From positions 1,612,001 through 1,676,000 of the forward strand of contig NZ_CP101456.1 of assembly GCF_024362485.1 (NCBI RefSeq): a DNA stretch of 64,000 bases. Reading direction: 5' to 3'. Position numbers and translations under genes: made by a program. This DNA comes from Natronobeatus ordinarius (GTDB lineage Archaea > Halobacteriota > Halobacteria > Halobacteriales > Natrialbaceae). Below the pieces are notes generated by a model that was not told the origin of the DNA, ran no database searches, and worked only from the letters and a program-made list of their open reading frames with translations. Shown here piece after piece: positions 1 to 64,000 of the stretch. Position 1 is the stretch's first letter, and each line of letters starts with the position of its first letter.

Positions 1-103
1 GTTCCCGAGGTCTACAGCGACCCGTCTCGCGGCGCCTCTCGCGTGGGGCGTGCCTCCTTGACAACGTTTTTGTCTCGATGCCCGGTGAGATACCAGCACC
101 CAG

Positions 104-164
104 TATGAGCCGACAGCACACGAACGTAGTCGTCGAGGTCGTTCGCCGGAGGGACGCTCCGTGA
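104..164 (+). CDS. possible 19-residue leader ORF ahead of hyuA
   Basis: A short reading frame starts at ATG 104 and reads MSRQHTNVVVEVVRRRDAP before a TGA at 162-164. That stop overlaps the GTG start of hyuA as GTGA, which would couple translation of the two. A TATA-like stretch (gtttttgtc, about 66-74) lies 30-38 bases upstream of the ATG, so a transcript could begin just before it. The peptide resembles no family I know. It may simply be a chance frame inside the hyuA leader. Confidence 0.3.
148..154 (+). promoter_or_regulatory. Shine-Dalgarno sequence of hyuA
   Basis: GGAGGGA ends seven to eight bases before the GTG at 161 and supports that GTG as the hyuA start. Ribosome binding sites this strong are uncommon among the mostly leaderless genes in this window. 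Confidence 0.6.
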
Positions 165-2176
165 GCGGCGACGCCCGGATTGGCGTCGACGTCGGCGGCA
201 CGTTCACCGACGTCACCCTCCTCACCGACGACGGCGAGCTCGTCACCGCGAAGGTCCCGTCGACCCCTGACCAGAGCGAGGGGGTCATGGCAGGTATCGA
301 GAAAGCGTGCACACGGGCCGGCGTCGATCCATCGGCCGTCGACGAGTTCACCCACGCCATGACCGTCTCGATCAACGCGCTGCTCGAGCGCGACGGGGCG
401 AAGACGGCGCTCGTCACGACAGTGGGCTTTCGCGACGTCCTCGAGATCGGCCGCCAGCAACGACCCGACCTCTACGACCTCGAGGTCGAGCGGCCGGCAC
501 CGATCGTGGCGCGACGGCGGCGATTTGAGGTGGACGAACGGGCGACGCCCGACGGCGTCGAGCGGCCGGTGACCGACGAGGCGATCGACGACGTGGCGGC
601 GGCGATCGAGGGCTGTGGCGCCGAGAGCGTCGCAATATCGTTTCTCCACGCGTACGCGACGCCGGCAAACGAGGCGCGCGTGGCCGAGCGATTGCGCGAA
701 CGCCTCGACGTCCCGGTGTCGGTCTCGCACGAAGTGCTCGCGGAGTTTCGCGAGTACGAGCGGACGTCCACGACGGCGATCGACGCCTACGTTCGTCCGG
801 CGATCGACGCCTACGTCGGCCGCCTCGCCGACCGGGCGGCAACGGCGGGCGTTCCCGAACCGCGGATCATGCAGTCGAACGGCGGCATCGCCGACGTCGA
901 GACGGTCTGCCGGCGGGCGGCGACGACCGTCCTCTCCGGGCCGGCGGCGGGCGTCGTCGGAGCGAGCCACGCGGCGGCGAGCGTAGCGGCCGGTCGCGAC
1001 CTCGATGGGCTGGTCACCTTCGACATGGGTGGTACCTCGAGCGACGTGAGCCTCGTGCGCGACGGTCGCGTCGAGCGGACCGCAGACACCGAAATCGACG
1101 GCCAGCCGATCCGGCTGCCGATGGTCGACGTGAACACGGTCGGTTCCGGCGGCGGGAGCATCGCCTGGGTAGACGAGGGGGGCGCCCTCCGAGTCGGCCC
1201 GCAATCTGCGGGTGCCGACCCCGGCCCGGCCTGTTACGGCCGCGACGGGACGGCGGCGACGGTCACCGACGCGACCGTCGTACTGGGGTACATCGGCGCG
1301 GACACCGCTCTCGGCGGCGAATTCACGCTCGAGGAGGCGGCCGCGTTCGACGCCCTCGAGTCGCTGGCCGAGACGGCTGGCCTCGACTCGGCGCTGGCGG
1401 CGGCCGAGGGAGTCTACCGGGTGGCGAACGCGACGATGACCCGAGCGATCCGCGGTGTGACGGTCGAACGCGGCTACGATCCCCGCGAATTCGGCCTGGT
1501 CGCGTTCGGCGGGGCCGGGCCAGTCCACGCCGCCGCGCTGGCCGAGCGCCTCGAGATCGACACTCTCGTCGTTCCGGTACCTGCGGGCGTCCTCTCGGCG
1601 TACGGACTGCTCTCGGCCGACGAGGCGTTCGACGCCGTGCGGACCCACCGCGTCGCCCTCGCAGATGCCGACGTCGACGCGATCGAGGCCGTCTACGACG
1701 ACCTCGTTGCGGACGCGCTCGGTGGCGTACGCAACCCCGACGCAGCCACCGTCGAGCGGTCGGCCGACTGCCGGTACGCGGGCCAGAGCTTCGAACTCGA
1801 GGTCTCCGTCGACGACCCGTTCGATCCGTTGGCCGTCGAGAAGCGGTTTCACGAGGCCCACGAACGAGCCTACGGCTACCGCACCGAGGCGCCGGTCGAA
1901 CTCGTCACCGTCCGGGCGACAGCCGTCGTCGAGCGCGACGTCGACGAGCCCAGCTACGAGGGCGAGGGCGACGCCCGGATCGGGACGCGCGAGGCGCGCT
2001 TCGACGGCGCGTTCCACGAGACCCCCATCTACGACCGGACGGCGCTCCCGGCCGGTGGGGCGCTCGAGGGGCCGGCCGTCCTCGAACAGCGCGAGTGCAC
2101 GACGGTCGTCCCGCCCGGCTGGCACGGGACGGTCGCCGACGACGGGACGCTCGTCCTCACGGGTGATCGCGAATGA
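161..2176 (+). CDS. hyuA: hydantoinase/oxoprolinase family subunit A
   Basis: This 671-residue protein belongs to the HyuA/OplA ATP-dependent hydrolase family, which with HyuB opens 5-oxoproline or N-substituted hydantoins. The N-terminal hydantoinase/oxoprolinase domain begins with the nucleotide-binding motif GVDVGGTFTDV near residues 8-18. A second actin-like ATPase signature, FDMGGTSSDVSLV, lies near residue 287. Length is normal for a separate archaeal A subunit. The GTG start is backed by a GGAGG box. The gene overlaps hyuB by four bases (ATGA), so the two form an operon. The convergent pcp gene downstream makes 5-oxoproline the likely substrate, but this is inference; N-methylhydantoin cannot be excluded. 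Confidence 0.9.
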   Translation: MSGDARIGVDVGGTFTDVTLLTDDGELVTAKVPSTPDQSEGVMAGIEKACTRAGVDPSAVDEFTHAMTVSINALLERDGAKTALVTTVGFRDVLEIGRQQRPDLYDLEVERPAPIVARRRRFEVDERATPDGVERPVTDEAIDDVAAAIEGCGAESVAISFLHAYATPANEARVAERLRERLDVPVSVSHEVLAEFREYERTSTTAIDAYVRPAIDAYVGRLADRAATAGVPEPRIMQSNGGIADVETVCRRAATTVLSGPAAGVVGASHAAASVAAGRDLDGLVTFDMGGTSSDVSLVRDGRVERTADTEIDGQPIRLPMVDVNTVGSGGGSIAWVDEGGALRVGPQSAGADPGPACYGRDGTAATVTDATVVLGYIGADTALGGEFTLEEAAAFDALESLAETAGLDSALAAAEGVYRVANATMTRAIRGVTVERGYDPREFGLVAFGGAGPVHAAALAERLEIDTLVVPVPAGVLSAYGLLSADEAFDAVRTHRVALADADVDAIEAVYDDLVADALGGVRNPDAATVERSADCRYAGQSFELEVSVDDPFDPLAVEKRFHEAHERAYGYRTEAPVELVTVRATAVVERDVDEPSYEGEGDARIGTREARFDGAFHETPIYDRTALPAGGALEGPAVLEQRECTTVVPPGWHGTVADDGTLVLTGDRE

Positions 2177-3795
2177 CGACGGCGCGACGCGACGGCGGTC
2201 CGGACGGCCTCGACCCGATCACGCTCGAGATCGTCAGGAACCAACTCGAGGGCGTCGCCGAGGAGATGGGCCAGGTGCTCGTCAGGAGCGCCTCCTCGCC
2301 GAACATCAAAGAGCGCCGGGACTGCTCGACGGCGCTGTTCGACGCCGACGGTCGGATGGTCGCCCAGGCCGAACACATCCCGGTTCACCTCGGGGCGATG
2401 CCCCAGGCGGTCGACGCGATTCGCGATCGGGAGCCGCAGCCGGGCGACGTGTTCGTCCTCAACGACCCGTTCGCCGGCGGGACGCACCTGCCGGACGTCA
2501 CGCTCGTCTCGCCGGTCGCGCCCCGCGGCCGGATCCTCGGCTACGCGGTCTCGCGGGCCCACCACGCCGACGTCGGCGGGTCCACGCCCGGCAGCATGCC
2601 CGCGGGGGCCACCGAGATCCACCAGGAGGGGCTTCGCATCCCCGGCGTCAGGCTCGTCCGCGAGGGCGACCTCGACGAGGACGTCCTCGAGTTGCTGCTC
2701 GCGAACGTCAGGAATCCCGACGAGCGACGTGCCGACCTGCGGGCGCAGCTGGCCGCGAACGACCGCGCCGAAGAACGCGTCGGCGAACTCGTCGACGAGC
2801 GCGGCGCAGCCGACCTCGAGGCGGCGTTCGACGCCGTCGTCGCGTACTCCCGCGAGCGGATCGTCGCCGAACTCGAGGCGTTCCCCGACGGCACCTACGA
2901 AGCCCGCGACGCCCTCGAGGGCGACGGCGTCACCGACGAGGACGTCCCGATCGCGGCGACGGTGACGATCGACGGCGCCACGGTATCCGTCGACTTCGCG
3001 GGGACGGCCGACCAGGTCGAAGGGAACATGAACGCGCCGCCGGCGGTCGCGGCCAGCGCGGTCTACTTCGTCGTCCGGTCTGTGACGGACCCGGAGATCC
3101 CGCCGAATCACGGCTGTTACGAGCCCATCGAGATCGACGTCCCCGAGGGATCCGTGCTGAATCCCCGGCCGCCGGCCGCGGTCGTCGGCGGCAACGTCGA
3201 GACCAGCCAGCGGGTGACCGACGTCGTCTTTTCGGCGTTCGCCGCGGCCGTCCCCGACCGCGTCCCCGCCCAGAGTCAGGGAACGATGAACAACCTCGTC
3301 GTCGGGAGCCGAGCCGCCGACGGCTTCACCTACTACGAGACGATCGGCGGCGGCCTCGGGGCTCGCCCGTCGGCCGACGGCATCGACGGCGTCCAGGTCG
3401 GCATGACCAACACGCTCAACACCCCCGTGGAGGCCCTCGAGACCGAGTACCCGCTGCGCGTCGAGCGCTACGCGCTCCGCCCGGACAGCGGCGGTGACGG
3501 CGAGTTCCGCGGCGGCCTCGGCCTCGAGCGCGCCGTGACGGTCGAGACCGACGCCGTCGTCTCGTTGCTGACCGAACGTCGGCGGACGCGCCCGGCGGGA
3601 GCGAACGGCGGCGACCCCGGCGCGGTCGGCCACAACCTCCTCGACGGTCGCGAGGTGCCCGCGAAGACCACCGAGTCGGTGCCTGCCGGAACGACGATCA
3701 CCGTCCTGACTCCCGGTGGCGGGGGCTACGGCGATCCAGCCGATCGTGATCCCGCCGCGCGCGAGCGCGACCGGCTGGACGAGAAGTCGTCGTAA
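2173..3795 (+). CDS. hyuB: hydantoinase/oxoprolinase family subunit B
   Basis: The 540-residue protein matches the hydantoinase B/oxoprolinase family and is the partner of HyuA. Characteristic stretches include [20 protein letters not shown] near the N terminus, the DPFAGGTHLPD block, NPRPPAAVVGGNVETSQR in the middle and the glycine-rich TPGGGGYGDP end. The ATG at 2173 overlaps the hyuA stop as ATGA, which implies translational coupling and a fixed stoichiometry. No membrane segment or signal is present, so the enzyme is cytoplasmic. Substrate cannot be read from the sequence; the neighbouring pyroglutamyl peptidase favours 5-oxo-L-proline. Confidence 0.9.
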   Translation: MTTARRDGGPDGLDPITLEIVRNQLEGVAEEMGQVLVRSASSPNIKERRDCSTALFDADGRMVAQAEHIPVHLGAMPQAVDAIRDREPQPGDVFVLNDPFAGGTHLPDVTLVSPVAPRGRILGYAVSRAHHADVGGSTPGSMPAGATEIHQEGLRIPGVRLVREGDLDEDVLELLLANVRNPDERRADLRAQLAANDRAEERVGELVDERGAADLEAAFDAVVAYSRERIVAELEAFPDGTYEARDALEGDGVTDEDVPIAATVTIDGATVSVDFAGTADQVEGNMNAPPAVAASAVYFVVRSVTDPEIPPNHGCYEPIEIDVPEGSVLNPRPPAAVVGGNVETSQRVTDVVFSAFAAAVPDRVPAQSQGTMNNLVVGSRAADGFTYYETIGGGLGARPSADGIDGVQVGMTNTLNTPVEALETEYPLRVERYALRPDSGGDGEFRGGLGLERAVTVETDAVVSLLTERRRTRPAGANGGDPGAVGHNLLDGREVPAKTTESVPAGTTITVLTPGGGGYGDPADRDPAARERDRLDEKSS

Positions 3796-3859
3796 CGCCA
3801 CCGCCAGCAGTCGTCAACCGCCAGCGCCGATCGCGGCGACGTCGGGTCGAGTGCGGGAC

Positions 3860-4480
3860 TCAGGCCGTCTCCGCGAGTACCGAGAGCGCCGCCTCGAGCC
3901 CGTCTGCCATCGCCTCGAAGCTCAGACTGGGCTCGTGGTCACCGCGTCGGGCGACTTCCTCGTGTGAGAACGGAACGTGAACGAACCCCGAACGAAGCGC
4001 GAGCTCGTTCGTTTCGGCGTGGTGGCGCGTCGCGTAGAGGACGTCGTTACAGAGGTGCGTTCCTGCCGTGTTCGAGAGCCGTGCCGGGACGCCGGCGTCG
4101 GTCATTGCGTCGACGACTTCACGGACGGGGAGGGTCGAGAAGTACGCCGCCGGGCCGTCGGGGACGACCGGGTCGTCGACGGGCGTCTGATCCGCGTTGT
4201 CCGGGACGTCGCCGTGGTCACGGACGTTGATCCCGATCCGCTCGACGGCGATCGACGGGGTCCCCGCCATCAGACCGAGTGAGAGGACCGCCTCGGGATC
4301 GTGCTCGTCGAGATGCTCGAGCAACGCGGGGAACGCGCGATCGAAGACGACGGGGAGCTCCCGGCCGACCACGTGCGCCCCACCGATCGTCTCCCCGTCG
4401 AGCGCCTCGGCGAGCCGTCTCGAGGGATTGGTCTCGTACTCGCCGAACGGTTCGTAGCCGGTAACGAGGATCGTGGTCAT
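3860..4480 (-). CDS. pcp: pyroglutamyl-peptidase I
   Basis: A 206-residue member of the C15 cysteine peptidase family that removes N-terminal pyroglutamate from peptides. The start MTTILVTGYEPFGEYETNPS is the family signature. The expected triad is visible: Glu80 in SIAVERIGINVRDHG, Cys144 in NTAGTHLCNDVLY and His168 in SGFVHVPFSHE. The length is typical. It faces hyuAB tail to tail with 64 bases between stops. Its product, 5-oxoproline, is what an oxoprolinase would consume, so the three genes may form a peptide salvage route ending in glutamate. Confidence 0.92.
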   Translation of the reverse strand: MTTILVTGYEPFGEYETNPSRRLAEALDGETIGGAHVVGRELPVVFDRAFPALLEHLDEHDPEAVLSLGLMAGTPSIAVERIGINVRDHGDVPDNADQTPVDDPVVPDGPAAYFSTLPVREVVDAMTDAGVPARLSNTAGTHLCNDVLYATRHHAETNELALRSGFVHVPFSHEEVARRGDHEPSLSFEAMADGLEAALSVLAETA

Positions 4481-4642
4481 CGACGTGCGTGACTATCGCT
4501 GCTACCGTCTCATCAAGTATCCGATGGCCGCGAGCGGGAGACGAGGCGGGCCGAGGCCGCCGTCGTACTGACGGTCGTGAGTCAGTTCCGACGCAACCGC
4601 AAGACGGTCAGCGGCTGTGTCGTAAAACAGTCATGATCCGTA

Positions 4643-6298
4643 TCAGACGTACCGACCCCGTCCCTCGACGTCACGGAGCCGCTCGAGGACCGCCCGGTCG
4701 CCCACAGCCTCGTACCCCTCCCGGAACGCGTCGCGAAGTGGCGCGGGCTCGTCGGCGGTCCCCACGAGGCTCCCCTCGAAGACGTGGAGGTCCATCGCGT
4801 AGTCTTCGACGTGGTCGGTGTGAAAGCCCAGGCCGAAGTCTATCAGGTAGGTCCGATCGGCGTCCACGCGGACGTTGCGCGTCGTCGGGTCGCCGTGGAC
4901 GACCCCCGCGCGGTGGATCGTCGCGAGGTGGCTCCCGACGGCGGCCACCCGGTCGGCCGTGAGCGCCTCGCGCAGGTCCGTCTCGCCGACGTACTCGAAC
5001 TCGAGGGTCGCCTCCCGGAGGTCGACGTCGTAGACGAGCGGTGTCGGGACGCCCTCGCGCCGGGCCAGGTTCGTGAGCCTGGCCTCGAGGGTCGTCCGCT
5101 CCCGGCGGAGGCGCTCGTCGAGGACGGGGTGGCGGTAGGACTTCGGGACGCGGCGCTTTCGCACGCGGCCGGCGTCGGCGTCGACGGTGACGATCGCCTC
5201 GGCGCCGCGGATCTCGCCGCCCTCGTCGTCGCGGCCGAACAGCTGTTCGCCGCCGTCGCGCCACGTCACGGGCACCTCGTCGGGACGGAAGTCGGGGTTC
5301 ACGGCCGAGGCCTCGAGCTCGAGGGTGTCGCCTGCTTCGTACATCTTCGCGCCCAGCACAGCGATCATGCCGGCGTTGTCCCGCAGGAAGCGGGGCTCGG
5401 GGGCGTGAAACTGTGCGCCGCGAGCCGCACACATCTCGGCGAGCATCTCCCGCAGGCGAGCGTTCTGCCCGACGCCGCCGCCGAGGACGAGTTCGTCGCT
5501 CCCGGTAAGCGAGAGCGCCCGTTCTGACACCTCGGTCAGCATCGCGAAGACGTTCTCCTGGAGCGAGTAACAGACGTCCTCGACGGGGACCCCATCGTCG
5601 TATGCCTGCTTGGCGGCGCTCATGATCCCCGAGAACGAGAAGTCCATCCCCTTCACGACGTAGGGGAGGTCGACGTACTCACCGTCTGCCGCCGCCCGTT
5701 CGACTTTCGGCCCACCGGGATGTGACCAGCCGACGTGGCGGGTAAACTTGTCGATAGCGTTGCCGACGCCCGTATCCATCGTCTCCCCGAGCATCCGGTA
5801 GCGGCCGTTGCGGTACGCCAGTAGGTGGGCGTTCGCCCCGCTCGCGTTCAGACAGACCGGCGAGGAAAAGCCCGACGTGTGGCGGCCGATCTCGAGGTGA
5901 GCCACCATGTGGTTCACCCCGATTAGGGGGACCTCGAGCGTCTGGCTCAGCGCCCGGGCGGCGGTGGCGACGATGCGGAGACAGGGGCCGAGGCCGGGGC
6001 CACGAGAGAAGGCGACGGCGTCAACGGGCGGCCCGTCGTCCGTCCCCCCGTGGGTCTCGTGGGTGTGTGTGAGCGCCGCCTCGACTACTCGAGGGATGGC
6101 GTCGTGCATGTGTTCGGCCGCCTCGCGGGGGTGGATACCGCCGCTGTCGGGCTGGTAGGCGTCGCTCTCGATGAATACGTCGTCGGTCGCGCCGTCGTAG
6201 ACGGCGGCGCTCGCCGCCCACGCCGTGCCCTCGATCCCGAGGACGCGAACCGGTTCGTTCACGGGTCGCTTCGCTCCCCGGTCACGGTTCCGAGACAT
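4643..6298 (-). CDS. kae1-bud32: bifunctional Kae1-Bud32 tRNA threonylcarbamoyltransferase/kinase
   Basis: This 551-residue fusion joins Kae1 (about 1-325), which transfers threonylcarbamoyl to A37 of ANN-decoding tRNAs, with the small atypical kinase Bud32 (about 345-551), both KEOPS subunits. The Kae1 part shows the metal-binding HMVAH in VNHMVAHLEIGRH and the ASGANAH and GGGVGQNARLREM blocks. The Bud32 part has HGDPTTRN (catalytic loop) and LIDFGLG (DFG). The fusion is standard in several archaea. It lies 21 bases after rps27ae in an apparent operon rps24e - rps27ae - kae1/bud32. Start ATG at 6298 fits the spacing. Confidence 0.95.
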   Translation of the reverse strand: MSRNRDRGAKRPVNEPVRVLGIEGTAWAASAAVYDGATDDVFIESDAYQPDSGGIHPREAAEHMHDAIPRVVEAALTHTHETHGGTDDGPPVDAVAFSRGPGLGPCLRIVATAARALSQTLEVPLIGVNHMVAHLEIGRHTSGFSSPVCLNASGANAHLLAYRNGRYRMLGETMDTGVGNAIDKFTRHVGWSHPGGPKVERAAADGEYVDLPYVVKGMDFSFSGIMSAAKQAYDDGVPVEDVCYSLQENVFAMLTEVSERALSLTGSDELVLGGGVGQNARLREMLAEMCAARGAQFHAPEPRFLRDNAGMIAVLGAKMYEAGDTLELEASAVNPDFRPDEVPVTWRDGGEQLFGRDDEGGEIRGAEAIVTVDADAGRVRKRRVPKSYRHPVLDERLRRERTTLEARLTNLARREGVPTPLVYDVDLREATLEFEYVGETDLREALTADRVAAVGSHLATIHRAGVVHGDPTTRNVRVDADRTYLIDFGLGFHTDHVEDYAMDLHVFEGSLVGTADEPAPLRDAFREGYEAVGDRAVLERLRDVEGRGRYV

Positions 6299-6319
6299 CG
6301 CAAATCGGTCGACGTCTCG

Positions 6320-6454
6320 CTACTCCCACTCGGTGTAGCCACACTTGCCGCAGTGGCGCCGGTCGCCGTGGTCGGCGAGGAACGTGTCGCCACAGCGGGG
6401 GCAGTTCTCGCGGTCGGTCGTCCCGTCGTCGTCGTAGAGTTCGTAGTGTGCCAT
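6320..6454 (-). CDS. rps27ae: small ribosomal subunit protein eS31 (S27ae)
   Basis: A 44-residue ribosomal protein read from ATG 6452-6454 to TAG 6320-6322. It begins [11 protein letters not shown] and carries one zinc ribbon with the pairs CPRC and CGKC, ending in GYTEWE, as in other haloarchaeal S27ae proteins. The start codon directly abuts the stop codon of rps24e (TAGATG) with no spacer, so the two are surely co-transcribed and probably translated by re-initiation. The pairing with S24e and Kae1 is conserved in haloarchaea. Confidence 0.95.
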
Positions 6455-6769
6455 CTACGCTTCCTCCGCCTCGGCTTCGGCTTCTTCGTCGGCCGCGATC
6501 TTGTTGCGCTCGAGCATGTACTCCTGTTCGACCTCGGCGGCGTGGCCGGCCGTCTCGTAGACCTTCGCGTAGCCGACGGTCTTTCGCATGCCGAACTTGG
6601 TGTCCAGTTCGCGGACGACGACCTCGTCGGCGTCCTTGTTCAGCTTCGCGGCGAGACTGTCACGGACCTGCAGACGAGACGGCGTGGCCTCATCGTGGGT
6701 CAACTCGAACGTGACGTCCGTTCGGTGCAACATGGGGTTCTCCGATTCGGAGATGATGTCGACGTCCAT
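6455..6769 (-). CDS. rps24e: small ribosomal subunit protein eS24
   Basis: A 104-residue ribosomal protein S24e. The N terminus MDVDIISESENPMLHRTDV and the central stretch VVVRELDTKFGMRKTVGYAKVYE are family hallmarks. The C terminus is a short alternating Glu/Ala tail, a common haloarchaeal acidic extension. It is the first gene of the operon with rps27ae and kae1/bud32. A TATA-like element (ttttacac on the minus strand, about 6808-6815) lies 39-46 bases upstream, giving a leader of roughly 14 bases. Confidence 0.96.
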   Translation of the reverse strand: MDVDIISESENPMLHRTDVTFELTHDEATPSRLQVRDSLAAKLNKDADEVVVRELDTKFGMRKTVGYAKVYETAGHAAEVEQEYMLERNKIAADEEAEAEAEEA

Positions 6770-6973
6770 GATATCACTCAGTTACCCTACTATCCCCTCG
6801 TAGCGTGTAAAAGGATTTCGAACGCCACCCCGCCCGCGGTCGGTCCGCTCGGTGGGAGCCCCGAACCGGTCAGCTTCCCCGGACCGACGCGTCGTGACCA
6901 GTCGTCGCCGCCACGCCCTGCCCGGGATCGAGGATGAAAAAACGTATGCCACCTGACCTGATTGCTCCGGCAT

Positions 6974-8176
6974 ATGCCCTCCAGAAGAGACGTCCTCGCG
7001 GGGGTGGGAAGCACCCTCGCAGCCCTCGCCGCGGGCTGTACCGCCGCCGACGGCCGGACTCGAGGTGAGTCGATCGACTGGCCGATGGCTCGCTACGACG
7101 CCGCGGGGACTGGACACAGCCCCGACGCGTCGGGGCCGAAAGACGGCGTCCAGGTCGCGTGGGAGCGGGAACTCGACTCGTCGTTCATCGGCGTCACGCC
7201 GCCGATCCTCCTCGAGGGGACCCTCTACGCCGTCGGGAGAGCGATCGTCGCGCTCGAGGCCGAGACGGGCGAGGTTCGGTTCGTCCACGAGGGACCCTAC
7301 CGCTCGAGTCCCGCGCGGGCCGACGCCTCGATCTACCGGACCGACACGCTCGCGGTGAGTTCGCCCGCTGGCGTCGCCGGCCTGAACGCCGGCGGCGGGA
7401 TCGGGCTGGGACCGTTCGGCCGGATCGGCGTCGACCGCTGGCACGGCCCCGGCGAGCAGCCGGGTCGGAGCCCGCTGGGACCGCCGGACTCGCCACCGCC
7501 GGTCGCCGTCGACGACGCGATCTACGCCGCGGTCCCGGGAACCAACGACCTCGTCGCGCTCGAGGCGAACGACGGGACCGAACGGTGGCGTGTCTCCCAC
7601 GGGGCCGGGACCGGCCTCTACCGTCCCGCCGTCCGGGACGGCACCGTCTACGCCGTCGGCTACGCGCGCGAGCTCGGCGCCTACGACGCTGAGACGGGCG
7701 AGAACCGGTGGCTCGAGGCGGTCGACGACCTGACGCCCCACCCACCCGCCGTGTCCGAGGACGCCGTCGTCGTGGCGGGTCGCCACTCCGTGACCTGCGT
7801 CGAGGCAGACGACGGGAGCGTCCGCTGGTCGTACGACCACGACGGCAACGCCCACCAGGACGCGGCCGCCGCCGTCGCCGACGGTCGGGTCTTCGCCGTC
7901 GACGGAGTTGGCTCGTTGCACGCGATCGACCTCGAGACCGGCGAGGCGGACTGGACCGCGCCGTTCGGCGGCGTCGCGTCGCCGGTCGTCGCCGACGGCG
8001 TCGTCTACCTCACCCGAGGGTCGATCCGGCCCGTCTCGGCGTTCGACGCCGAAACGGGTGAGAAACGCTGGGAGTACGTCGCCCAGCCGTTCACGTCGCA
8101 GCCGATCGTCGGCGACGGGCGCCTGTACCTCGTCTCGAACCGTCGCGTGATCGCCCTCGAGGAGGAGAGCCGATGA
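6974..8176 (+). CDS. Tat-exported lipoprotein with PQQ-like beta-propeller repeats
   Basis: A 400-residue protein starting at ATG 6974 (a TTG lies four codons upstream). The N terminus has a twin-arginine signal, SRRDVLAGVG, and a lipobox ending LAAGC, so it is exported folded and lipid-anchored. The rest is a run of PQQ-enzyme-like beta-propeller repeats recognisable by W..E/W..P spacing and motifs such as ALEANDGTERWR, AYDAETGENRW, AIDLETGEADW and AFDAETGEKRW. No catalytic residues of a quinoprotein dehydrogenase are evident, so it may be a scaffold or binding protein. It overlaps the following membrane protein gene by four bases (ATGA). Confidence 0.85.
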   Translation: MPSRRDVLAGVGSTLAALAAGCTAADGRTRGESIDWPMARYDAAGTGHSPDASGPKDGVQVAWERELDSSFIGVTPPILLEGTLYAVGRAIVALEAETGEVRFVHEGPYRSSPARADASIYRTDTLAVSSPAGVAGLNAGGGIGLGPFGRIGVDRWHGPGEQPGRSPLGPPDSPPPVAVDDAIYAAVPGTNDLVALEANDGTERWRVSHGAGTGLYRPAVRDGTVYAVGYARELGAYDAETGENRWLEAVDDLTPHPPAVSEDAVVVAGRHSVTCVEADDGSVRWSYDHDGNAHQDAAAAVADGRVFAVDGVGSLHAIDLETGEADWTAPFGGVASPVVADGVVYLTRGSIRPVSAFDAETGEKRWEYVAQPFTSQPIVGDGRLYLVSNRRVIALEEESR

Positions 8177-8970
8177 CCGACGACGCGTTCGCCGGACGGG
8201 CGACGGGAGAGAACCGGAATCAGGGAATCACGGTCGGTGACACCCTCTCGGCGGCGCTCGCCCGTCTCCGGGACGATCCGCTCCTGGCCGTCCCATTCGC
8301 GCTCGCCGGCGTCGTCCTCTCGCTCCTCGACTGGCTTCGGGAACTGGACCCGATTCCGACGGTGGCCGCCGGCGGAGCCCGCGAGACGACGGTCGGCCTC
8401 GAGTTTCAGGGCTACCCGACGGGCGCGCCGGCGACCGCGCGACGGGTCGGCGCGCTGGTCGACCTCGAGACGCCGTCCCTGGGTTGGGCGGTCGGCCTCG
8501 AGTTCGTCGCCCTGCTCGCCGTCGCGGTCGCCGGCTGGTACACCATCGCCCGCGCCGCGGCCCTCGAGCGTACGGCGAGGGGGCTCGGGTCGTACGTCGG
8601 GTTCGTCGTCCTGGTCGTGGCGGCGGGTCGGTTGCTCGGCTCGATCGGCGACGTCACGCTCCCGGGGCTCGCCGGCCTGGTCGTCTTCTTGCTGGTGATC
8701 CTCGCGATCCTGGTCGCGTTCGCCCGACTCTTCCTCGCTCCCGGGCTCGCCGCCGCTGGATCGACGCCGCCGAGGGCGATTCGTCGAAGCGTCCGGCTCA
8801 CCGGCGGTTCGACGGGGCCACTCGTCGTGCTGGTGCTCCTCTACGGACTCGCGGCGTGGCTCCTCGGAAGCGTTCCACAGGTCGGCGTGCTCGTGAGCAG
8901 CGCCGTCGTCGCGCCCGTCCACGCGCTCTCAATCGTCGTCGGCCTCGAGCGTCTCGAGTGGGAGCCGTGA
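8173..8970 (+). CDS. multi-pass membrane protein of unknown function
   Basis: The 265-residue product has about five or six hydrophobic segments: around 37-55, 112-135, 140-158, 163-195 and 215-255. The soluble N terminus reads MTDDAFAGRATGENRNQ. It has no motif I recognise; similar haloarchaeal proteins are usually annotated only as hypothetical. The ATGA overlap with the upstream beta-propeller lipoprotein suggests the two are produced together and may act as a membrane complex with an extracytoplasmic propeller. That functional link is inference. Confidence 0.75.
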   Translation: MTDDAFAGRATGENRNQGITVGDTLSAALARLRDDPLLAVPFALAGVVLSLLDWLRELDPIPTVAAGGARETTVGLEFQGYPTGAPATARRVGALVDLETPSLGWAVGLEFVALLAVAVAGWYTIARAAALERTARGLGSYVGFVVLVVAAGRLLGSIGDVTLPGLAGLVVFLLVILAILVAFARLFLAPGLAAAGSTPPRAIRRSVRLTGGSTGPLVVLVLLYGLAAWLLGSVPQVGVLVSSAVVAPVHALSIVVGLERLEWEP

Positions 8971-8977
8971 GGCCCAG

Positions 8978-9757
8978 TCAGTCCCCGGCCGCGTCGGCCG
9001 TCGGCTCGAGGGCGACGAACTCGAGGCCGTGCTCGACGAGCAATCGGCTCGCCCGGTCGGTCACCGAGGGAGCGACCAGGATGCCACGAACCGTGGCCTC
9101 GGCGTGGAGGTCGCGCTCGACGGCGTCGACGTATCGGCGCAGCTGCCCGACCGCGTCCGGCCCGACCCGCCGGCGCTTGAGTTCGACGACGACCGTTCTC
9201 CCGTCGCCGTCCTCGCCGTAGAGGTCCACCGCACCCGCGGGCGTCTCGCGCTCGGTCGCCAGCGGCGTGAAGCCGGGCTCGAGCAGGCCGGGGTCCTCGA
9301 GCAGGCGCGTCTTGAGGTCTTCCTCGGTGCCGACGACGGAGAGCTCGCTCGAGTCCACCATCGCGTACGTCGACACCTGCTTGACGCGCTCGAAGCCGAC
9401 GCGCAGCACCTCGTCGGGCGTCGAGCGCAGGCTCCGCAGCTGAAGTCGCCCGTCCTCGAGGAACGCCTCGTGTTCACACCCCGGCGGCTGCCAGTTGACG
9501 GGCTGTTGGCCCGCGTCGGTGTGGACCAGCGCTGCGCCGTCGGGTTTGAACAGCACGAGGCGGTCGCCGGCCTCGAGCGTGCTCGCCGCCCGCCCGTCGT
9601 ACTCGACGGTACAGCGGCCGAAGACGGTCACGACTGCCTCGCGGTCGAACCCGTCGAGGATCGCCTCGCGGGCGGTTTCGGGCGTCGGTCGCTCGAGCGT
9701 GTGAACGCGCGAACCCTCGTCGGTGTTCGGATCGAACGCTCCGTCGCTACTCGTCAC
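8978..9757 (-). CDS. nucS: mismatch-specific endonuclease NucS/EndoMS
   Basis: A 259-residue NucS (EndoMS) nuclease, which cuts both strands at mismatches or processes branched DNA. The C-terminal nuclease domain shows the PD-(D/E)xK type arrangement AVDLYGEDGDGRTVVVELKR (Asp178, Glu192, Lys194 in this numbering), followed by VGQLRRYVDAV. A longer frame opens at 9832, but I chose GTG 9757. A TATA-like ggtttttgcc sits 24-33 bases upstream of it, and the extra 25 residues (MVSPSSSFDGG...) do not look like NucS. The gene faces the previous operon tail to tail, eight bases apart. mutS lies 3.5 kb away. Confidence 0.9.
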   Translation of the reverse strand: MTSSDGAFDPNTDEGSRVHTLERPTPETAREAILDGFDREAVVTVFGRCTVEYDGRAASTLEAGDRLVLFKPDGAALVHTDAGQQPVNWQPPGCEHEAFLEDGRLQLRSLRSTPDEVLRVGFERVKQVSTYAMVDSSELSVVGTEEDLKTRLLEDPGLLEPGFTPLATERETPAGAVDLYGEDGDGRTVVVELKRRRVGPDAVGQLRRYVDAVERDLHAEATVRGILVAPSVTDRASRLLVEHGLEFVALEPTADAAGD

Positions 9758-9780
9758 TGGGTCTTCGTACCGGTCCGAAT

Positions 9781-9790
9781 GGCAAAAACC
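9781..9790 (-). promoter_or_regulatory. TATA-like element of nucS
   Basis: On the minus strand the sequence reads ggtttttgcc, 24-33 bases before GTG 9757, the spacing expected for a leaderless archaeal transcript. It is the main reason for shortening the nucS frame. Confidence 0.55.
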
Positions 9791-9918
9791 GTCCGACTGA
9801 CCTCCGTCGAACGACGATGATGGTGAAACCACGGGTCAGTAGCCTCGTGGCGACAGTTTTTATCAGCGAGGAATGTCGGAAAGAGTTATTCGTCCGGATC
9901 CACTGCGATCGGGATACG

Positions 9919-10476
9919 ATGGAACGTTTCCAGAACCGCCGTCGGTTCATGCAGCTCGCGACGGCCGGCGCCGCAGCCTCGATTGCCGGATGTGGCGACC
10001 TGCAACCGTCCGCGGACGACGACGTCGACCCTTCCACCGAGACCGATCCCGCCGAACTCGACGTCAGCGACACCGCGCTCACCGCGGTCGTCCAGCCCGA
10101 CCAGGAGGAGCTCATGGCCATCCACGAGGAGGTTAGCCAGGAGGTCGAAGCGGGCGACCTCGACGAGATGGAGGCCCAGCAGGAGCTCCAGGCACGGCAG
10201 CTGGACCTGGTGCAGGAGCTCGCCGAGTCGTTCGAAGCGGACGCCGAGGACGCCGACGGGTACTCGATCGAGGAGTCCATGTCCGAGCAGGGAGCGTACC
10301 TCCTCGACGGCGACGCCGAGGCGATCGTCGCCGAGCTGAACGACGGCAGCCTGAGCGCCCTGCTCCCCGCCCAGGAGTTCGTGATCGCGTTCGAACGAGC
10401 ACAGGCGCAGGCGACACAAGGAGCGCTGGAAGGGGAGTTAGAAGGGGAAGTAGCGGAAGAGTCCGACGACGAGTAA
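9919..10476 (+). CDS. small Tat lipoprotein of unknown function
   Basis: A 185-residue protein from ATG 9919. The frame is open upstream from 9817, but the signal peptide fixes the start. MERFQNRRRFMQLATAGAAA has a twin-arginine motif and is followed by a lipobox ending IAGC. The mature part is very acidic and mostly helical, rich in Gln/Glu/Asp/Ala, with a heptad-like stretch (EMEAQQELQARQLDLVQELAE) that may form a coiled coil. No known domain is visible. A TATA-like tttttatcag (about 9856-9865) would give a leader of about 30 bases. It stands alone between the divergent nucS and a convergent unknown gene. Confidence 0.75.
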   Translation: MERFQNRRRFMQLATAGAAASIAGCGDLQPSADDDVDPSTETDPAELDVSDTALTAVVQPDQEELMAIHEEVSQEVEAGDLDEMEAQQELQARQLDLVQELAESFEADAEDADGYSIEESMSEQGAYLLDGDAEAIVAELNDGSLSALLPAQEFVIAFERAQAQATQGALEGELEGEVAEESDDE

Positions 10477-10518
10477 CTGCCCGCCGTCGGATCGACCACT
10501 TTTGTCGTCTGACCGCTC

Positions 10519-11010
10519 TCACCGCTCTCGAGTCACCGCGAACGGGCTCTCACGCTCGGTCCACGCCCAGCCCGGGATCCGCTCTTGAAACCCGGCGGCG
10601 AGCGCCGCCTCGAGATCGTCGACGCCCGCGTTCTCCTCGTCGGGGCCGTGGACGTGGACGTCGGCGTAGTGGAAGGTCGCCTCGCCGAGCGTGCGCAGCG
10701 GCTGGGTGCCGGCAATCGTCGCGGCGAGTTCGCGCCCGAGGATCTCGTCGACGATGAAGCCCGGATAATCGCCCTCGACGTCGAGGTCGCGCAGGATGGC
10801 CACCATGGCGGCGACGTTGACCGCGAGGTCGCCGTCGGCGAACACCGCGTCGACCTCCGCTACGTACTGGGCCTCAGTCACGTGGGCGACGTCGGTCTCG
10901 AAGAGCTCCCCGAGGTCATCGCGGACGTCGTTGACGATCGGTACCACGCTGTCGGCACGGTCGGCCACCCAGTTTCGTTCGGCGGCGACGCGCTCCGGCG
11001 TGAGTTCCAT
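10519..11010 (-). CDS. conserved haloarchaeal protein of unknown function
   Basis: The 163-residue product begins MELTPERVAAERNWVADRAD. It is acidic and soluble, with predicted helices and a His/Asp-containing stretch, FHYADVHVHGPDEENAG, which could bind metal, though nothing proves it. I do not recognise the family. The start is supported by an AAGGAG box about 4-9 bases upstream and by a TATA-like ggtataaaag (11049-11058), giving a short leader. It converges on the lipoprotein gene before it. Confidence 0.65.
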   Translation of the reverse strand: MELTPERVAAERNWVADRADSVVPIVNDVRDDLGELFETDVAHVTEAQYVAEVDAVFADGDLAVNVAAMVAILRDLDVEGDYPGFIVDEILGRELAATIAGTQPLRTLGEATFHYADVHVHGPDEENAGVDDLEAALAAGFQERIPGWAWTERESPFAVTRER

Positions 11011-11348
11011 ATGGCTCCTTCGCGGCCGAAAACCCTCACGTTTGCGAAGGCTTTTATACCACGCGAGGAATAGCCTCGGGTAAGCGGGTTCTCCCTGGAA
11101 TCTTCCCGCACGGACCAGGCCACGAACGACCTGGAAGCGTGTTCGTCACAGCACGGTTACTACCACACGATGATCCGGGACGAGAGACGAGACGTCAGAC
11201 AGACTCACTTCCCACCGACGGCTGGTGTGCGAGTGGGTTCGCACTCGAGCTCGACAGGTCCCCGAGTCGTCGACGGCGTGGCGGACGCCGGCGTGACGAA
11301 CGAGACGCGCCCCCGTGAGCGGGTCCACGCGAGTGAACTCTTGCGATT
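11011..11348. other. 338-base gene-free interval between an unknown gene and aCPSF1
   Basis: The TATA-like ggtataaaag / cttttatacc at 11049-11058 serves the minus-strand gene and could also drive transcription to the right, where the nearest start is 290 bases away. Two small hairpins are visible: CCAGG/CCTGG at 11115-11134 and GTGCGA/TCGCAC at 11227-11244. No convincing coding frame is present; the open frame at 11170-11352 has no family resemblance. A long leader or small RNA ahead of aCPSF1 is possible. Confidence 0.4.
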
Positions 11349-13292
11349 ATGAGCACTGTAGAGCAGCAACTCGACGAACTGAAAGCAGAGATCACGAGCG
11401 AGTTACCGGGTCACATCTCGGTCTCGTCGGTGAAGTACGAAGGCCCCGAACTGGTCGTCTACACGCGCGATCCGAAGGAGTTCGCCCAGCAGGGCGACCT
11501 CATTCGACGGCTCGCGAGCAAACTCCGAAAGCGGATCACGGTTCGACCGGACCCGAGCGTCCTCTCACATCCCGACGAGGCGCGCGAGGAGATCATGGAC
11601 GTCATCCCCGAGGAAGCCGGCGTCACGGACCTCGACTTCCACGCTGACACCGGCGAGGTCGTCATCGAGGCCGCAAAGCCAGGGATGGTGATCGGCCGCC
11701 ACGGCTCGACCCTGCGTGAGATCACGAAGAACGTTGGCTGGACGCCCGAGGTCGTCCGCACGCCGCCGATCGAGTCTTCGACCGTCTCGAACGTTCGCAA
11801 CTTCCTCAAACAGGAGCGCGACGAACGCCGGGACATACTCGAGAAGGTCGGCCGCCAGATCCACCGCCGGGAGATGTCCGACGACGAGTACGTCCGCATC
11901 ACCACGCTGGGCTGCTGTCGAGAGGTCGGGCGCGCTTCGTTCATCCTCTCGACGCCCGAAACGCGCATCCTCATCGACTGCGGCGACAAGCCGGGTGCCG
12001 AAGGTGAGGTGCCGTACCTCCACGCACCCGAGGCCCTGGGCGCCGGCGCCCAGACCATCGACGCGGTCGTGCTCACCCACGCCCACCTCGACCACTCCGC
12101 GCTTATCCCACTGCTGTTCAAGTACGGCTACGACGGCCCCATCTACTGCACCGAACCTACCCGCGACCTGATGGGCCTGCTCACCCTCGACTACCTCGAC
12201 GTCGCGGCCAAAGAGGGACGCACCCCGCCGTATGAGTCCGAGATGGTTCGCGAGGCGATCAAACACTGCATCCCGCTCGAGTACGGCGACGTCACCGACA
12301 TCGCCCCCGACGTCAAGCTCACCTTCCACAACGCGGGTCACATTCTCGGCTCCGCCGTCTCCCACTTCCACATCGGTGACGGCCTCTACAACGTCGCCTT
12401 CTCCGGCGACATCCACTACAAGGACACCCGACTGTTCAACGGCGCCGTCAACGACTTCCCGCGCGTGGAGACGCTCGTCCTCGAGTCGACCTACGGCGGG
12501 CGCAACGACTACCAGACCGACCAGGAAGACTCCGAGCGAAAGCTCAAAGAGATCATCAAAGAGACCGCCGAGCGTGGCGGGAAGGTCCTCATCCCCGCCT
12601 TCGCAGTCGGTCGCTCTCAGGAGATCATGCTCGTCTTAGAGAAGGCGATGCGCGAGGGCGAAATCCCCTCGATGCCGGTCCACTTAGACGGGATGATCTG
12701 GGAGGCGACGGCGATCCATACCACGTATCCCGAGTATCTGCGTGACGATCTGCGCGACCGGATCTTCCACGAGGACGAGAACCCGTTCCTCGCCGACGAG
12801 TTCAACCACATCGACGGCGGCGAAGAGGAGCGCCAGGAGGTCGCCGACGGCGGTCCCTGTATCATCCTCTCGACCTCGGGGATGGTCACCGGCGGCCCGA
12901 TCATGTCCTGGCTCGGCCACGTGGGCCCCGACCCGGACTCGACGCTCGTCTTCGTCGGCTACCAGGCCCAGGGGACCCTCGGCCGACGCATCCAGAGTGG
13001 CTGGGACGAGATCCCGACGAGCGAGGTCGGTCCCAGAAACCGTAACGGCAACGGCGGCGGCCGCGGCACCCTCTCGCTCAACCTCGACGTCGAGACCGTC
13101 GACGGCTTCTCCGGCCACGCCGACCGCGCTGGCCTCGAGAACTTCGTGAAGACCATGAACCCGCGTCCCGAGAAGGTGCTCTGCGTCCACGGCGACGAAC
13201 GCTCCACCCAGGACCTCTCCTCTGCGCTCTACCACGAGTACAACATGCGCACGTTCGCGCCGAAGAACTTAGAGACGTTCCGGTTCCTCTAG
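11349..13292 (+). CDS. fttA: aCPSF1/FttA, archaeal KH-metallo-beta-lactamase-beta-CASP transcription termination nuclease
   Basis: This 647-residue protein has the aCPSF1 architecture: an N-terminal KH region (about 1-150, with GMVIGRHGSTLREITKNVGW), a metallo-beta-lactamase core with VVLTHAHLDHSALIP near 241-255 (HxHxDH zinc site) and the beta-CASP domain (GGKVLIPAFAVGRSQE, then IILSTSGMVTGGP and FSGHADR). In archaea it cuts nascent RNA and triggers transcription termination at U-rich 3' ends. Length is typical and all metal ligands appear present. Start ATG 11349 is within a few residues of the family norm. No operon partner is evident. Confidence 0.95.
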   Translation: MSTVEQQLDELKAEITSELPGHISVSSVKYEGPELVVYTRDPKEFAQQGDLIRRLASKLRKRITVRPDPSVLSHPDEAREEIMDVIPEEAGVTDLDFHADTGEVVIEAAKPGMVIGRHGSTLREITKNVGWTPEVVRTPPIESSTVSNVRNFLKQERDERRDILEKVGRQIHRREMSDDEYVRITTLGCCREVGRASFILSTPETRILIDCGDKPGAEGEVPYLHAPEALGAGAQTIDAVVLTHAHLDHSALIPLLFKYGYDGPIYCTEPTRDLMGLLTLDYLDVAAKEGRTPPYESEMVREAIKHCIPLEYGDVTDIAPDVKLTFHNAGHILGSAVSHFHIGDGLYNVAFSGDIHYKDTRLFNGAVNDFPRVETLVLESTYGGRNDYQTDQEDSERKLKEIIKETAERGGKVLIPAFAVGRSQEIMLVLEKAMREGEIPSMPVHLDGMIWEATAIHTTYPEYLRDDLRDRIFHEDENPFLADEFNHIDGGEEERQEVADGGPCIILSTSGMVTGGPIMSWLGHVGPDPDSTLVFVGYQAQGTLGRRIQSGWDEIPTSEVGPRNRNGNGGGRGTLSLNLDVETVDGFSGHADRAGLENFVKTMNPRPEKVLCVHGDERSTQDLSSALYHEYNMRTFAPKNLETFRFL

Positions 13293-13323
13293 TCGACCCC
13301 CGCCCCAGTCGTTCGTCGATTTA

Positions 13324-15966
13324 CTACCGATCCTCGAGCAGTCGCTTCAGCCGATCGAGCTCCGCGAGCGCCTCGACTGGCGTCATGTGAGCGAGCTCGA
13401 GCGCGCGGAGTTCGGCCGCGACGTCGGTCGGGTCGTCGCCACCGTCGGCCGTCGCACTCGAGTCCGACGCGTCGTCGCGGTCGGCTCGCACGGTCGCCTC
13501 GAGCAGGTCCCGCGAACGCTCGATTACCGATTCGGGCAGGCCCGCGGTGGTGGCGACCTCGACGCCGTAGGAGCCCTCGGCCGCGCCGGGGACGAGCTCG
13601 TGGTCGAAGGTGACCGCGCCGTCGACCTCGGTCGCCTCGAAGTGGCAGTTGACGGCGGCCTCGAGCTCGTCGGCGAGCTCGGTCAGGGGGTGGTGGTGGG
13701 TGGCAAAGAGTGTGAGTGCGCCCACCTCGTCGTGGAGGTGTTCGGCCATCGCCCGGGCGATGGCCATCCCGTCTGCGGTCGACGTCCCGCGTCCGACCTC
13801 GTCGAGCAAGACGAGCGAGTGTTCGTCAGCCCCCTCGAGGATCGTCGCGAGTTCGTCCATCTCGACCATGAACGTCGAGCGGCCGCCGGCGATGTCGTCG
13901 CTCGCGCCGACGCGGGTGAAGATCCGGTCGACGGGTGTGAGCGTGGTGGCGCGGGCGGGGACGAAACTGCCGAGCTGCGCGAGCAGCACGATCAGGGCGA
14001 CCTGGCGCATGTACGTCGACTTCCCGGACATGTTCGGCCCCGTGACGATGGCGAGGCGCCGGTCGTTCGAGAGGCGGGCATCGTTGGGGACGAACGACGA
14101 CTGGGAGCGTTCGACGACCGGGTGGCGACCGCCCTCGACGTGGATCCGAGCGCCGTCGCCGCGCTCGAGGAGCTCGGGTCGGCAGTAGTCGTACTGGGCG
14201 GCAACCGTCGCGAGTGAGACGAACGCGTCGAGGCTGGCGAGCGCGTCGGCGAGCGCCTGGACGCGCTCGACCTCGGCGCCGACTCGACGGCGCACCTCGC
14301 GGAAGCGGTCGTACTCCCGCCGGTCGGCTCGCTCCTCGGAACTGACGATCTCGTCCTCCCGGGACTTGAGTTCGGGCGTGACGAACCGTTCTGCGTTCTT
14401 CAGCGTTTGACGACGCTCGTAGTCGCCGGGAACGGACTCGAGGTTCGGCTTGGTCACCTCGATGTAGTAGCCGTGGACCGAGTTGTAGCCGACCTTGAGC
14501 GAGTTGATCCCCGTGCGCTCGCGCTCGCGTGCCTCGAGCTCGTCGATCCAGCGCTTCCCGTCGCGGGCGGTCTCCCGGAGTGCGTCGAGGTCCTCGTCGT
14601 AGCCTTCGGCGATGATTCCGCCCTCGGTGAGCTCGATCGGCGGCGCCTCGACGATCGCCCGGTCGATCAGCTCGCGGACGTCGGCGAGCGGATCGAGTTC
14701 GTCGTAGAGCTCGGTTAGCCGGTCCGACTCGGCGAACTCGAGCTCCGTCCGGACGTCGGGGACGACCGCGAGCGTGTCGTGCAGCGATCGGAGGTCGCGG
14801 GCGGTCGCCCGTTCGCGCGAGATTCGGCCGATGAGCCGCTCGAGGTCGTAGACGTCCCGGAGCAGTTCGTGGAGCGCCTCGCGGCTCCCGACCGCCGTCG
14901 TCAGCTCCTCGACGGCGTCCAGTCGATCCTCGATCTCGGCGGGATCGCGCAACGGCCGTCGGAGCCAGTCGCTGAGTGTTCGACTCCCCAGCGCGCTGGC
15001 GGTTTCGTCGAGGACACCGACGAGCGTCGCCTCCTCGGTGGCGCCGACCGCTCGCGGCTCGAACAGCTCGAGGCTGCGCAGGGCGACGGCGTCGAGCAGC
15101 AGGTACTCCCGGGGATCGTAGCGGGTGAGGTGGGTGAGATACTCGAGTCGCGGTCCGTCTCTCGCTCTCTCGCCGCCGTCGTCGGGCTCGTCGACGTCCT
15201 CGGCATCGACGCCGCCGCGGGCGTACTCGGCGTAGGAGAGAAGCGCCCCGCAGGCGCGAATCTCCGCCTCGCTCGCGAGCCGCGCGTCGGGATCGCCGAA
15301 GTAGGTCGCGACGAGTTCAGACGCCCGCTCGAGCTCGAACGCCGCCCGGTCGTAGGGCGTCACCAGCACGTCCTCCGGGAGCAACTCGCTCGAGACGGCT
15401 GGGCCGAGGATCGCTTCCGCGGGGGAAAAGCGGCTCACCTCGTCGGCGATCGACTCGGCCCGGGTCGAACTCGTCGCGAGGAAGTCACCCGTCGAGACGT
15501 CGAGCAGGGCGAGCCCGCGTTCGTCGCCGTCGCGGGCCAGCGCCGCGACGAAGTTGTTGTCGGCGCCCGCGAGCAGTTCGTCCTCGGTGAGCGTTCCGGG
15601 GGTGACCACCCGCGTCACCGCCCGCTCGACGACGCCCGTCGCCTCTTCGGGGTCTTCGACCTGGTCGGCGATCGCCACGCGGTAGCCCGCCTCGAGCAAC
15701 CCCTCGACGTAGGAGGCCACGTTGTCGATCGGGATCCCCGTCATCGGGTAGGTGCCCGTCGAATCTTCGCGTTTGGTGAGCGTCAACTCGAGCAGGCGGG
15801 CGGTCCGCTCGGCGGCGCCACAGAACGTCTCGTAGAAGTCGCCGACCTGGAAGAGCACGAGCGCGTCGTCGTAGCGCGCACAGAGGTCGTGGTACTGGGC
15901 CATCATCGGCGTGAGCTCCTCGCGTTTCTCGGCCATCTCCTCGGGAGGTCCCAGCGCCGGATCCAT
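13324..15966 (-). CDS. mutS: DNA mismatch repair ATPase MutS
   Basis: An 880-residue MutS of the bacterial MutS1 type. The mismatch-recognition domain starts with [28 protein letters not shown], which contains the Phe-x-Glu-like region, followed by connector, lever and clamp domains. The ATPase has Walker [11 protein letters not shown] near residue 640, [19 protein letters not shown] and DEVGRGTST, then [11 protein letters not shown]. An acidic linker ([17 protein letters not shown]) precedes the C-terminal helices, with the terminal motif [22 protein letters not shown]-like aactatttcc lies about 27 bases before ATG 15966. No mutL is adjacent. Confidence 0.95.
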
Positions 15967-16165
15967 GGTCGTTAGCCGAAACTCGAGGCGGAAATAGTTG
16001 CTGATCGACCGGGATCGAGTGGCCAGAAAGTGGGGGGCGGCTCCCGGGCAGCGTCGAAGCGGTGGACTTCGGCGCCATCCGCGTCCGCTCGAGTCGTTCC
16101 TGGCCTCTCGACTCGTCCCGTCGGTACCGTCGTTCTCGTCGACGAATCCGACGGGGCGACACGAC

Positions 16166-17647
16166 CTAGGTGAGTCGATCGACGACCGTCTCCTCGTCGA
16201 CGACGAGGTTGTACGCCCCCTCGTCGTCGTTCCAGAGGGCGAGTGCCCCTTCGAACGCGAGGACGTCGCCGTAGTCGGCCTCGAACAGCGGTCGGTTCAG
16301 CGCGGTCTCGTTCGTCACCACGGCGTAGTGGTCAACCGCCTCGCTGCCGTCGGTGATCTTGAACAGCGGGTTCGCGTCGGGATTGTCGGTCAGCGACCGG
16401 CTGAACTTCGCCGCGACGAGGTCGATCCGGTTCGTGACGTGGCGCTCCATCTCGGCCAGCTTCGCCCATCGGCCCGGGTCGAGCTCGAGGTCGATCCGTC
16501 GGGTGCCGTCGAGCCGGAGGATCGAGTAGGAGAACTGGACGTCGACGTTGCGAAACTCCCCCGGTGTGTGCTCGGCGTCGGCCGCCGCCTCCTCGAGTCG
16601 GCGCTGGAACGGCGGCACCTCGAGGTCGGGGCGGACGTCGAACGACCAGCCACGGTCGGCGGGCGTCTCACCCGGCCAGAGCCGGACGGCAGGACTGTAG
16701 ATCGTCACCTGGCCGGGCTCGAGTTCGTCGGTCTCGTCCCCGGCCCCGGCAGCGCCGCCGCGCGGGGCGATTCGCTCGCCTTCGACCGCGCGCTCGAGGT
16801 CGCGCAGCTGGATGCTGGTGTGTTTGTCGGCGGGGGCCATCGCCAGCAGCGAGCCGTCGGGAGCGAGGGTCTCGAGACAGGATCGGAGGACGGCCTCGGG
16901 ATCCTCGAGTTCGCTGAGGACGTTGCAGACGAGGACGAGGTCGAACGGCTCGTCGTCGGTTCCGAACTCGAACGCCTCGACAGTCGTCCGGTGGATCGTC
17001 GGGTGGACGTTGCGTCCCGTCTCCGCGAGCAGTTTCTCGAGTACGTCCGCCGCGGCGCTCGGCTCGACGGCGTGGTACTCGAGCAGGGCGTCCTCGGGTA
17101 GGTAGTCACAGAGTCCAAGCGCCGGTCCCCCGACGCCGGCGCCGACGTCGAGCACGCGCAGGCGCCGACCCAGCAGCCCGCGTTCGGCGAGGTCGGTGAG
17201 GGCGTACTGGACGGCGGCGTAGTAGCCCGGCAGGTGGTAGATCGCGTAGCCGGCGGCTACGTCGTCGTCGTACTCGACGGGCCGTCCCTCGAGGTAGCTG
17301 GCCTTGAACCGGCGGATGGTCGAACGAAGTAGGTTGCCCGAGGCCCCGTCGTACCACGTCGGACCGTACCGGTCGGCGAGCAGCTCCTCGAGCCGGTTCG
17401 CGTAGTCGGCGGGGAACCGTTCGACGGGTAGCTCCCGTGGCCTGACGGGGTCGTCGGCGACGGGGACGAAGGTGCCGTCGGCGCGCTCGAGCAACCCGAG
17501 GTCGAACGCCTCCTCGCGTAAGAGCTGGCGAACCACGGCGGGGTGTGGCGTACCGTCGACGTACTCGTGGATCTCCTCGGGATCGATCGGCCTGACGTTG
17601 CGCAGGTACTTCGCGTTCGATCGGACGGCCTCGCGGTGGTCCGTCAC
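16166..17647 (-). CDS. Rsm22-like SAM-dependent methyltransferase, ribosome-associated family
   Basis: A 493-residue protein resembling the small-subunit Rsm22 family, putative rRNA or ribosome-assembly methyltransferases. The SAM-binding motif I is [18 protein letters not shown] (about 161-178), with the acidic motif [11 protein letters not shown] and a [12 protein letters not shown] motif IV region. The helical N terminus ([20 protein letters not shown]) matches other haloarchaeal members. It starts with GTG, overlapping the stop of the prephenate dehydrogenase gene by four bases (GTGA), so it is translated from the same mRNA. The target RNA cannot be read from sequence. Confidence 0.8.
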
Positions 17648-18414
17648 GCGTCGTCACCCCCGCTCGAGTCGTGCCGACTGCCCTCCCAACGCGTCGCAGC
17701 CTCGCGGTACAGCGACTCGAACCCGTCGGCGTCGGCGTCGGCGAGGCGTTCGGCGGCGTTGGCGACCGCCTCGACCCCGTCGAACGTCTCCTGAATGTCG
17801 GCGTACACCCGCGGCGTCCCGCCGGTCACCGTCTCGACGAGGTCGGAGAGCCCATCGTAAATCGGCGTCTCGAACCCCTCCGGGGCGGGGTCGGCGGCGA
17901 GCGCAAAGGAGAGGACGGCCGCGTGGGCGGCCGCCTGTACGGACTCCATCGCCTCGTCGTGTTCGGCCGCGGTCGTCTCCACCAGGTCGTTTCCCCGCTC
18001 CTCGAGCGCTTCCAGTAGCGCTGCCGAGACCGGCCCCGGCGAGTCCTCGACGACGGCGATCGATCCGGGCGCACGCTCGGGAGCGAACAGCGGGTGGAGG
18101 CTGACCCGTTCGCGCGCTGGGGCGTGTTCGGCCATCGCCTCGAGCGCCGGCCCCATCACGCCCGAGACGTCGAGCACCGCCTCCTGTGCCCGCGGTGCGT
18201 GTTCGGCGATCGCCGTCGCGACGTAGCGCATCGGGACGGCCAGACAGACCGCGTCGAACCGCTCGTCGCCCTCGAGCGGGACGGCGCGGCCGCCGATCGC
18301 CTCGGCCGCCTCCGTCGCGGCTTCCTCGTCGATGTCGGCGAAGGTGACCGTGGCATCGACGGCGTCCCCGAACCACCGTCCCACGTCCCCCGCGCCGACG
18401 ACCAGTACGTCCAT
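17644..18414 (-). CDS. tyrA: prephenate/arogenate dehydrogenase family protein
   Basis: A 256-residue NAD(P)-dependent dehydrogenase of the TyrA family for tyrosine synthesis. The Rossmann motif VVGAGDVGRWFG is at residues 5-16. Family blocks follow: VCLAVPMRYVATAI, VLDVSGVM, SLHPLFAPE and AAEHDEAMESVQAAAHAAV. It lacks an ACT or chorismate mutase domain, as in other haloarchaeal copies. It is the promoter-proximal partner of the overlapping Rsm22-like gene, an association with no obvious biochemical reason. Confidence 0.88.
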   Translation of the reverse strand: MDVLVVGAGDVGRWFGDAVDATVTFADIDEEAATEAAEAIGGRAVPLEGDERFDAVCLAVPMRYVATAIAEHAPRAQEAVLDVSGVMGPALEAMAEHAPARERVSLHPLFAPERAPGSIAVVEDSPGPVSAALLEALEERGNDLVETTAAEHDEAMESVQAAAHAAVLSFALAADPAPEGFETPIYDGLSDLVETVTGGTPRVYADIQETFDGVEAVANAAERLADADADGFESLYREAATRWEGSRHDSSGGDDA

Positions 18415-18562
18415 CGACCCACCGTACCAGTCGCCGTTTCAAAAGGCGTTCGGTCGTCTCGGGCGCGCCGACGCGGCCCGGTCAGTGGGTGTCGTCCTCG
18501 AGCTGGCGGAGCCGTCGGCAGTGACCGGCCACGCCTTCGGCCGTCATCGTGGTCGGCGACGA

Positions 18563-19489
18563 TCAGGCGACGTCCTCGCTGATCCACAGCTCGCCGTCGG
18601 GTTCGATGGTGACGAACGCGTCGAACACCTCGTCGTACACCGTCCACCGATACCGTTCGGCCACGTCGTCGCGACGCACGACGATCTCGTACTCGCCGCT
18701 GTACTCGGCGACCGCCTCGAGTTCGACCGTCGAGCCTGGCTCGACCGTGTACTCGTCGTCCACCAGTTCCTCGCCGTCGCGCGTCACGACGACCTCTACG
18801 GTGTGCGGTTCGTCGTGCAGGTTTTCGACGACCAGATCACGCGGCGGCTCGAGGGGTTCCGGCTCGTCGGTCCCGTCGTCGCGTTCGGACTCGTCCTCGC
18901 CGATCTCGACCGGATCCGCGTCCGGGGTCGCGCCGACGAAGACGCCGGCCGCCCGTTCCGGCGCGGGCCGGTCGTCGTCGGTGACCCGGATCACGACGCT
19001 GTGGTGGTGGTCGACGGCGGGATACTCCTGGCCGTCCTCCCGGCGATCCGTCTCGCACAGGTAGACGACGACGGTCTCGTCGTCGGGTCGTTCGACGCCC
19101 TCAACGGTGAGCGAAAAGCCGTGGGTGAGCCAGTGTTCGGCGACGACGAGGGACGACTCGTCGTAGTCGGTCGTCTCGAGGAACGCGCGTTCCTCCTCGG
19201 CCAGTCGCTCGAGGTCGACCAGCTCTTCGGCGTCCGTCGCCGACCGGAGCAGTACCAGGTGCGGTTCGGCGGCCGGCGGCGCTTCCGTCTCGAGCCAGCC
19301 CGGCTCGTCGACGACGGCCGTCTCCTCGTACGCTACCGTGTTTGCACCTGCGTCGGGTCGAACGCAGTGATCCGTGTCAGTCGACTCCCCGTTCTCGTCG
19401 TCGCTGGATTCCGGATCTCCGGAGAGACAGCCAGCGCCGAGGAGGGCGACGGCGGAGCCAGTTCCGGCGAGCAGCGTCCGACGGTTCAT
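18563..19489 (-). CDS. Tat lipoprotein of unknown function
   Basis: The 308-residue product begins MNRRTLLAGTGSAVALLGAG with a lipobox ending GAGC, so it is a twin-arginine lipoprotein. An acidic spacer (GDPESSDDENGE) follows. The mature protein is beta-rich, and its last third (about 225-308: VVENLHDEPHTVEVVVTRDG and GSTVELEAVAEYSGEYEIVV) looks like an immunoglobulin-like domain found in haloarchaeal surface proteins. It starts 54 bases after the end of the regulatory operon on the same strand and might be part of it. No enzymatic motif is seen. Confidence 0.75.
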   Translation of the reverse strand: MNRRTLLAGTGSAVALLGAGCLSGDPESSDDENGESTDTDHCVRPDAGANTVAYEETAVVDEPGWLETEAPPAAEPHLVLLRSATDAEELVDLERLAEEERAFLETTDYDESSLVVAEHWLTHGFSLTVEGVERPDDETVVVYLCETDRREDGQEYPAVDHHHSVVIRVTDDDRPAPERAAGVFVGATPDADPVEIGEDESERDDGTDEPEPLEPPRDLVVENLHDEPHTVEVVVTRDGEELVDDEYTVEPGSTVELEAVAEYSGEYEIVVRRDDVAERYRWTVYDEVFDAFVTIEPDGELWISEDVA

Positions 19490-19543
19490 ACGTGACGTCC
19501 CAGAGCGATCGGTATCTGTCTTCGGGGAGGTGAACGAACGATT

Positions 19544-21238
19544 TCACCGATCGAAGACGGTGTCGAAGAACTTCCGCTCGGCGGCCCGGAGGTGCTGGGT
19601 GAACGTCGCGGGGGAGATGCCGAGTCGGTCGGCGACCTCCTCGCCGGTGCTCGCGCGCGGCCAGTCGAAGTAGCCCGCGAAGACGGCCGTCTCGAGCGCC
19701 TCTCGCTGTTTCTCGGTGAGCTCGCGCTCGAGCAGCGCGTCGTACTCCGGCCGGTCGTCGTCGGATCGATCGGCGGTGCGCTGGGCGACGAAACTTGCGG
19801 CGGGACACTCCGCTTCCACCACGTCGATCAGTCGGCGCGCGTCGGTTCCGTGGGGGAGGTCGACGACGATGCGCATGTCGCCGTCGTCGATCGACGTGGA
19901 CGTCACCTGGCCGCCGTGGCCCGCGAGTGCGTCGACGAGAGAGACACCGCTCGTGGTCCGGGCCTCGAACTCGTACTCGCCGTAGCCGCTGGTAATGGCT
20001 CGAACGTCGTCGATCCACTCGACCTGGCTGGCCCGTTCGAAGAACTCCTCCCGGGGGAGCTCACTCGCCACGCCGTAGGCGAGGAGCGCGCCGTCGCGCT
20101 TTAGAATCCGATCGACGTGGATGTGTCCACCTTCGTCTCGCGAGAGCGCGGCCAACTCCTCGGCGACGCCCTCGAGCTGGAACTCGAGTTCGAGTGACGT
20201 GTCACTCACCAGCGCCTCCCGTCGCTCGATCGCGGCGATCGCGTGGCCGACGACGTCACCGAGCCCGTCGAGGACGTCGAGCTGGGAGCCGGTGAACGCG
20301 TTCGGTCGGCCAGCGTAGACGTTCAGGACGCCATAGAGGAGGTCGTCGTGGAGGATCGGGACGGACGCCGAGGAGCGGTAGCCGCGCTCCAGCGCCCGCT
20401 CACGCCACGGTTCGAACGACGCGTCCGACTGGATGTCGTGAGCGAGCTGGATCTCGTGCGTCCTGACCGCTCGTCCCGACGGCCCCTGACCGGTGGCCTC
20501 GTCGTCGACTGTGATGGTGACTGCCTCGAGGTAGCCCGCTTCGACCCCTGCCGACGCCGACGGAAGGATCTCGTTACCGCCGCGTTGCAGCTGGCCGATC
20601 CAGGCGAACCGGTAGCTGTCCGACTCGGCGAGTCGATCGCAGACGGCCTGCTCGAGCTCCTCCCGCGTCGACGTGGTGATGACGTCGTGGGTGATCGTCT
20701 GACTGATCTCGTTCAGCCGGTTGAGCGACTCCAGTTGTTTTCGCCGCCGCTCGCGGTCTCGCTCCTGTCGCGTCCGTTCGATCGAGTGGTGGATCGACCG
20801 GATCAATAGGTCGTCGGTCACCTCTCCTTTGACGAGGTAGTCCTGGGCGCCGCGCTCGATGGCTTCGATCCCGACGTCCTGATCGCGAACGCCCGTGAGG
20901 ACGAGCACCGGTGTCCACTCGACGACCTCGAGCGACCGGGAGAGTGTCTCGAGTCCGGTGCTGTCCGGGAGGTTCAGGTCGAGGAGGACGACGTCGACGG
21001 AGTTCGACTCGAGGTGGTCGATGCCAGCCTCGAGTCGTGACGCTTGGACGAGGGTCGGCTTGCTTCCCGCGACGCCGGCGGATTCGACGCGCTGTGTCAG
21101 TTCGTCGGTGCGTCGAAGCATTTCCTCGATCAGGCGGGCGTCACCGGGGTTGTCCTCGACGAGGAGAACGTCGAGTCCCTCGCTCTCGTCCGTATCGTCC
21201 TGCGTCTCGACGCGGTCGGGAATCTCGTCGGTGCTCAC
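19544..21238 (-). CDS. REC-GAF-HTH_10 (Bat-type) transcriptional regulator
   Basis: A 564-residue regulator. Residues 22-140 form a receiver domain with Asp87 in [12 protein letters not shown]. About 170-340 is a GAF sensor domain ([20 protein letters not shown]). About 350-490 matches the bacterio-opsin-activator region, and the C terminus is an HTH_10 DNA-binding domain ([39 protein letters not shown]). The frame is open to 21421, but I chose GTG 21238, which overlaps the stop of the preceding response regulator gene as GTGA. The 61 residues upstream are antisense-like and Arg-rich. It is probably the output protein of the kinase encoded first in this operon. Confidence 0.88.
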
Positions 21239-21699
21239 GATTCGTTCCCCTCCGTTGGCAGTCGAACGACGCGGAACCAGAACGCTTCGAACGCCTTGAC
21301 GGCGTCGATGAACTCGTCCGGATCGACCGGCTTCGTGAGGTAGGCGTTGGCGTGGAGTTCGTAGGACCTGACGACGTCCTCTTCGGCTTTCGAGCTTGTC
21401 AGCACGATCACCGGGATACACCGCAGCTCCGGATCGCCCTTGAGTTCCTCGAGCACCTCGTCGCCGTTCTTGCGTGGGAGGTTGAGGTCGAGCAGAATCA
21501 GGTCCGGGCGCGGGGCGTCCTCGTACGCCTCGCGCTGGGCGAGGAACTCGAGCGCTTCGTGGCCGTCGGTGACGACGTGGAGGTCGTTCTCGATTCGTCC
21601 CTGTTTGAACGCCTCCTTCGTGAGGCGGACGTCGCCGGGGTTGTCCTCGACGAGCAGTATCTGTGCCGGTTCGGATGACGTCGGTCGGATCTCAGACAT
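21235..21699 (-). CDS. receiver-only response regulator
   Basis: A 154-residue CheY-like protein. The acidic pocket [13 protein letters not shown] is near 14-26, the phospho-acceptor is Asp71 in [14 protein letters not shown], and the later signatures [13 protein letters not shown] and [14 protein letters not shown] carry the conserved Thr/Ser and Lys. No output domain is present. It overlaps the kinase gene upstream by eight bases and the Bat-type regulator downstream by four bases. It probably relays phosphate between them or competes for it. Similar small regulators beside PAS kinases are common in haloarchaea. Confidence 0.9.
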
Positions 21700-24600
21700 G
21701 GTCGGTTGGAATGGCTGGCAGGGTGAACGAGACGGTCGATCCTACACCGGGTTCGGAGTCGACCCAGATCCGGCCGCCGTGTCGTTCGACGATTCGTTCA
21801 CAGAGCGCGAGGCCGATGCCGGCACCCTCGTACTCCTCGACGCTGTGGAGACGGTTGAACACCTCGAAGATCCGGTCGGTCTGGTCGGGGTCGATGCCGA
21901 TCCCCTCGTCCTCGACCGAGACGACCCACTCCGAGCCGCGCTCCTCGGCGAAGACGGTGACGCGCGGGGGGTCGTCGCCGGCGTACGTGATCGCGTTGTC
22001 GAGGACGTTCTGGAACAGCTGTCGAAGCTGCCCCGGATCGCCGTGGACGTGCGGGAGCGCATCCACGTCGACGACGGCGTCGCACTCGTCGACTTTCATC
22101 CCGAGGTCGGTCAAGACGTCCTCGACGACGTCCTCGAGGTCGACGGGCTCGAGCGGATCGCCACGCGTGTCGACCCGCGAGTACGCGAGGAGCCCGTCGA
22201 TCATCTCCTGCATTCGGTCCGCGCCGTCGACGGCGAACTCGATGAACTCTCGGCCGTCCGAATCGAGCTCGTCGGCGTACCGGCGCTCGATCAGCGTGAG
22301 GTAGCTCGAGACCATCCGCAGGGGCTCCTGGAGGTCGTGGGAGGCGGCGTAGGCGAACTGTTCGAGTCGCTCGTTGGACTCCTCGAGTTTCCGCTGGTAC
22401 TCCTTGCGCTCGGTGACGTCCTGCACCATGACCATCCCGGCGAACACCGCAGACTGTTCGTCACGTACAGGGACCGTGTGGACGAGCAACTCTCGGCCCG
22501 CGAGCGCTATCTCGAACGCGTTCTCCTCGCCCTCGAGGGCAGCGCGGAACTTCGGCTCGATCTCGGCGATAACGTCCTCCGAGTACCGATCGTGGATCGA
22601 CGTCCCGATCACGTCGTCGCTGGTCATGTTGAGTTCATCGAGTAACTCTCCGCCGACGAGCGTGTACTGGAGATCCTCGTCGAACAGCCCGACGGCGCCG
22701 TTCGGGAAGTGATCGACCAGCGTCCGGTAGCGCCGTTCTGACTCCTCGAGCCGTCGCTGTCGCGCCCGGCGTTCGGAGATATCCCGGACGACGCCGATTC
22801 GCCTCCGTTCGCCGGACGCCTCGTCGACGTGGCTCGTGATCGTCGCTTCGGTCGGAACCCGCTCGCCGTCGGCCGTCTCGAGGTCGGCCTCGAGTTTCGT
22901 CTCGTCCGGCTCGGCTGCCAGTTGCCGGGCCCGTTCCATCACCGCCTCGTCGGCGACGAGCGAGCCGTGGGCCCCGAGGAGCTCCTCTCGGCTGTAGCCG
23001 GTCAGCTCAGTGTACGCCCGGTTGACCATCGTGAACCGGCCCTCGGCGTCGACCGTGTAGATGCCGTCGTCGACCGTCTCCACGATCGTCTCGTACTTCG
23101 AGAGCCGCCGTTCTCGCTCCTTTCGTTCGGTGACGTCCCGGGTGACGCCGACGCGGCCCGTCTCGGCGCCCAGCTCGAGGGGAACGAACTGATTCTGCAC
23201 GGTTCGTGTCTCTCCGTCCGGCCCGTCGATCTCCGTTTCGAACTCCACCGCGTCGAGTTCGCCGTCGACGAGCTGTCGCCACTCCGCTTCGTCCGTGTCG
23301 ACGAAGCGATCGCCGAAGAAGCGAGAGCCGTGGGAGCCGAGCAACTCCGCTCGCGTATGCCGGCTCATCGAGACGAACGCGTCGTTGACGAAGACGATCG
23401 TCCCCTCTCCGTCGGTGGCGTACACGCCGTCGTTCACCGTCTCGACCATCCGCTCGAATCGCTCTAACTGGCGCTCGCGCTCCTTTCGTTCGCTCACGTC
23501 CCGGAAGTACACCGACAGCCCCGTCTCGGAGGGGTAGGCGCTCACCTCGAGCCAGCCGTCCGCGACCGGCGAGTACGCCTCGAACGTGACCGACTCCTGG
23601 GTCGCCATCGCTCGCCGGTACTCCTCCTCGAAGCGCGATCCGACGGCGCTCGGGAACGCCTCCCAGACGCTCTCGCCGATCAGGTCGCGATCCTCGGCAT
23701 CGAGGAGCTCCCTGGCGCGGTCGTTGATGTAGGTAACGTTCCAGTCCGTATCGAACGCGTTGAACGCGTCGGTGACGCGCTCGAGCGTCGTCTCGAGTCG
23801 GCGCTCGAGTCGCTTCTCCTCGGTAATGTCCTTGAGCGCGTACACCGCGCCGTCGAACCGGCCCTCGGCGTCGTAAAGCGGCGCACAGTGGGCCGTTATC
23901 CACACCCGTGTGCCGTCCGGGTGGTCGATGCCGATCACCTCGTCGTACACCGGTTCGCCGGTCTCCTGGACGATCGAGAACGGTAGCTCCGCACCCGACA
24001 GCGCCTCGCCCGACTCGTCGACGATGTTCCACCGATCGTCGTCGTGGACGTACGTCCGAAGTTCCTCGAGCGAGCGGCCCAGGATCGCCTCGGCGCGGTC
24101 GTTCGCGAAGACGTTCATCCCGTCGGCGTCGATGAGCGTGATGCCGACCGGGCTCGTCTCGAGGATCCGGTCTTTCAGGGCCCGTTCTGCGCGCAGTTGC
24201 TCCTCGGTCCGCTTCTGGTCGGTGACGTCCTTGAACGCGAGGATCACGCCCGTCACCTCGCCATCGGCGGATCGGAGCGGCCCGGCGTTGACCGAGAGCC
24301 AGACGCGGCCGCCGTCGGGATCGGCGACCCCCATTCTGAACCCGAGGGCCCGTTCTCCGTTCTCTACCACCCGCTTGGACGGGACCAGTTCGTCGGGGAG
24401 CGGCGCCCCCGACTCGTCGACGAACCCCCACCCGGGATCGTCGTTCGACATCGCCTCGATCGTCTCCCGGTCGCGCCGGAGGATCTCCGTGGCGCGCTCG
24501 TTGGCGGAGACGACCGCCCCGTCGGCGTCGAGGTGGAGGATGCCGACCGGGCTCGTCTCGACGATCCGATCCCTGAGCGCCCGTTCTTCCCTGAGCCGTC

Positions 24601-25132
24601 GGTTCTTCGCTTCGTTCTCGATCGCCGATGCGAGGAGATTGGCGACGCTCTGAACGAACGTGACGTCGGCCTCCGTGAACGTCCGTTGGTCGGTCGTATG
24701 GACGCCGAAGACACCCCACGGCTCCTCGATCGAGCCGACGACGACGTTGACGCCGCTCGTAACGTCGTGCTCGACGAGGACGTCCAGGCCGGAAACGCGT
24801 GACTCGTTCTCGAGGTCCTCGACCACGACCGGCGCTTCGGTGAGCAGCGTCTGCCCGGCCTGTGAGTCGGGACCTGTCGGAACCGTCGCCGAGCCGACGA
24901 CCCCGCCGTCCCAGCCGACGCCCTGAACGAGTCGCAACTCCTCGCCCCCCGGCAACAGCTCGAGGATATTACAGTAGTCTGCCCCGAGCGTCTCGCGGAC
25001 GGCCTCGGTCGTTTCGAACATGAATTCGTCGAGGTCACGGGACTCGAGCGCCCGTTTTCCGAGTTCGGCGACGACCTCCTGCTGTCGAACGCGGGCCTCG
25101 AGGTCGCCGTCCGCGTGGTTGGAGGTGGCCAT
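21692..25132 (-). CDS. GAF-multi-PAS sensor histidine kinase
   Basis: A 1146-residue soluble kinase with no membrane segment. An N-terminal GAF domain (about 20-175) is followed by six PAS-like units starting at motifs such as [74 protein letters not shown] and [16 protein letters not shown]. The kinase core has an H-box [16 protein letters not shown] with His932, then an HATPase with [13 protein letters not shown] and [18 protein letters not shown]. The frame opens at 25381, but ATG 25132 is chosen: a catttaccc TATA-like element lies about 30-40 bases upstream and the preceding 83 residues are not kinase-like. It heads an operon with the two regulators. Confidence 0.92.
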
Positions 25133-25368
25133 TGAATTACCCCACCTGATGCGACGAGCACGGGTAAATGTGGCGCCGACCTCGCCACTGAATAACAGAT
25201 TTGTGAAAAGCCGTCCGGGATCCTGACTGTCGGCAAGACCGGCTGACAGCCACGAACACGGGCGAGGGAGACGAGCCCGATTCCGGACCGGTCCGATTCG
25301 CTGACGTACTGTCAAACCGTGCAACTGTGTTATCCCCGTACACGCCCTCCCTACCCCTGGAGAACACA

Positions 25369-25971
25369 ATGAGTTCGACAACTACCAACGGCGCGCAAGC
25401 AGTACCGTACAGCCTCGAGACGGGATGGCGAACGCTCGCGATGGCCGGCAGCGTGATCGGGCTGGTCGGCATCCTGGCGATCGCCTTCCCGCTCGCGACA
25501 GGGCTTTCGATCACCTACGGGATCGGCCTGCTGCTGGTCCTCGGCGGCGTCGTCCACGGCGCCCACGCGTTCACGGCGCGTGGCTGGCGGGGCTCGGTCT
25601 GGCAGCTCACCCTCGGCGCCGTCTCTGTGATCGCCGGCCTGCTCTTGCTCGTCAACCCGATCCTCGGACTGGCGAGCCTGACGCTGCTGGTGATTGCCTA
25701 CCTGCTCGTCGACGGCGTCGCCGAACTGGCGACGAGCTACCGGATGGCCGGCCAGGCCGGCCGGGGCTGGGTCGCCGTCAGCGGCGCGATCTCGCTCGTG
25801 CTGGCCGCCCTCCTCTGGGCCGGCTTCCCGGCCGACGCGGCCTGGGCGATCGGACTGCTGGTCGGCGTGAGCCTGTTCGTGACCGGCTCCTCGATGGTCC
25901 TCGTGGCGTTCGCCGGTCGTGGCGTGGAAGAGGACGTGAGCCCGCCCACAGCCGAACCGCGCCGCACCTGA
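25369..25971 (+). CDS. HdeD family membrane protein
   Basis: A 200-residue protein with six hydrophobic helices, matching the HdeD family of small membrane proteins (linked to acid resistance in enterobacteria; role unknown in archaea). Family-like repeats are GIGLLLVLGGVVHGAHAF, TLGAVSVIAGLLLLVNP and AIGLLVGVSLFVTGSSMV. ATG 25369 is preceded at about seven bases by GGAG. An earlier in-frame start at 25327 is less likely. It is transcribed divergently from the kinase operon. Confidence 0.85.
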   Translation: MSSTTTNGAQAVPYSLETGWRTLAMAGSVIGLVGILAIAFPLATGLSITYGIGLLLVLGGVVHGAHAFTARGWRGSVWQLTLGAVSVIAGLLLLVNPILGLASLTLLVIAYLLVDGVAELATSYRMAGQAGRGWVAVSGAISLVLAALLWAGFPADAAWAIGLLVGVSLFVTGSSMVLVAFAGRGVEEDVSPPTAEPRRT

Positions 25972-26053
25972 GTCGCGTCACACGCGAGTTCACATCTTTC
26001 AGTCGTTCCATCTTTCAGTCGTTCGTCACCGCTCGAGCGAGCGTGACGGGGTG

Positions 26054-26551
26054 CTACTCGAGTGCGTCCGCGACGTCGTCCCACTCGAGGAACGCGGGCC
26101 ACTCCCGGCTCACCCAGGCCGCCTCGACCGTCCGCTCCTCGTCGATCAGGAACGCGGCCATCCGGGGCTCGCTGACGCCGGCCATCCCGTCGAGGTCGTG
26201 GGCGACGCCGTAAGTTTCGGCGACTTCGTTCGTCGGGTCCGAAAAGAGCGCGAACGGGACGTCGCGTTCCCGGAGGAAGCGAACCTGATCGTACGGCGTC
26301 GAGACGGTGATCCCGACGACGGTGGTCTCGAGGTCGTCCCAGCCGCGCTCGCCGAGTTCGTCCCAGGTGTACTGGGCGAGGAAGCTGCCGATCATCGGGG
26401 TGAACACGAGGAGGACGGGGCCGGCGAGCGCCGAGAGCGAGCGATCCTCCCAGAACTCGTCGGTGACCAGCGGCCGGGTGAAGTCGGGCGCCTCGTCGCC
26501 GGGCTCGAGGTGGTCGGCGGGACCGAGGTCGACGACCTCGAAGTCGACCAT
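26054..26551 (-). CDS. peroxiredoxin-fold protein lacking all cysteines
   Basis: The 165-residue product has the AhpC/TSA thioredoxin-like layout (PGDEAPDFTRPLVTDEFW, then VLLVFTPMIGSF, then FALFSDPTNEVAETYGV). In active peroxiredoxins the segment after the Phe reads P-x3-T-x2-C. Here it is P52-MIG-S56-FL-A59, and the whole protein has no cysteine. It therefore cannot work as a thiol peroxidase by the usual mechanism. Similar Cys-less redoxins occur in other haloarchaea. Its ATG shares one base with the stop of the glutaredoxin-like gene (TGATG), so they are translated together and may act as partners. Confidence 0.85.
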   Translation of the reverse strand: MVDFEVVDLGPADHLEPGDEAPDFTRPLVTDEFWEDRSLSALAGPVLLVFTPMIGSFLAQYTWDELGERGWDDLETTVVGITVSTPYDQVRFLRERDVPFALFSDPTNEVAETYGVAHDLDGMAGVSEPRMAAFLIDEERTVEAAWVSREWPAFLEWDDVADALE

Positions 26552-26865
26552 CAGCGGACACCCCCGTCGCCGCCGTCAGCCACCGCCGGCTCGCCCGCCG
26601 CGGCTGAGCCGTCGCCGTAGGTCGACTCGAGATATTCGACGATGTTCGCACTCTCGGCCATCGTGACGCCGGTGCGCTCGTCGACGATCACCGGGACGGT
26701 CCTGACGCCGGCGACGCGCTTGACGACGTCCCGTCTCGAGTGCAGCGGCTCGACGAACCGCGAGCGATAGGGGAGGTCGTACGCCTCGAGGAGGTGGGTG
26801 ACGCGTTCGCAGTACGGACAGCCCTGGAGTCGGTAAAACGTGACGTGCGGTTCGGTCGTGCCCAT
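26551..26865 (-). CDS. glutaredoxin-like / GST N-terminal domain protein
   Basis: A 104-residue thioredoxin-fold protein with the redox motif CPYC (Cys16, Cys19) in YRLQGCPYCERVTHLLE. The cis-proline is in RTVPVIVD and the glutathione-site-like stretch is TMAESANIVEYLESTYGD. The tail is Gly/Asp-rich. The domain resembles both glutaredoxin and the N-terminal half of glutathione S-transferases. Haloarchaea use gamma-glutamylcysteine, so the thiol partner may differ. It is coupled to the Cys-less redoxin gene downstream. Confidence 0.85.
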   Translation of the reverse strand: MGTTEPHVTFYRLQGCPYCERVTHLLEAYDLPYRSRFVEPLHSRRDVVKRVAGVRTVPVIVDERTGVTMAESANIVEYLESTYGDGSAAAGEPAVADGGDGGVR

Positions 26866-26998
26866 AGAGCCCGGTTGGGGAACGCGCCGGGAATAGCCTT
26901 CGCAACCGGCGAACGCGCCCGTCGGTGATCGCGTGGCGACGAACGGGCTCGTCGATGAGAAAGCGTTAATCGGCCAGAGCGTAAACCTCAGGCAGTCA

Positions 26999-28372
26999 AT
27001 GGCGCTGTCTCCGCTCTTCGAGGTGCTGCTGGCCGCCTACGAACTCCCCGGAACGGGACTCGAGTTCGATCAGTCGACGGTGACGATCGTGGGCGTAGTC
27101 GCGGTCATCGGCCTCATTGGACTCTCGGGGTTTTTCTCCTCCTCGGAGATCGCCATGTTCTCGCTGCCAAAACACCGCGTCGAGGGGATGGTCGAGGAGG
27201 GCGTCGCGGGTGCCGAACGGGTGAAGGCGCTGAAAGCGGACCCACACCGGCTGCTCGTGACGATTCTCGTCGGGAACAACATCGTCAACATCGCGATGTC
27301 CTCGATCACCACCGCACTGCTCGGCCTCTACTTCGGCGGCCTCGAGGCGGTCGTGCTTGCCACGCTCGGCATCACGGCGATCGTCCTCCTCTTTGGCGAG
27401 AGTGCCCCCAAATCCTACGCCGTCGAGAACACCGAATCGTGGTCGATCCGCATCGCGAGGCCGCTGAAGACCGCAGAGTACCTGATGTATCCTCTCGTGG
27501 TGCTCTTCGATTACCTCACCCGACAGGTCAACCGCGTCACGGGCTCGACGGGCGCGATCGAGACGCCGTACGTCACCCGCGACGAGATCCAGGAGATGAT
27601 CGAGTCCGGCGAGCGTGAGGGCGTCTTAGCGGAGGAAGAACACGAGATGCTCACCCGCATCTTCCGCTTCAACAACACCATCGTCAAGGAGGTGATGACG
27701 CCGCGACTCGACATCACGGCGGTGCCCAAAGATGCCACCATCGACGAGGCGATCGAGACCTGTATCCAGAGTGGCCACGCCCGCATCCCGGTCTACGAGG
27801 GCAGTCTCGACCACGTGCTGGGCGTCGTCCACATCCGCGACCTCGTGCGCGACCTCAACTACGGCGAAACCGACGATCTCGAACTCGAGGACCTCATCCA
27901 GCCGACGCTGCACGTCCCCGAGTCGAAGAACGTCGACGAACTCCTCTCCGAGATGCGCGAGAACCGGATGCACATGGTGATCGTCATCGACGAGTTCGGC
28001 ACCACCGAAGGGCTCGTCACGATGGAGGACGTCGTCGAGGAGATCGTCGGCGAGATCCTCGAAGGCGGCGAGGAAGAGCCCATCGAGGAGATCGACGAGC
28101 ACACCGTCCTGACCCGCGGCGAGGTCAACATCGAGGACGTCAACGACGCCCTCGAGATCGAGCTCCCGGAAGGCGAGGAGTTCGAGACGATCGCCGGCTT
28201 CATCTTCAACCGCGCAGGCCGACTCGTCGAGGAAGGCGAAGAGATCGTCTTCGACAGCGTCCGCATCACGGTCGAGGACGTCGAGAACACCCGAATCATG
28301 AAAGTCCGGCTGACGAAACTCGAGGAGCAGGGGTCGGTCGCCGAGAACGGCGACGAGGCCAACGCAGGGTAG
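26999..28372 (+). CDS. CNNM/CorC-type membrane protein with DUF21 and CBS domains
   Basis: A 457-residue hemolysin-C/CNNM family protein, thought to export Mg2+ or other ions. Residues 1-190 form the DUF21 membrane domain (FFSSSEIAMFSLPKHRVEGM, GNNIVNIAMSS, FGESAPKSYA). Two CBS modules follow (VKEVMTPRLDITAVPKDATI and IQPTLHVPESKNVDELL), then a CorC_HlyC domain (TRGEVNIEDVNDALEIELPE, FETIAGFIFNRAGRLVEEGE). ATG 26999 is preferred over the upstream frame start at 26933 because a TATA-like cgttaatc lies about 30 bases before it. Confidence 0.9.
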   Translation: MALSPLFEVLLAAYELPGTGLEFDQSTVTIVGVVAVIGLIGLSGFFSSSEIAMFSLPKHRVEGMVEEGVAGAERVKALKADPHRLLVTILVGNNIVNIAMSSITTALLGLYFGGLEAVVLATLGITAIVLLFGESAPKSYAVENTESWSIRIARPLKTAEYLMYPLVVLFDYLTRQVNRVTGSTGAIETPYVTRDEIQEMIESGEREGVLAEEEHEMLTRIFRFNNTIVKEVMTPRLDITAVPKDATIDEAIETCIQSGHARIPVYEGSLDHVLGVVHIRDLVRDLNYGETDDLELEDLIQPTLHVPESKNVDELLSEMRENRMHMVIVIDEFGTTEGLVTMEDVVEEIVGEILEGGEEEPIEEIDEHTVLTRGEVNIEDVNDALEIELPEGEEFETIAGFIFNRAGRLVEEGEEIVFDSVRITVEDVENTRIMKVRLTKLEEQGSVAENGDEANAG

Positions 28373-28390
28373 CGGCGACGAGGCCAACGC
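28348..28390 (+). repeat. 25-base tandem duplication over the stop codon of the CNNM gene
   Basis: CGGCGACGAGGCCAACGC occurs at 28348-28365 and again at 28373-28390, a unit of 25 bases. The second copy lies after the stop codon and repeats the codons for the last residues (GDEANAG). It looks like a recent slippage or duplication event. Confidence 0.8.
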
Positions 28391-28446
28391 GGGGAGTCGG
28401 TACGTCGCGGGTCGCGCCACGCTGGGCCCTCCGCTCGCGCCGACGA

Positions 28447-29418
28447 TCAGGGGAGCAAGACGACCTTCCCGGTGCTCTTGCGCTCTTCGAGGAACCGGTG
28501 GGCCTCGACGGTCTCGGTCAACGGGAACGTCTCGCCGACGATCACCTCGAGGTCGCCGCTCGACAGCGCCGCCGTCAGGTCCGGAATCGCAGCTACGACG
28601 CGCTCGGGGTCGTGGCGCATGGCGTTCCCGAGGTGGAAGCCGATCACGGACTTGTTCTCGAACAGGAGCCGCCGGTTCTCGACTGCGGCCGGGATGCCGC
28701 TGGCGACGCCGTAGGTGACGAGCCGACCGAAGTGGGCGAGCGAATCGAGGCTGCGCTCGAAGACGTCGTCACCGACGCTCTCGAGGACGAGGTCGACGCC
28801 CTCGCCGTCCGTTTCCGCCTCGATCACGGCCGCGAAGTCCTCCGCGGTGTACTCGATCGGGTGGTCACAGCCGAGGTTGGCGGCGAGGTCGAGTTTCGCC
28901 TCGCTGCTCGCGGTGCCGAACACTTCCGCGTCGGCGCGGTCGGCGAGCTGGACGGCGGCCGTGCCGACGCCGCCCGCGGCGGCCTGGATCAGTACGCGCT
29001 CGCCCGCCTCGAGGCCGCCCCAGCCGAACAGACAGGAGTGGGCGGTGAGGTGCTGGATCGGAAAGCCGGCGGCCTCCTCGACGCTCATCCCTTCCGGAAT
29101 CGGGAACAGCGTCCGCTCGTTCGCGACGGCGTACTCGGCGTAGCCGCCGCGATCGACGATCGCGACGACCCGCTCGCCCGGTTCCCGGTCGACGCCCTCG
29201 CCGACGGCGTCGATCGTTCCCGCCGCTTCCATGCCAGGGACGTACGGCGGCTTCGGACCGCCAGGGTACAGCCCGCGACGCTGCATGACGTCCGCGTAGT
29301 TGATCCCCGCCGCCTCGACCGCGATGCGAACCTCGCCGGGGCCAGGGTCAGGTACCTCGCGGTCGGTGACCTCGAGGACGTCGGCGTTGCCGTACGCGGT
29401 GACTTCGATCGCGTCCAT
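28447..29418 (-). CDS. zinc-independent quinone oxidoreductase family (MDR) protein
   Basis: A 323-residue medium-chain dehydrogenase/reductase of the quinone oxidoreductase type, expected to reduce quinones or enones with NADPH. It has the N-terminal GroES-like domain (PGPGEVRIAVEAAGINYADV) and the nucleotide-binding motif AAAGGVGTAAVQLADRADAE. The catalytic zinc ligands of alcohol dehydrogenases are absent. The start MDAIEVTAYGNADVLEV at ATG 29418 is chosen because a TATA-like tttatg lies about 27 bases upstream, near 29446. Confidence 0.88.
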   Translation of the reverse strand: MDAIEVTAYGNADVLEVTDREVPDPGPGEVRIAVEAAGINYADVMQRRGLYPGGPKPPYVPGMEAAGTIDAVGEGVDREPGERVVAIVDRGGYAEYAVANERTLFPIPEGMSVEEAAGFPIQHLTAHSCLFGWGGLEAGERVLIQAAAGGVGTAAVQLADRADAEVFGTASSEAKLDLAANLGCDHPIEYTAEDFAAVIEAETDGEGVDLVLESVGDDVFERSLDSLAHFGRLVTYGVASGIPAAVENRRLLFENKSVIGFHLGNAMRHDPERVVAAIPDLTAALSSGDLEVIVGETFPLTETVEAHRFLEERKSTGKVVLLP

Positions 29419-29532
29419 GGCTGTGATGTTTGGGATCGAGTCGCATAAAGTCGGGAGCACCGGAACGAACTGACGGAGCGAACCGACGCGGTCGCCGGTC
29501 CGGGCCCGCGGTGGCGGTCGTCCGGGCCGGAC

Positions 29533-30021
29533 TCACGTCGCGTCGTCGTAGAACGTCTCGTGGGCCTCGAGCGACTCGATCTTCGACGGGACCGCGTGGC
29601 GGACGATGTAGACGTCGTAAGACTCCTCTTCGGCGACCCTTGCGGCGACGCTCGCGACCGGCGTCACCACGCTGCCGACGTTCTCGCTCCCGAGGAAGAC
29701 GACCGACGGGTCGTGTTCCGCTGCCAGTCGTTCGACCCGTTCGGCCAGCTCCTCGGCGGGTGGGTACTCGCGGATTCGCTCGTACTCGAAGTCGGCCTCG
29801 GGGGCGAGTTCTTCGACGCGGCGCTCGAGCGCCTCGACGACGGTGTCGACGTCGTACGGCTCGTCCTCGTCGATCCAGCCTTTCTCCCGCGCGTAGCGGG
29901 TGCGTTCGGGGATCACGGCGACGGTCACGACGTCCTCTCCGAGGGCGTCTGCGTACTCGAGCGCCCTGACGAGCGCAGCCTCGGCGAGCGCCGAGCCGTC
30001 GAAGGGAACCACGAAGGTCAT
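29533..30021 (-). CDS. universal stress protein (UspA family)
   Basis: A 162-residue Usp-fold protein. It starts MTFVVPFDGSALAEAALVRA, with alternating beta strands and helices (DVVTVAVIPERTRYAREKGW, HDPSVVFLGSENVGSVVTPV). The usual ATP-binding GxxGxG...G-S/T pattern is only partly kept (GSENVGSVVTPVAS), so ATP binding is uncertain. It stands alone, with 180 bases to korB. Confidence 0.82.
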   Translation of the reverse strand: MTFVVPFDGSALAEAALVRALEYADALGEDVVTVAVIPERTRYAREKGWIDEDEPYDVDTVVEALERRVEELAPEADFEYERIREYPPAEELAERVERLAAEHDPSVVFLGSENVGSVVTPVASVAARVAEEESYDVYIVRHAVPSKIESLEAHETFYDDAT

Positions 30022-30200
30022 GCCCGTGGATTTTACCGACCGGCTATTAACTTCGAGGGGTGATTCCAGGCCGGTGGGCGGCCGAGGGAACGGACTTCAG
30101 GTCGGCGGACTGGCCGAAAGAAGGTGCTCGGGATCGGGGCCGAACGAGGGTGAAACGCGGTCGACGAGAACCCTCGAGAGAGGTGAAACGCGGTCGAGAC

Positions 30201-31064
30201 TCAGTAGAACTCGCGGACGAGGTCCATCGCGTCCTCGGGTGCGCCTTCGGGGATGTCGGACATGTCCTCGGTGAGGCCGTGCTGTTCGCCGTACGGAACG
30301 GAGTTTTCGTCCTGGTAGATGACGCCCTGGTACTCCTTGTCGGCGTCGAGGATGATCTCCTTGGCCGCCTCGTAGTCCGATGGGTCGTGACCCTCGTCCT
30401 CGAGGTCGACCAGCGTGTCACGGAAGTAGTCGTAGGTGTCGACGTCGTTGAACGTGACACACGGCGAGTAGACGTTCACGAAGCCGAACCCGTCGTGTTC
30501 GATCGCCTGCTGGATGATCTCCTGGTGGCGCAGCGCGTCCGAACTAAAGGACTGGGCGATGAACGTCGCCCCGGCGGCGAGCGCCAGCGCGTGGGGGTTG
30601 ACCGGGGGCTGTTTGGTCCCCTCGGGCGTCGTCGAGGTCTCGAAGTCAGACCGCGAGGTGGGCGACGCCTGGCCCTTGGTGAGCCCGTAGATGCGGTTGT
30701 CCATGACGACGTAGGTCATGTCGACGTTCCGGCGGACGGCGTGGACGAAGTGGCCGGCGCCGATCGAGTAGCCGTCACCGTCGCCACCGGCGACCATGAC
30801 CTCGATGTCGGGTCGGGCCATCTTCACACCCGTCCCGACGGGCAGTGCACGGCCGTGAACCCCGTGCAGCGCGTAGCTGTGCATGTACGTCCCGATCTTG
30901 CCGGAACAGCCGATTCCGGCGACGATGAACGTGTTGTCCGGGTCGTTGCCGGTCTCGGCGAGCGCTTTCATCATGCCGTTCATCGTGCCGAAGTCCCCAC
31001 ATCCGGGGCACCACGTCGGCTGCTTGTCAGATTTGAAGTCGGTGAATCGGACCTCTGAGCTCAT
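30201..31064 (-). CDS. korB: 2-oxoacid:ferredoxin oxidoreductase, beta subunit
   Basis: A 287-residue thiamine-diphosphate subunit that decarboxylates a 2-oxoacid and passes electrons to ferredoxin. The iron-sulfur cysteines appear in QPTWCPGCGDFG (Cys19, Cys22) and GIGCSGKIGTY. The ThDP/Mg2+ motif is GGDGDGYSIGAGHFVHA...NRIYGLTKGQ. Its start overlaps the korA stop by four bases (ATGA). In haloarchaea this pair serves as 2-oxoglutarate (or pyruvate) oxidoreductase in place of NAD-linked dehydrogenase complexes. Substrate is not decided by the sequence alone, though this close pairing resembles the Kor enzyme. Confidence 0.9.
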   Translation of the reverse strand: MSSEVRFTDFKSDKQPTWCPGCGDFGTMNGMMKALAETGNDPDNTFIVAGIGCSGKIGTYMHSYALHGVHGRALPVGTGVKMARPDIEVMVAGGDGDGYSIGAGHFVHAVRRNVDMTYVVMDNRIYGLTKGQASPTSRSDFETSTTPEGTKQPPVNPHALALAAGATFIAQSFSSDALRHQEIIQQAIEHDGFGFVNVYSPCVTFNDVDTYDYFRDTLVDLEDEGHDPSDYEAAKEIILDADKEYQGVIYQDENSVPYGEQHGLTEDMSDIPEGAPEDAMDLVREFY

Positions 31065-32815
31065 GCTGGAACCTCCTCTTTGAGTTTCGCCTTGATGTCC
31101 TCGGCGAGTTCGTCCGCCTTGAAACGGACGCCGGTGTACTTGTTTATGCGTTTGACGCGGGTAAGCGTGTCGTGCTCGAGCACGTCGGCGAACTGGCCGG
31201 TCGCGTTACACTCGACGACGATGACGTCGTCGGCCTGCTCGAACTCCTCGGTGAGATCCGGCCGCGGGAAGATGTACGGGACGGAGAGCACGCGGACGCT
31301 GACGTCTTCTGCCTCGAGGTAGTCGAGTGCTTCGACCAGCGCCCCTTCGTTCGAGCCCCAGGAGACGATGAGTGCGTCGGCGTCGGGATCACCGAACTCG
31401 CGGTACTCCCAGGCTTCGCGTTCTTTGGCCGTCTCGACCTTGCGGGTTCGCTTGTCGACCTGCTGGACGCGGACCTCGGTGTCCTCGGTCCGACGGCCGA
31501 GCTCGTCGTGCTCTAAGCCGGTGCTCATGTGCGCACCGTCGGTCGTGCCGGGGATCGAGCGCGGGCTGACGCCATCCTCGGTGGCGGCGTGGGCGCGGAA
31601 CCGGCCCTTGTCGTCGAGCCACTCCCCGACGCTGTCGTCGTCGACGAGTTTGCCGCGGTCGATCTCGACGGCGTCCATGTCGAACGTCTCCGGCGAGAAC
31701 GTGCGTTCGGTGACCGACATCGCGAGGTCGGAGACGAGGAAGACCGGTGTCTGGTACTTCTCGGCGAGGTTGAACGCTTCGATGGTCTTCCAGAAGCACT
31801 CCGAAATCGTCGTCGGTGCGACGACGAACCGTGGAACCTCGCCGTGGCCGCCGTACAGCGCCATGTTGAGGTCACCCTGTTCTTGCTTGGTCGGCATCCC
31901 CGTCGAGGGACCCGAACGCATGACGTCCGTGATGACCAGCGGGGTCTCGCTCTGAGCGATCAGGCCGAACGTTTCGGTCATGAGGTCGATCCCGGCTCCC
32001 GACGTCGCAGTCATCGACCGGGCGCCGGCGCGGGCGGCACCGAGCGCCATGTTGATCGCCGAGAGTTCGTCTTCGGCCTGGACGACGTGTCCGCCGTAGC
32101 GTTCGATGCGGCCGGTCAGGTACTCCATGATGGACGTCGCGGGCGTGATGGGGTAGCCCGCGTAGTACCGGCAACCGGCGGCGATCGCACCCATGCCGAT
32201 CGCCTCGTTCCCGTTGAGGAGAACGTAGTCTTCGTCGGTGGTCTCGAGGTCGTAGCCGAGGTGGTCGAGGTCGTAGTTCTCGTGGACGTAGTCTCGGCCG
32301 AGCCGGGCAGCCTCCTTGTTGTTCTCGACGATCTTCGAGCCCTTGCCGCCGAAGCGCTTCTCGAGGGACTCATCGAGGTACTCGACGTCGAAGCCGGTGA
32401 TCGCACACGCGGCGCCGAGGGCGACGACGTTGCGCATGATCGCCCCGCCCGCCTCTTCGGCGAGGGACTTCAGGGGGACGTCGACTGCGGTCATCTCCTC
32501 GGGAATCTCGGCCTCCCAGGAGCGTTCACCGTCGTAGATGATCGCGCTCCCCTCGTGCAGTTCGTCGAGGTTCTCGTCGATGGTGCGCTGGGTCAGCGCG
32601 ACCAGGATGTCGAGCCGATCGACGACGCTCCGGACCTCGTCGACGGAGGTGCGGATCTTGTAGGCGGTGTAGCCGCCTCGAATTCGCGATGCGAAGTCTT
32701 TCGACGTGAACACGTGCCGTCCGGCCCTGGAGAGTGCCTGGGCAAAGATCTTCCCCGTGGAGTCGATGCCGTCACCGGCCTCGCCTCCGATCGCCCAGTT
32801 GAGGTCCTCAGCCAT
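31061..32815 (-). CDS. korA: 2-oxoacid:ferredoxin oxidoreductase, fused gamma-alpha subunit
   Basis: A 584-residue protein joining the gamma domain (about 1-190; WAIGGEAGDGIDSTGKIFAQ, FASRIRGGYTAYKIR) to the pyrimidine-binding alpha domain (about 195-584; CRYYAGYPITPATSIMEYL, TATSGAGIDLMTETFGLI, RSGPSTGMPTKQEQGDL). This fusion is usual in haloarchaeal Kor. Together with KorB it oxidises a 2-oxoacid plus CoA to acyl-CoA. ATG 32815 has a TATA-like ccttttcattt about 27-35 bases upstream. The gene is divergent from a flavoprotein reductase gene. Confidence 0.92.
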   Translation of the reverse strand: MAEDLNWAIGGEAGDGIDSTGKIFAQALSRAGRHVFTSKDFASRIRGGYTAYKIRTSVDEVRSVVDRLDILVALTQRTIDENLDELHEGSAIIYDGERSWEAEIPEEMTAVDVPLKSLAEEAGGAIMRNVVALGAACAITGFDVEYLDESLEKRFGGKGSKIVENNKEAARLGRDYVHENYDLDHLGYDLETTDEDYVLLNGNEAIGMGAIAAGCRYYAGYPITPATSIMEYLTGRIERYGGHVVQAEDELSAINMALGAARAGARSMTATSGAGIDLMTETFGLIAQSETPLVITDVMRSGPSTGMPTKQEQGDLNMALYGGHGEVPRFVVAPTTISECFWKTIEAFNLAEKYQTPVFLVSDLAMSVTERTFSPETFDMDAVEIDRGKLVDDDSVGEWLDDKGRFRAHAATEDGVSPRSIPGTTDGAHMSTGLEHDELGRRTEDTEVRVQQVDKRTRKVETAKEREAWEYREFGDPDADALIVSWGSNEGALVEALDYLEAEDVSVRVLSVPYIFPRPDLTEEFEQADDVIVVECNATGQFADVLEHDTLTRVKRINKYTGVRFKADELAEDIKAKLKEEVPA

Positions 32816-32983
32816 ATCGTCGCGAACTTGCCCGCGCCAAATGAAAAGGCTTCTGAAAGGCCTGTTCGGTCCGCGAGAATATAATAACTTTTACAATTAT
32901 GATAGTTACAACAATCGTTCGAGACTGGTCGTCTGGCGACCGGAGAGGAACGCCTTTCAGCACACCGACCCAAGCCGACGACC
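32816..32983. promoter_or_regulatory. divergent promoter region korAB / flavoprotein operon
   Basis: The 168-base interval contains a TATA-like element for korA (about 32840-32852, minus strand), one for the rightward operon (cctttcag, about 32951-32959), and a sharply AT-rich tract (32879-32912, atataataacttttacaatt...) unlike the rest of the region. That tract could be an operator or curved segment shared by both units. Confidence 0.45.
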
Positions 32984-33622
32984 ATGGAAGGCACCGAAGT
33001 CACCGTCGAGAACGTCTGCGAGGTCGGCCCCGAGACGATCGCACTCGAGCTGGCGACGCCCGAGGGGTTCGATGCGCTGCCGGGACAGTTCGTCGTCCTG
33101 CGAACCGAACTCGACGGCGAGGAGATCACGCGCTACTACACGATCTCCTCGCCGACGGTCGAGGAGACGTTCGAACTCACCGTCGGCATCGATCCCGATG
33201 GCGACCTCTCGCCGTGGCTTGCCGACCTCGAGGGTGGCGAGACGGTCCACGTCGACGGTCCCCACGGACAGAGCACGTACGAAGGGGCCGGAGACGTCGT
33301 CGCGGTCGCCGGCGGGCCCGGCGTCGGCCCCGCAGTCGCCATCGCCGAAGCGGCCCACCAGGCCGGCCACGAGGCGGCCGTCATCTACCAGGACGACGAA
33401 CCCGCCCACCGGGACCGACTCGAGTCGCTCGAGGCGGCGGGCGCCGACGTGCTCTTCCTCGCGGACGGTGACGACGCGTCGCTCGCCGACGCGATCAAGA
33501 CCTACCACGAGAACGGGCAGGTCTACGTCTTCGGGTTCGCCGACTTCGTCCGGACGGTCGCCGACGCGATCGACGACGCGGATGGCGACGCCGACGAGGC
33601 GCTGATCGAGAACTTCGGCTGA
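32984..33622 (+). CDS. FAD/NAD(P)-binding ferredoxin-reductase-like protein
   Basis: A 212-residue single-chain reductase of the ferredoxin-NADP+ reductase superfamily. The FAD-binding motif RYYTISSP (Arg-x-Tyr-Thr/Ser) is near residues 47-54 and the nucleotide-binding motif AGGPGVGPAVAIAEA follows near 108-122. No iron-sulfur domain is attached. It sits three bases before a membrane-anchored hydrolase gene, and head to head with korAB, which makes reduced ferredoxin. A role in moving those electrons to NAD(P) is a reasonable but unproven inference. Confidence 0.82.
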   Translation: MEGTEVTVENVCEVGPETIALELATPEGFDALPGQFVVLRTELDGEEITRYYTISSPTVEETFELTVGIDPDGDLSPWLADLEGGETVHVDGPHGQSTYEGAGDVVAVAGGPGVGPAVAIAEAAHQAGHEAAVIYQDDEPAHRDRLESLEAAGADVLFLADGDDASLADAIKTYHENGQVYVFGFADFVRTVADAIDDADGDADEALIENFG

Positions 33623-33625
33623 GCC

Positions 33626-34435
33626 GTGTCGTTCGTCGATCGCGTGCGAGCGCGCTGGCGGCTCGTCATCGTCGCGCTGGTCGCCCTGGTCGTCCTCGCG
33701 CTCCTCGGGGCAGCGATCTTCCTTCTGACGCCGTACACCGCCGATCCCGATCGGCTCGCGGCCGTCGAGGAACGTGAGGACGTCACGCTCGAGCGCGTCG
33801 ACGGCGCCGTAATCCTCACCGGCGGTGAGGTGACCGCCGAGACCACCGGGATCGTCCTCTATCCCGGCGCGCGGGTCGAACCCGAGAGCTACGCGCCGAC
33901 GATGGCGCCGCTCGTCGCCGAGCGCGACGTGCTCGTCGTGATCCCCGAAATGCCGCTCAACCTCGCGGTGCTCGACTCGAACGCGGCCGACGACGTGATG
34001 GCGACCCACCCAGAGGTCGACCGGTGGGTCGTCGGCGGCCACTCGCTGGGCGGGGCGATGGCCTGTCGCTACACGGCGGCACATCCCGACTCGGCCGACG
34101 GCCTCCTCCTGCTGGCTGCCTACTGTGACGACGGCGACGACCTGCGGGAGACCGACGTTCCAGTACTCTCGATCCAGGGCAGCGAAGACGGCGTGATCGA
34201 CGCCGAAGCCGAGCGCGAGAACCGGGCGTTGCTCGGTGACCGCTCACGGATCGTCGAGATCGACGGCATGAATCACGCCCAGTTCGGTGCCTACGGCGAC
34301 CAGCGCGGCGACGATCCAGCGACGATCGCCGATCACGAGGCGAGCGATCGACTCGTCGAACGCACCCTCGAGTGGCTCGACGAACTCGAGGAATCACCGT
34401 CAGTATCAGTCGCTGCCCCCGCCGCGGCGTACTGA
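33626..34435 (+). CDS. membrane-anchored alpha/beta hydrolase
   Basis: A 269-residue protein with one N-terminal transmembrane helix (about 12-36, LVIVALVALVVLALLGAAIF) and an alpha/beta-hydrolase domain. The nucleophile elbow is VGGHSLGGAMA, the acid is probably in IQGSEDGVID and the histidine in DGMNHAQFG. It resembles the PF12695-type hydrolases, whose substrates are mostly unknown. It starts with GTG only three bases after the reductase gene, so they share an mRNA. Confidence 0.82.
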   Translation: MSFVDRVRARWRLVIVALVALVVLALLGAAIFLLTPYTADPDRLAAVEEREDVTLERVDGAVILTGGEVTAETTGIVLYPGARVEPESYAPTMAPLVAERDVLVVIPEMPLNLAVLDSNAADDVMATHPEVDRWVVGGHSLGGAMACRYTAAHPDSADGLLLLAAYCDDGDDLRETDVPVLSIQGSEDGVIDAEAERENRALLGDRSRIVEIDGMNHAQFGAYGDQRGDDPATIADHEASDRLVERTLEWLDELEESPSVSVAAPAAAY

Positions 34436-34555
34436 GGGCGGAGTAACGTTGGCGCCGAGCCGTCCGGGGTTCTGGAGTGACGAACTCGACCTCGAGTCGA
34501 ACCCGACCGTCGCCGTGAGGCGAACGTTTTTCTCGTCGCGCTCCGACCCACGGGC

Positions 34556-34849
34556 ATGAGCGATTTCGACCTCGATCTTCGGACTGTCGAGGAACACATC
34601 GACGACGACGAGCAGGCGTTCGAGGGAAGCATCGTCCTCGACGTACTCGACGGAACCACGCCGCCGGAGGAGTGGCTCGAGACCATCGACAACGACAACG
34701 TCCTCGTCCTCTGCGTCGAGGGGAACGTCAACGAACTGGCAGCCGGGTTCGCCCGCGACGTCAAGGAGATGGGTGGAAACCTCGTCCACTTTCGCGGGTT
34801 TCTGATCGTCGCGCCGCCGGAAGTCGACGTCGACACGGGCCGGCTCTGA
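34556..34849 (+). CDS. small conserved haloarchaeal protein (DUF5779-like)
   Basis: A 97-residue acidic soluble protein, MSDFDLDLRTVEEHIDDDEQ..., with a compact alternating strand-helix pattern (NVLVLCVEGNVNEL, GNLVHFRGFLIVAPP). I believe it matches the haloarchaeal DUF5779 family, but that is from memory. A TATA-like cgtttttctc (34523-34532) lies about 27 bases before the ATG, so the transcript is probably leaderless. Confidence 0.75.
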   Translation: MSDFDLDLRTVEEHIDDDEQAFEGSIVLDVLDGTTPPEEWLETIDNDNVLVLCVEGNVNELAAGFARDVKEMGGNLVHFRGFLIVAPPEVDVDTGRL

Positions 34850-34961
34850 CCGTCCTTCGGCCGAATTACGTCTTTTCACCGTCGCGCGTTTGAGCGCTGC
34901 CTGCGGAAGTCACGGAAGCCGTTCGGTCAGCCAATTCGAATTTCGAAACGACGCTACGTGA

Positions 34962-34991
34962 ATCGTAATAGTTCGTGGCGCTTATTACGAT
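34962..34991 (+). promoter_or_regulatory. inverted repeat overlapping the carB promoter
   Basis: ATCGTAATA (34962-34970) and TATTACGAT (34983-34991) are perfect 9-base inverted arms with 12 bases between. The right arm contains the TATA-like ttattacg located about 27-35 bases before ATG 35019. A second, interleaved pair AGTTCGT (34970-34976) and ACGAACT (34994-35000) spans the same area. A repressor bound here would block TBP, so this is a candidate operator for carB. Confidence 0.55.
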
Positions 34992-35018
34992 GTACGAACT
35001 TCGGACGAACAACGACAA

Positions 35019-38252
<3,234 letters not shown>

Positions 38253-38286
38253 CGGCCGTCGCGACCCCTCGCGCCTGATAGGAGCC

Positions 38287-38350
38287 GTTGGAGTTACGCA
38301 CCGCCGATCGCCGACCCCACCGCTGGCGATCGGCAGTAACTAGTTCCAAC
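38287..38350 (+). terminator. long interrupted hairpin 35 bases after carB
   Basis: Three nested arm pairs are visible: GTTGGA/TCCAAC (38287-38292 with 38345-38350), GTTAC/GTAAC (38293-38297 with 38336-38340) and GCCGATCGCC/GGCGATCGGC (38303-38312 with 38325-38334). It could end the carB transcript or stabilise its 3' end. No T-tract follows, so it is not a classical intrinsic terminator. Confidence 0.5.
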
Positions 38351-38509
38351 TCCCTCTGAACCGTCCCGATTGACGAGCAGCGGTTCCGGCAGTTGACTCG
38401 AGGTCGAAATACGGAGAGCAGCCGGGGTTTGTACAAATCGTTGTACCGTGTTACCAGTGGCCGCGTTCCCGCTCGAGCGATCACCGGTACCGAATCACAA
38501 CAGACCGTA

Positions 38510-38770
38510 TCAGTTTCCGAACGCGGCGAGGTCGACGACCTCACCGTCGATCGAGACGGCCGTTCGGCCGCCGAGGACGGTGATGTCGGTTACGTCGCCG
38601 GAGAACTGGAACTGGAGGGCGGTGTCGTCGACGGCTCCTTCGACCGCGTTTCCGGACGCGATGATCGCTTCCGAAGCCGGATCTTCGTCTACCATTTCGA
38701 TCGCACCGTCGACAGTGATCGCGAAACTCGACGGTTCGTCGTCGCTGCCGATCGTTAGCTCGTGTGCCAT
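38510..38770 (-). CDS. small acidic protein of the HalOD1-like type
   Basis: An 86-residue acidic protein from ATG 38770 (MAHELTIGSDDEPSSFAITV). It is beta-rich, ending GGRTAVSIDGEVVDLAAFGN. Haloarchaea have many short stand-alone proteins of this general kind; a relationship to HalOD1-type domains is only suggested by pattern. The frame is open a little further upstream, but a clear TATA-like ttataat lies about 27-34 bases before ATG 38770, so I take a leaderless start there. Confidence 0.7.
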   Translation of the reverse strand: MAHELTIGSDDEPSSFAITVDGAIEMVDEDPASEAIIASGNAVEGAVDDTALQFQFSGDVTDITVLGGRTAVSIDGEVVDLAAFGN

Positions 38771-39120
38771 ACAGCACGATGAATTCGAACAACTCATTAT
38801 AAATTTTCTCTTGCCAGAATCGGTACGTAACGGTGAGAGTCACGACGGCAGGTAGAGTAGTCGGTGGATGTCATTGTCCATCCGATCACGACCGTCCACA
38901 GTCAGCCTCGGCATCAGTACCGAGGCTGGCCGCTCGACTGTGATCGGGTGTACATCGTTTCAACGGACACTATCCCTCCCCCGGCAGACGGACCGGTGGT
39001 CGTCGTGGCAGTCGATCTCTCTCGACACCCGCGTTCGGCCGTCGAATCTGGCTTCAGAGTCACGTGGGGAAATATGACCCCAAGACGGGGGTTTATATCT
39101 GTCTGTTCCTCACTATTAAT
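38771..39120. other. 350-base divergent intergenic region
   Basis: The interval holds two outward leaderless-type promoters (ttataat near 38797, minus strand; gtttatatc 39091-39099, plus strand) and the stem-loop listed separately at 38882-38947. No convincing coding frame is present. Base composition is slightly lower in GC than the flanks. Confidence 0.55.
38882..38947 (+). repeat. compound inverted repeat (possible structured RNA or operator)
   Basis: CAGCCTCGG (38903-38911) and CCGAGGCTG (38920-38928) are perfect 9-base arms around an 8-base loop. Outer arms CACAGT (38897-38902) with ACTGTG (38937-38942), or CCGATCAC (38882-38889) with GTGATCGG (38940-38947), can extend the stem. It lies between two divergent promoters and belongs to neither coding region. 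Confidence 0.5.
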
Positions 39121-39747
39121 ATGGAACTACGGACGGGCACGACAGCCGATCGCGAACGGATCGCCGAGATCGCCGAACGGTCGCTCGAGAACTCCTACTC
39201 GCTGAACCCGCGGACGATCAGCGGAGCCGTCGAGGAGTGGTACGGTCAGGAGGCGTTCGACGACCGACTCGAGGAGGAGGACCTGCTGTTCCTCGTCGCC
39301 GAGGACGACGGCGAACCGGTGGCGTTCTCCGAGACGACGATCACTGAGGGTGGTCAGGGCGACCTGCTCTGGCTGCACGTCCACCCCGACCACCGCGGCC
39401 GTGGGATCGGCGCGGAACTGTTCGAGCGGACGCGCGAGCGACTCCGCGAGGCGGGCGCCGAGTACCTGCGCGGGCGGGTGCTCTCTGACAACCAGACCGG
39501 CGCCTCCTTCTACGAGTCACGGGGCTTCGAGCGCGTCGACGAGGAGGAAGTCGAGATCGACGGCGAGACCTACTTCCAGTACATCTACCTCGACGCCGAC
39601 TCGAAGCGGATCCAGAGCAGGGTCACCGAGGACGGCGAGGTCGTCTACGTCGACTTACTCGAGGAGGACGTCGGCTCGGAAGCACCGTTCAAGACCGTCT
39701 ACGGCGACCCTCGGCGCGAGTCTCGCTACGGCTTCATTCGTCTTTAG
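39121..39747 (+). pseudogene. GNAT acetyltransferase truncated by a MITE insertion
   Basis: The surviving frame encodes 208 residues from ATG 39121, placed about 27 bases after the TATA-like gtttatatc. Residues 1-150 are a GNAT acetyltransferase with the acetyl-CoA motif LHVHPDHRGRGIGAELFERT and the tail motif NQTGASFYESRGFERV. The last part (EDGEVVYVDLLEEDVGSEAP...) is the start of a DUF5816-like C-terminal region. The reading frame runs into the MITE at 39735 and stops after FIRL. Removing the insertion and one target copy restores an in-frame zinc ribbon and a 242-residue protein. The acetyltransferase core is intact and may still act. Confidence 0.85.
39724..39734 (+). repeat. left copy of 11-base target site duplication
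   Basis: CGCTACGGCTT, repeated exactly at 39958-39968 on the other side of the MITE. Confidence 0.85.
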
Positions 39748-39957
39748 CTAAGACTGCTGGTTATACTCCGTGGCAGAATTATGCTTAATGGTATTAGTCG
39801 AACGAATCTAGCGGCTGAACCGCTGATGCGGCTGAGAGTCAACAGTACAGATAATGCAGAGACTGCTTTTTCGCCCCGCAGCGGTCGTATACTGACGAAA
39901 CCCACCTCCAAAACGGTGTTATTCGGTATTACTCTGAGTATTAGCTAAAGACGGATG
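39735..39957 (+). mobile_element. 223-base MITE with terminal inverted repeats
   Basis: The insert begins CATTCGTCTTTAGCTAAGAC and its right end, reverse-complemented, begins CATCCGTCTTTAGCTAATAC; over 22 bases the two ends match at 19. It is flanked by 11-base direct repeats, carries no gene, and is much richer in A/T than its surroundings. Inside is a small palindrome AGCGGCTGAACCGCT (39810-39824). These are the hallmarks of a miniature inverted-repeat transposable element mobilised by a full-length insertion sequence elsewhere. The 10-11 base duplication would fit an IS4-type (ISH8-like) haloarchaeal element, but I could not search for the parent. Confidence 0.85.
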
Positions 39958-40083
39958 CGCTACGGCTTTTACTGCTCGAACTGCGACTCGCTGGCGACCG
40001 CCATGGACGCGATGGGACAGATCCAGTGTACCGAGTGCGGGAACACCCGGAAGGCGACCCGATGGGACGCCTCCTACATGTGA
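39955..40083 (+). pseudogene. orphaned zinc-ribbon C terminus of the split GNAT gene
   Basis: A 42-residue frame reads MRYGFYCSNCDSLATAMDAM and continues to a second cysteine pair, CTECGN, ending in RWDASYM. The two CxxC pairs form a zinc ribbon like the haloarchaeal DUF5816 domain. Its ATG is built from the last bases of the MITE, and a TATA-like ttattcggtattac (39919-39932) inside the MITE is about 27 bases upstream. The fragment could therefore be expressed as a separate mini-protein, or be a dead remnant. Confidence 0.75.
39958..39968 (+). repeat. right copy of 11-base target site duplication
   Basis: CGCTACGGCTT, identical to 39724-39734. The codons in it re-enter the original reading frame as RYGF. 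Confidence 0.85.
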
Positions 40084-40254
40084 GCCGATGAACGGATCGA
40101 CACCACCACCGAACCGTCGGACCGACGGTCGAAGACTGCTCGAACGAACGACCAGCGGCGAGTACGGGCACGCGGCCAGCGTGGCCGAGCCGTCCACCCG
40201 TGCTGGTCCTCGAGCGCACCAAACGTTAATATCGTGCTGGCGAAAGGTCGAGCC

Positions 40255-40653
40255 ATGACAGCCACGACCGCAGCCGACCGCATGAGTTCGACCGTCGTGA
40301 CCATCCACCCGGACGACCCCGTCACCGACGCCGCCCGGGCGATGCTCGACGCGACCATCGGCTCGCTCGTCATCGTCGACGACGAGAACCGACCCGCGGG
40401 GATCCTCACCCGAACCGACTTCGTTCGACTCGCCTCCGACGGCGAGTCCCTGACCGGCGCGGACGTCCCGACGGTCCGTTCGGTCATGGAGACCGAACTG
40501 GTCACGATCACGCCGGAAACCCCGCTCGAGGAGGTGACGACGCTCCTCGAGGACCACGCCATCCACCACCTGCCGGTGGTCGACGAGAACGAGCAGGTCG
40601 TCGGCATCGTCACGACGACCGACCTCGCGTCGGCGTCGGTCGACTCGTCGTAG
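40255..40653 (+). CDS. stand-alone CBS-domain pair protein
   Basis: A 132-residue protein made of two CBS modules, which usually bind adenosine nucleotides and regulate a partner. The first runs DRMSSTVVTIHPDDPVTDAA to GILTRTDFVRLA; the second runs RSVMETELVTITPETPLEEV to GIVTTTDLASAS. ATG 40255 is preferred over an upstream start at 40234 because a TATA-like gttaatatc (40224-40232) lies about 27 bases before it. The partner is unknown; it sits alone downstream of the MITE-split gene. Confidence 0.88.
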   Translation: MTATTAADRMSSTVVTIHPDDPVTDAARAMLDATIGSLVIVDDENRPAGILTRTDFVRLASDGESLTGADVPTVRSVMETELVTITPETPLEEVTTLLEDHAIHHLPVVDENEQVVGIVTTTDLASASVDSS

Positions 40654-40705
40654 GCGAGGACTGTCGGGGCGAAGACATATGTAATCGGCGGGTGACGGCT
40701 CACCC

Positions 40706-41530
40706 ATGGGCCCTCCATCCCTCCAGTCGATCACGGCCGCCGCAGTTGGTGGCGTCGCCAACGTCGCCGCCGTTCTCGCGCTGTTCGCTCGCTTCGAGTA
40801 CCCCGTCCTCGAGTCGATCGGCTCGGCCAGTTTCGTCGTCCTGACGGCGTTTCTCCTCGGCTTCGTCGCCGTCTTCGTCTCCGCCCACACGCGGCTGGTC
40901 ACGCCCGCCGTCGGCTTCGTCGGCCTGCTGGTCGCCGTCGCCGTCGCCGAGGTGACCTCGCCGGCGCCCCGGTGGAGCGAGCTGGACGGCTACACGATCG
41001 TCGAGGGGCCGCTTTTCGTCCTCCAGTATTCGAACACGTGGTACGTCTGGCTCTCATTGCTGCTGTTCGCGGGCGTCGTCGAGTTCGCGTTCCGCCGGGG
41101 CTACGGCCTCGGGGACCACCGACTCCGAAACCTCCCCGACCTTCCGCTCTCGCGCCCCGTCGTCGTGGGCGTCGTCCTCGGCGTCGGCGGTCTCGTCGCC
41201 CTCGCCACGGCGGCACTCACGGTTCGGTCCGGGATCCGCCCCCCGATCGCTGCGCTCGCCGTCTACGTCGTGGCACTCGCCGTCGCCGCCGTCCCGCTCG
41301 CGGCCCTCCTCGCCCGGGGGATCGTCAGCCCCGTCCTCCTCTTCGCGCTCGCGATCCCGTATCTGCTGGTCGTCGAGGTCTTCACCACGACGGACAGCCC
41401 GGTCCACATCCTGCTGTTCGGCCCGTACGCGATCGTTATGATCGTCGCGTGGGCGCTCGAGGCTGCACTGCGCTCGAGAGTCGGCGGCTGGGACGGCGGT
41501 CGGTTCTCTGGATCCAGGGCGGGTGGATGA
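40706..41530 (+). CDS. multi-pass membrane protein of unknown function
   Basis: A 274-residue hydrophobic protein with about seven or eight transmembrane helices (for example ITAAAVGGVANVAAVLALFA, FVVLTAFLLGFVAVFVS, VVVGVVLGVGGLVALATAAL, ILLFGPYAIVMIVAWALEAA). The second loop contains SNTWYVWLSLL. I recognise no transporter signature. The C-terminal tail is short and glycine/arginine-rich. It has no evident operon partner. Confidence 0.7.
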   Translation: MGPPSLQSITAAAVGGVANVAAVLALFARFEYPVLESIGSASFVVLTAFLLGFVAVFVSAHTRLVTPAVGFVGLLVAVAVAEVTSPAPRWSELDGYTIVEGPLFVLQYSNTWYVWLSLLLFAGVVEFAFRRGYGLGDHRLRNLPDLPLSRPVVVGVVLGVGGLVALATAALTVRSGIRPPIAALAVYVVALAVAAVPLAALLARGIVSPVLLFALAIPYLLVVEVFTTTDSPVHILLFGPYAIVMIVAWALEAALRSRVGGWDGGRFSGSRAGG

Positions 41531-41640
41531 CGTGAGACTGTCTGAGAACTGAGTATCGGCCCGGTAGGCCGATCTACTCCCGCCCCCGCCGTTGGATTTT
41601 TTGTGCTCCGGGCCAATACCTCCACCCGAGGTGAGTACTG

Positions 41641-41883
41641 ATGTTCGGGAGTGACAACGCTGGCATCGGATTCGTGCGTCGACTCCGTCGAACCGGCTCG
41701 ACCATCAGCCGATACGACCTCCTGCTCGCGACCATCCCGCTCGCCCTCGGTAGCGGGCTGCTCGCGGGGGCCGCGACCGACCTGCCCCTCGAGGCCGCGC
41801 TGGCCGCCGGCACGGCGCTCGCCGCCCTCGCGGTGCTCGACGGCCTGTTCGTTCACCCGCCGACCGGCCTCGGTCGGACGTGA
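41641..41883 (+). CDS. small membrane protein
   Basis: An 80-residue protein with a basic N terminus (FVRRLRRTGSTISRYD) and two hydrophobic helices (about 27-45 and 50-67: LLLATIPLALGSGLLAGA and AALAAGTALAALAVLDGLF). Small haloarchaeal proteins of this form are conserved but uncharacterised. The frame shows normal high-GC codon bias, which supports it as a real gene. Confidence 0.65.
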   Translation: MFGSDNAGIGFVRRLRRTGSTISRYDLLLATIPLALGSGLLAGAATDLPLEAALAAGTALAALAVLDGLFVHPPTGLGRT

Positions 41884-41973
41884 GCGGGTTGTACTGGGTC
41901 GTGTCGATCGCTGAAACACGTCTTTCACCTTGCGCCGACGTTTTGTCGATCGACGAGAATGGTCCGGAAACCG

Positions 41974-42642
41974 ATGGATCGGAGAACGATGCTGGCCGCA
42001 GTCGCCGCGACGATCGCGCTCGCCGGGTGTGTGAGCGACGAGCCGAGCGCCGGCCAGGGCGACGGGGGAACCAACACCGACGCAGCCGACGACGGGAATC
42101 ACTCGAGTACGACCCCGGACGGACGCTCGATTCTCGGGCAGTTCGACGGCGAGCCGGCGCGACCCGAGTGTGAGCGGGAGTCGGAGTCCGTCACGGTAGA
42201 ACACGACGAGCAGACGGTCGAGTACGAGACCGCGGCGACGGTTCCGTACCCCGATCCGCCGGCGACGGTCGACGAGAGCGACGTCGTCGCGTTCGTCGAC
42301 GCGTTCGAGGAGGCGTACGTGACGCACAACGTCCTCTGCAACGGGCTGTCGGGCCACGTCCTCCGCGTTCGCTACGACTCGCGGGAGCGAGAGACGTTCG
42401 ACTGGTACGAGGACGTCACGGTCGTCTTCTTGCTCCGGGCGGGCGGGGCGACCCACGGGCTCGACGCCAACGGCCACGAGTGGGAGGCGGATCTGCCGTA
42501 CGAGGGCGTGGTGTACGCGGTCGACCAGACCGGCGCGGCCAGAACGCCGTTCGACGACGTCCACGAACTCGAGCCCGACGAGTTCGAATCACACGCACCG
42601 GATCCGCTCGAGGAGGGGATGCTGGTCGCGGCGTTCGAGTAG
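41974..42642 (+). CDS. Tat lipoprotein of unknown function
   Basis: A 222-residue protein starting MDRRTMLAAVAATIALAG with a lipobox ending LAGC. ATG 41974 is chosen over 41959 because it gives a compact signal. A Gly/Asp/Thr spacer (about 24-55) precedes a domain of about 165 residues that keeps a Cys near FDGEPARPECERES and a second in THNVLCNGLSGHV, possibly a disulfide outside the cell. No known family is recognised. Confidence 0.75.
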   Translation: MDRRTMLAAVAATIALAGCVSDEPSAGQGDGGTNTDAADDGNHSSTTPDGRSILGQFDGEPARPECERESESVTVEHDEQTVEYETAATVPYPDPPATVDESDVVAFVDAFEEAYVTHNVLCNGLSGHVLRVRYDSRERETFDWYEDVTVVFLLRAGGATHGLDANGHEWEADLPYEGVVYAVDQTGAARTPFDDVHELEPDEFESHAPDPLEEGMLVAAFE

Positions 42643-42784
42643 TCGAGACGGTGCGTCGCGACAGGCCGCCCTGCACTGACGTTCGATCGGTGGGCCACCG
42701 CACGCCGCTCGAGGCCGCTTCGACTCGAGACCGCTCGAGCGGCGACTCCGACACGCTAAAGCGGCCGGACTCTGTGATTCGGGT

Positions 42785-45226
42785 ATGGAGTACCACGAGG
42801 CCGCGAACTTCCTCTTCGACCTGCGGCGCTTCCGGCCGCGGCCCGGGACGGAGTCGACGGCGGAGTTTCTCGCACACCTCGGGAGCCCACACGAGCGCGT
42901 CGATTGCGTCCAGATCGCCGGTTCGAACGGAAAGGGAAGTACGGCGCGGATGCTCGAGCGCACCCTGCGGGAGGCGGGGCTTTCGGTGGGCATCTACACC
43001 TCGCCACACCTGGAAGACGTTCGCGAGCGAATCCGCGTCGACGGCCGGAAGATTCCGCGCTCGGCCATCGCCGAGTTCGTCGACGTCGCCCACGAGTACG
43101 TCGTCGGAAAGGCGGCCGACGGCGAGCCGCCGACGTTCTTCGAGGCGATGACGACGCTCGCCCTCTGGCACTTCGGCCGGGAAGGCGTCGACGTCGCCGT
43201 CCTCGAGGTTGGCATCGGCGGCCGCTACGACGCGACGAGCGCCGTCGACCCGGTCGCGAGCGCCGTCACGAGCGTTAGCCTCGAGCACACCGAGGTCATC
43301 GGCGAGACGGTCGAGGAGATCGCCCGGGACAAAGCGCAGGTTGCCCCCGAGGACGGGCCGCTGGTCACCGGCACGAGTGGGGCCGCACTCGAGGCCATCC
43401 GTGACGAGGCCGGCGAGGTCGTCACCGTCGGCGAGGACGGGACCGACGTCCGGGTTGCCTACGGGGGACGGACGAACCACACAGAGGCCGCCGTCTCGAT
43501 CGAGGGGGACGACTGGGGCCTCGAGACGCAGATCCCGCTCCTCGGCGAGCACCAGGCGGAGAACGCGGGTATCGCGGCGACGCTCGCCCGGGCCGTCGCC
43601 GACGTCTCCCGGACCGATCTCGAGCGTGGGCTGCGAAACGCCCACTGGCCCGGCCGGTTCGAGGTGATGGACACCGAACCGCTCGTGGTCCTCGACGGGG
43701 CGCACAACCCAGACGCCTGTGAACGGCTGGCCGAGACGCTGTCGACGTTCGAGTACGACGACCTCCACCTCGTCTTCGGCGCGATGCACGAGAAAGACCA
43801 CGCCGAGATGGCTCGCGCGCTGCCGACGCCCGACTCGGTGGTCGCCTGCAAACCGAACCTCGAGCGCGCCGAGGATCAGGACACCCTCGCGACGGTGTTC
43901 GAGCGCGAGGGGGCCGATCACGTCAGCACGCAGTCGGCCGTCCAGGACGCCTTCGCGAGCGCGCTCGAGACGGCCGACACCGACGACTGCGTGCTGGTGA
44001 CGGGCTCGCTGTTTGCCGTCGCCGAGGCGCGATCGCGGTACACCCGTACGGACGTGTCGAAACGGATTCGTGACCTCGAGGACGCCCGCGAGGCGCTCGA
44101 AGGAGCGAACGTCGCCGAGAACGGTGTCGTCCGGATGCGCGGGAAGGCCGTCCATCGCGTCGTGAAGACGAGCCTGCAGTACCGCCAGGCGACCACCCTC
44201 AAACAGGAACTGCTGAGCCTCGGTGGCGAGTGTGCCCTCTCCGGATTCCGGCGCGAGGACGAACCCGTCGACGCCGTCATGATGGGGACGCTCTCGCAGT
44301 TCACACGGCTGGTCGAGACGCTCGAGGCCCAGCCCCACGGGCTGGCCCAGATCGCCCGCGAGCTCCGGGAGACGCTCGGCATCCAGGTCAACACACCGAC
44401 GCCTCGCTACCCCTGGCAGGAGCGGACGGCGGTGATGGGAATTCTCAACGTGACGCCCGACAGCTTCCACGACGGCGGCGAGTACGACGCGCTCGAGGAC
44501 GCCGTCTCGCGGGCGGAGGCGATGGTCGACGCCGGCGTGGACGTGCTCGACGTCGGCGGCGAGTCCACCCGGCCCGGGGCCGATCCCGTCTCCGTCGAGG
44601 CGGAGATCGACCGCGTCGTCCCCGTGATCGACCGACTCGCCGACCTCGACGCGCTCGTCTCGGTCGACACCAGAAAGGCCGCCGTCGCCCGCGCCGCCCT
44701 CGAGGCGGGTGCCGACGTCGTGAACGACGTCTCCGGCCTCGAGGACCCCGAGATGCGCTTCGTCGCCGCCGAGTACGACGTCCCCCTGATCCTCATGCAC
44801 AGCATCGATACGCCCGTGGTTCCCGACCGGGACGTCGCCTACGACGACGTCGTCGAGGACGTGATCGACGACCTCACCGAACGGGTGTTGCTCGCCGAGA
44901 AGGCCGGCCTCGATCGCGAGCAGATCGTCGTCGACCCCGGACTCGGCTTCGGCAAGGCGGCGAGTGAGAGCTTCGAACTCCTGGGGCGAGTCGACGAGTT
45001 CCACGCGCTCGGCTGTCCCGTCCTCGTCGGTCACTCCCACAAATCGATGTTCGAACACGTCGGCTACGGTCCCGACGACCGCACCGCAGCGACCGTCGCC
45101 GCGACCGCGCTGGCCGCCGACCGCGGCGCGGACGTGATCCGGGTCCACGACGTCCCCGAAAACGTCGCCGCCGTCAGAACGGCGCTCGCGGCTCGAGCGC
45201 CCGAGACGTTCGATGAACGGGCCTAA
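42785..45226 (+). CDS. folCP: FolC-FolP fusion: folylpolyglutamate synthase/dihydropteroate synthase
   Basis: An 813-residue bifunctional folate enzyme of haloarchaea. Residues 1 to about 425 are FolC, with the ATP P-loop IAGSNGKGSTARMLE and the Mur-ligase-like EVGIGGRYDATSAVDP and LDGAHNPDACERLAE blocks. A linker domain (about 430-540) is followed by dihydropteroate synthase (about 545-813), with AVMGILNVTPDSFHDGGEYD, the pterin/pABA signature DVGGESTRPGADPV and VDPGLGFGK. The fusion is known from Haloferax and relatives. It overlaps the glycosyltransferase gene tail to tail by three bases. Confidence 0.95.
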   Translation: MEYHEAANFLFDLRRFRPRPGTESTAEFLAHLGSPHERVDCVQIAGSNGKGSTARMLERTLREAGLSVGIYTSPHLEDVRERIRVDGRKIPRSAIAEFVDVAHEYVVGKAADGEPPTFFEAMTTLALWHFGREGVDVAVLEVGIGGRYDATSAVDPVASAVTSVSLEHTEVIGETVEEIARDKAQVAPEDGPLVTGTSGAALEAIRDEAGEVVTVGEDGTDVRVAYGGRTNHTEAAVSIEGDDWGLETQIPLLGEHQAENAGIAATLARAVADVSRTDLERGLRNAHWPGRFEVMDTEPLVVLDGAHNPDACERLAETLSTFEYDDLHLVFGAMHEKDHAEMARALPTPDSVVACKPNLERAEDQDTLATVFEREGADHVSTQSAVQDAFASALETADTDDCVLVTGSLFAVAEARSRYTRTDVSKRIRDLEDAREALEGANVAENGVVRMRGKAVHRVVKTSLQYRQATTLKQELLSLGGECALSGFRREDEPVDAVMMGTLSQFTRLVETLEAQPHGLAQIARELRETLGIQVNTPTPRYPWQERTAVMGILNVTPDSFHDGGEYDALEDAVSRAEAMVDAGVDVLDVGGESTRPGADPVSVEAEIDRVVPVIDRLADLDALVSVDTRKAAVARAALEAGADVVNDVSGLEDPEMRFVAAEYDVPLILMHSIDTPVVPDRDVAYDDVVEDVIDDLTERVLLAEKAGLDREQIVVDPGLGFGKAASESFELLGRVDEFHALGCPVLVGHSHKSMFEHVGYGPDDRTAATVAATALAADRGADVIRVHDVPENVAAVRTALAARAPETFDERA

Positions 45227-46284
45227 AAGGAGAGTTCGTAGCCGTCGCGGATCTCGCGATAACTCTCGAGGTACTGGTCACACACGGCGTCGCGATCGAA
45301 CCGCTCGAACTGCTCGTCGTAGTCGCGCCGTTCGAGCCCGCCGGCCGCGCTGATGGCGTCGACGAGTTGCTGCTCGCTGGTGACCCGAAAGCCCCGATCG
45401 AGGCGCTCGACGAGTTCGTGGGCGCTCGAGTCGGCGTGGTACTCGACGATCCCGACGCAGCCGCAGGCGAGCGCCCACAGGAGTTCGGTCGGGTAGACGC
45501 AGCGACGAGCAGTCTGGGCGAAGACGTGGGCGCTCCGGTAGGTCGCGATGCGCTCTTCGAGGGAGACCTCGCCCGCGAATCGAACCCGATCGTCGATGCG
45601 CAGGTCTTCGGCGAGAGCTTCGTACGCGCCGCGTTCGGGGCCGTCGCCGAGGACGACCGCGGACCACTCTCTGGACCGGAGCTCGGCGAGTCCGAGCAGC
45701 AGGCTCTCGAGGTTCGCGTCGTCGTCGAGGTGGCGTGCATACACCACGTCGACGGGCTCGCCGGGATCGATCGACCGGATCCGGTCGACGTCGATCGGGT
45801 TCGGAATTACCTCGACCTGGTCGCCGTCGGCCCCGAGTTCGCGTACCCACGTTCGGACGAGCTGTGAGGGGGTGACGATTCGCTGGGGCCGTGACGCCGC
45901 TCGCCGGGCGTGCCAGTCGTTCGATCCACCGTCGTCGTACCAGTCGACGACGAGGGGCGCCCGCGCGAGCGCCGAGCCTCGGCCGGCCCACTGGACCTGT
46001 GTCGGTGGCTCGGCGCTCGCGTGGACGACGGCTGGATCGAGCGACCGGAGGGTGATCGGCAGCCGAAGCGAGAACGACCGGCGCGACGTGAGATCGGGTG
46101 CGAGCCCGTGATAGGTGATCCCATCGCGTTCGAACGTCGGCTCCTCGCCGTCCCACCATCGAGCACAGAGGACGTGTACCTCGTGGTCCGCATCGCGGAG
46201 TAATTCGGCGGTCGTCTGGAGCCGTTCGTTCGCCTCGCCGTCGCGGTGATGAACCGTTTCGAACGAGACGAACGCGATGCGCAT
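45223..46284 (-). CDS. glycosyltransferase family 4 protein
   Basis: A 353-residue GT-B fold glycosyltransferase. It begins MRIAFVSFETVHHRDGEANE and has the donor-binding half with VIPNPIDVDRIRSIDPG, VLGDGPERGAYEAL, RVRFAGEVSLEERIATYRSA and ELLWALACGCVGIVEYHADS, matching the GT4/GT1 E-x7-E region in part. ATG 46284 is supported by a TATA-like gactttttaac near 46312, so the seven residues upstream are dropped. The sugar and acceptor are unknown; no surface-glycan cluster surrounds it. Confidence 0.85.
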   Translation of the reverse strand: MRIAFVSFETVHHRDGEANERLQTTAELLRDADHEVHVLCARWWDGEEPTFERDGITYHGLAPDLTSRRSFSLRLPITLRSLDPAVVHASAEPPTQVQWAGRGSALARAPLVVDWYDDGGSNDWHARRAASRPQRIVTPSQLVRTWVRELGADGDQVEVIPNPIDVDRIRSIDPGEPVDVVYARHLDDDANLESLLLGLAELRSREWSAVVLGDGPERGAYEALAEDLRIDDRVRFAGEVSLEERIATYRSAHVFAQTARRCVYPTELLWALACGCVGIVEYHADSSAHELVERLDRGFRVTSEQQLVDAISAAGGLERRDYDEQFERFDRDAVCDQYLESYREIRDGYELSF

Positions 46285-46440
46285 TAGCTGTCGGCACGCA
46301 GTCACGGGTTAAAAAGTCACTTTTTTCGTGATACGCTTGCACTCCCCGCCCCGGGGCGTCGTTACGCTGGTTCTGAGCCTGTGTCGCCGGCGTTTCACTC
46401 ATTCCCCAGCCGATCGAGCGTTGGCCGGCGGGCCGGGACG

Positions 46441-46995
46441 TTACGGCGGCCCGGCGTCGTCCGGCGGCCCAGCGTCGTCGGGCGGCCCAGCGTCGTCGGG
46501 CGGCCCAGCGTTCCCGGGTGGTCCGGCGTCTCCGGGTGGTCCGGCGTCGTCCGACGGGCCGGCGTCGTCCGGCGGGCCAGCGTCGTCCGGTGGGCCAGCG
46601 CCGTCCGGCGGGCCAGGGCTCTCTGGCGGGTCCGTCTCGTCTGCCGAGCCGTCGTCGGCCGGTTCGTTGAGGGTCACGGGCGGCTCCAGCCCTTCGGGAC
46701 CGTCCGGGCCGTCTACCGCGACGGAGGCGTCGCCGGACGTGTCGTTCGCCGTCGCGAGGACGGACGGCTCTGGCTCGGCCGAGACACCCCACGCATCGTC
46801 GGCAACGTCTCCGTCGTCATCTGTCACCGGTGAGTCGTCCGAGTCGTTCGATTCGTCGTCGACCGCCTCGGCCGCCGGGGACGTCGACCCCACGTCGGGT
46901 CCGACGACCGCGACCACCGCACCGAACGTCACGAGCACGACCAGCACGAGCGTGAGCAGTACGCCCGTCGACGCCTCCGGATCTTCGCGGCGCAT
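46441..46995 (-). CDS. membrane-anchored protein with acidic linker and hexapeptide-repeat tail
   Basis: A 184-residue protein. Residues 10-32 are a single transmembrane helix (GVLLTLVLVVLVTFGAVVAV). A Ser/Asp-rich linker follows (DDESNDSDDSPVTDDDGD). The last 59 residues are about ten copies of a hexapeptide with consensus AGPPDD. The helix near the N terminus suggests the tail faces outward. The repeat is low in complexity and may be a surface spacer. I know no family for it. It is divergent from the S9 peptidase gene. Confidence 0.7.
   Translation of the reverse strand: MRREDPEASTGVLLTLVLVVLVTFGAVVAVVGPDVGSTSPAAEAVDDESNDSDDSPVTDDDGDVADDAWGVSAEPEPSVLATANDTSGDASVAVDGPDGPEGLEPPVTLNEPADDGSADETDPPESPGPPDGAGPPDDAGPPDDAGPSDDAGPPGDAGPPGNAGPPDDAGPPDDAGPPDDAGPP
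46444..46620 (-). repeat. 18-base tandem repeat encoding AGPPDD
   Basis: About ten tandem 18-base units encode the proline-rich tail of the overlapping gene. Copies differ by single changes (PPDG, PSDD, PPGD, PPGN variants), which suggests expansion by slippage or recombination, followed by drift. Confidence 0.85.
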
Positions 46996-47109
46996 CCGTG
47001 CTCGACCGTCGACCGTCGAGCCGCTTTGTTAAGCACCGCACACAGGCCTCCTCGAGCGAGTCATCCGGAACCCGAAACGGTTACCGGCCGGAGTCGATAC
47101 GGGTACGGC

Positions 47110-48960
47110 ATGGGAACGTACGACATCGAACGCTACCTCAATGTTCGGAGCGCCTACGGCGCGTCCGTCGGCCCGGAGGGCGAACGACTCTCCTTCCTCA
47201 TGAACACCACCGGCGTCCCGCAGGTCTGGACGCTCGAGTCGCCGCGATCGTGGCCCGAACAGCGCACGTTCTACGACGAGCGAGTCACCTTCGCGTCGTG
47301 GTCGCCCGAGTGTCCGGAACTCGTCTTCGGGATGGACGAGGGCGGCAACGAGCGCGCGCAGCTCTTTCGCCTCGACGCCGAGTCAGGCGAGATCACGAAC
47401 CTGACGGCGATGCCCGACGCCAAGCATCGATGGGGCGGCTGGAGCCACGACGGCGAGCGCTTCGCGTTCACCTCCAACCGTCGCGACGAGTCGGTGTTCG
47501 ACGTCTACGTGCAGGCCCGCGACGCCGTCGGCGACGAGGCCGAACTGGTCTACGAGGGCGACGGCTGGCTCACCGTCGGCGGGTGGAGCCCCGACGATTC
47601 TCGACTCCTCGTCTCGCAGGCGTACTCCAACTTCGACCAGGATCTGTACGTCCTCGAGCTCGAGACCGGCGCGTTCACCCACCTCACGCCCCACGAGGGG
47701 AACGTCCGGTTTCAGAGCGCGAGCTGGGCACCCGACGGCGAGGGGGTCTACCTCGTGACGGATAAAGGGACGGACACGCTCTACCTCGCGTACCTCGATC
47801 TCGAGTCACTCGAGCTCGAAACAGTAGCTGACGGGGAGGGGTGGAACGTCGACGGCATCGCGCTGGACGACGAGACGGGCCGGTTCGTCTACTCCCGGAA
47901 CGTCGAGGGCTACACCGAGCTCACGGTCGGCGAGTTCGACGACGAGGATCCGACGGCGTTCGAGACGTTCCCCGAACCCGACCTCCCCGGCGGCGTCTCC
48001 GGCGGTGTGAGCTTCGGCCCCGACGCCGAGTACGTCGCCTGCTCGACCACGGGCGACGCGGTCAACACGAACGTCTTCTTCGTCGAGGTCGAGACGGGTG
48101 AAACCGGCCAGTGGACCCTCGCACCGACGGCGGGCATCCCGCCCGAGACGTTTCGTGAATCGGAACTCGTCCACGTCGAGAGCTTCGACGGACTCGAGGT
48201 ACCCGGCTTCCTCACGTTGCCCGAGCACGCCGACGGCGAGCGAGGTGTGGACGAAGGCGAAGCAGGCGACGGACACGACGGCGTCCCCGTCATCGTCGAC
48301 ATCCACGGCGGCCCCGAGAGTCAGCGCCGGCCGTCGTTCTCGAGCGTCAAGCAGTACTTCCTGAACCGCGGCTACGCCTACTTCGAACCCAACGTCAGAG
48401 GGTCGTCGGGCTACGGCTCGGAGTACGCGAGCTTAGACGACGTCGAGAAGCGGATGGACTCCGTGGCTGATATCGAAGCCTGCGTCGAGTGGCTCGCCGA
48501 TCACCCCGCTATCGATCCCGACCGCATCGCCTGCATGGGCGGCTCCTACGGCGGCTTCATGGTGCTCGCCGCGATGACCGAGTATCCGGACCTGTGGGCT
48601 GCCGGCGTCGACGTCGTCGGCATCGCCAACTTCGTCACGTTCCTCGAGAACACCGGCGACTGGCGCCGGAAGCTGCGCGAGGCCGAGTACGGCAGCCTCG
48701 AGGCCGATCGTGAGTTCCTCGAGTCGATCTCGCCGATCAACACCGTCGAGAAGATCGCGGCCCCGCTGTTCGTCCTCCACGGCGAGAACGATCCCCGCGT
48801 TCCGGTCGGCGAGGCCGAACAGATCGTCGAGGAGGCCCGCGAACAGGGCGTCCCGGTCCGGAAGCTCATCTTCGAGGACGAGGGCCACGGCTTCACGAAA
48901 CTCGAGAATCGCATCGAGGCCTATTCAGCGATCGCCGACTTCCTCGACGAACACGTCTGA
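47110..48960 (+). CDS. S9 family prolyl oligopeptidase-type serine peptidase
   Basis: A 616-residue peptidase with an N-terminal beta-propeller (about 20-350; repeats such as ITNLTAMPDAKHRWGGWSHD and TPHEGNVRFQSASWAPDGEG) and a C-terminal alpha/beta-hydrolase domain. The triad can be placed: Ser479 in CMGGSYGGFM, Asp561 in HGENDPRVPV and His593 in EDEGHGF. It lacks a signal peptide, so it probably trims peptides in the cytoplasm. ATG 47110 matches family starts; the frame upstream to 47026 is not conserved-looking. Confidence 0.92.
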   Translation: MGTYDIERYLNVRSAYGASVGPEGERLSFLMNTTGVPQVWTLESPRSWPEQRTFYDERVTFASWSPECPELVFGMDEGGNERAQLFRLDAESGEITNLTAMPDAKHRWGGWSHDGERFAFTSNRRDESVFDVYVQARDAVGDEAELVYEGDGWLTVGGWSPDDSRLLVSQAYSNFDQDLYVLELETGAFTHLTPHEGNVRFQSASWAPDGEGVYLVTDKGTDTLYLAYLDLESLELETVADGEGWNVDGIALDDETGRFVYSRNVEGYTELTVGEFDDEDPTAFETFPEPDLPGGVSGGVSFGPDAEYVACSTTGDAVNTNVFFVEVETGETGQWTLAPTAGIPPETFRESELVHVESFDGLEVPGFLTLPEHADGERGVDEGEAGDGHDGVPVIVDIHGGPESQRRPSFSSVKQYFLNRGYAYFEPNVRGSSGYGSEYASLDDVEKRMDSVADIEACVEWLADHPAIDPDRIACMGGSYGGFMVLAAMTEYPDLWAAGVDVVGIANFVTFLENTGDWRRKLREAEYGSLEADREFLESISPINTVEKIAAPLFVLHGENDPRVPVGEAEQIVEEAREQGVPVRKLIFEDEGHGFTKLENRIEAYSAIADFLDEHV

Positions 48961-49021
48961 GCATCGGCTCGCCCTTCAGCACCGTCGATCGGTCCGGATT
49001 CGAATTTCTCCGTACTGGACG

Positions 49022-49573
49022 TCACCGCGACGATTCCCACTCCTCACGAAGGAGGCCGTACAGGATCCCGTCCCGGTATTCGCCGTCGACGAACGCGTCC
49101 ATTCGAAGGCACCCCTCCTGCTGGAAGCCGAGCGACTCGAGCAATCCACGCGACGACTCGTTGTAATCGAACGCCTTCGCTCTCACCGTCGGAGTCTCGT
49201 ACGCCCGAAAGACGTACTCGACGAGCAGTGCTGTCGCTTCCTTCCCGTACCCTTCACCCTGCACGTCTGGACGAAGCCAGATGCCGACGACCGGTCGTCG
49301 CCCCCACTCTTTGACGTTGACGACGCCGACGCGACGAACCGTCTCCGGTTCGACCGGTCCGGGATCGCCCGGGTCGTCGAGACAGACCAGCAGAATCGTG
49401 ACGTTCTCGTCTTCGAACACCTCCTCGAGGTCGTCTCTGGTTCGCACCCTGGAGTTGCCGGTCAGGTGGCGAATTTCGGGATCACCAGCGCCGCGTTGCA
49501 ACACGTCGAGATCCTCACGCTCGAGCGTCCGGAGGGTGATTCGGTCTCCGCGTTTAACGATCGCACCAGGCAT
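49022..49573 (-). CDS. GNAT family N-acetyltransferase (RimJ/RimL type)
   Basis: A 183-residue acetyltransferase of the Acetyltransf_3 group. Typical blocks are ITLRTLEREDLDVLQRGAGD at the start, WLRPDVQGEGYGKEATALLV (acetyl-CoA loop Q/R-x-x-G-x-G) and DYNESSRGLLESLGFQQEG. ATG 49573 is chosen over 49588 because a TATA-like gtacatatc lies about 27 bases upstream of it. Substrate unknown. Confidence 0.88.
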   Translation of the reverse strand: MPGAIVKRGDRITLRTLEREDLDVLQRGAGDPEIRHLTGNSRVRTRDDLEEVFEDENVTILLVCLDDPGDPGPVEPETVRRVGVVNVKEWGRRPVVGIWLRPDVQGEGYGKEATALLVEYVFRAYETPTVRAKAFDYNESSRGLLESLGFQQEGCLRMDAFVDGEYRDGILYGLLREEWESSR

Positions 49574-49664
49574 AGACAGGACAAGCACCAGGTCTGATAT
49601 GTACGTTTCGGTGACTTATCGGACGACTGGTGAGCACCGTCTGTGGTGAGTGGGTGCTACCGAC

Positions 49665-49895
49665 TTAGTCCATCGCGATGTACGTTTTCGTGTCCGCCAC
49701 GCCGTCGAGCACCTGGATCTCCGAGGAGGCCGTTTTGAGGATCTCGTACACTTCAGCCGCGTCGACCTCGGCGATGATGTCGTAGTTGCCGGCGACGATG
49801 TGGGCGTCCTCGACTCGCTCGAGTTCCCGGATCTTCGCGAGGAGGCCTTCCGACTTTCCGGCGGCAGTTTTCACCATGATGAACGCGTGAACCAT
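49665..49895 (-). CDS. stand-alone RAM (Lrp/AsnC ligand-binding) protein
   Basis: A 76-residue protein equal to the ligand-binding RAM domain of Lrp/AsnC regulators, without a DNA-binding domain. It reads MVHAFIMVKTAAGKSEGLLA, then VEDAHIVAGNYDIIAEVDA, and ends GVADTKTYIAMD. The frame can start at 49925, but the paralog at 50691 starts MVTAFVMVK, so ATG 49895 is preferred. It is divergent from the trkA-like gene, whose other neighbour is that paralog. Such proteins form rings that bind amino acids. Confidence 0.85.
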   Translation of the reverse strand: MVHAFIMVKTAAGKSEGLLAKIRELERVEDAHIVAGNYDIIAEVDAAEVYEILKTASSEIQVLDGVADTKTYIAMD

Positions 49896-49989
49896 CTGTC
49901 TCGGAGGTGTGATACTCTCTGGCATGACTAAAGCCTTTGCCCGGGCATCGGGGCAAACTTATTGACGGGTGGGGGCGTACCGCAGTACC

Positions 49990-50691
49990 ATGCGGTTCGT
50001 TATCATTGGCGCTGGACGAGTCGGCCTGCGTGCGGCCCGCGTCCTTCGTGAGGAGGGCCACGAGGTGACGCTGATCGAGCGCGACGAGCCGATGGTTCGC
50101 CGTGCCCGAGGCGAGGAGTTCTCAGTCGTCGATGGCGACGGCTCCCGCGAGGCGGTGCTCGAGGAAGCGGGCATCGACGAGGCCGACGCCGTCGGCGCGT
50201 TGACGAGCGATCTGAACGCCAACTTCGCGGCGTGCATGATCGGGAACCACTACGGCTGTCGAACCGTCATGCGCATCGACGACGACTACCGCGAAGAGAT
50301 CTACCGCAAGTACGCCGCGGAAGTCGACGAGGTGATCTACCCCGAACGCCTCGGTGCGATGGGTGCGAAAAATGCCCTCCTCGGGGGAACGATCCGCGCG
50401 ATCGCGGACGTCGCCCAGCACCTCCAGATCGTCGAACTCACGATCACCGACGAGGCCCCCGTCCGCGGGTACACGATGGGCGAACTGGAACTGCCCGCCG
50501 ACGCGACCCTCCTCGCGTTCGGCAAGGAAAACGGCGTCCTCGAGATTCCGACCGAGGACGAATCGCTCGAGACGGGCGACCGGCTGGTGGTGCTGGCGGA
50601 CTTCGACGTGCTGAGCGACGTCCGCCAGCTCCTGGTCGGGGAGACCCCGCTCGAGTCGGCGGCGAACGCGGCACACGGAGGTATCAACTGA
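49990..50691 (+). CDS. trkA: TrkA-type RCK protein (K+ transport regulator)
   Basis: A 233-residue protein with an RCK_N Rossmann domain (MRFVIIGAGRVGLRAARVLR, acidic NAD-binding end in VTLIERDEP) and an RCK_C domain (about 145-220, VELTITDEAPVRGYTMGELE...LETGDRLVVLADFD). TrkA/KtrA proteins bind NAD(H) or ATP and gate a membrane K+ channel. No channel subunit is adjacent. ATG 49990 has a TATA-like aacttattg about 24-33 bases upstream. Its stop shares a base with the next gene, a RAM-domain protein (TGATG), so they are co-translated. Confidence 0.9.
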   Translation: MRFVIIGAGRVGLRAARVLREEGHEVTLIERDEPMVRRARGEEFSVVDGDGSREAVLEEAGIDEADAVGALTSDLNANFAACMIGNHYGCRTVMRIDDDYREEIYRKYAAEVDEVIYPERLGAMGAKNALLGGTIRAIADVAQHLQIVELTITDEAPVRGYTMGELELPADATLLAFGKENGVLEIPTEDESLETGDRLVVLADFDVLSDVRQLLVGETPLESAANAAHGGIN

Positions 50692-50921
50692 TGGTCACGG
50701 CATTCGTCATGGTGAAAGCGAACACGGGCGAGGCGGATCGACTCAGAGAGCAAATCGAGGCGATCGAGGGCGTCGAGTCGGCGCACATCGTCGCTGGCGA
50801 CGTCGACATCATCGCGAAAGCGCAGGTCGACGCACCGGCGGCGGTGAAAGAGATCGCCGCGAACCAGATCCAGGGGATCGAGGGCGTCGAGGACACGCAA
50901 ACGTATATGGCGATGGACTGA
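50691..50921 (+). CDS. stand-alone RAM (Lrp/AsnC ligand-binding) protein, paralog
   Basis: A 76-residue RAM-domain protein reading MVTAFVMVKANTGEADRLRE, VESAHIVAGDVDIIAKAQVD and ending GVEDTQTYMAMD. It clearly resembles the product at 49665-49895, with the same length and the same end. Its start codon overlaps the trkA stop by one base. Coupling to a K+ channel regulator suggests it senses a small molecule for that regulator, but this is inference. Confidence 0.88.
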   Translation: MVTAFVMVKANTGEADRLREQIEAIEGVESAHIVAGDVDIIAKAQVDAPAAVKEIAANQIQGIEGVEDTQTYMAMD

Positions 50922-50977
50922 CGCCGAAACCGTCGTCGGTTCGTTTCGTGAGAGGAACCCACAACGAGCAGCCTGGC

Positions 50978-51403
50978 CTACGCATCCCGGAGCAGCCGCC
51001 GAACGGCAGTGGCTGCATCCTCGAACGCGCTGACGTTCATGCTGTCGGTCGTCAGGACGACTCCGGCGTCGCCTTGGAGCACCCTGACGACGAATCCGTC
51101 GTCGTGAAACCGCACTGTAAACTCGTACGGACCGATGTCCGATACAGTTCCCTCGGCGGCAACCAGCGTCCGGATCGGCACCTCCGCGAACCCCGCTCGC
51201 TCGAGTTCGACCAGCTGTTGCTTGGCCGTTCGCGCGGCGTCGCTCGAATCGTAGAGGTCCTGGCGGAGGTAGAGGATGTCGAACGCAGAGGGGGTGAAGT
51301 ACACGGCGCTCCGGAGGGTGTCGCCGAGGCTGGTGCGCGCGGCGCTCACGATGCCAGTGGCCAGATCGGTGCTGCAGTCGGTCCTGAACGGGTCGTCGAT
51401 CAT
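50978..51403 (-). CDS. conserved haloarchaeal protein, paralog of 52140-52529
   Basis: A 141-residue soluble protein of a haloarchaeal family (possibly DUF7522, from memory). Key stretches are TSLGDTLRSAVYFTPSAFDI, LYLRQDLYD, YEFTVRFHDDGFVVRV and GVVLTTDSMNVSAFEDAATA. The same layout, S-VTYFTRDDYAQLYLREDL and YTIRVFDNGFLIRV, is found in the protein at 52140-52529. The beta-strand pairs resemble a sensor fold. Function unknown. Confidence 0.75.
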   Translation of the reverse strand: MIDDPFRTDCSTDLATGIVSAARTSLGDTLRSAVYFTPSAFDILYLRQDLYDSSDAARTAKQQLVELERAGFAEVPIRTLVAAEGTVSDIGPYEFTVRFHDDGFVVRVLQGDAGVVLTTDSMNVSAFEDAATAVRRLLRDA

Positions 51404-51550
51404 CGAGTTCCAGAGGCGTGTTATCGTCTCAAGCGTTTCGCCGACGGACGGAGGGACGAAACGACGGGAACGACAGCACGCGTCACGCTGACGAACGCCA
51501 TCGACGCGAACGGATCGTCACGACTGGAGCCGTCGCCCCGCGGCGTGCCG

Positions 51551-52072
51551 TCACAGCGGCGGACCGTCACCGTCCGCGGCCTGCTGGCCCCGATCCTGGG
51601 CGTTTTCGAGCAGCGTCGCTGCCGCGCCGCGGTACTCGTAGCCAGGGATGATCCCCTGGGCGTACGTTCCCTCGACGTACTCGATCAGCGTCTTGGCGTC
51701 GTCGACGCCCTCACGGGCGTCCCAGGCGACGTACTCGAGGATCACCCGGACCTCGTCGTCCTCACGTTCGAGCCTGGGCCCCTCGTGTGTACTCGTGTGG
51801 GCGACGGTGAACGCGTCCTCGAGGCGGCGCTCGAGCGTCTCGAACCAGCCGTCCTCGACGACTGGTGCGACCGTCTCGCCGGCGACGGCGGCGTCGAGCG
51901 TCGGGAGGGTCACCGTGACGCGGAATTCGCCGTCACGGCTCCCCTCGGCCGCAGTCGCCGTGACGTGCGTCTCGAAGACGGTGGTCGTCAGGTCGTAGCC
52001 GTCGTCGGCCGGTTCGAACGCATCGTGGTTCTCGAGTGCGCGCGCGACCGGATCGGGCAGGTCGTCGGTCAT
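51551..52072 (-). CDS. conserved haloarchaeal protein (DUF5813-like)
   Basis: A 173-residue acidic soluble protein from the second of two adjacent ATG codons. It begins MTDDLPDPVARALENHDAFE, continues with YDLTTTVFETHVTATA, and has VAPVVEDGWFETLERRLEDA followed by VILEYVAWDAREGVDDAKTL. I believe this is the haloarchaeal DUF5813 family. It lies between the two paralogs at 50978 and 52140, all on the same strand, but the gaps of 60-150 bases leave operon structure open. Confidence 0.75.
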   Translation of the reverse strand: MTDDLPDPVARALENHDAFEPADDGYDLTTTVFETHVTATAAEGSRDGEFRVTVTLPTLDAAVAGETVAPVVEDGWFETLERRLEDAFTVAHTSTHEGPRLEREDDEVRVILEYVAWDAREGVDDAKTLIEYVEGTYAQGIIPGYEYRGAAATLLENAQDRGQQAADGDGPPL

Positions 52073-52139
52073 CACTCGAGGTGAGGCGGTTGCGAGAGAA
52101 GGGCGTTACGCACGGGTCGCGTCGGGGACGGCGCCCGGC

Positions 52140-52529
52140 TCAGGAGAGGGTCCGTTCTGCGAGCACCGAGTCGATCGCGGTCGCCAGTTCCTCGAAGTCC
52201 TTGAGTGTGAGCCCGTCGGTCGTCACGAACACGCCCTCCCGATCGGAGGTGACCCGGATGAGAAAGCCGTTGTCGAAGACCCGGATCGTGTACCGGTACG
52301 TGCCGAGTTCCGAGCCCTCGTAGGCGCTCTGGGTCGTCTTGAACCCCCGCCACTCGTTGCCGATGAACGTCGAGAGGTCGGCGTCGCGCGCCAGGTCCTC
52401 GCGGAGGTACAGTTGCGCGTAGTCGTCACGCGTGAAGTAGGTGACCGATCGACAGCTGTCGCCGACGGCGGTTCGACAGGTCGTGACGATCACTTCGGCG
52501 AACTCCTCCGGAACGAGGTCGGCGCTCAT
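52140..52529 (-). CDS. conserved haloarchaeal protein, paralog of 50978-51403
   Basis: A 129-residue protein starting MSADLVPEEFAEVIVTTCRT. It shares the SVTYFTRDDYAQLYLREDL core and the YTIRVFDNGFLIRVTSDREG / VTTDGLTLKDFEELATAID end with the gene at 50978. ATG 52529 is preferred over 52580 because a TATA-like ggttatgtac lies about 25-33 bases upstream. Function unknown. Confidence 0.78.
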   Translation of the reverse strand: MSADLVPEEFAEVIVTTCRTAVGDSCRSVTYFTRDDYAQLYLREDLARDADLSTFIGNEWRGFKTTQSAYEGSELGTYRYTIRVFDNGFLIRVTSDREGVFVTTDGLTLKDFEELATAIDSVLAERTLS

Positions 52530-52684
52530 ACCGGAACGGGGACGCCGGAGTACATAACCGTGTTCGTCACCTCGCCACACGGCTCACAGCGCCACCTCAC
52601 CGGACGCGACGTGCCGTATCGGCTGGAACGACGTTCCACGTCGGCAGAACAGTTATTACTGGCCGTGACGTGATACCGATAGAC

Positions 52685-52759
52685 ATGGTTGGAATGAACT
52701 ACCACGGTGCGGCGTTCTCGAGCGAGCGACCCGGGGAACAGCGGGGTATCCAGCGATGA
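52685..52759 (+). CDS. 24-residue leaderless small ORF
   Basis: The frame MVGMNYHGAAFSSERPGEQR, ending GIQR, runs from ATG 52685 to TGA 52757-52759. A TATA-like gttattac (52651-52658) lies 27-34 bases upstream, the pattern of real leaderless starts in this window. The stop overlaps the ATG of the following 63-residue gene as ATGA. It may be a genuine microprotein or a leader peptide that controls the next gene. Confidence 0.5.
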   Translation: MVGMNYHGAAFSSERPGEQRGIQR

Positions 52760-52947
52760 CGTCGACAGCCCTCTACGCCGTGGCAGCCGTCGCCGTCGCC
52801 GCCCTCACCGCGCTGGTGTTCGCCGTCCACGGCGGCGGTTCGTACATGTTCCTCCTGTACGGCGCCATCCTGGCGGTCGTCTTCGCCGGATTCGCGTACG
52901 ACGCACACCGGGCGACGTCCGAACCGACGCCCGCTCGAGCACGGTAA
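52756..52947 (+). CDS. small membrane protein
   Basis: A 63-residue protein with two hydrophobic helices (about 4-24, STALYAVAAVAVAALTALVF, and 28-48, SYMFLLYGAILAVVFAGFAY) joined by GGG, then a basic/polar tail (HRATSEPTPARAR). It has no promoter of its own; it is coupled to the 24-residue ORF upstream. I do not recognise the family. Confidence 0.65.
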   Translation: MTSTALYAVAAVAVAALTALVFAVHGGGSYMFLLYGAILAVVFAGFAYDAHRATSEPTPARAR

Positions 52948-52990
52948 CCCGCCGGCGACGCGGCGTTCGAAACCGGCCTGGTTCGACGCG

Positions 52991-53437
52991 TCACCCGCTC
53001 TCGAACCGTCCCTCGAGCGCGGCCACGATGCAATCTGTGGCTTCCTCGGGCGAGTGCTCGGTCACGTCGACCACGAGGTCTGCGTCCGGGTCGTCGAACT
53101 CACGCCAGACGATGTGAACTGCCTGCTCGTCGATCGCGTCCTCCCGCTGGCGATTCCGCTCGAGACACGTCTCGAGGTCGGCCACCAGGTGGACGACGAA
53201 GCCGTCCTCGAGGCGCTGGAACCGCTCCTGCCACGTCCGCTTGTAGAAGGTGCCCGCGACGATCCAGTCCTCGTCGGCCGAGGTTACGCGCTCGTACAGC
53301 CGATCGTAGGTGTTCCGCTCGAACGCATCGGAGTCGAGGCGTCTCACCGTCTTCTCTCGCTCCTCGAGGCGATCGCAGAGCAGGCTCGAGACCGTGGTCT
53401 TTCCCACCGCGGGCGGGCCACAGACGATGACGATCAC
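52991..53437 (-). CDS. P-loop kinase of the AAA_33/adenylylsulfate kinase-like type
   Basis: A 148-residue P-loop protein with Walker A GPPAVGKTT (residues 7-15) in MIVIVCGPPAVGKTT. An acidic residue follows in RRLDSDAF, and a lid-like region with arginines is RNRQREDAIDEQ. It resembles small kinases of nucleotides, sugars or tRNA ligases (AAA_33). Substrate is not clear. It is convergent with the small membrane gene before it. Confidence 0.8.
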   Translation of the reverse strand: MIVIVCGPPAVGKTTVSSLLCDRLEEREKTVRRLDSDAFERNTYDRLYERVTSADEDWIVAGTFYKRTWQERFQRLEDGFVVHLVADLETCLERNRQREDAIDEQAVHIVWREFDDPDADLVVDVTEHSPEEATDCIVAALEGRFESG

Positions 53438-53605
53438 GGCGCTCGATTCGTGCGCCGACGGCTTACGCGTGCCGGCGTGGCCCGAGTCGGGGCTGTGGGT
53501 TCACGATCGCTCGAGTCGGGGGCTCGTCGGTGACTCGAGTACACGAGCGGTGACTCGAGGGCGAGAGACGGACTCGAGGGACGGGGGCTCGTCGGTGATT
53601 CGAGG

Positions 53606-53625
53606 GCGAGGGAAGGGATTTGAAC
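53606..53625 (+). repeat. att-like copy of the tRNA-Leu 3' end
   Basis: GCGAGGGAAGGGATTTGAAC is identical, over 20 bases, to 53729-53748, the acceptor and T-arm end of the tRNA-Leu gene. A near-inverted T-arm fragment (TAGTTCAAATCCTTCC) occurs at 53673-53688 and faces the copy at 53611-53627. Such partial tRNA 3' copies mark integration sites. No integrase gene is nearby, so this may be a scar. Confidence 0.6.
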
Positions 53626-53693
53626 TACGCCGAGACGGTCGTCCTCGCTTCGCTCGGACGCTGCGACTCGTCTAGTTCAAATCCTTCCGGTCG

Positions 53694-53728
53694 ATTGCCG
53701 CTGCTCGCGAATTGCTCGCAGCGGCAAT
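53694..53728 (+). terminator. perfect 11-base hairpin next to tRNA-Leu
   Basis: ATTGCCGCTGC (53694-53704) and GCAGCGGCAAT (53718-53728) form an uninterrupted stem with a 13-base loop. Since the tRNA is on the minus strand and ends at 53728, the hairpin lies immediately after its 3' end and may take part in 3' processing or termination. Confidence 0.5.
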
Positions 53729-53811
53729 GCGAGGGAAGGGATTTGAACCCTCGGACCTCTACAGGAGCGGGTCTTAAGCCCACCGCCGTTGGCCTGCTTG
53801 GCTACCCTCGC
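53728..53811 (-). tRNA. tRNA-Leu (anticodon UAA)
   Basis: The minus strand folds as an 84-base type II tRNA: acceptor GCGAGGG with CCCTCGC plus discriminator A, D-arm with AAGCAGGC, anticodon stem GTGGG/CCCGC around the loop CTTAAGA (anticodon TAA), long variable arm as expected for leucine, and T-loop TTCAAAT. No intron and no encoded CCA are seen. Confidence 0.95.
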
Positions 53812-53886
53812 ACTCGAGTAGAACTGCATTCGGCGGTAGTCATCGGTACGGGATGTGCGTTTCGGTTGGCGCGAACGGGGCGGCGA

Positions 53887-54828
53887 TCAGGACGGCTGAA
53901 CCACCGGCTCCGGAAGCCCGTAGGAGACGCCGGTGAGCGATCGCGAGACGTCCCAGAGCCGGCGAGCTGCCTCTCGGTCGGACGACCGATCCGAGGATCG
54001 CTGTCGCCCGGGCGTCCCACGCATGTTCATGAGCCCGCCGGGACCGTAGTAGGCGCTGCCCTCGACGTCCGGTGCGGTCGCGGCGTACAGCGTCGGCAAC
54101 GCACCGCGAGCCGCCGACTGGGCCAGCAGGGCGTTCGAGAGGCGACGCACGGCGGTTCGAAACCAGGTTCCACGACCTTCGATGCCGCGGAACTGTAACT
54201 TCGTGTCGGCGTACCCTGGGTGGACGGCCACGCTGATCGCCTCGGCGTCGGCCGCGCGGAATCGCCGCTCGAGTTCGTAAGCGAACAGCACGTTCGCGAG
54301 CTTCGACTGGGCGTAGGCGCCCCACTTGTCGTACTCACGCTCGCCGTGGAGGTCCTCGAAGTCGAGTTCGCCGCGTTCGTGGAGCCCGCTCGAGACGGTG
54401 ACGACCCGTGCGGGTTCGTCGCCCGCGAGCAGCGACTCGAGGGTCAGGCCCGTCAGCGCGAAGTGCCCGAGGTGGTTGACTCCGAACTGGGTCTCGAAGC
54501 CGTCTTCGGTCTCCCGGCGGGGGATGGCCATCGTCCCGGCGTTGTTGACGAGCACGTCGATCGGCTCCTCGAGCTCCCTCGCGAACGCGCGAACCGACTC
54601 GAGGCTCGCGAGGTCACAGCGCTCGACGCGGAGGTCGGCCTCGGGAACGTCGCCGCGGACGTCGTCGGCCGCGGCCTCGGCCCGGTCGAGGTCACGGCAG
54701 GCCATAACGACCGTCGCCCCGTTCCGGGCGAGTTCGCGAGCCGTCTCGAGGCCGATCCCGCTGTTCGCGCCCGTCACGACGATCGTTCGTCCGCGCTGGT
54801 CGGGAACGTCGTCGGCAGTCCAGCCCAT
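53887..54828 (-). CDS. short-chain dehydrogenase/reductase
   Basis: A 313-residue SDR of the retinol-dehydrogenase-like group. It has the cofactor motif VTGANSGIGLETAREL, NNAGTMAIP, the active-site Ser in VTVSSGLHERG and the Tyr-x3-Lys motif YAQSKLAN. ATG 54828 is chosen over 54858 because a TATA-like gattatc lies about 27 bases upstream. Substrate not known. It stands alone between tRNA-Leu and a cyclophilin gene. Confidence 0.88.
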   Translation of the reverse strand: MGWTADDVPDQRGRTIVVTGANSGIGLETARELARNGATVVMACRDLDRAEAAADDVRGDVPEADLRVERCDLASLESVRAFARELEEPIDVLVNNAGTMAIPRRETEDGFETQFGVNHLGHFALTGLTLESLLAGDEPARVVTVSSGLHERGELDFEDLHGEREYDKWGAYAQSKLANVLFAYELERRFRAADAEAISVAVHPGYADTKLQFRGIEGRGTWFRTAVRRLSNALLAQSAARGALPTLYAATAPDVEGSAYYGPGGLMNMRGTPGRQRSSDRSSDREAARRLWDVSRSLTGVSYGLPEPVVQPS

Positions 54829-54916
54829 ACCCTCGCTCACGGTCGCCGTGATAATCAACGCCGTCCAAAACAGTGTCGGGTCGGGCGAGTCGCGATACTG
54901 GTCGTTGAACCGACTA

Positions 54917-55606
54917 CTATCCGTCGTGGACCGTCACGGACTCGAGCAGCACGGCTTCGATCGGCCTGTCGGTGTCGTCGGTCTCGACGCTACCGATCTC
55001 ACGGACGACGTCCATCCCATCGGTAACCGCTCCGAAGACGGAGTGGTGGCCGTCGAGGTGTGGCGTCGCGTCGAGGGTGATGAAAAACTGCGAGCCGTTC
55101 GTGTCCGGTCCCGAGTTCGCCATCGAGAGCACGCCCGGGCCGTCGTGTGTGAGCTCGTCGTGGAACTCGTCGTCGAACTGATAGCCGGGACCGCCACGGC
55201 CGGTGCCGGTCGGATCGCCCGTCTGAATCATGAAGCCGTCGATAACGCGGTGAAAGTGCACGTCCTCGTACAGCGGCTCGCCGTCGACGTCCTCGCCCGT
55301 TTCAGGGTCGGTCCAGGTCCGTTCACCGGTAGCGAGGCCGACGAAGTTCTCGACCGTTCGTGGGACGCGTTTGGCCTCGAGTTCGACGTCGATCCCGCCC
55401 TCGCTCGTGTGCAACGTCGCGTGGATGAGTTCGTCGCCGTCGGCTAACCGCCGGTCGACGATCGATTGGTCGTCGTCCGCTCCGTTCTCGCCTGGTCTGT
55501 CCCCCTCTCCGTCGGTTTGCTGGTCGTCGTCACTGCCGAGACACCCGGCGAGGGAGACGCCAACAGTCGAGGCAGACAGCGCGAGGAGTGATCGTCGGGA
55601 TGGAAT
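54917..55606 (-). CDS. Tat lipoprotein cyclophilin (peptidyl-prolyl isomerase), probable ATT start
   Basis: Residues from about 65 to 229 are a cyclophilin domain ([60 protein letters not shown]). Continuing the same frame upstream of the only canonical start (TTG 55414) reveals an intact Tat lipoprotein signal: PSRRSLLALSAS and then a lipobox ending SLAGC, followed by an acidic spacer. No ATG, GTG or TTG is available for it. ATT at 55604-55606 lies 26-33 bases after a TATA-like attattgc, exactly where a leaderless transcript would start. I therefore propose ATT initiation or an ATG-to-ATT change. A sequencing indel is less likely, since the frame is continuous. Confidence 0.75.
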   Translation of the reverse strand: MPSRRSLLALSASTVGVSLAGCLGSDDDQQTDGEGDRPGENGADDDQSIVDRRLADGDELIHATLHTSEGGIDVELEAKRVPRTVENFVGLATGERTWTDPETGEDVDGEPLYEDVHFHRVIDGFMIQTGDPTGTGRGGPGYQFDDEFHDELTHDGPGVLSMANSGPDTNGSQFFITLDATPHLDGHHSVFGAVTDGMDVVREIGSVETDDTDRPIEAVLLESVTVHDG

Positions 55607-55631
55607 ACTGATTTGTCGTGGGTGTAGCGAT

Positions 55632-55639
55632 GCAATAAT
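55632..55639 (-). promoter_or_regulatory. TATA-like element of the lipoprotein cyclophilin
   Basis: Minus strand attattgc, 26-33 bases before the proposed ATT start at 55606. It also overlaps an ATG (55635) in another frame, which would give an unrelated 63-residue peptide. Confidence 0.45.
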
Positions 55640-55725
55640 GATATCGATCGGACTCGTCCTCGAGTCGGCTGTCAGGGTTGCTCGAGCGACGAGTGTGCCG
55701 GGAGGTGGTGAGCCGATTTCGTCTG

Positions 55726-56226
55726 TCAGTCGTCGGGTCGGTCCTCGACGACGACTGTCCCATCGTACGCTGGGTGTAACTGGTCAACGCCAGAACCTGC
55801 GCGTAGTTCCCAATCGCCAGGGACTGTCGCGGTGAACGGACCCGTTGTAAAAAACCGAGCGCCACCGGAGGGAAGCTCATCGTCAACGACGACGGTCGCT
55901 GGCTGCGTCGCTTCGTCATCGGCCGGCGGGATTAGTTCGACGGAAGTTTCCCCGGTAACGGGTTCACCACCGGCGTTTCCAAGGACGACAGCAATGTCGA
56001 ACTCGGTACCGACGACGACGCCGTCCGGTTCCTGTGGCTGCTGCCTGAGAAGCATGACCGTACCCGGTGCGTCTTCGTCCACCTCGAACGCTGGCGCATC
56101 GGAACCACTGTCTACGTTTTCACCGTCAGTCTCTCCTGTCGTACCTGTTTCAGACTCGCCGCTGAGGCACCCACTGGCGGTGAGCAACCCGACTGGAACG
56201 CTTGCGAGGAGGGCACGCCGGTGCAT
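55726..56226 (-). CDS. Tat-like lipoprotein of unknown function
   Basis: A 166-residue exported protein starting MHRRALLASVPVGLLTAS with a lipobox ending ASGC. An acidic/Thr-rich spacer precedes a beta-sandwich-like domain (FDIAVVLGNAGGEPVTGETS, FTTGPFTATVPGDWELRAGS), reminiscent of CARDB-type adhesion or stability domains. ATG 56226 is preferred over 56253 because a TATA-like gataaatg lies about 27 bases upstream. It lies between two cyclophilin genes on the same strand. Confidence 0.75.
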   Translation of the reverse strand: MHRRALLASVPVGLLTASGCLSGESETGTTGETDGENVDSGSDAPAFEVDEDAPGTVMLLRQQPQEPDGVVVGTEFDIAVVLGNAGGEPVTGETSVELIPPADDEATQPATVVVDDELPSGGARFFTTGPFTATVPGDWELRAGSGVDQLHPAYDGTVVVEDRPDD

Positions 56227-56332
56227 GTGTGAGCAAACACCGATCACAAACATTTATCTTTTGATATCTTCGCCGCCCCGGAGTGTGCGCGTAGTAGCCG
56301 TCCTGGTTCGCGTGATGAACGTTTCCGGGTGG

Positions 56333-56851
56333 CTACTCGTCGTGGACCGTCACGGACTCGAGTACCACGTCCGCTTTGGGGCGGTCGTTGGGACCGGTCT
56401 CGACGGAGCCGATCTCACGGACGACGTCCATGCCGTCGATCACTTCGCCGAAGACGGAGTGGCGGCCGTCGAGGTGCGGGGTCGCGTCGAGGGTGATGAA
56501 AAACTGCGAGCCGTTCGTGTTCGGGCCGGAGTTCGCCATCGAGAGCACGCCCGGGCCGTCGTGTGTGAGTTCGTCGTGGAACTCGTCGTCGAACTGGTAG
56601 CCGGGACCGCCGCGGCCGGTGCCGGTCGGATCGCCACCCTGGATCATGAAGCCGTCGATGACGCGGTGAAAGAGGACGTCCTCGTAGAGCGGTCGGTCGG
56701 TGACGCGCTCGCCCGTCTGGGGGTCAGTCCACTCTCGCTCGCCCGTCGCGAGACCGACGAAGTTGCCGACCGTTCGCGGCGCGCGCTCTTCGAAGAGTTC
56801 TACCTCGATGTCGCCCTCACTCGTGTGCAGGGTTGCCGTTGGGTTTCCCAT
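56333..56851 (-). CDS. cytoplasmic cyclophilin-type peptidyl-prolyl isomerase
   Basis: A 172-residue cyclophilin starting [20 protein letters not shown], with [20 protein letters not shown] (catalytic Arg in this block) and [20 protein letters not shown]. It has no signal peptide. Over about 280 bases its DNA is close to 90% identical by eye to the lipoprotein cyclophilin gene 1.2 kb away, so the two are recent duplicates or have exchanged sequence. It assists proline isomerisation during folding. Confidence 0.93.
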
Positions 56852-56959
56852 ACCCCGAGCGAGGACGGGCCGGGTGAAAACGATGGTGGTCTTCGCCGTC
56901 TCCCGTGCGACGACCCACTGTCCCGCACGTACATGTCGCCGGCTGCCCAACGTCCACAC

Positions 56960-57925
56960 ATGAGCAACGGGACGCACACGGCGACGGCGGTGACGCTGGC
57001 GACGCTCCCCTCGGGCGTCGACCTCACGACCACGGTACACACCTACGAGGGCGCCACCGAGGGACCGACGTGTTACGTCCAGGGTGCTCAGCACGGCCGC
57101 GAGATCAACGGCACCGAAGCGTTGCGCCGGTTCCACGACCGACTTTCGCTCGAGGAGCTGTCGGGAACCGTGATCACCGTTCCCGTCGCGAACCCGCTGA
57201 CGTTCGACCGCGTCTCCTACACGACGCCCGAGATTCTCGACAGCGTCAACCCGAACATGAACCGGATCTGGCCGGGTGACGAGTCGGGCAGCCTCCACCA
57301 GCGGATGGCCGCCCGGCTCTGGCCGTACGTCTCCCGCGCCGACGCCGTCGTCGACCTCCACACCGGCAGCCCCGACATGCTCCCGCACGTCGTCTACACC
57401 GACGGCGACGCCGACTCCCGGGCGCTCGCGGAGGCGTTCGGAACCGACCTCCTGCTCGCCGAGGAGGGACTCGAGGACGCGTCCGACGAGTGGCATCGCC
57501 GCGGATTCGCCGGCAAACTCCGCGTCGCGGCCGCCGCGGAGGGGATCCCATCGATCACGCCGGAACTCGCCCACAACAAGCAGATCCTCGAGGACGTCGT
57601 CGAAGACGGCGTCGACGGCCTGTTCGCCGTCCTCCGCCACCTCGGGATGCTCGAGGGTGACGTCCCCGGGTGGGACGGCACGCTCGCAAAAAACCACCTC
57701 GGGCAGGTGAACGCGACCACGTCGGGGCTGTTCCGTGCGGCCCCGTCGCTCGAGCTCGGCCAGCACGTCGACGTGGGGACCGAACTCGGAACCGTCTACC
57801 ACCCGGCGTCCTTCGCCACTCTCCAGCACGCGAGCGCCGACCGCGAGGGGATCCTCTTTACACTCACTCGGGAGGCGACGGTCGTTGCGGGCGACAAGCT
57901 CGCAAGCGTCGCGCTCGAGCGGTGA
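56960..57925 (+). CDS. succinylglutamate desuccinylase/aspartoacylase family zinc hydrolase
   Basis: A 321-residue M14-like zinc hydrolase. Zinc ligands are His45 and Glu48 in [12 protein letters not shown], and His134 in [10 protein letters not shown]. Substrate-site residues include [14 protein letters not shown] 56960 ([17 protein letters not shown]) is preferred; ATG 56933 is nine codons upstream in frame. The family removes N-acyl groups from amino acids. A second member with a changed metal site is cut by the window end at 63442. Confidence 0.85.
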
Positions 57926-57967
57926 GTCTCCATCGACGTTTTCACCCGCGACCGCCTACGGCCAGGC

Positions 57968-58798
57968 ATGGCAGACAGCGACGATCCGGAGCCCAGCGTG
58001 AACATCAGCGGGGGCACATCTGGCGGCGGCGTCGAGGCGGCCTTCGACCCCGCCACGGCCGACACCCGCGCCGAAGCGGTCGTCGACCGACTCGGAGAGC
58101 GCTACTGGCAGAAGACCTACGGCGGCCAGGACGCGTTCACCTGCCTCGTCCGGACGATCCTGAGCCAGAACACGAGCGACGTGGCGAGTCAGCCCGCTCA
58201 CGACGCGCTGATCGCGAAGTACGACGGTGACGACGTCGACCTCGCAGCCGCGCTCGCGGCCGCCGACCGCGACGAACTCGCAGAGACGATCAGCTCGGCG
58301 GGGCTGTACAACCAGAAGTCCAGGGTGATCCAGGAAACCGCCGAGTGGGTGCTCGAGGCGTACGACTCCGCGACCACCTTCGACGCGTTCGTCAAAGCGG
58401 GCGACCCCGAGACGGTGCGCGAGACGCTGCTCGGGATCACCGGTGTCGGCCCGAAGACGGCCGACTGCGTCCTCCTCTTCGCGGGCGGGCGGTCGGGAGT
58501 CTTTCCGGTGGACACCCACGTCCACCGGATCTACCGCCGGCTGGGGATCGCGCCGGCCGACGCGGACCACGAGACGGTACGGGAGGTGCTCGAGCGGGAG
58601 ATTCCCGCCGAGAAGTGTGGCTTCGGGCATACGGCTTCGATCCAGTTCGGCCGCGAGTGCTGTACGGCGCGGAAGCCGGCCTGTCTCGAAGATCCGGAGG
58701 CATGTCCGATGGCCGATCTCTGCGACCAGGTCGGCGTCTACCCCGAGACGGGTGAGGTCGTCGATCCGGCCGACGCGCCCGAGGCCGAGCACTCGTAG
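57968..58798 (+). CDS. nth: endonuclease III
   Basis: A 276-residue base-excision glycosylase/AP lyase. The helix-hairpin-helix contains LGITGVGPKTADCVLLF with catalytic Lys163; catalytic Asp182 lies in FPVDTHVHR. The [4Fe-4S] loop near the C terminus has CCTARKPACLEDPEACPMAD then LC, giving the C-x6-C-x2-C-x5-C type spacing in slightly lengthened form. A short Gly/Ser-rich N-terminal extension is haloarchaeal. It acts on oxidised pyrimidines. Confidence 0.93.
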   Translation: MADSDDPEPSVNISGGTSGGGVEAAFDPATADTRAEAVVDRLGERYWQKTYGGQDAFTCLVRTILSQNTSDVASQPAHDALIAKYDGDDVDLAAALAAADRDELAETISSAGLYNQKSRVIQETAEWVLEAYDSATTFDAFVKAGDPETVRETLLGITGVGPKTADCVLLFAGGRSGVFPVDTHVHRIYRRLGIAPADADHETVREVLEREIPAEKCGFGHTASIQFGRECCTARKPACLEDPEACPMADLCDQVGVYPETGEVVDPADAPEAEHS

Positions 58799-58830
58799 TT
58801 CAGCCCGTCTGTTCGTTACAACGATCCGTC

Positions 58831-60069
58831 TCAGGTCGGTCTGGGCGCGAACTCGAGCGCCTCGAAGGCGTCGACCAGCAGGTCACCGGCGCGTCTGGCG
58901 CCGATGACGTTGCGGGCGAACGGGCCGAGGACGCCCTGGGCCGCGATTCCCGAGACGGCGACTCGAGCGTTCGTCCCGTCGACGCGACGCCAGCGGAGGG
59001 TGTCGTCGTCGAGCACCGGCGCGCCCCGATAGCCCGCCGCCAGGTCGGTCCCATCGCGGAGCCGTCGATACAGCGGCGCGTCGTACGGCGAGTTGAACCC
59101 CGTCGCGAGCACGAGCTCGTCGACCCAGGTGGCGGTGCCGTCCCGGCAGGTGAGGACGACGGTGCCGCCCGCGGGCGTGACGGCCTCGATCTCGCTTCGC
59201 TCGAGGTCGACCCAGTCGCGGTCGATCGTCCGGCGGAGACGGGCGAACACTTCGGGAGACATCGAGCCGTCGCGGCGCGCCTCGGCGACGGTTTGCTCCC
59301 GGTCTCGAGACCCTGGCGGGAGCGCCTGGAGCTCGTCGACGGCACCCGAGAAGTGCATCCACTCGCGGCCCGCCTCGAGCGTCTCGACCCGGAACGGGCT
59401 CCGTGCGAACAGCGTCACGTCCCGACCGGGCTGGGCCAGGGTCGTCGCGAGCTGTGCCGCCGTGATGCCACCGCCGACGATGCCGATCCGTGCGGTCTCG
59501 CCCACCGTGTCGGGATCGAACCCGTCGTCCCAGACGTGCGTGACCGACGCGTCGGCCGGGAGATCGCGGGCCCATTCGGGGCGAGCGTAGGAGCTGCCGT
59601 GGCCGATCGCGAGCACGCACGCCCCCGTCGAGAGTCGGCCTGCCGTCGTCTCGACGTCGACGCCCCCGGCTCGCTCCTCGAGATCGGTCGCCCGTGCCTC
59701 GATGAGCGTCGACTCGAGACCGTAGCGGTCGACGACGGCGGCGGCGTGGTCGAAAAACAGCTCGACCGTCGGCCGTTCGGCGCCGACCTCGCTCGGGACG
59801 AGTTCGTCCTCGCGACCGCGCGAACGGGCGAAGTCTCTGAGCGAGAACGGGTCGACGTCGACGTGGTGGACGAACGGCGACCGCAGTTCCCGCATTCCAC
59901 ACTGCGCGCACTTCCGCCGGAACGCCGCCAGCAGGCCGTCCGGTTCGACGATTCGCAGGCGGTCGCGTTCGACGACGCCGGCCTCGAGGAGCCGCACCGC
60001 GAGGTGGACGCCGTGGACGCCGCCGCCGACGATCGCGACGCCCGGGTCAGCCGTCGACTCGGAAGCCAC
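58831..60069 (-). CDS. FAD/NAD(P)-binding oxidoreductase of unknown substrate
   Basis: A 412-residue protein with an N-terminal FAD motif VAIVGGGVHGVHLAVRLLE and a second nucleotide motif RIGIVGGGITAAQLATTL near 195-212. The CAQCGMRELRSPFVHHVDVD block resembles the lysine/ornithine N-monooxygenase-like (NAD_binding_9) group. ELVLATGFNSPYDAPL is an ATG-type motif. Substrate cannot be given. Its first 23 bases overlap the SUI1-like gene. Confidence 0.8.
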   Translation of the reverse strand: MASESTADPGVAIVGGGVHGVHLAVRLLEAGVVERDRLRIVEPDGLLAAFRRKCAQCGMRELRSPFVHHVDVDPFSLRDFARSRGREDELVPSEVGAERPTVELFFDHAAAVVDRYGLESTLIEARATDLEERAGGVDVETTAGRLSTGACVLAIGHGSSYARPEWARDLPADASVTHVWDDGFDPDTVGETARIGIVGGGITAAQLATTLAQPGRDVTLFARSPFRVETLEAGREWMHFSGAVDELQALPPGSRDREQTVAEARRDGSMSPEVFARLRRTIDRDWVDLERSEIEAVTPAGGTVVLTCRDGTATWVDELVLATGFNSPYDAPLYRRLRDGTDLAAGYRGAPVLDDDTLRWRRVDGTNARVAVSGIAAQGVLGPFARNVIGARRAGDLLVDAFEALEFAPRPT

Positions 60070-60343
60070 GGTCTCTGAGCAACTCGGGGACGCGGTCGGT
60101 GTGGTCGCCCTGCAGTTCGATTCGACCGTCGGTCGTGGTTCCGCCCGTCGCGAGCGATCGTTTGAGTTCTGAGGCGACCGACGTCACGTCGACGGCGTCG
60201 GCGTCGAACCCCTCGACGATCGTCATCGCCTTCCCGTAGCGGCGTTCCTCGACGCTGATCGTGAGAACCTGCGTCCCCGTCGCGAGATCGCCGTGGCCAT
60301 CGAGCTCGTCGAGCAGTTCTTCGAGTGAGTCGTCCGTAGTCAC
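60047..60343 (-). CDS. SUI1/eIF1-like translation factor
   Basis: A 98-residue SUI1-domain protein: TISVEERRYGKAMTIVEGFD, VASELKRSLATGGTTTDGRI and ELQGDHTDRVPELLRDRGF are the core motifs of archaeal/eukaryal eIF1, which helps select the start codon. GTG 60343 is preferred over ATG 60388 because a strong TATA-like gataatattatatc (60366-60379) lies about 27 bases before that GTG. The 3' end overlaps the FAD gene by 23 bases, so they are co-transcribed. Confidence 0.85.
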   Translation of the reverse strand: MTTDDSLEELLDELDGHGDLATGTQVLTISVEERRYGKAMTIVEGFDADAVDVTSVASELKRSLATGGTTTDGRIELQGDHTDRVPELLRDRGFRVDG

Positions 60344-60365
60344 GTGTTCCACATCAACAGTTACT

Positions 60366-60379
60366 GATATAATATTATC
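60366..60379 (-). promoter_or_regulatory. TATA-like element of the SUI1 gene
   Basis: Minus strand gataatattatatc centred about 29 bases before GTG 60343. It would lie inside the coding region if ATG 60388 were used. Confidence 0.5.
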
Positions 60380-60622
60380 GAAGGTCACATAGTTAATATC
60401 TTTTCGCTGTTGTTTCAGTCAGTCGATCGTCGATGGGGCCTTCGACGTTCGTACCCGTTCTCCGGCGGAGGCTGGTCGTCCCGGGAGCAGGTCGGGGCGC
60501 TTTCGGGCGCTCGTCACCAGACTGTTCGTCTCGTGAACCGGTTCGCACGGTGAGTGACCCGAACCAAAGGCTAAAGAGCGAAACTGACCAATAATTGTGC
60601 AATGACTATCGCTCGTCTGTTG

Positions 60623-60629
60623 CGGAGGG
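60623..60629 (+). promoter_or_regulatory. Shine-Dalgarno sequence of the HD gene
   Basis: GGAGGGA ends about eight bases before GTG 60637 and decides that start. Confidence 0.5.
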
Positions 60630-60636
60630 ATCTCTC

Positions 60637-61311
60637 GTGGGCGTCGAGATAAAAGAGAACAGGGTAAGTGACGCCGAGTTCGAGGAGATGAAAGGGTTCG
60701 TCTTCGACTACCTCGCGGCCAGCGTCGAGAACGAAGAGGAGGGCGGCCGCATGCGCTGGTACCCGTGGCACTCCGCGGAGTACCGGCACAACCACATCCT
60801 CAACGTGGTCGAACTCGCGACCGAGATCGCCGAGAACGAGGGCGCGGACGTCGACGTCACCCGCGTCGCCGCCCTCTTTCACGACGTGGCCAAACTCGAG
60901 GCCGACCAGGAACTCCACGCCGAAGCCGGTGCGCGCGTCGCTCGCGAGTACCTCTCCTCGCGCGGTGAGTACCCCGAATCGTTCGTCAGCCAGGTGTGTC
61001 GCGCGATCGAACGCCACTCCTATCAGGGCGACCTGCACGACGTCTCCCTCGAGACGCAGTGTCTCATCGAGGCCGACTTGCTCGACAAGGTGGGCGCCAA
61101 CGGCGCCACGCTGATGCTCTTGCGGATGGGCTACGAGGCACGCACCCACATGGAGGCCGACGAGATCGTCGAACGCGTCTTAGAGCGGGGGATCGACGCC
61201 GCAAACCGCGTCGAGAGCGACACCGCCGAGAGCATCGCCCACCAGCGACTCAAGCGCGTCCGCTGGTTCCGCGAGTGGCTGCAGGACGAGATCGCCGGGA
61301 TGGGTGACTGA
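60637..61311 (+). CDS. HD-domain phosphohydrolase
   Basis: A 224-residue HD protein. The metal-binding His/Asp pair appears in RVAALFHDVAKLEAD, with an earlier His in EYRHNHILNVVELATEI and a later one in AIERHSYQGD. GTG 60637 is preferred because GGAGGGA lies about eight bases upstream and a TATA-like caataattg precedes it by about 45 bases. The TTG-started extension (MCNDYRSS...) is poorly supported. HD enzymes cleave phosphate esters such as nucleotides; substrate unknown. Confidence 0.85.
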   Translation: MGVEIKENRVSDAEFEEMKGFVFDYLAASVENEEEGGRMRWYPWHSAEYRHNHILNVVELATEIAENEGADVDVTRVAALFHDVAKLEADQELHAEAGARVAREYLSSRGEYPESFVSQVCRAIERHSYQGDLHDVSLETQCLIEADLLDKVGANGATLMLLRMGYEARTHMEADEIVERVLERGIDAANRVESDTAESIAHQRLKRVRWFREWLQDEIAGMGD

Positions 61312-61344
61312 GGCCGTCGATCCGGCGACGCGCACCCGTCGCGA

Positions 61345-61746
61345 CTAGTCCTCGGTGAGTAGTGGATACGCAACTTCCCACAGGTGGTCGTCCGGATCCG
61401 CGAAGTAGCCGGAGTAGCCGCCCCAGAAGACCTCCTGTGCCGGTTTCACGAGTCGACCACCGGCGTCGACGGCCTGCTCGAGAATTGCGTCCACCTCGTC
61501 CCTCGAGGCCACGTTGTGCGCCAGCGTGACCCCCGAGAACCCGGTTCTGTCGTCCGGAACGGTGGCGTCTTCGGCGAGCAGTTCTCGCGGGTAGACTGAC
61601 AGCCAGGTTCCCTCGAGTGTGAAGAAGGCGATGTCGTCGTCCGGGTCGCGGTCGTCCATGGGAAACCCGAGTCCGTCCCGGTAGAAGCGAATCGAGTCGT
61701 CGACGTCCGAGACGCCGAGCGTGACGAGCGTGATACGTGGGTCCAT
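61345..61746 (-). CDS. VOC (glyoxalase/bleomycin resistance) family protein
   Basis: A 133-residue protein of the vicinal oxygen chelate superfamily: LVTLGVSDVDDSIRFYRDGL, WLSVYPRELLAEDA, TLAHNVASRDEVDAILEQAV and GYFADPDDHLWEVAYPL, where the Glu is a typical metal ligand. ATG 61746 is preferred over 61752 because of a TATA-like attatgatc about 27 bases upstream. Function unknown beyond the family. Confidence 0.88.
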   Translation of the reverse strand: MDPRITLVTLGVSDVDDSIRFYRDGLGFPMDDRDPDDDIAFFTLEGTWLSVYPRELLAEDATVPDDRTGFSGVTLAHNVASRDEVDAILEQAVDAGGRLVKPAQEVFWGGYSGYFADPDDHLWEVAYPLLTED

Positions 61747-61840
61747 AGGCAAAATTCTCCTTCCCGATCATAATGCTACCGACGCTGAACCGACCGCGAG
61801 AGAATCGGACGCACCGCGTTCGACGGGGGTCGCCCTCGAG

Positions 61841-63223
61841 TCAGCGGTACGCCTCGAACTCCCGCCCGAACAGCAGGAAGTAGGCGGTGCCGACGAGGCC
61901 GATGGCGGTCGCGATCGTAAAGGCGAGGGTGGGGCTGCCGGCGAGAACCACCTCGCCCGTCAGCGGATTCGAGAAGCCGCCCCAGATGAGCCCGCCGAGG
62001 GCGGCGCTCGGGATGACGAGCAGGTTGCGAACGAGGTAGTACGAGCCCGTCACGCGGCCGCCCGTTCCCAGCTCGGCGGGGCCGACGATCAGCGCCTTGT
62101 GTGCCGGCAGGCCGGCGAACCGGAGGCCGGAGAACGCGAAGAGCAGGGCGAGCACGAGCGCGCTCTCGGGGGCGGAGATGAGCACGATCGGGAACACGGC
62201 GTAGACCAGAAACCCGCCGGCGACGACGGGTTTCAGCCCGACTCGCTCGGCCAGTTTCGCCGACGGTACCAGGACGGCCAGCGCGATCAGCATCTCGAGG
62301 CCGAGCAGGAGGCCAAAGAAGGCCTGCGGCGAGAGCGAGCCGCCGACGACGGGAAGCGACGTGGGGAGTGTGAGCCCGACCGCGAGGAACTCCGTGACGA
62401 CGAGCACGAAGAAGATGTAGACCATGCCGTTGGCGAAGCGAACGAGGGTGTCGGCGACGAGCAGCGGACGGAGTTCGGGCGGGAGATTGCTGAGGTCCTC
62501 GACGAGCTGGGAGACGCCCTCGAACTCCTTGCCGAAGCTATCTTCGCTCGAGTCGTACAGCACGTGCTGGCCGACCGTGCCGACGATTCCGAAGACGACC
62601 GCCACCCCGAGGATCAGCTGGAACGCGAGGACGACGTCGGCTGCGGCTCCCGTGAACGGCGCGAAGAGCACGGCGGCGATCAGCGGGCCGACGAGGAAGG
62701 CCGTCCGCCGGAACAGCTCCGTGCTCGCAAAGCCCATCGCCAGCCGATTCGGCGGGACGGCCTGTTTGACGATGGCGTACGTCGCGCCGAGACCGAACGA
62801 CTTCCACGCCTGGGCGAAGCACAACCCGACGAAGACGGCGACGATCGAGAGTTCGATGGGGCCGATCGCGATTCCCGAGAGGAACGGTGCGGCGAGCCAG
62901 ATACAAAAGCCGATCGTCGCCAGCAGGCCGAACGCGGTGAGCGCGTAGCGCGAGCCGATCCGGTCGGAGATCGCCCCGCCGGGGTACGGATAGAGGGCGC
63001 TGATGACGTTGCCGAAGGTGCCGAAGAGGCCGATAACGAACGCCGTCGCCCCCAGCGCGGCCAGGTACTCGGCCATGTAGCGGTTGGTCATCTGGAAACC
63101 CAGGCTGAACGCGAACATCGCGAGCGAGAGGACGAGCACGTCGCGCTCGAGGGCGAAGAACTGCCGGTAGGCGTCGAACGGGTCGGGCTCCTGTTGGGCC
63201 GGCTGTCTCTCCTCGAGGCTCAT
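61841..63223 (-). CDS. major facilitator superfamily transporter
   Basis: A 460-residue membrane protein with about 12 hydrophobic helices. The MFS loop 2-3 signature is PYPGGAISDRIGSRYALTAF (G-x-x-x-D-R-x-G-R-R type), and a related motif is present in the second half (SAKLAERVGLKPVVAGGFL). A hydrophilic central loop includes EDLSNLPPELRP. Substrate is unknown. The next gene, aspartoacylase-like, is divergent 218 bases away. Confidence 0.88.
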   Translation of the reverse strand: MSLEERQPAQQEPDPFDAYRQFFALERDVLVLSLAMFAFSLGFQMTNRYMAEYLAALGATAFVIGLFGTFGNVISALYPYPGGAISDRIGSRYALTAFGLLATIGFCIWLAAPFLSGIAIGPIELSIVAVFVGLCFAQAWKSFGLGATYAIVKQAVPPNRLAMGFASTELFRRTAFLVGPLIAAVLFAPFTGAAADVVLAFQLILGVAVVFGIVGTVGQHVLYDSSEDSFGKEFEGVSQLVEDLSNLPPELRPLLVADTLVRFANGMVYIFFVLVVTEFLAVGLTLPTSLPVVGGSLSPQAFFGLLLGLEMLIALAVLVPSAKLAERVGLKPVVAGGFLVYAVFPIVLISAPESALVLALLFAFSGLRFAGLPAHKALIVGPAELGTGGRVTGSYYLVRNLLVIPSAALGGLIWGGFSNPLTGEVVLAGSPTLAFTIATAIGLVGTAYFLLFGREFEAYR

Positions 63224-63441
63224 AGGTGTGTCCTTCTACTCGAGGTTCTTTGGGGTTCGCCTTTCAGAACGTTCTGCCCATCGTCTCCCCTGACTCTCAG
63301 CCACCGGCTGTTCGTGTGCCTGTCACGGCTCGTTGACCGACTTCGGTCGTGGCCGTTCTCCCGGCCGGTCCGATCCCGTCGGCCGTTTCGTCAGCGAGAA
63401 GGACCGAACCAGTAAAGGCGAGTGCGTTCCTCGTCAGGCAC

Positions 63442-64000
63442 ATGACGACGACGCTCGGAACGGCGAGCGCGGCCCCCGGCGAGGCCGACACGGGACGTCT
63501 CGAGGTCGGCGAGACCAGAGATGGCAGCCCCGTTGGTCTCCCCGTCGCCGTGATAAACGGCGCGAGGCCGGGGAAGACCCTCTACGTGCAGGCGGCCAGC
63601 GACGGCGACGAACTCAACGGCGTCGGCGTCGTCAGTCGCGTCGTTCCGCAACTCGATCCCGCCGAGATTTCGGGAACGATCCTCGTCGTGGGGATCGTCA
63701 ACTACCACGCCTTCCAGGTGGCCGAACACCGCAACCCGATCGACGACACGAAGATGAATCGGACGTATCCCGGCAACGAGAACGGGACCTCGAGCGAGCG
63801 CATCGCCCACGCGACGTTCGAGGCGGCGACGCGGGCGGACCTGGTCCTCGACCTCCACCAGGGCTCGACGAGTCGGATGATCGACGAGGCCCGAGTTCGC
63901 TGCGGGAAACGCCACCGGTTGCACGAGGAGTGTCTCGAGCTCGCGAAGGTCTTTGGCTGTGGCTACGTCCTCGACCGAAAGGGTCCCGACGGCCAGCTCG
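63442..64000 (+). CDS. succinylglutamate desuccinylase/aspartoacylase family protein, cut by window end
   Basis: An open frame from ATG 63442 runs to the window end, giving at least 186 residues (MTTTLGTASAAPGEADTGRL...). The second zinc-site His is His139 in LVLDLHQGSTS, and KMNRTYPGN matches the family substrate site. In the first site the usual His-Gly-Asp-Glu is replaced by DGDE (Asp54, Glu57), so the metal coordination differs from that of the homolog at 56960. A TATA-like agtaaagg lies about 27 bases upstream. The C terminus lies outside the window. Confidence 0.8.
   Translation, partial: MTTTLGTASAAPGEADTGRLEVGETRDGSPVGLPVAVINGARPGKTLYVQAASDGDELNGVGVVSRVVPQLDPAEISGTILVVGIVNYHAFQVAEHRNPIDDTKMNRTYPGNENGTSSERIAHATFEAATRADLVLDLHQGSTSRMIDEARVRCGKRHRLHEECLELAKVFGCGYVLDRKGPDGQL

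Follow-up and report, generated by a model that had tools for sequence, protein, structure and literature searches.

What might two small ligand-binding proteins be doing on either side of a potassium-channel regulator in an archaeon that lives by the salt-in strategy? Salt-in archaea must hold molar potassium, and RAM domains, the ligand-binding part of Lrp/AsnC regulators, usually sense amino acids, so that a locus joining the two would raise the possibility of a small-molecule input to potassium uptake. Such a locus lies at positions 49665-50921 of the window, the whole 64,000-nucleotide stretch of DNA analysed here from the 4.2 Mb, two-contig genome of Natronobeatus ordinarius. A sequence-only reading had described a TrkA-type RCK gene with a divergent RAM gene (RAM1) on one side and a translationally coupled RAM gene (RAM2) on the other, both encoding 76 residues, and this three-gene layout is confirmed at these coordinates.

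Anatomy of the trio

RCK (49990..50691, plus strand) encodes a single chain of 233 residues in which Pfam finds TrkA_N (93.7 bits) and TrkA_C (41 bits), both over cut-off. Its nucleotide motif reads G7-x-G9-xx-G12 followed by E30 (GxGxxG-17-E), and its P118-E119, which aligns to the PE of a Ktr protein at the KtrA cation site, is invariant in 25 of 25 aligned rows, one paralog lacking RAM neighbours included. A GxGxxG followed after 17-18 residues by E/D, together with the PE glutamate of the intra-dimer cation site, marks nucleotide-dependent, cation-requiring RCK proteins of the KtrA type (PMC6957272), and by its motifs RCK would accordingly be classed as a KtrA-like, nucleotide-dependent gating protein and subunit of a gating ring. 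Its relatives in the PDB are TrkA, TM1088B, M. jannaschii TrkA/KtrA and bacterial KtrA/KtrC, the best matches being 4j9u, 3l4b and KtrA. The AlphaFold2 model has a pLDDT of 84, with a tail that is disordered from residue 219 and also variable in sequence; in Foldseek comparisons the whole model superposes poorly (TM about 0.47 to TrkA/KtrA and 0.6 to MthK), the matches being clearly RCK proteins.

RAM1 (49665..49895, minus strand) and RAM2 (50691..50921, plus strand) match Pfam PF01037 with 44.5 and 49.9 bits, respectively, against a cut-off of 25. The AsnC_trans_reg domain spans residues 6-75 of the 76, and neither protein has the N-terminal HTH of an Lrp/AsnC transcription regulator, each being the RAM domain alone. 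The two are true paralogs with 46% identity. An alternative 86-residue start of RAM1 at 49925 was dropped, as it is not conserved and homologs begin with MVHAF, here at 49895. The ATG of RAM2 and the stop codon of RCK have one base in common, at 50691, and through this one-base overlap RAM2 is predicted to be translationally coupled to RCK. The AlphaFold2 model of RAM2 (pLDDT 93) has the order E-H-E-E-H-E and lies nearest to 2djw, 2zbc and 2e1a in the PDB (TM 0.86-0.92), a modelled RAM fold. The endings TKTYIAMD and TQTYMAMD, to which the sequence-only reading had drawn attention, belong to the final strand found in RAM domains generally and are not a special signature, since E. coli Lrp carries DTRTYVVME at that place. 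Elsewhere in the window, an open frame at 46328-47032 with a tandem GGPASS-type repeat overlaps other frames and is possibly merely a GC-rich repeat.

Several known systems resemble parts of this locus. RCK shares TrkA_N and TrkA_C, GxGxxG-17-E and the PE motif with the KtrA/TrkA gating-ring proteins of Bacillus KtrAB and Vibrio TrkHA, but unlike in those systems no pore gene adjoins it and RAM genes bracket it instead; the single copy of TrkH in the genome lies at 2746689, about 1.1 Mb from the trio. The TM1088A/TM1088B TrkA ring of Thermotoga is a potassium gating ring split into more than one small protein (PMC4380455), although both subunits are RCK pieces and neither is a RAM. Closer to RAM1 and RAM2 are P. 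horikoshii DM1 (2e1a), S. tokodaii STS042 (2zbc) and T. thermophilus TTHA0845 (2djw), which are HTH-less RAM folds of 75-76 residues and have been discussed as amino-acid-responsive partners of Lrp proteins, whereas the haloarchaeal RAMs described here are linked to potassium RCK genes. Haloarchaeal Trh2 also joins an Lrp-family protein with RCK_C, as an Lrp-TrkA_C fusion (PMC4236453), but it is one polypeptide with an HTH, while the trio consists of separate, HTH-less proteins and a complete RCK with its nucleotide site.

Conservation of the layout and of a putative operator

Searches with RCK, RAM2 and RAM1 in 117 Halobacteriales genomes, with linkage computed from coordinates, located 91 RCK orthologs, and the layout is thus far from peculiar to this genome. 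RAM2 lies directly downstream of RCK on the same strand in 81 of the 91, at a gap of -5 to 98 bp, and was never seen at a distance from RCK where a genome has both. RAM1 is found within 1 kb upstream of RCK in at least 66 of the 91 (62 divergent and four codirectional among the matches listed, the latter forming the group of L041, L043, L044 and L048) and 1-12 kb away in at least six more; in at least five genomes it is far off or on another contig, and still conserved. RAM1 orthologs occur in at least about 80 of the 117 genomes. Most haloarchaeal families carry the trio genes, with species of Natrialba, Natronococcus, Natronorubrum, Haloterrigena, Natrinema, Halobiforma, Halopiger and Halovivax among the carriers. 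Two RAM-only proteins have been reported in Hfx. mediterranei, WP_004059676.1 and WP_004059678.1 (PMC8229911), and the gap of one between their accessions suggests, without proving it, that the same trio is present there. The ten RCK orthologs with neither RAM among the matches listed (nine from one genus, g14, and one from another, g38) indicate that RCK is able to work alone, and for at least six genomes of a third genus (g13) all three genes are missing from the matches listed.

As a control for slow REARRANGEMENT, neighbours within six genes were compared at 21 loci from 14 families. RCK and RAM2 stand side by side at all 21, the next most frequent neighbour being a gene family (c2) present at 15, followed by thymidylate kinase at 12, SDR at 11, PDH-E1-like at 10 and CetZ-like at 9, with neighbours named by eye. 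The trio thus outlives its surroundings, and its layout is far from chance. That it is ordinary conserved synteny with no functional link is for this reason hardly credible: thymidylate kinase, CetZ-like and SDR genes also stay near in about half of the loci, but none of the other neighbours exceeds 15 of 21, no case of RCK and RAM2 lying apart in a genome that keeps both was seen among the 91, and another RAM lineage accompanies different potassium genes, as described below.

The opposite situation is met in one genus (g20; genomes G012 and G039), where the divergent RAM1-RAM2 pair is kept (L135:3768-4312 and L136:3607-4176) and RCK is cleanly gone from between them, with no RCK found elsewhere in either genome at E <= 1e-45. 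Both RAMs of these two genomes sit on long branches of the tree, and the Asp of the GDVD motif of RAM2 (D39), otherwise invariant, has become E in both. This divergence is consistent with relaxed constraint after the loss of RCK, and the two loci amount to a natural RCK-loss experiment.

The region between RAM1 and RCK holds further conserved elements. An imperfect inverted repeat, GTGTGATACTCTCTGGCATGAC (49907..49928), stands between the RAM1 start and a TATA/BRE-like putative RAM1 promoter, GGGCAAAGGCTTTAGTC as read on the minus strand (49926..49942). When 65 distinct RAM1-RCK intergenic regions are aligned, the repeat follows the consensus GTGTGGTACnCTnTnnCACGAC, plainly recognisable in about 55 of them and weak or absent in the others; the promoter element is conserved in the same 65. 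The putative RCK promoter, a BRE/TATA-like element, GGGGCAAACTTATTGA (49950..49965, plus strand), is also conserved between loci, and since its TATA-like box lies about 28 nt before the ATG, the RCK mRNA is probably leaderless. The repeat appears to belong to RAM1: at two loci of one family (L137 and L138) it has moved along with a displaced RAM1, in L137 as a perfect GTGTGGT-n5-ACCACAC, and where RCK has no RAM1 upstream the repeat is absent too. At the displaced RAM1 of three other loci (L139, L140 and L150) it is missing or unrecognisable. No exact match other than the window site exists in the genome, two further matches at two mismatches look like chance, and a genome-wide regulon of the element was accordingly rejected; nor was any convincing match found near the TrkA/TrkH operons considered below. 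As the element is unique, absent above RAM1-less RCK genes and without a counterpart at those operons, it looks like a dedicated RAM1 operator, through which RAM1 would regulate itself, and not like part of a potassium regulon.

A third RAM lineage beside TrkA and TrkH

An independent connection between RAM proteins and potassium genes comes from a third RAM paralog, RAM3, found at 19 loci of one family (f17; E <= 2.4e-29). At 16 of the 19 its neighbours include TrkA/TrkH potassium-uptake genes, the exceptions being G373, G371 and G102, and at 15 it is on the same strand as TrkH and within 2.3 kb of it. Five of these gaps are below 300 bp, namely about 60 bp in G108, G369, G366 and G363 and about 280 bp in G074; the distance is 0.6 kb in G066 and 1.4-2.3 kb in the remainder of the 15, while in G041 RAM3 lies 67 bp from TrkA. 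The order is TrkA (with tandem RCK)-TrkH-RAM3 in L142 and TrkA-RAM3-TrkH in L192, and Pfam confirms TrkA_N/TrkA_C, TrkH and AsnC_trans_reg at both. With two to five TrkH copies per 3.5-7 Mb in these genomes, chance proximity would be expected at under about 1% per locus, although the loci, being of common ancestry, are not independent events. The simplest reading is that RAM3 is a partner of TrkA/TrkH and would carry a metabolite signal into potassium flux.

Some features of the surroundings were also observed. The TrkA-TrkH-RAM3 operon of L142 (1233-6680) faces a convergent gene that by eye resembles an amino-acid permease extended by a UspA-like tail. In several genomes of the family (L144-L146), genes of 216-220 residues (cluster c8) that by eye encode a bat-like HTH regulator stand between TrkH and RAM3.

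The tree of RAM proteins, built on 76 columns only and weakly resolved, supports the RAM2 clade (98/95); RAM3 groups weakly with RAM1, not with RAM2, and this RAM1+RAM3 grouping is not supported (82/46). All three paralogs retain the GxxD turn and the TxT strand, as would be expected if they still bind a ligand, and these positions hint at ligand-dependent assembly of dimers into octamers.

The sequence-only reading had held that a link of RAM proteins to unrelated genes would count against the proposal. Among 295 genomes searched across the phylum, such links do occur outside the haloarchaea. Non-halophilic members have a RAM gene within the trp operon, in the order TrpD-RAM-PRAI (L172:579-2560 and L173:2982-4918), which suggests an amino-acid-sensing role there, and in another family (f21) a RAM gene directly precedes one for a 219-residue ACT + DUF5612 protein (L176:4169-5058, with similar loci L177, L179, L180, L182, L183, L186 and L189). 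These 219-residue genes had looked RCK-sized and were considered as a further RCK link, which their ACT + DUF5612 content rules out. Stand-alone RAM genes elsewhere in the phylum have yet other neighbours, and a Chloroflexi relative (L105) places its RAM gene after one for an iron-sulfur-type protein. Extra haloarchaeal RAM paralogs without RCK neighbours also exist (L141, L143, L147-L149, L190 and L191). The objection therefore applies outside the haloarchaea and to some extra paralogs within them, but not to RAM1, RAM2 and RAM3. Since the non-haloarchaeal RAMs examined lie by unrelated genes, the potassium link is a haloarchaeal specialisation; the RAM family as a whole is not a potassium family, and only these three haloarchaeal lineages are predicted to be so.

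How the RAMs may act on potassium transport

The conservation of the layout and the independent linkage of RAM3 to TrkA/TrkH argue for a connection between RAM proteins and potassium, and in haloarchaea potassium balance is probably coupled to the level of amino acids. Of the small-molecule input to potassium uptake that the sequence-only reading had proposed, the RAM-potassium link is supported by the neighbourhoods of RCK and RAM3; with no pore gene beside it, RCK may act on potassium uptake or on another transporter. The reading preferred here, to which close to an even chance is given, is that RAM1 and RAM2 serve as dedicated small-molecule sensors of the KtrA-like RCK and so tune a potassium transporter. 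RAM2 would be made with RCK in a single translational unit; RAM1 would be expressed from the opposing promoter, controlled by an operator of its own, which would allow the RAM1:RAM2 ratio and hence the sensor complex to be adjusted. RAM dimers or octamers would bind an amino acid or a related metabolite between dimers, and the ligand-bound RAMs might dock on the RCK ring or alter its assembly, whereby a potassium transporter encoded elsewhere, with the distant TrkH as the candidate, would be tuned to the amino-acid pool. Amino-acid binding where two dimers meet is established for stand-alone RAMs, which also assemble into fourfold octamers and hetero-oligomers (PMC2995911), and the fusion of RAM with TrkA_C in haloarchaeal Trh2 (PMC4236453) speaks for this reading as well. 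Against it stand the ten RCK orthologs with neither RAM, the genus that keeps the RAM pair but not RCK, and the distance of the trio from TrkH. In this model we infer that the RAMs touch RCK, which ligand they bind, which transporter is the target and in which direction it is tuned. Its more specific form, in which the two RAMs hetero-oligomerise on the KtrA-like ring and whether the transporter is open is set by an amino acid, for example glutamate or aspartate acting as a counter-ion signal, is offered tentatively, as a possibility well short of even.

The RAMs may instead act on transcription, forming hetero-oligomers with a full-length Lrp-type regulator that tune the RAM1 operator and potassium-related promoters, with RCK as an output gene. 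P. horikoshii DM1 joins the full-length Lrp-type FL11 in just such hetero-octamers (PMC2995911), the genome encodes eight other RAM-bearing proteins, and a half-site of the repeat stands just upstream of the RCK BRE in five of 59 intergenic regions, against 0.25 expected. The operator that travels with RAM1 and the RAM-Lrp hetero-octamers suit a transcriptional role as well as they suit the sensor model. The uniqueness of the element and its absence from RAM1-less RCK genes and from the RAM3 operons speak against a wider regulon, however, and the one-base coupling of RAM2 to RCK, their invariant adjacency and the position of RAM3 between TrkA and TrkH favour stoichiometric subunits over a loose regulon, so that a transcriptional role, though to be taken seriously, is considered unlikely. 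Somewhat more doubtful is an arrangement of parallel sensors, RCK for potassium flux and the RAMs as a metabolite buffer or for another partner such as an amino-acid permease, separate and merely co-expressed under one stress. RCK exists without RAMs and RAMs without RCK, RAM1 persists away from RCK, and the family of the permease-like gene of L142 adjoins RAM3 in L144 as well; such independence fits poorly with RAM2 being always next to RCK where both exist, and with RAM3 being linked to a different RCK protein plus its pore. It is very improbable that RCK_C itself senses the signal, for example c-di-AMP as in bacterial KtrA/TrkA, with the RAMs as ligand-less assembly factors: c-di-AMP affects osmoregulation in Haloferax (PMC6741144) and is reported to be bound by a bacterial TrkA (PMC12453120), but the GxxD turn and TxT strand are retained in every one of the three RAM paralogs.

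That no system of this form had been described, as the sequence-only reading put it, agrees with a literature search that turned up no account of a RAM-RCK locus; since this search extended neither to subscription journals nor to databases of gene neighbourhoods, the novelty is provisional. The AsnC-like regulator CsmR reported from Haloferax in 2026 was considered as a match and rejected, being an unrelated HTH protein that regulates motility. To our knowledge, little is known of how Trk-type uptake is controlled in salt-in archaea, and the link between an Lrp ligand domain and an RCK protein offers a specific candidate, open to experiment, for how osmotic balance could be coupled to the state of nitrogen or amino acids. 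Since each gene is small and most haloarchaeal families have all of them, as a rule side by side, deletion and purification of a complex should be straightforward. Stand-alone RAM proteins gain through this locus a candidate role outside transcription and, if the model is true, the hetero-oligomer switch would put the Lrp ligand domain to work post-translationally, in a manner that has not been described before.
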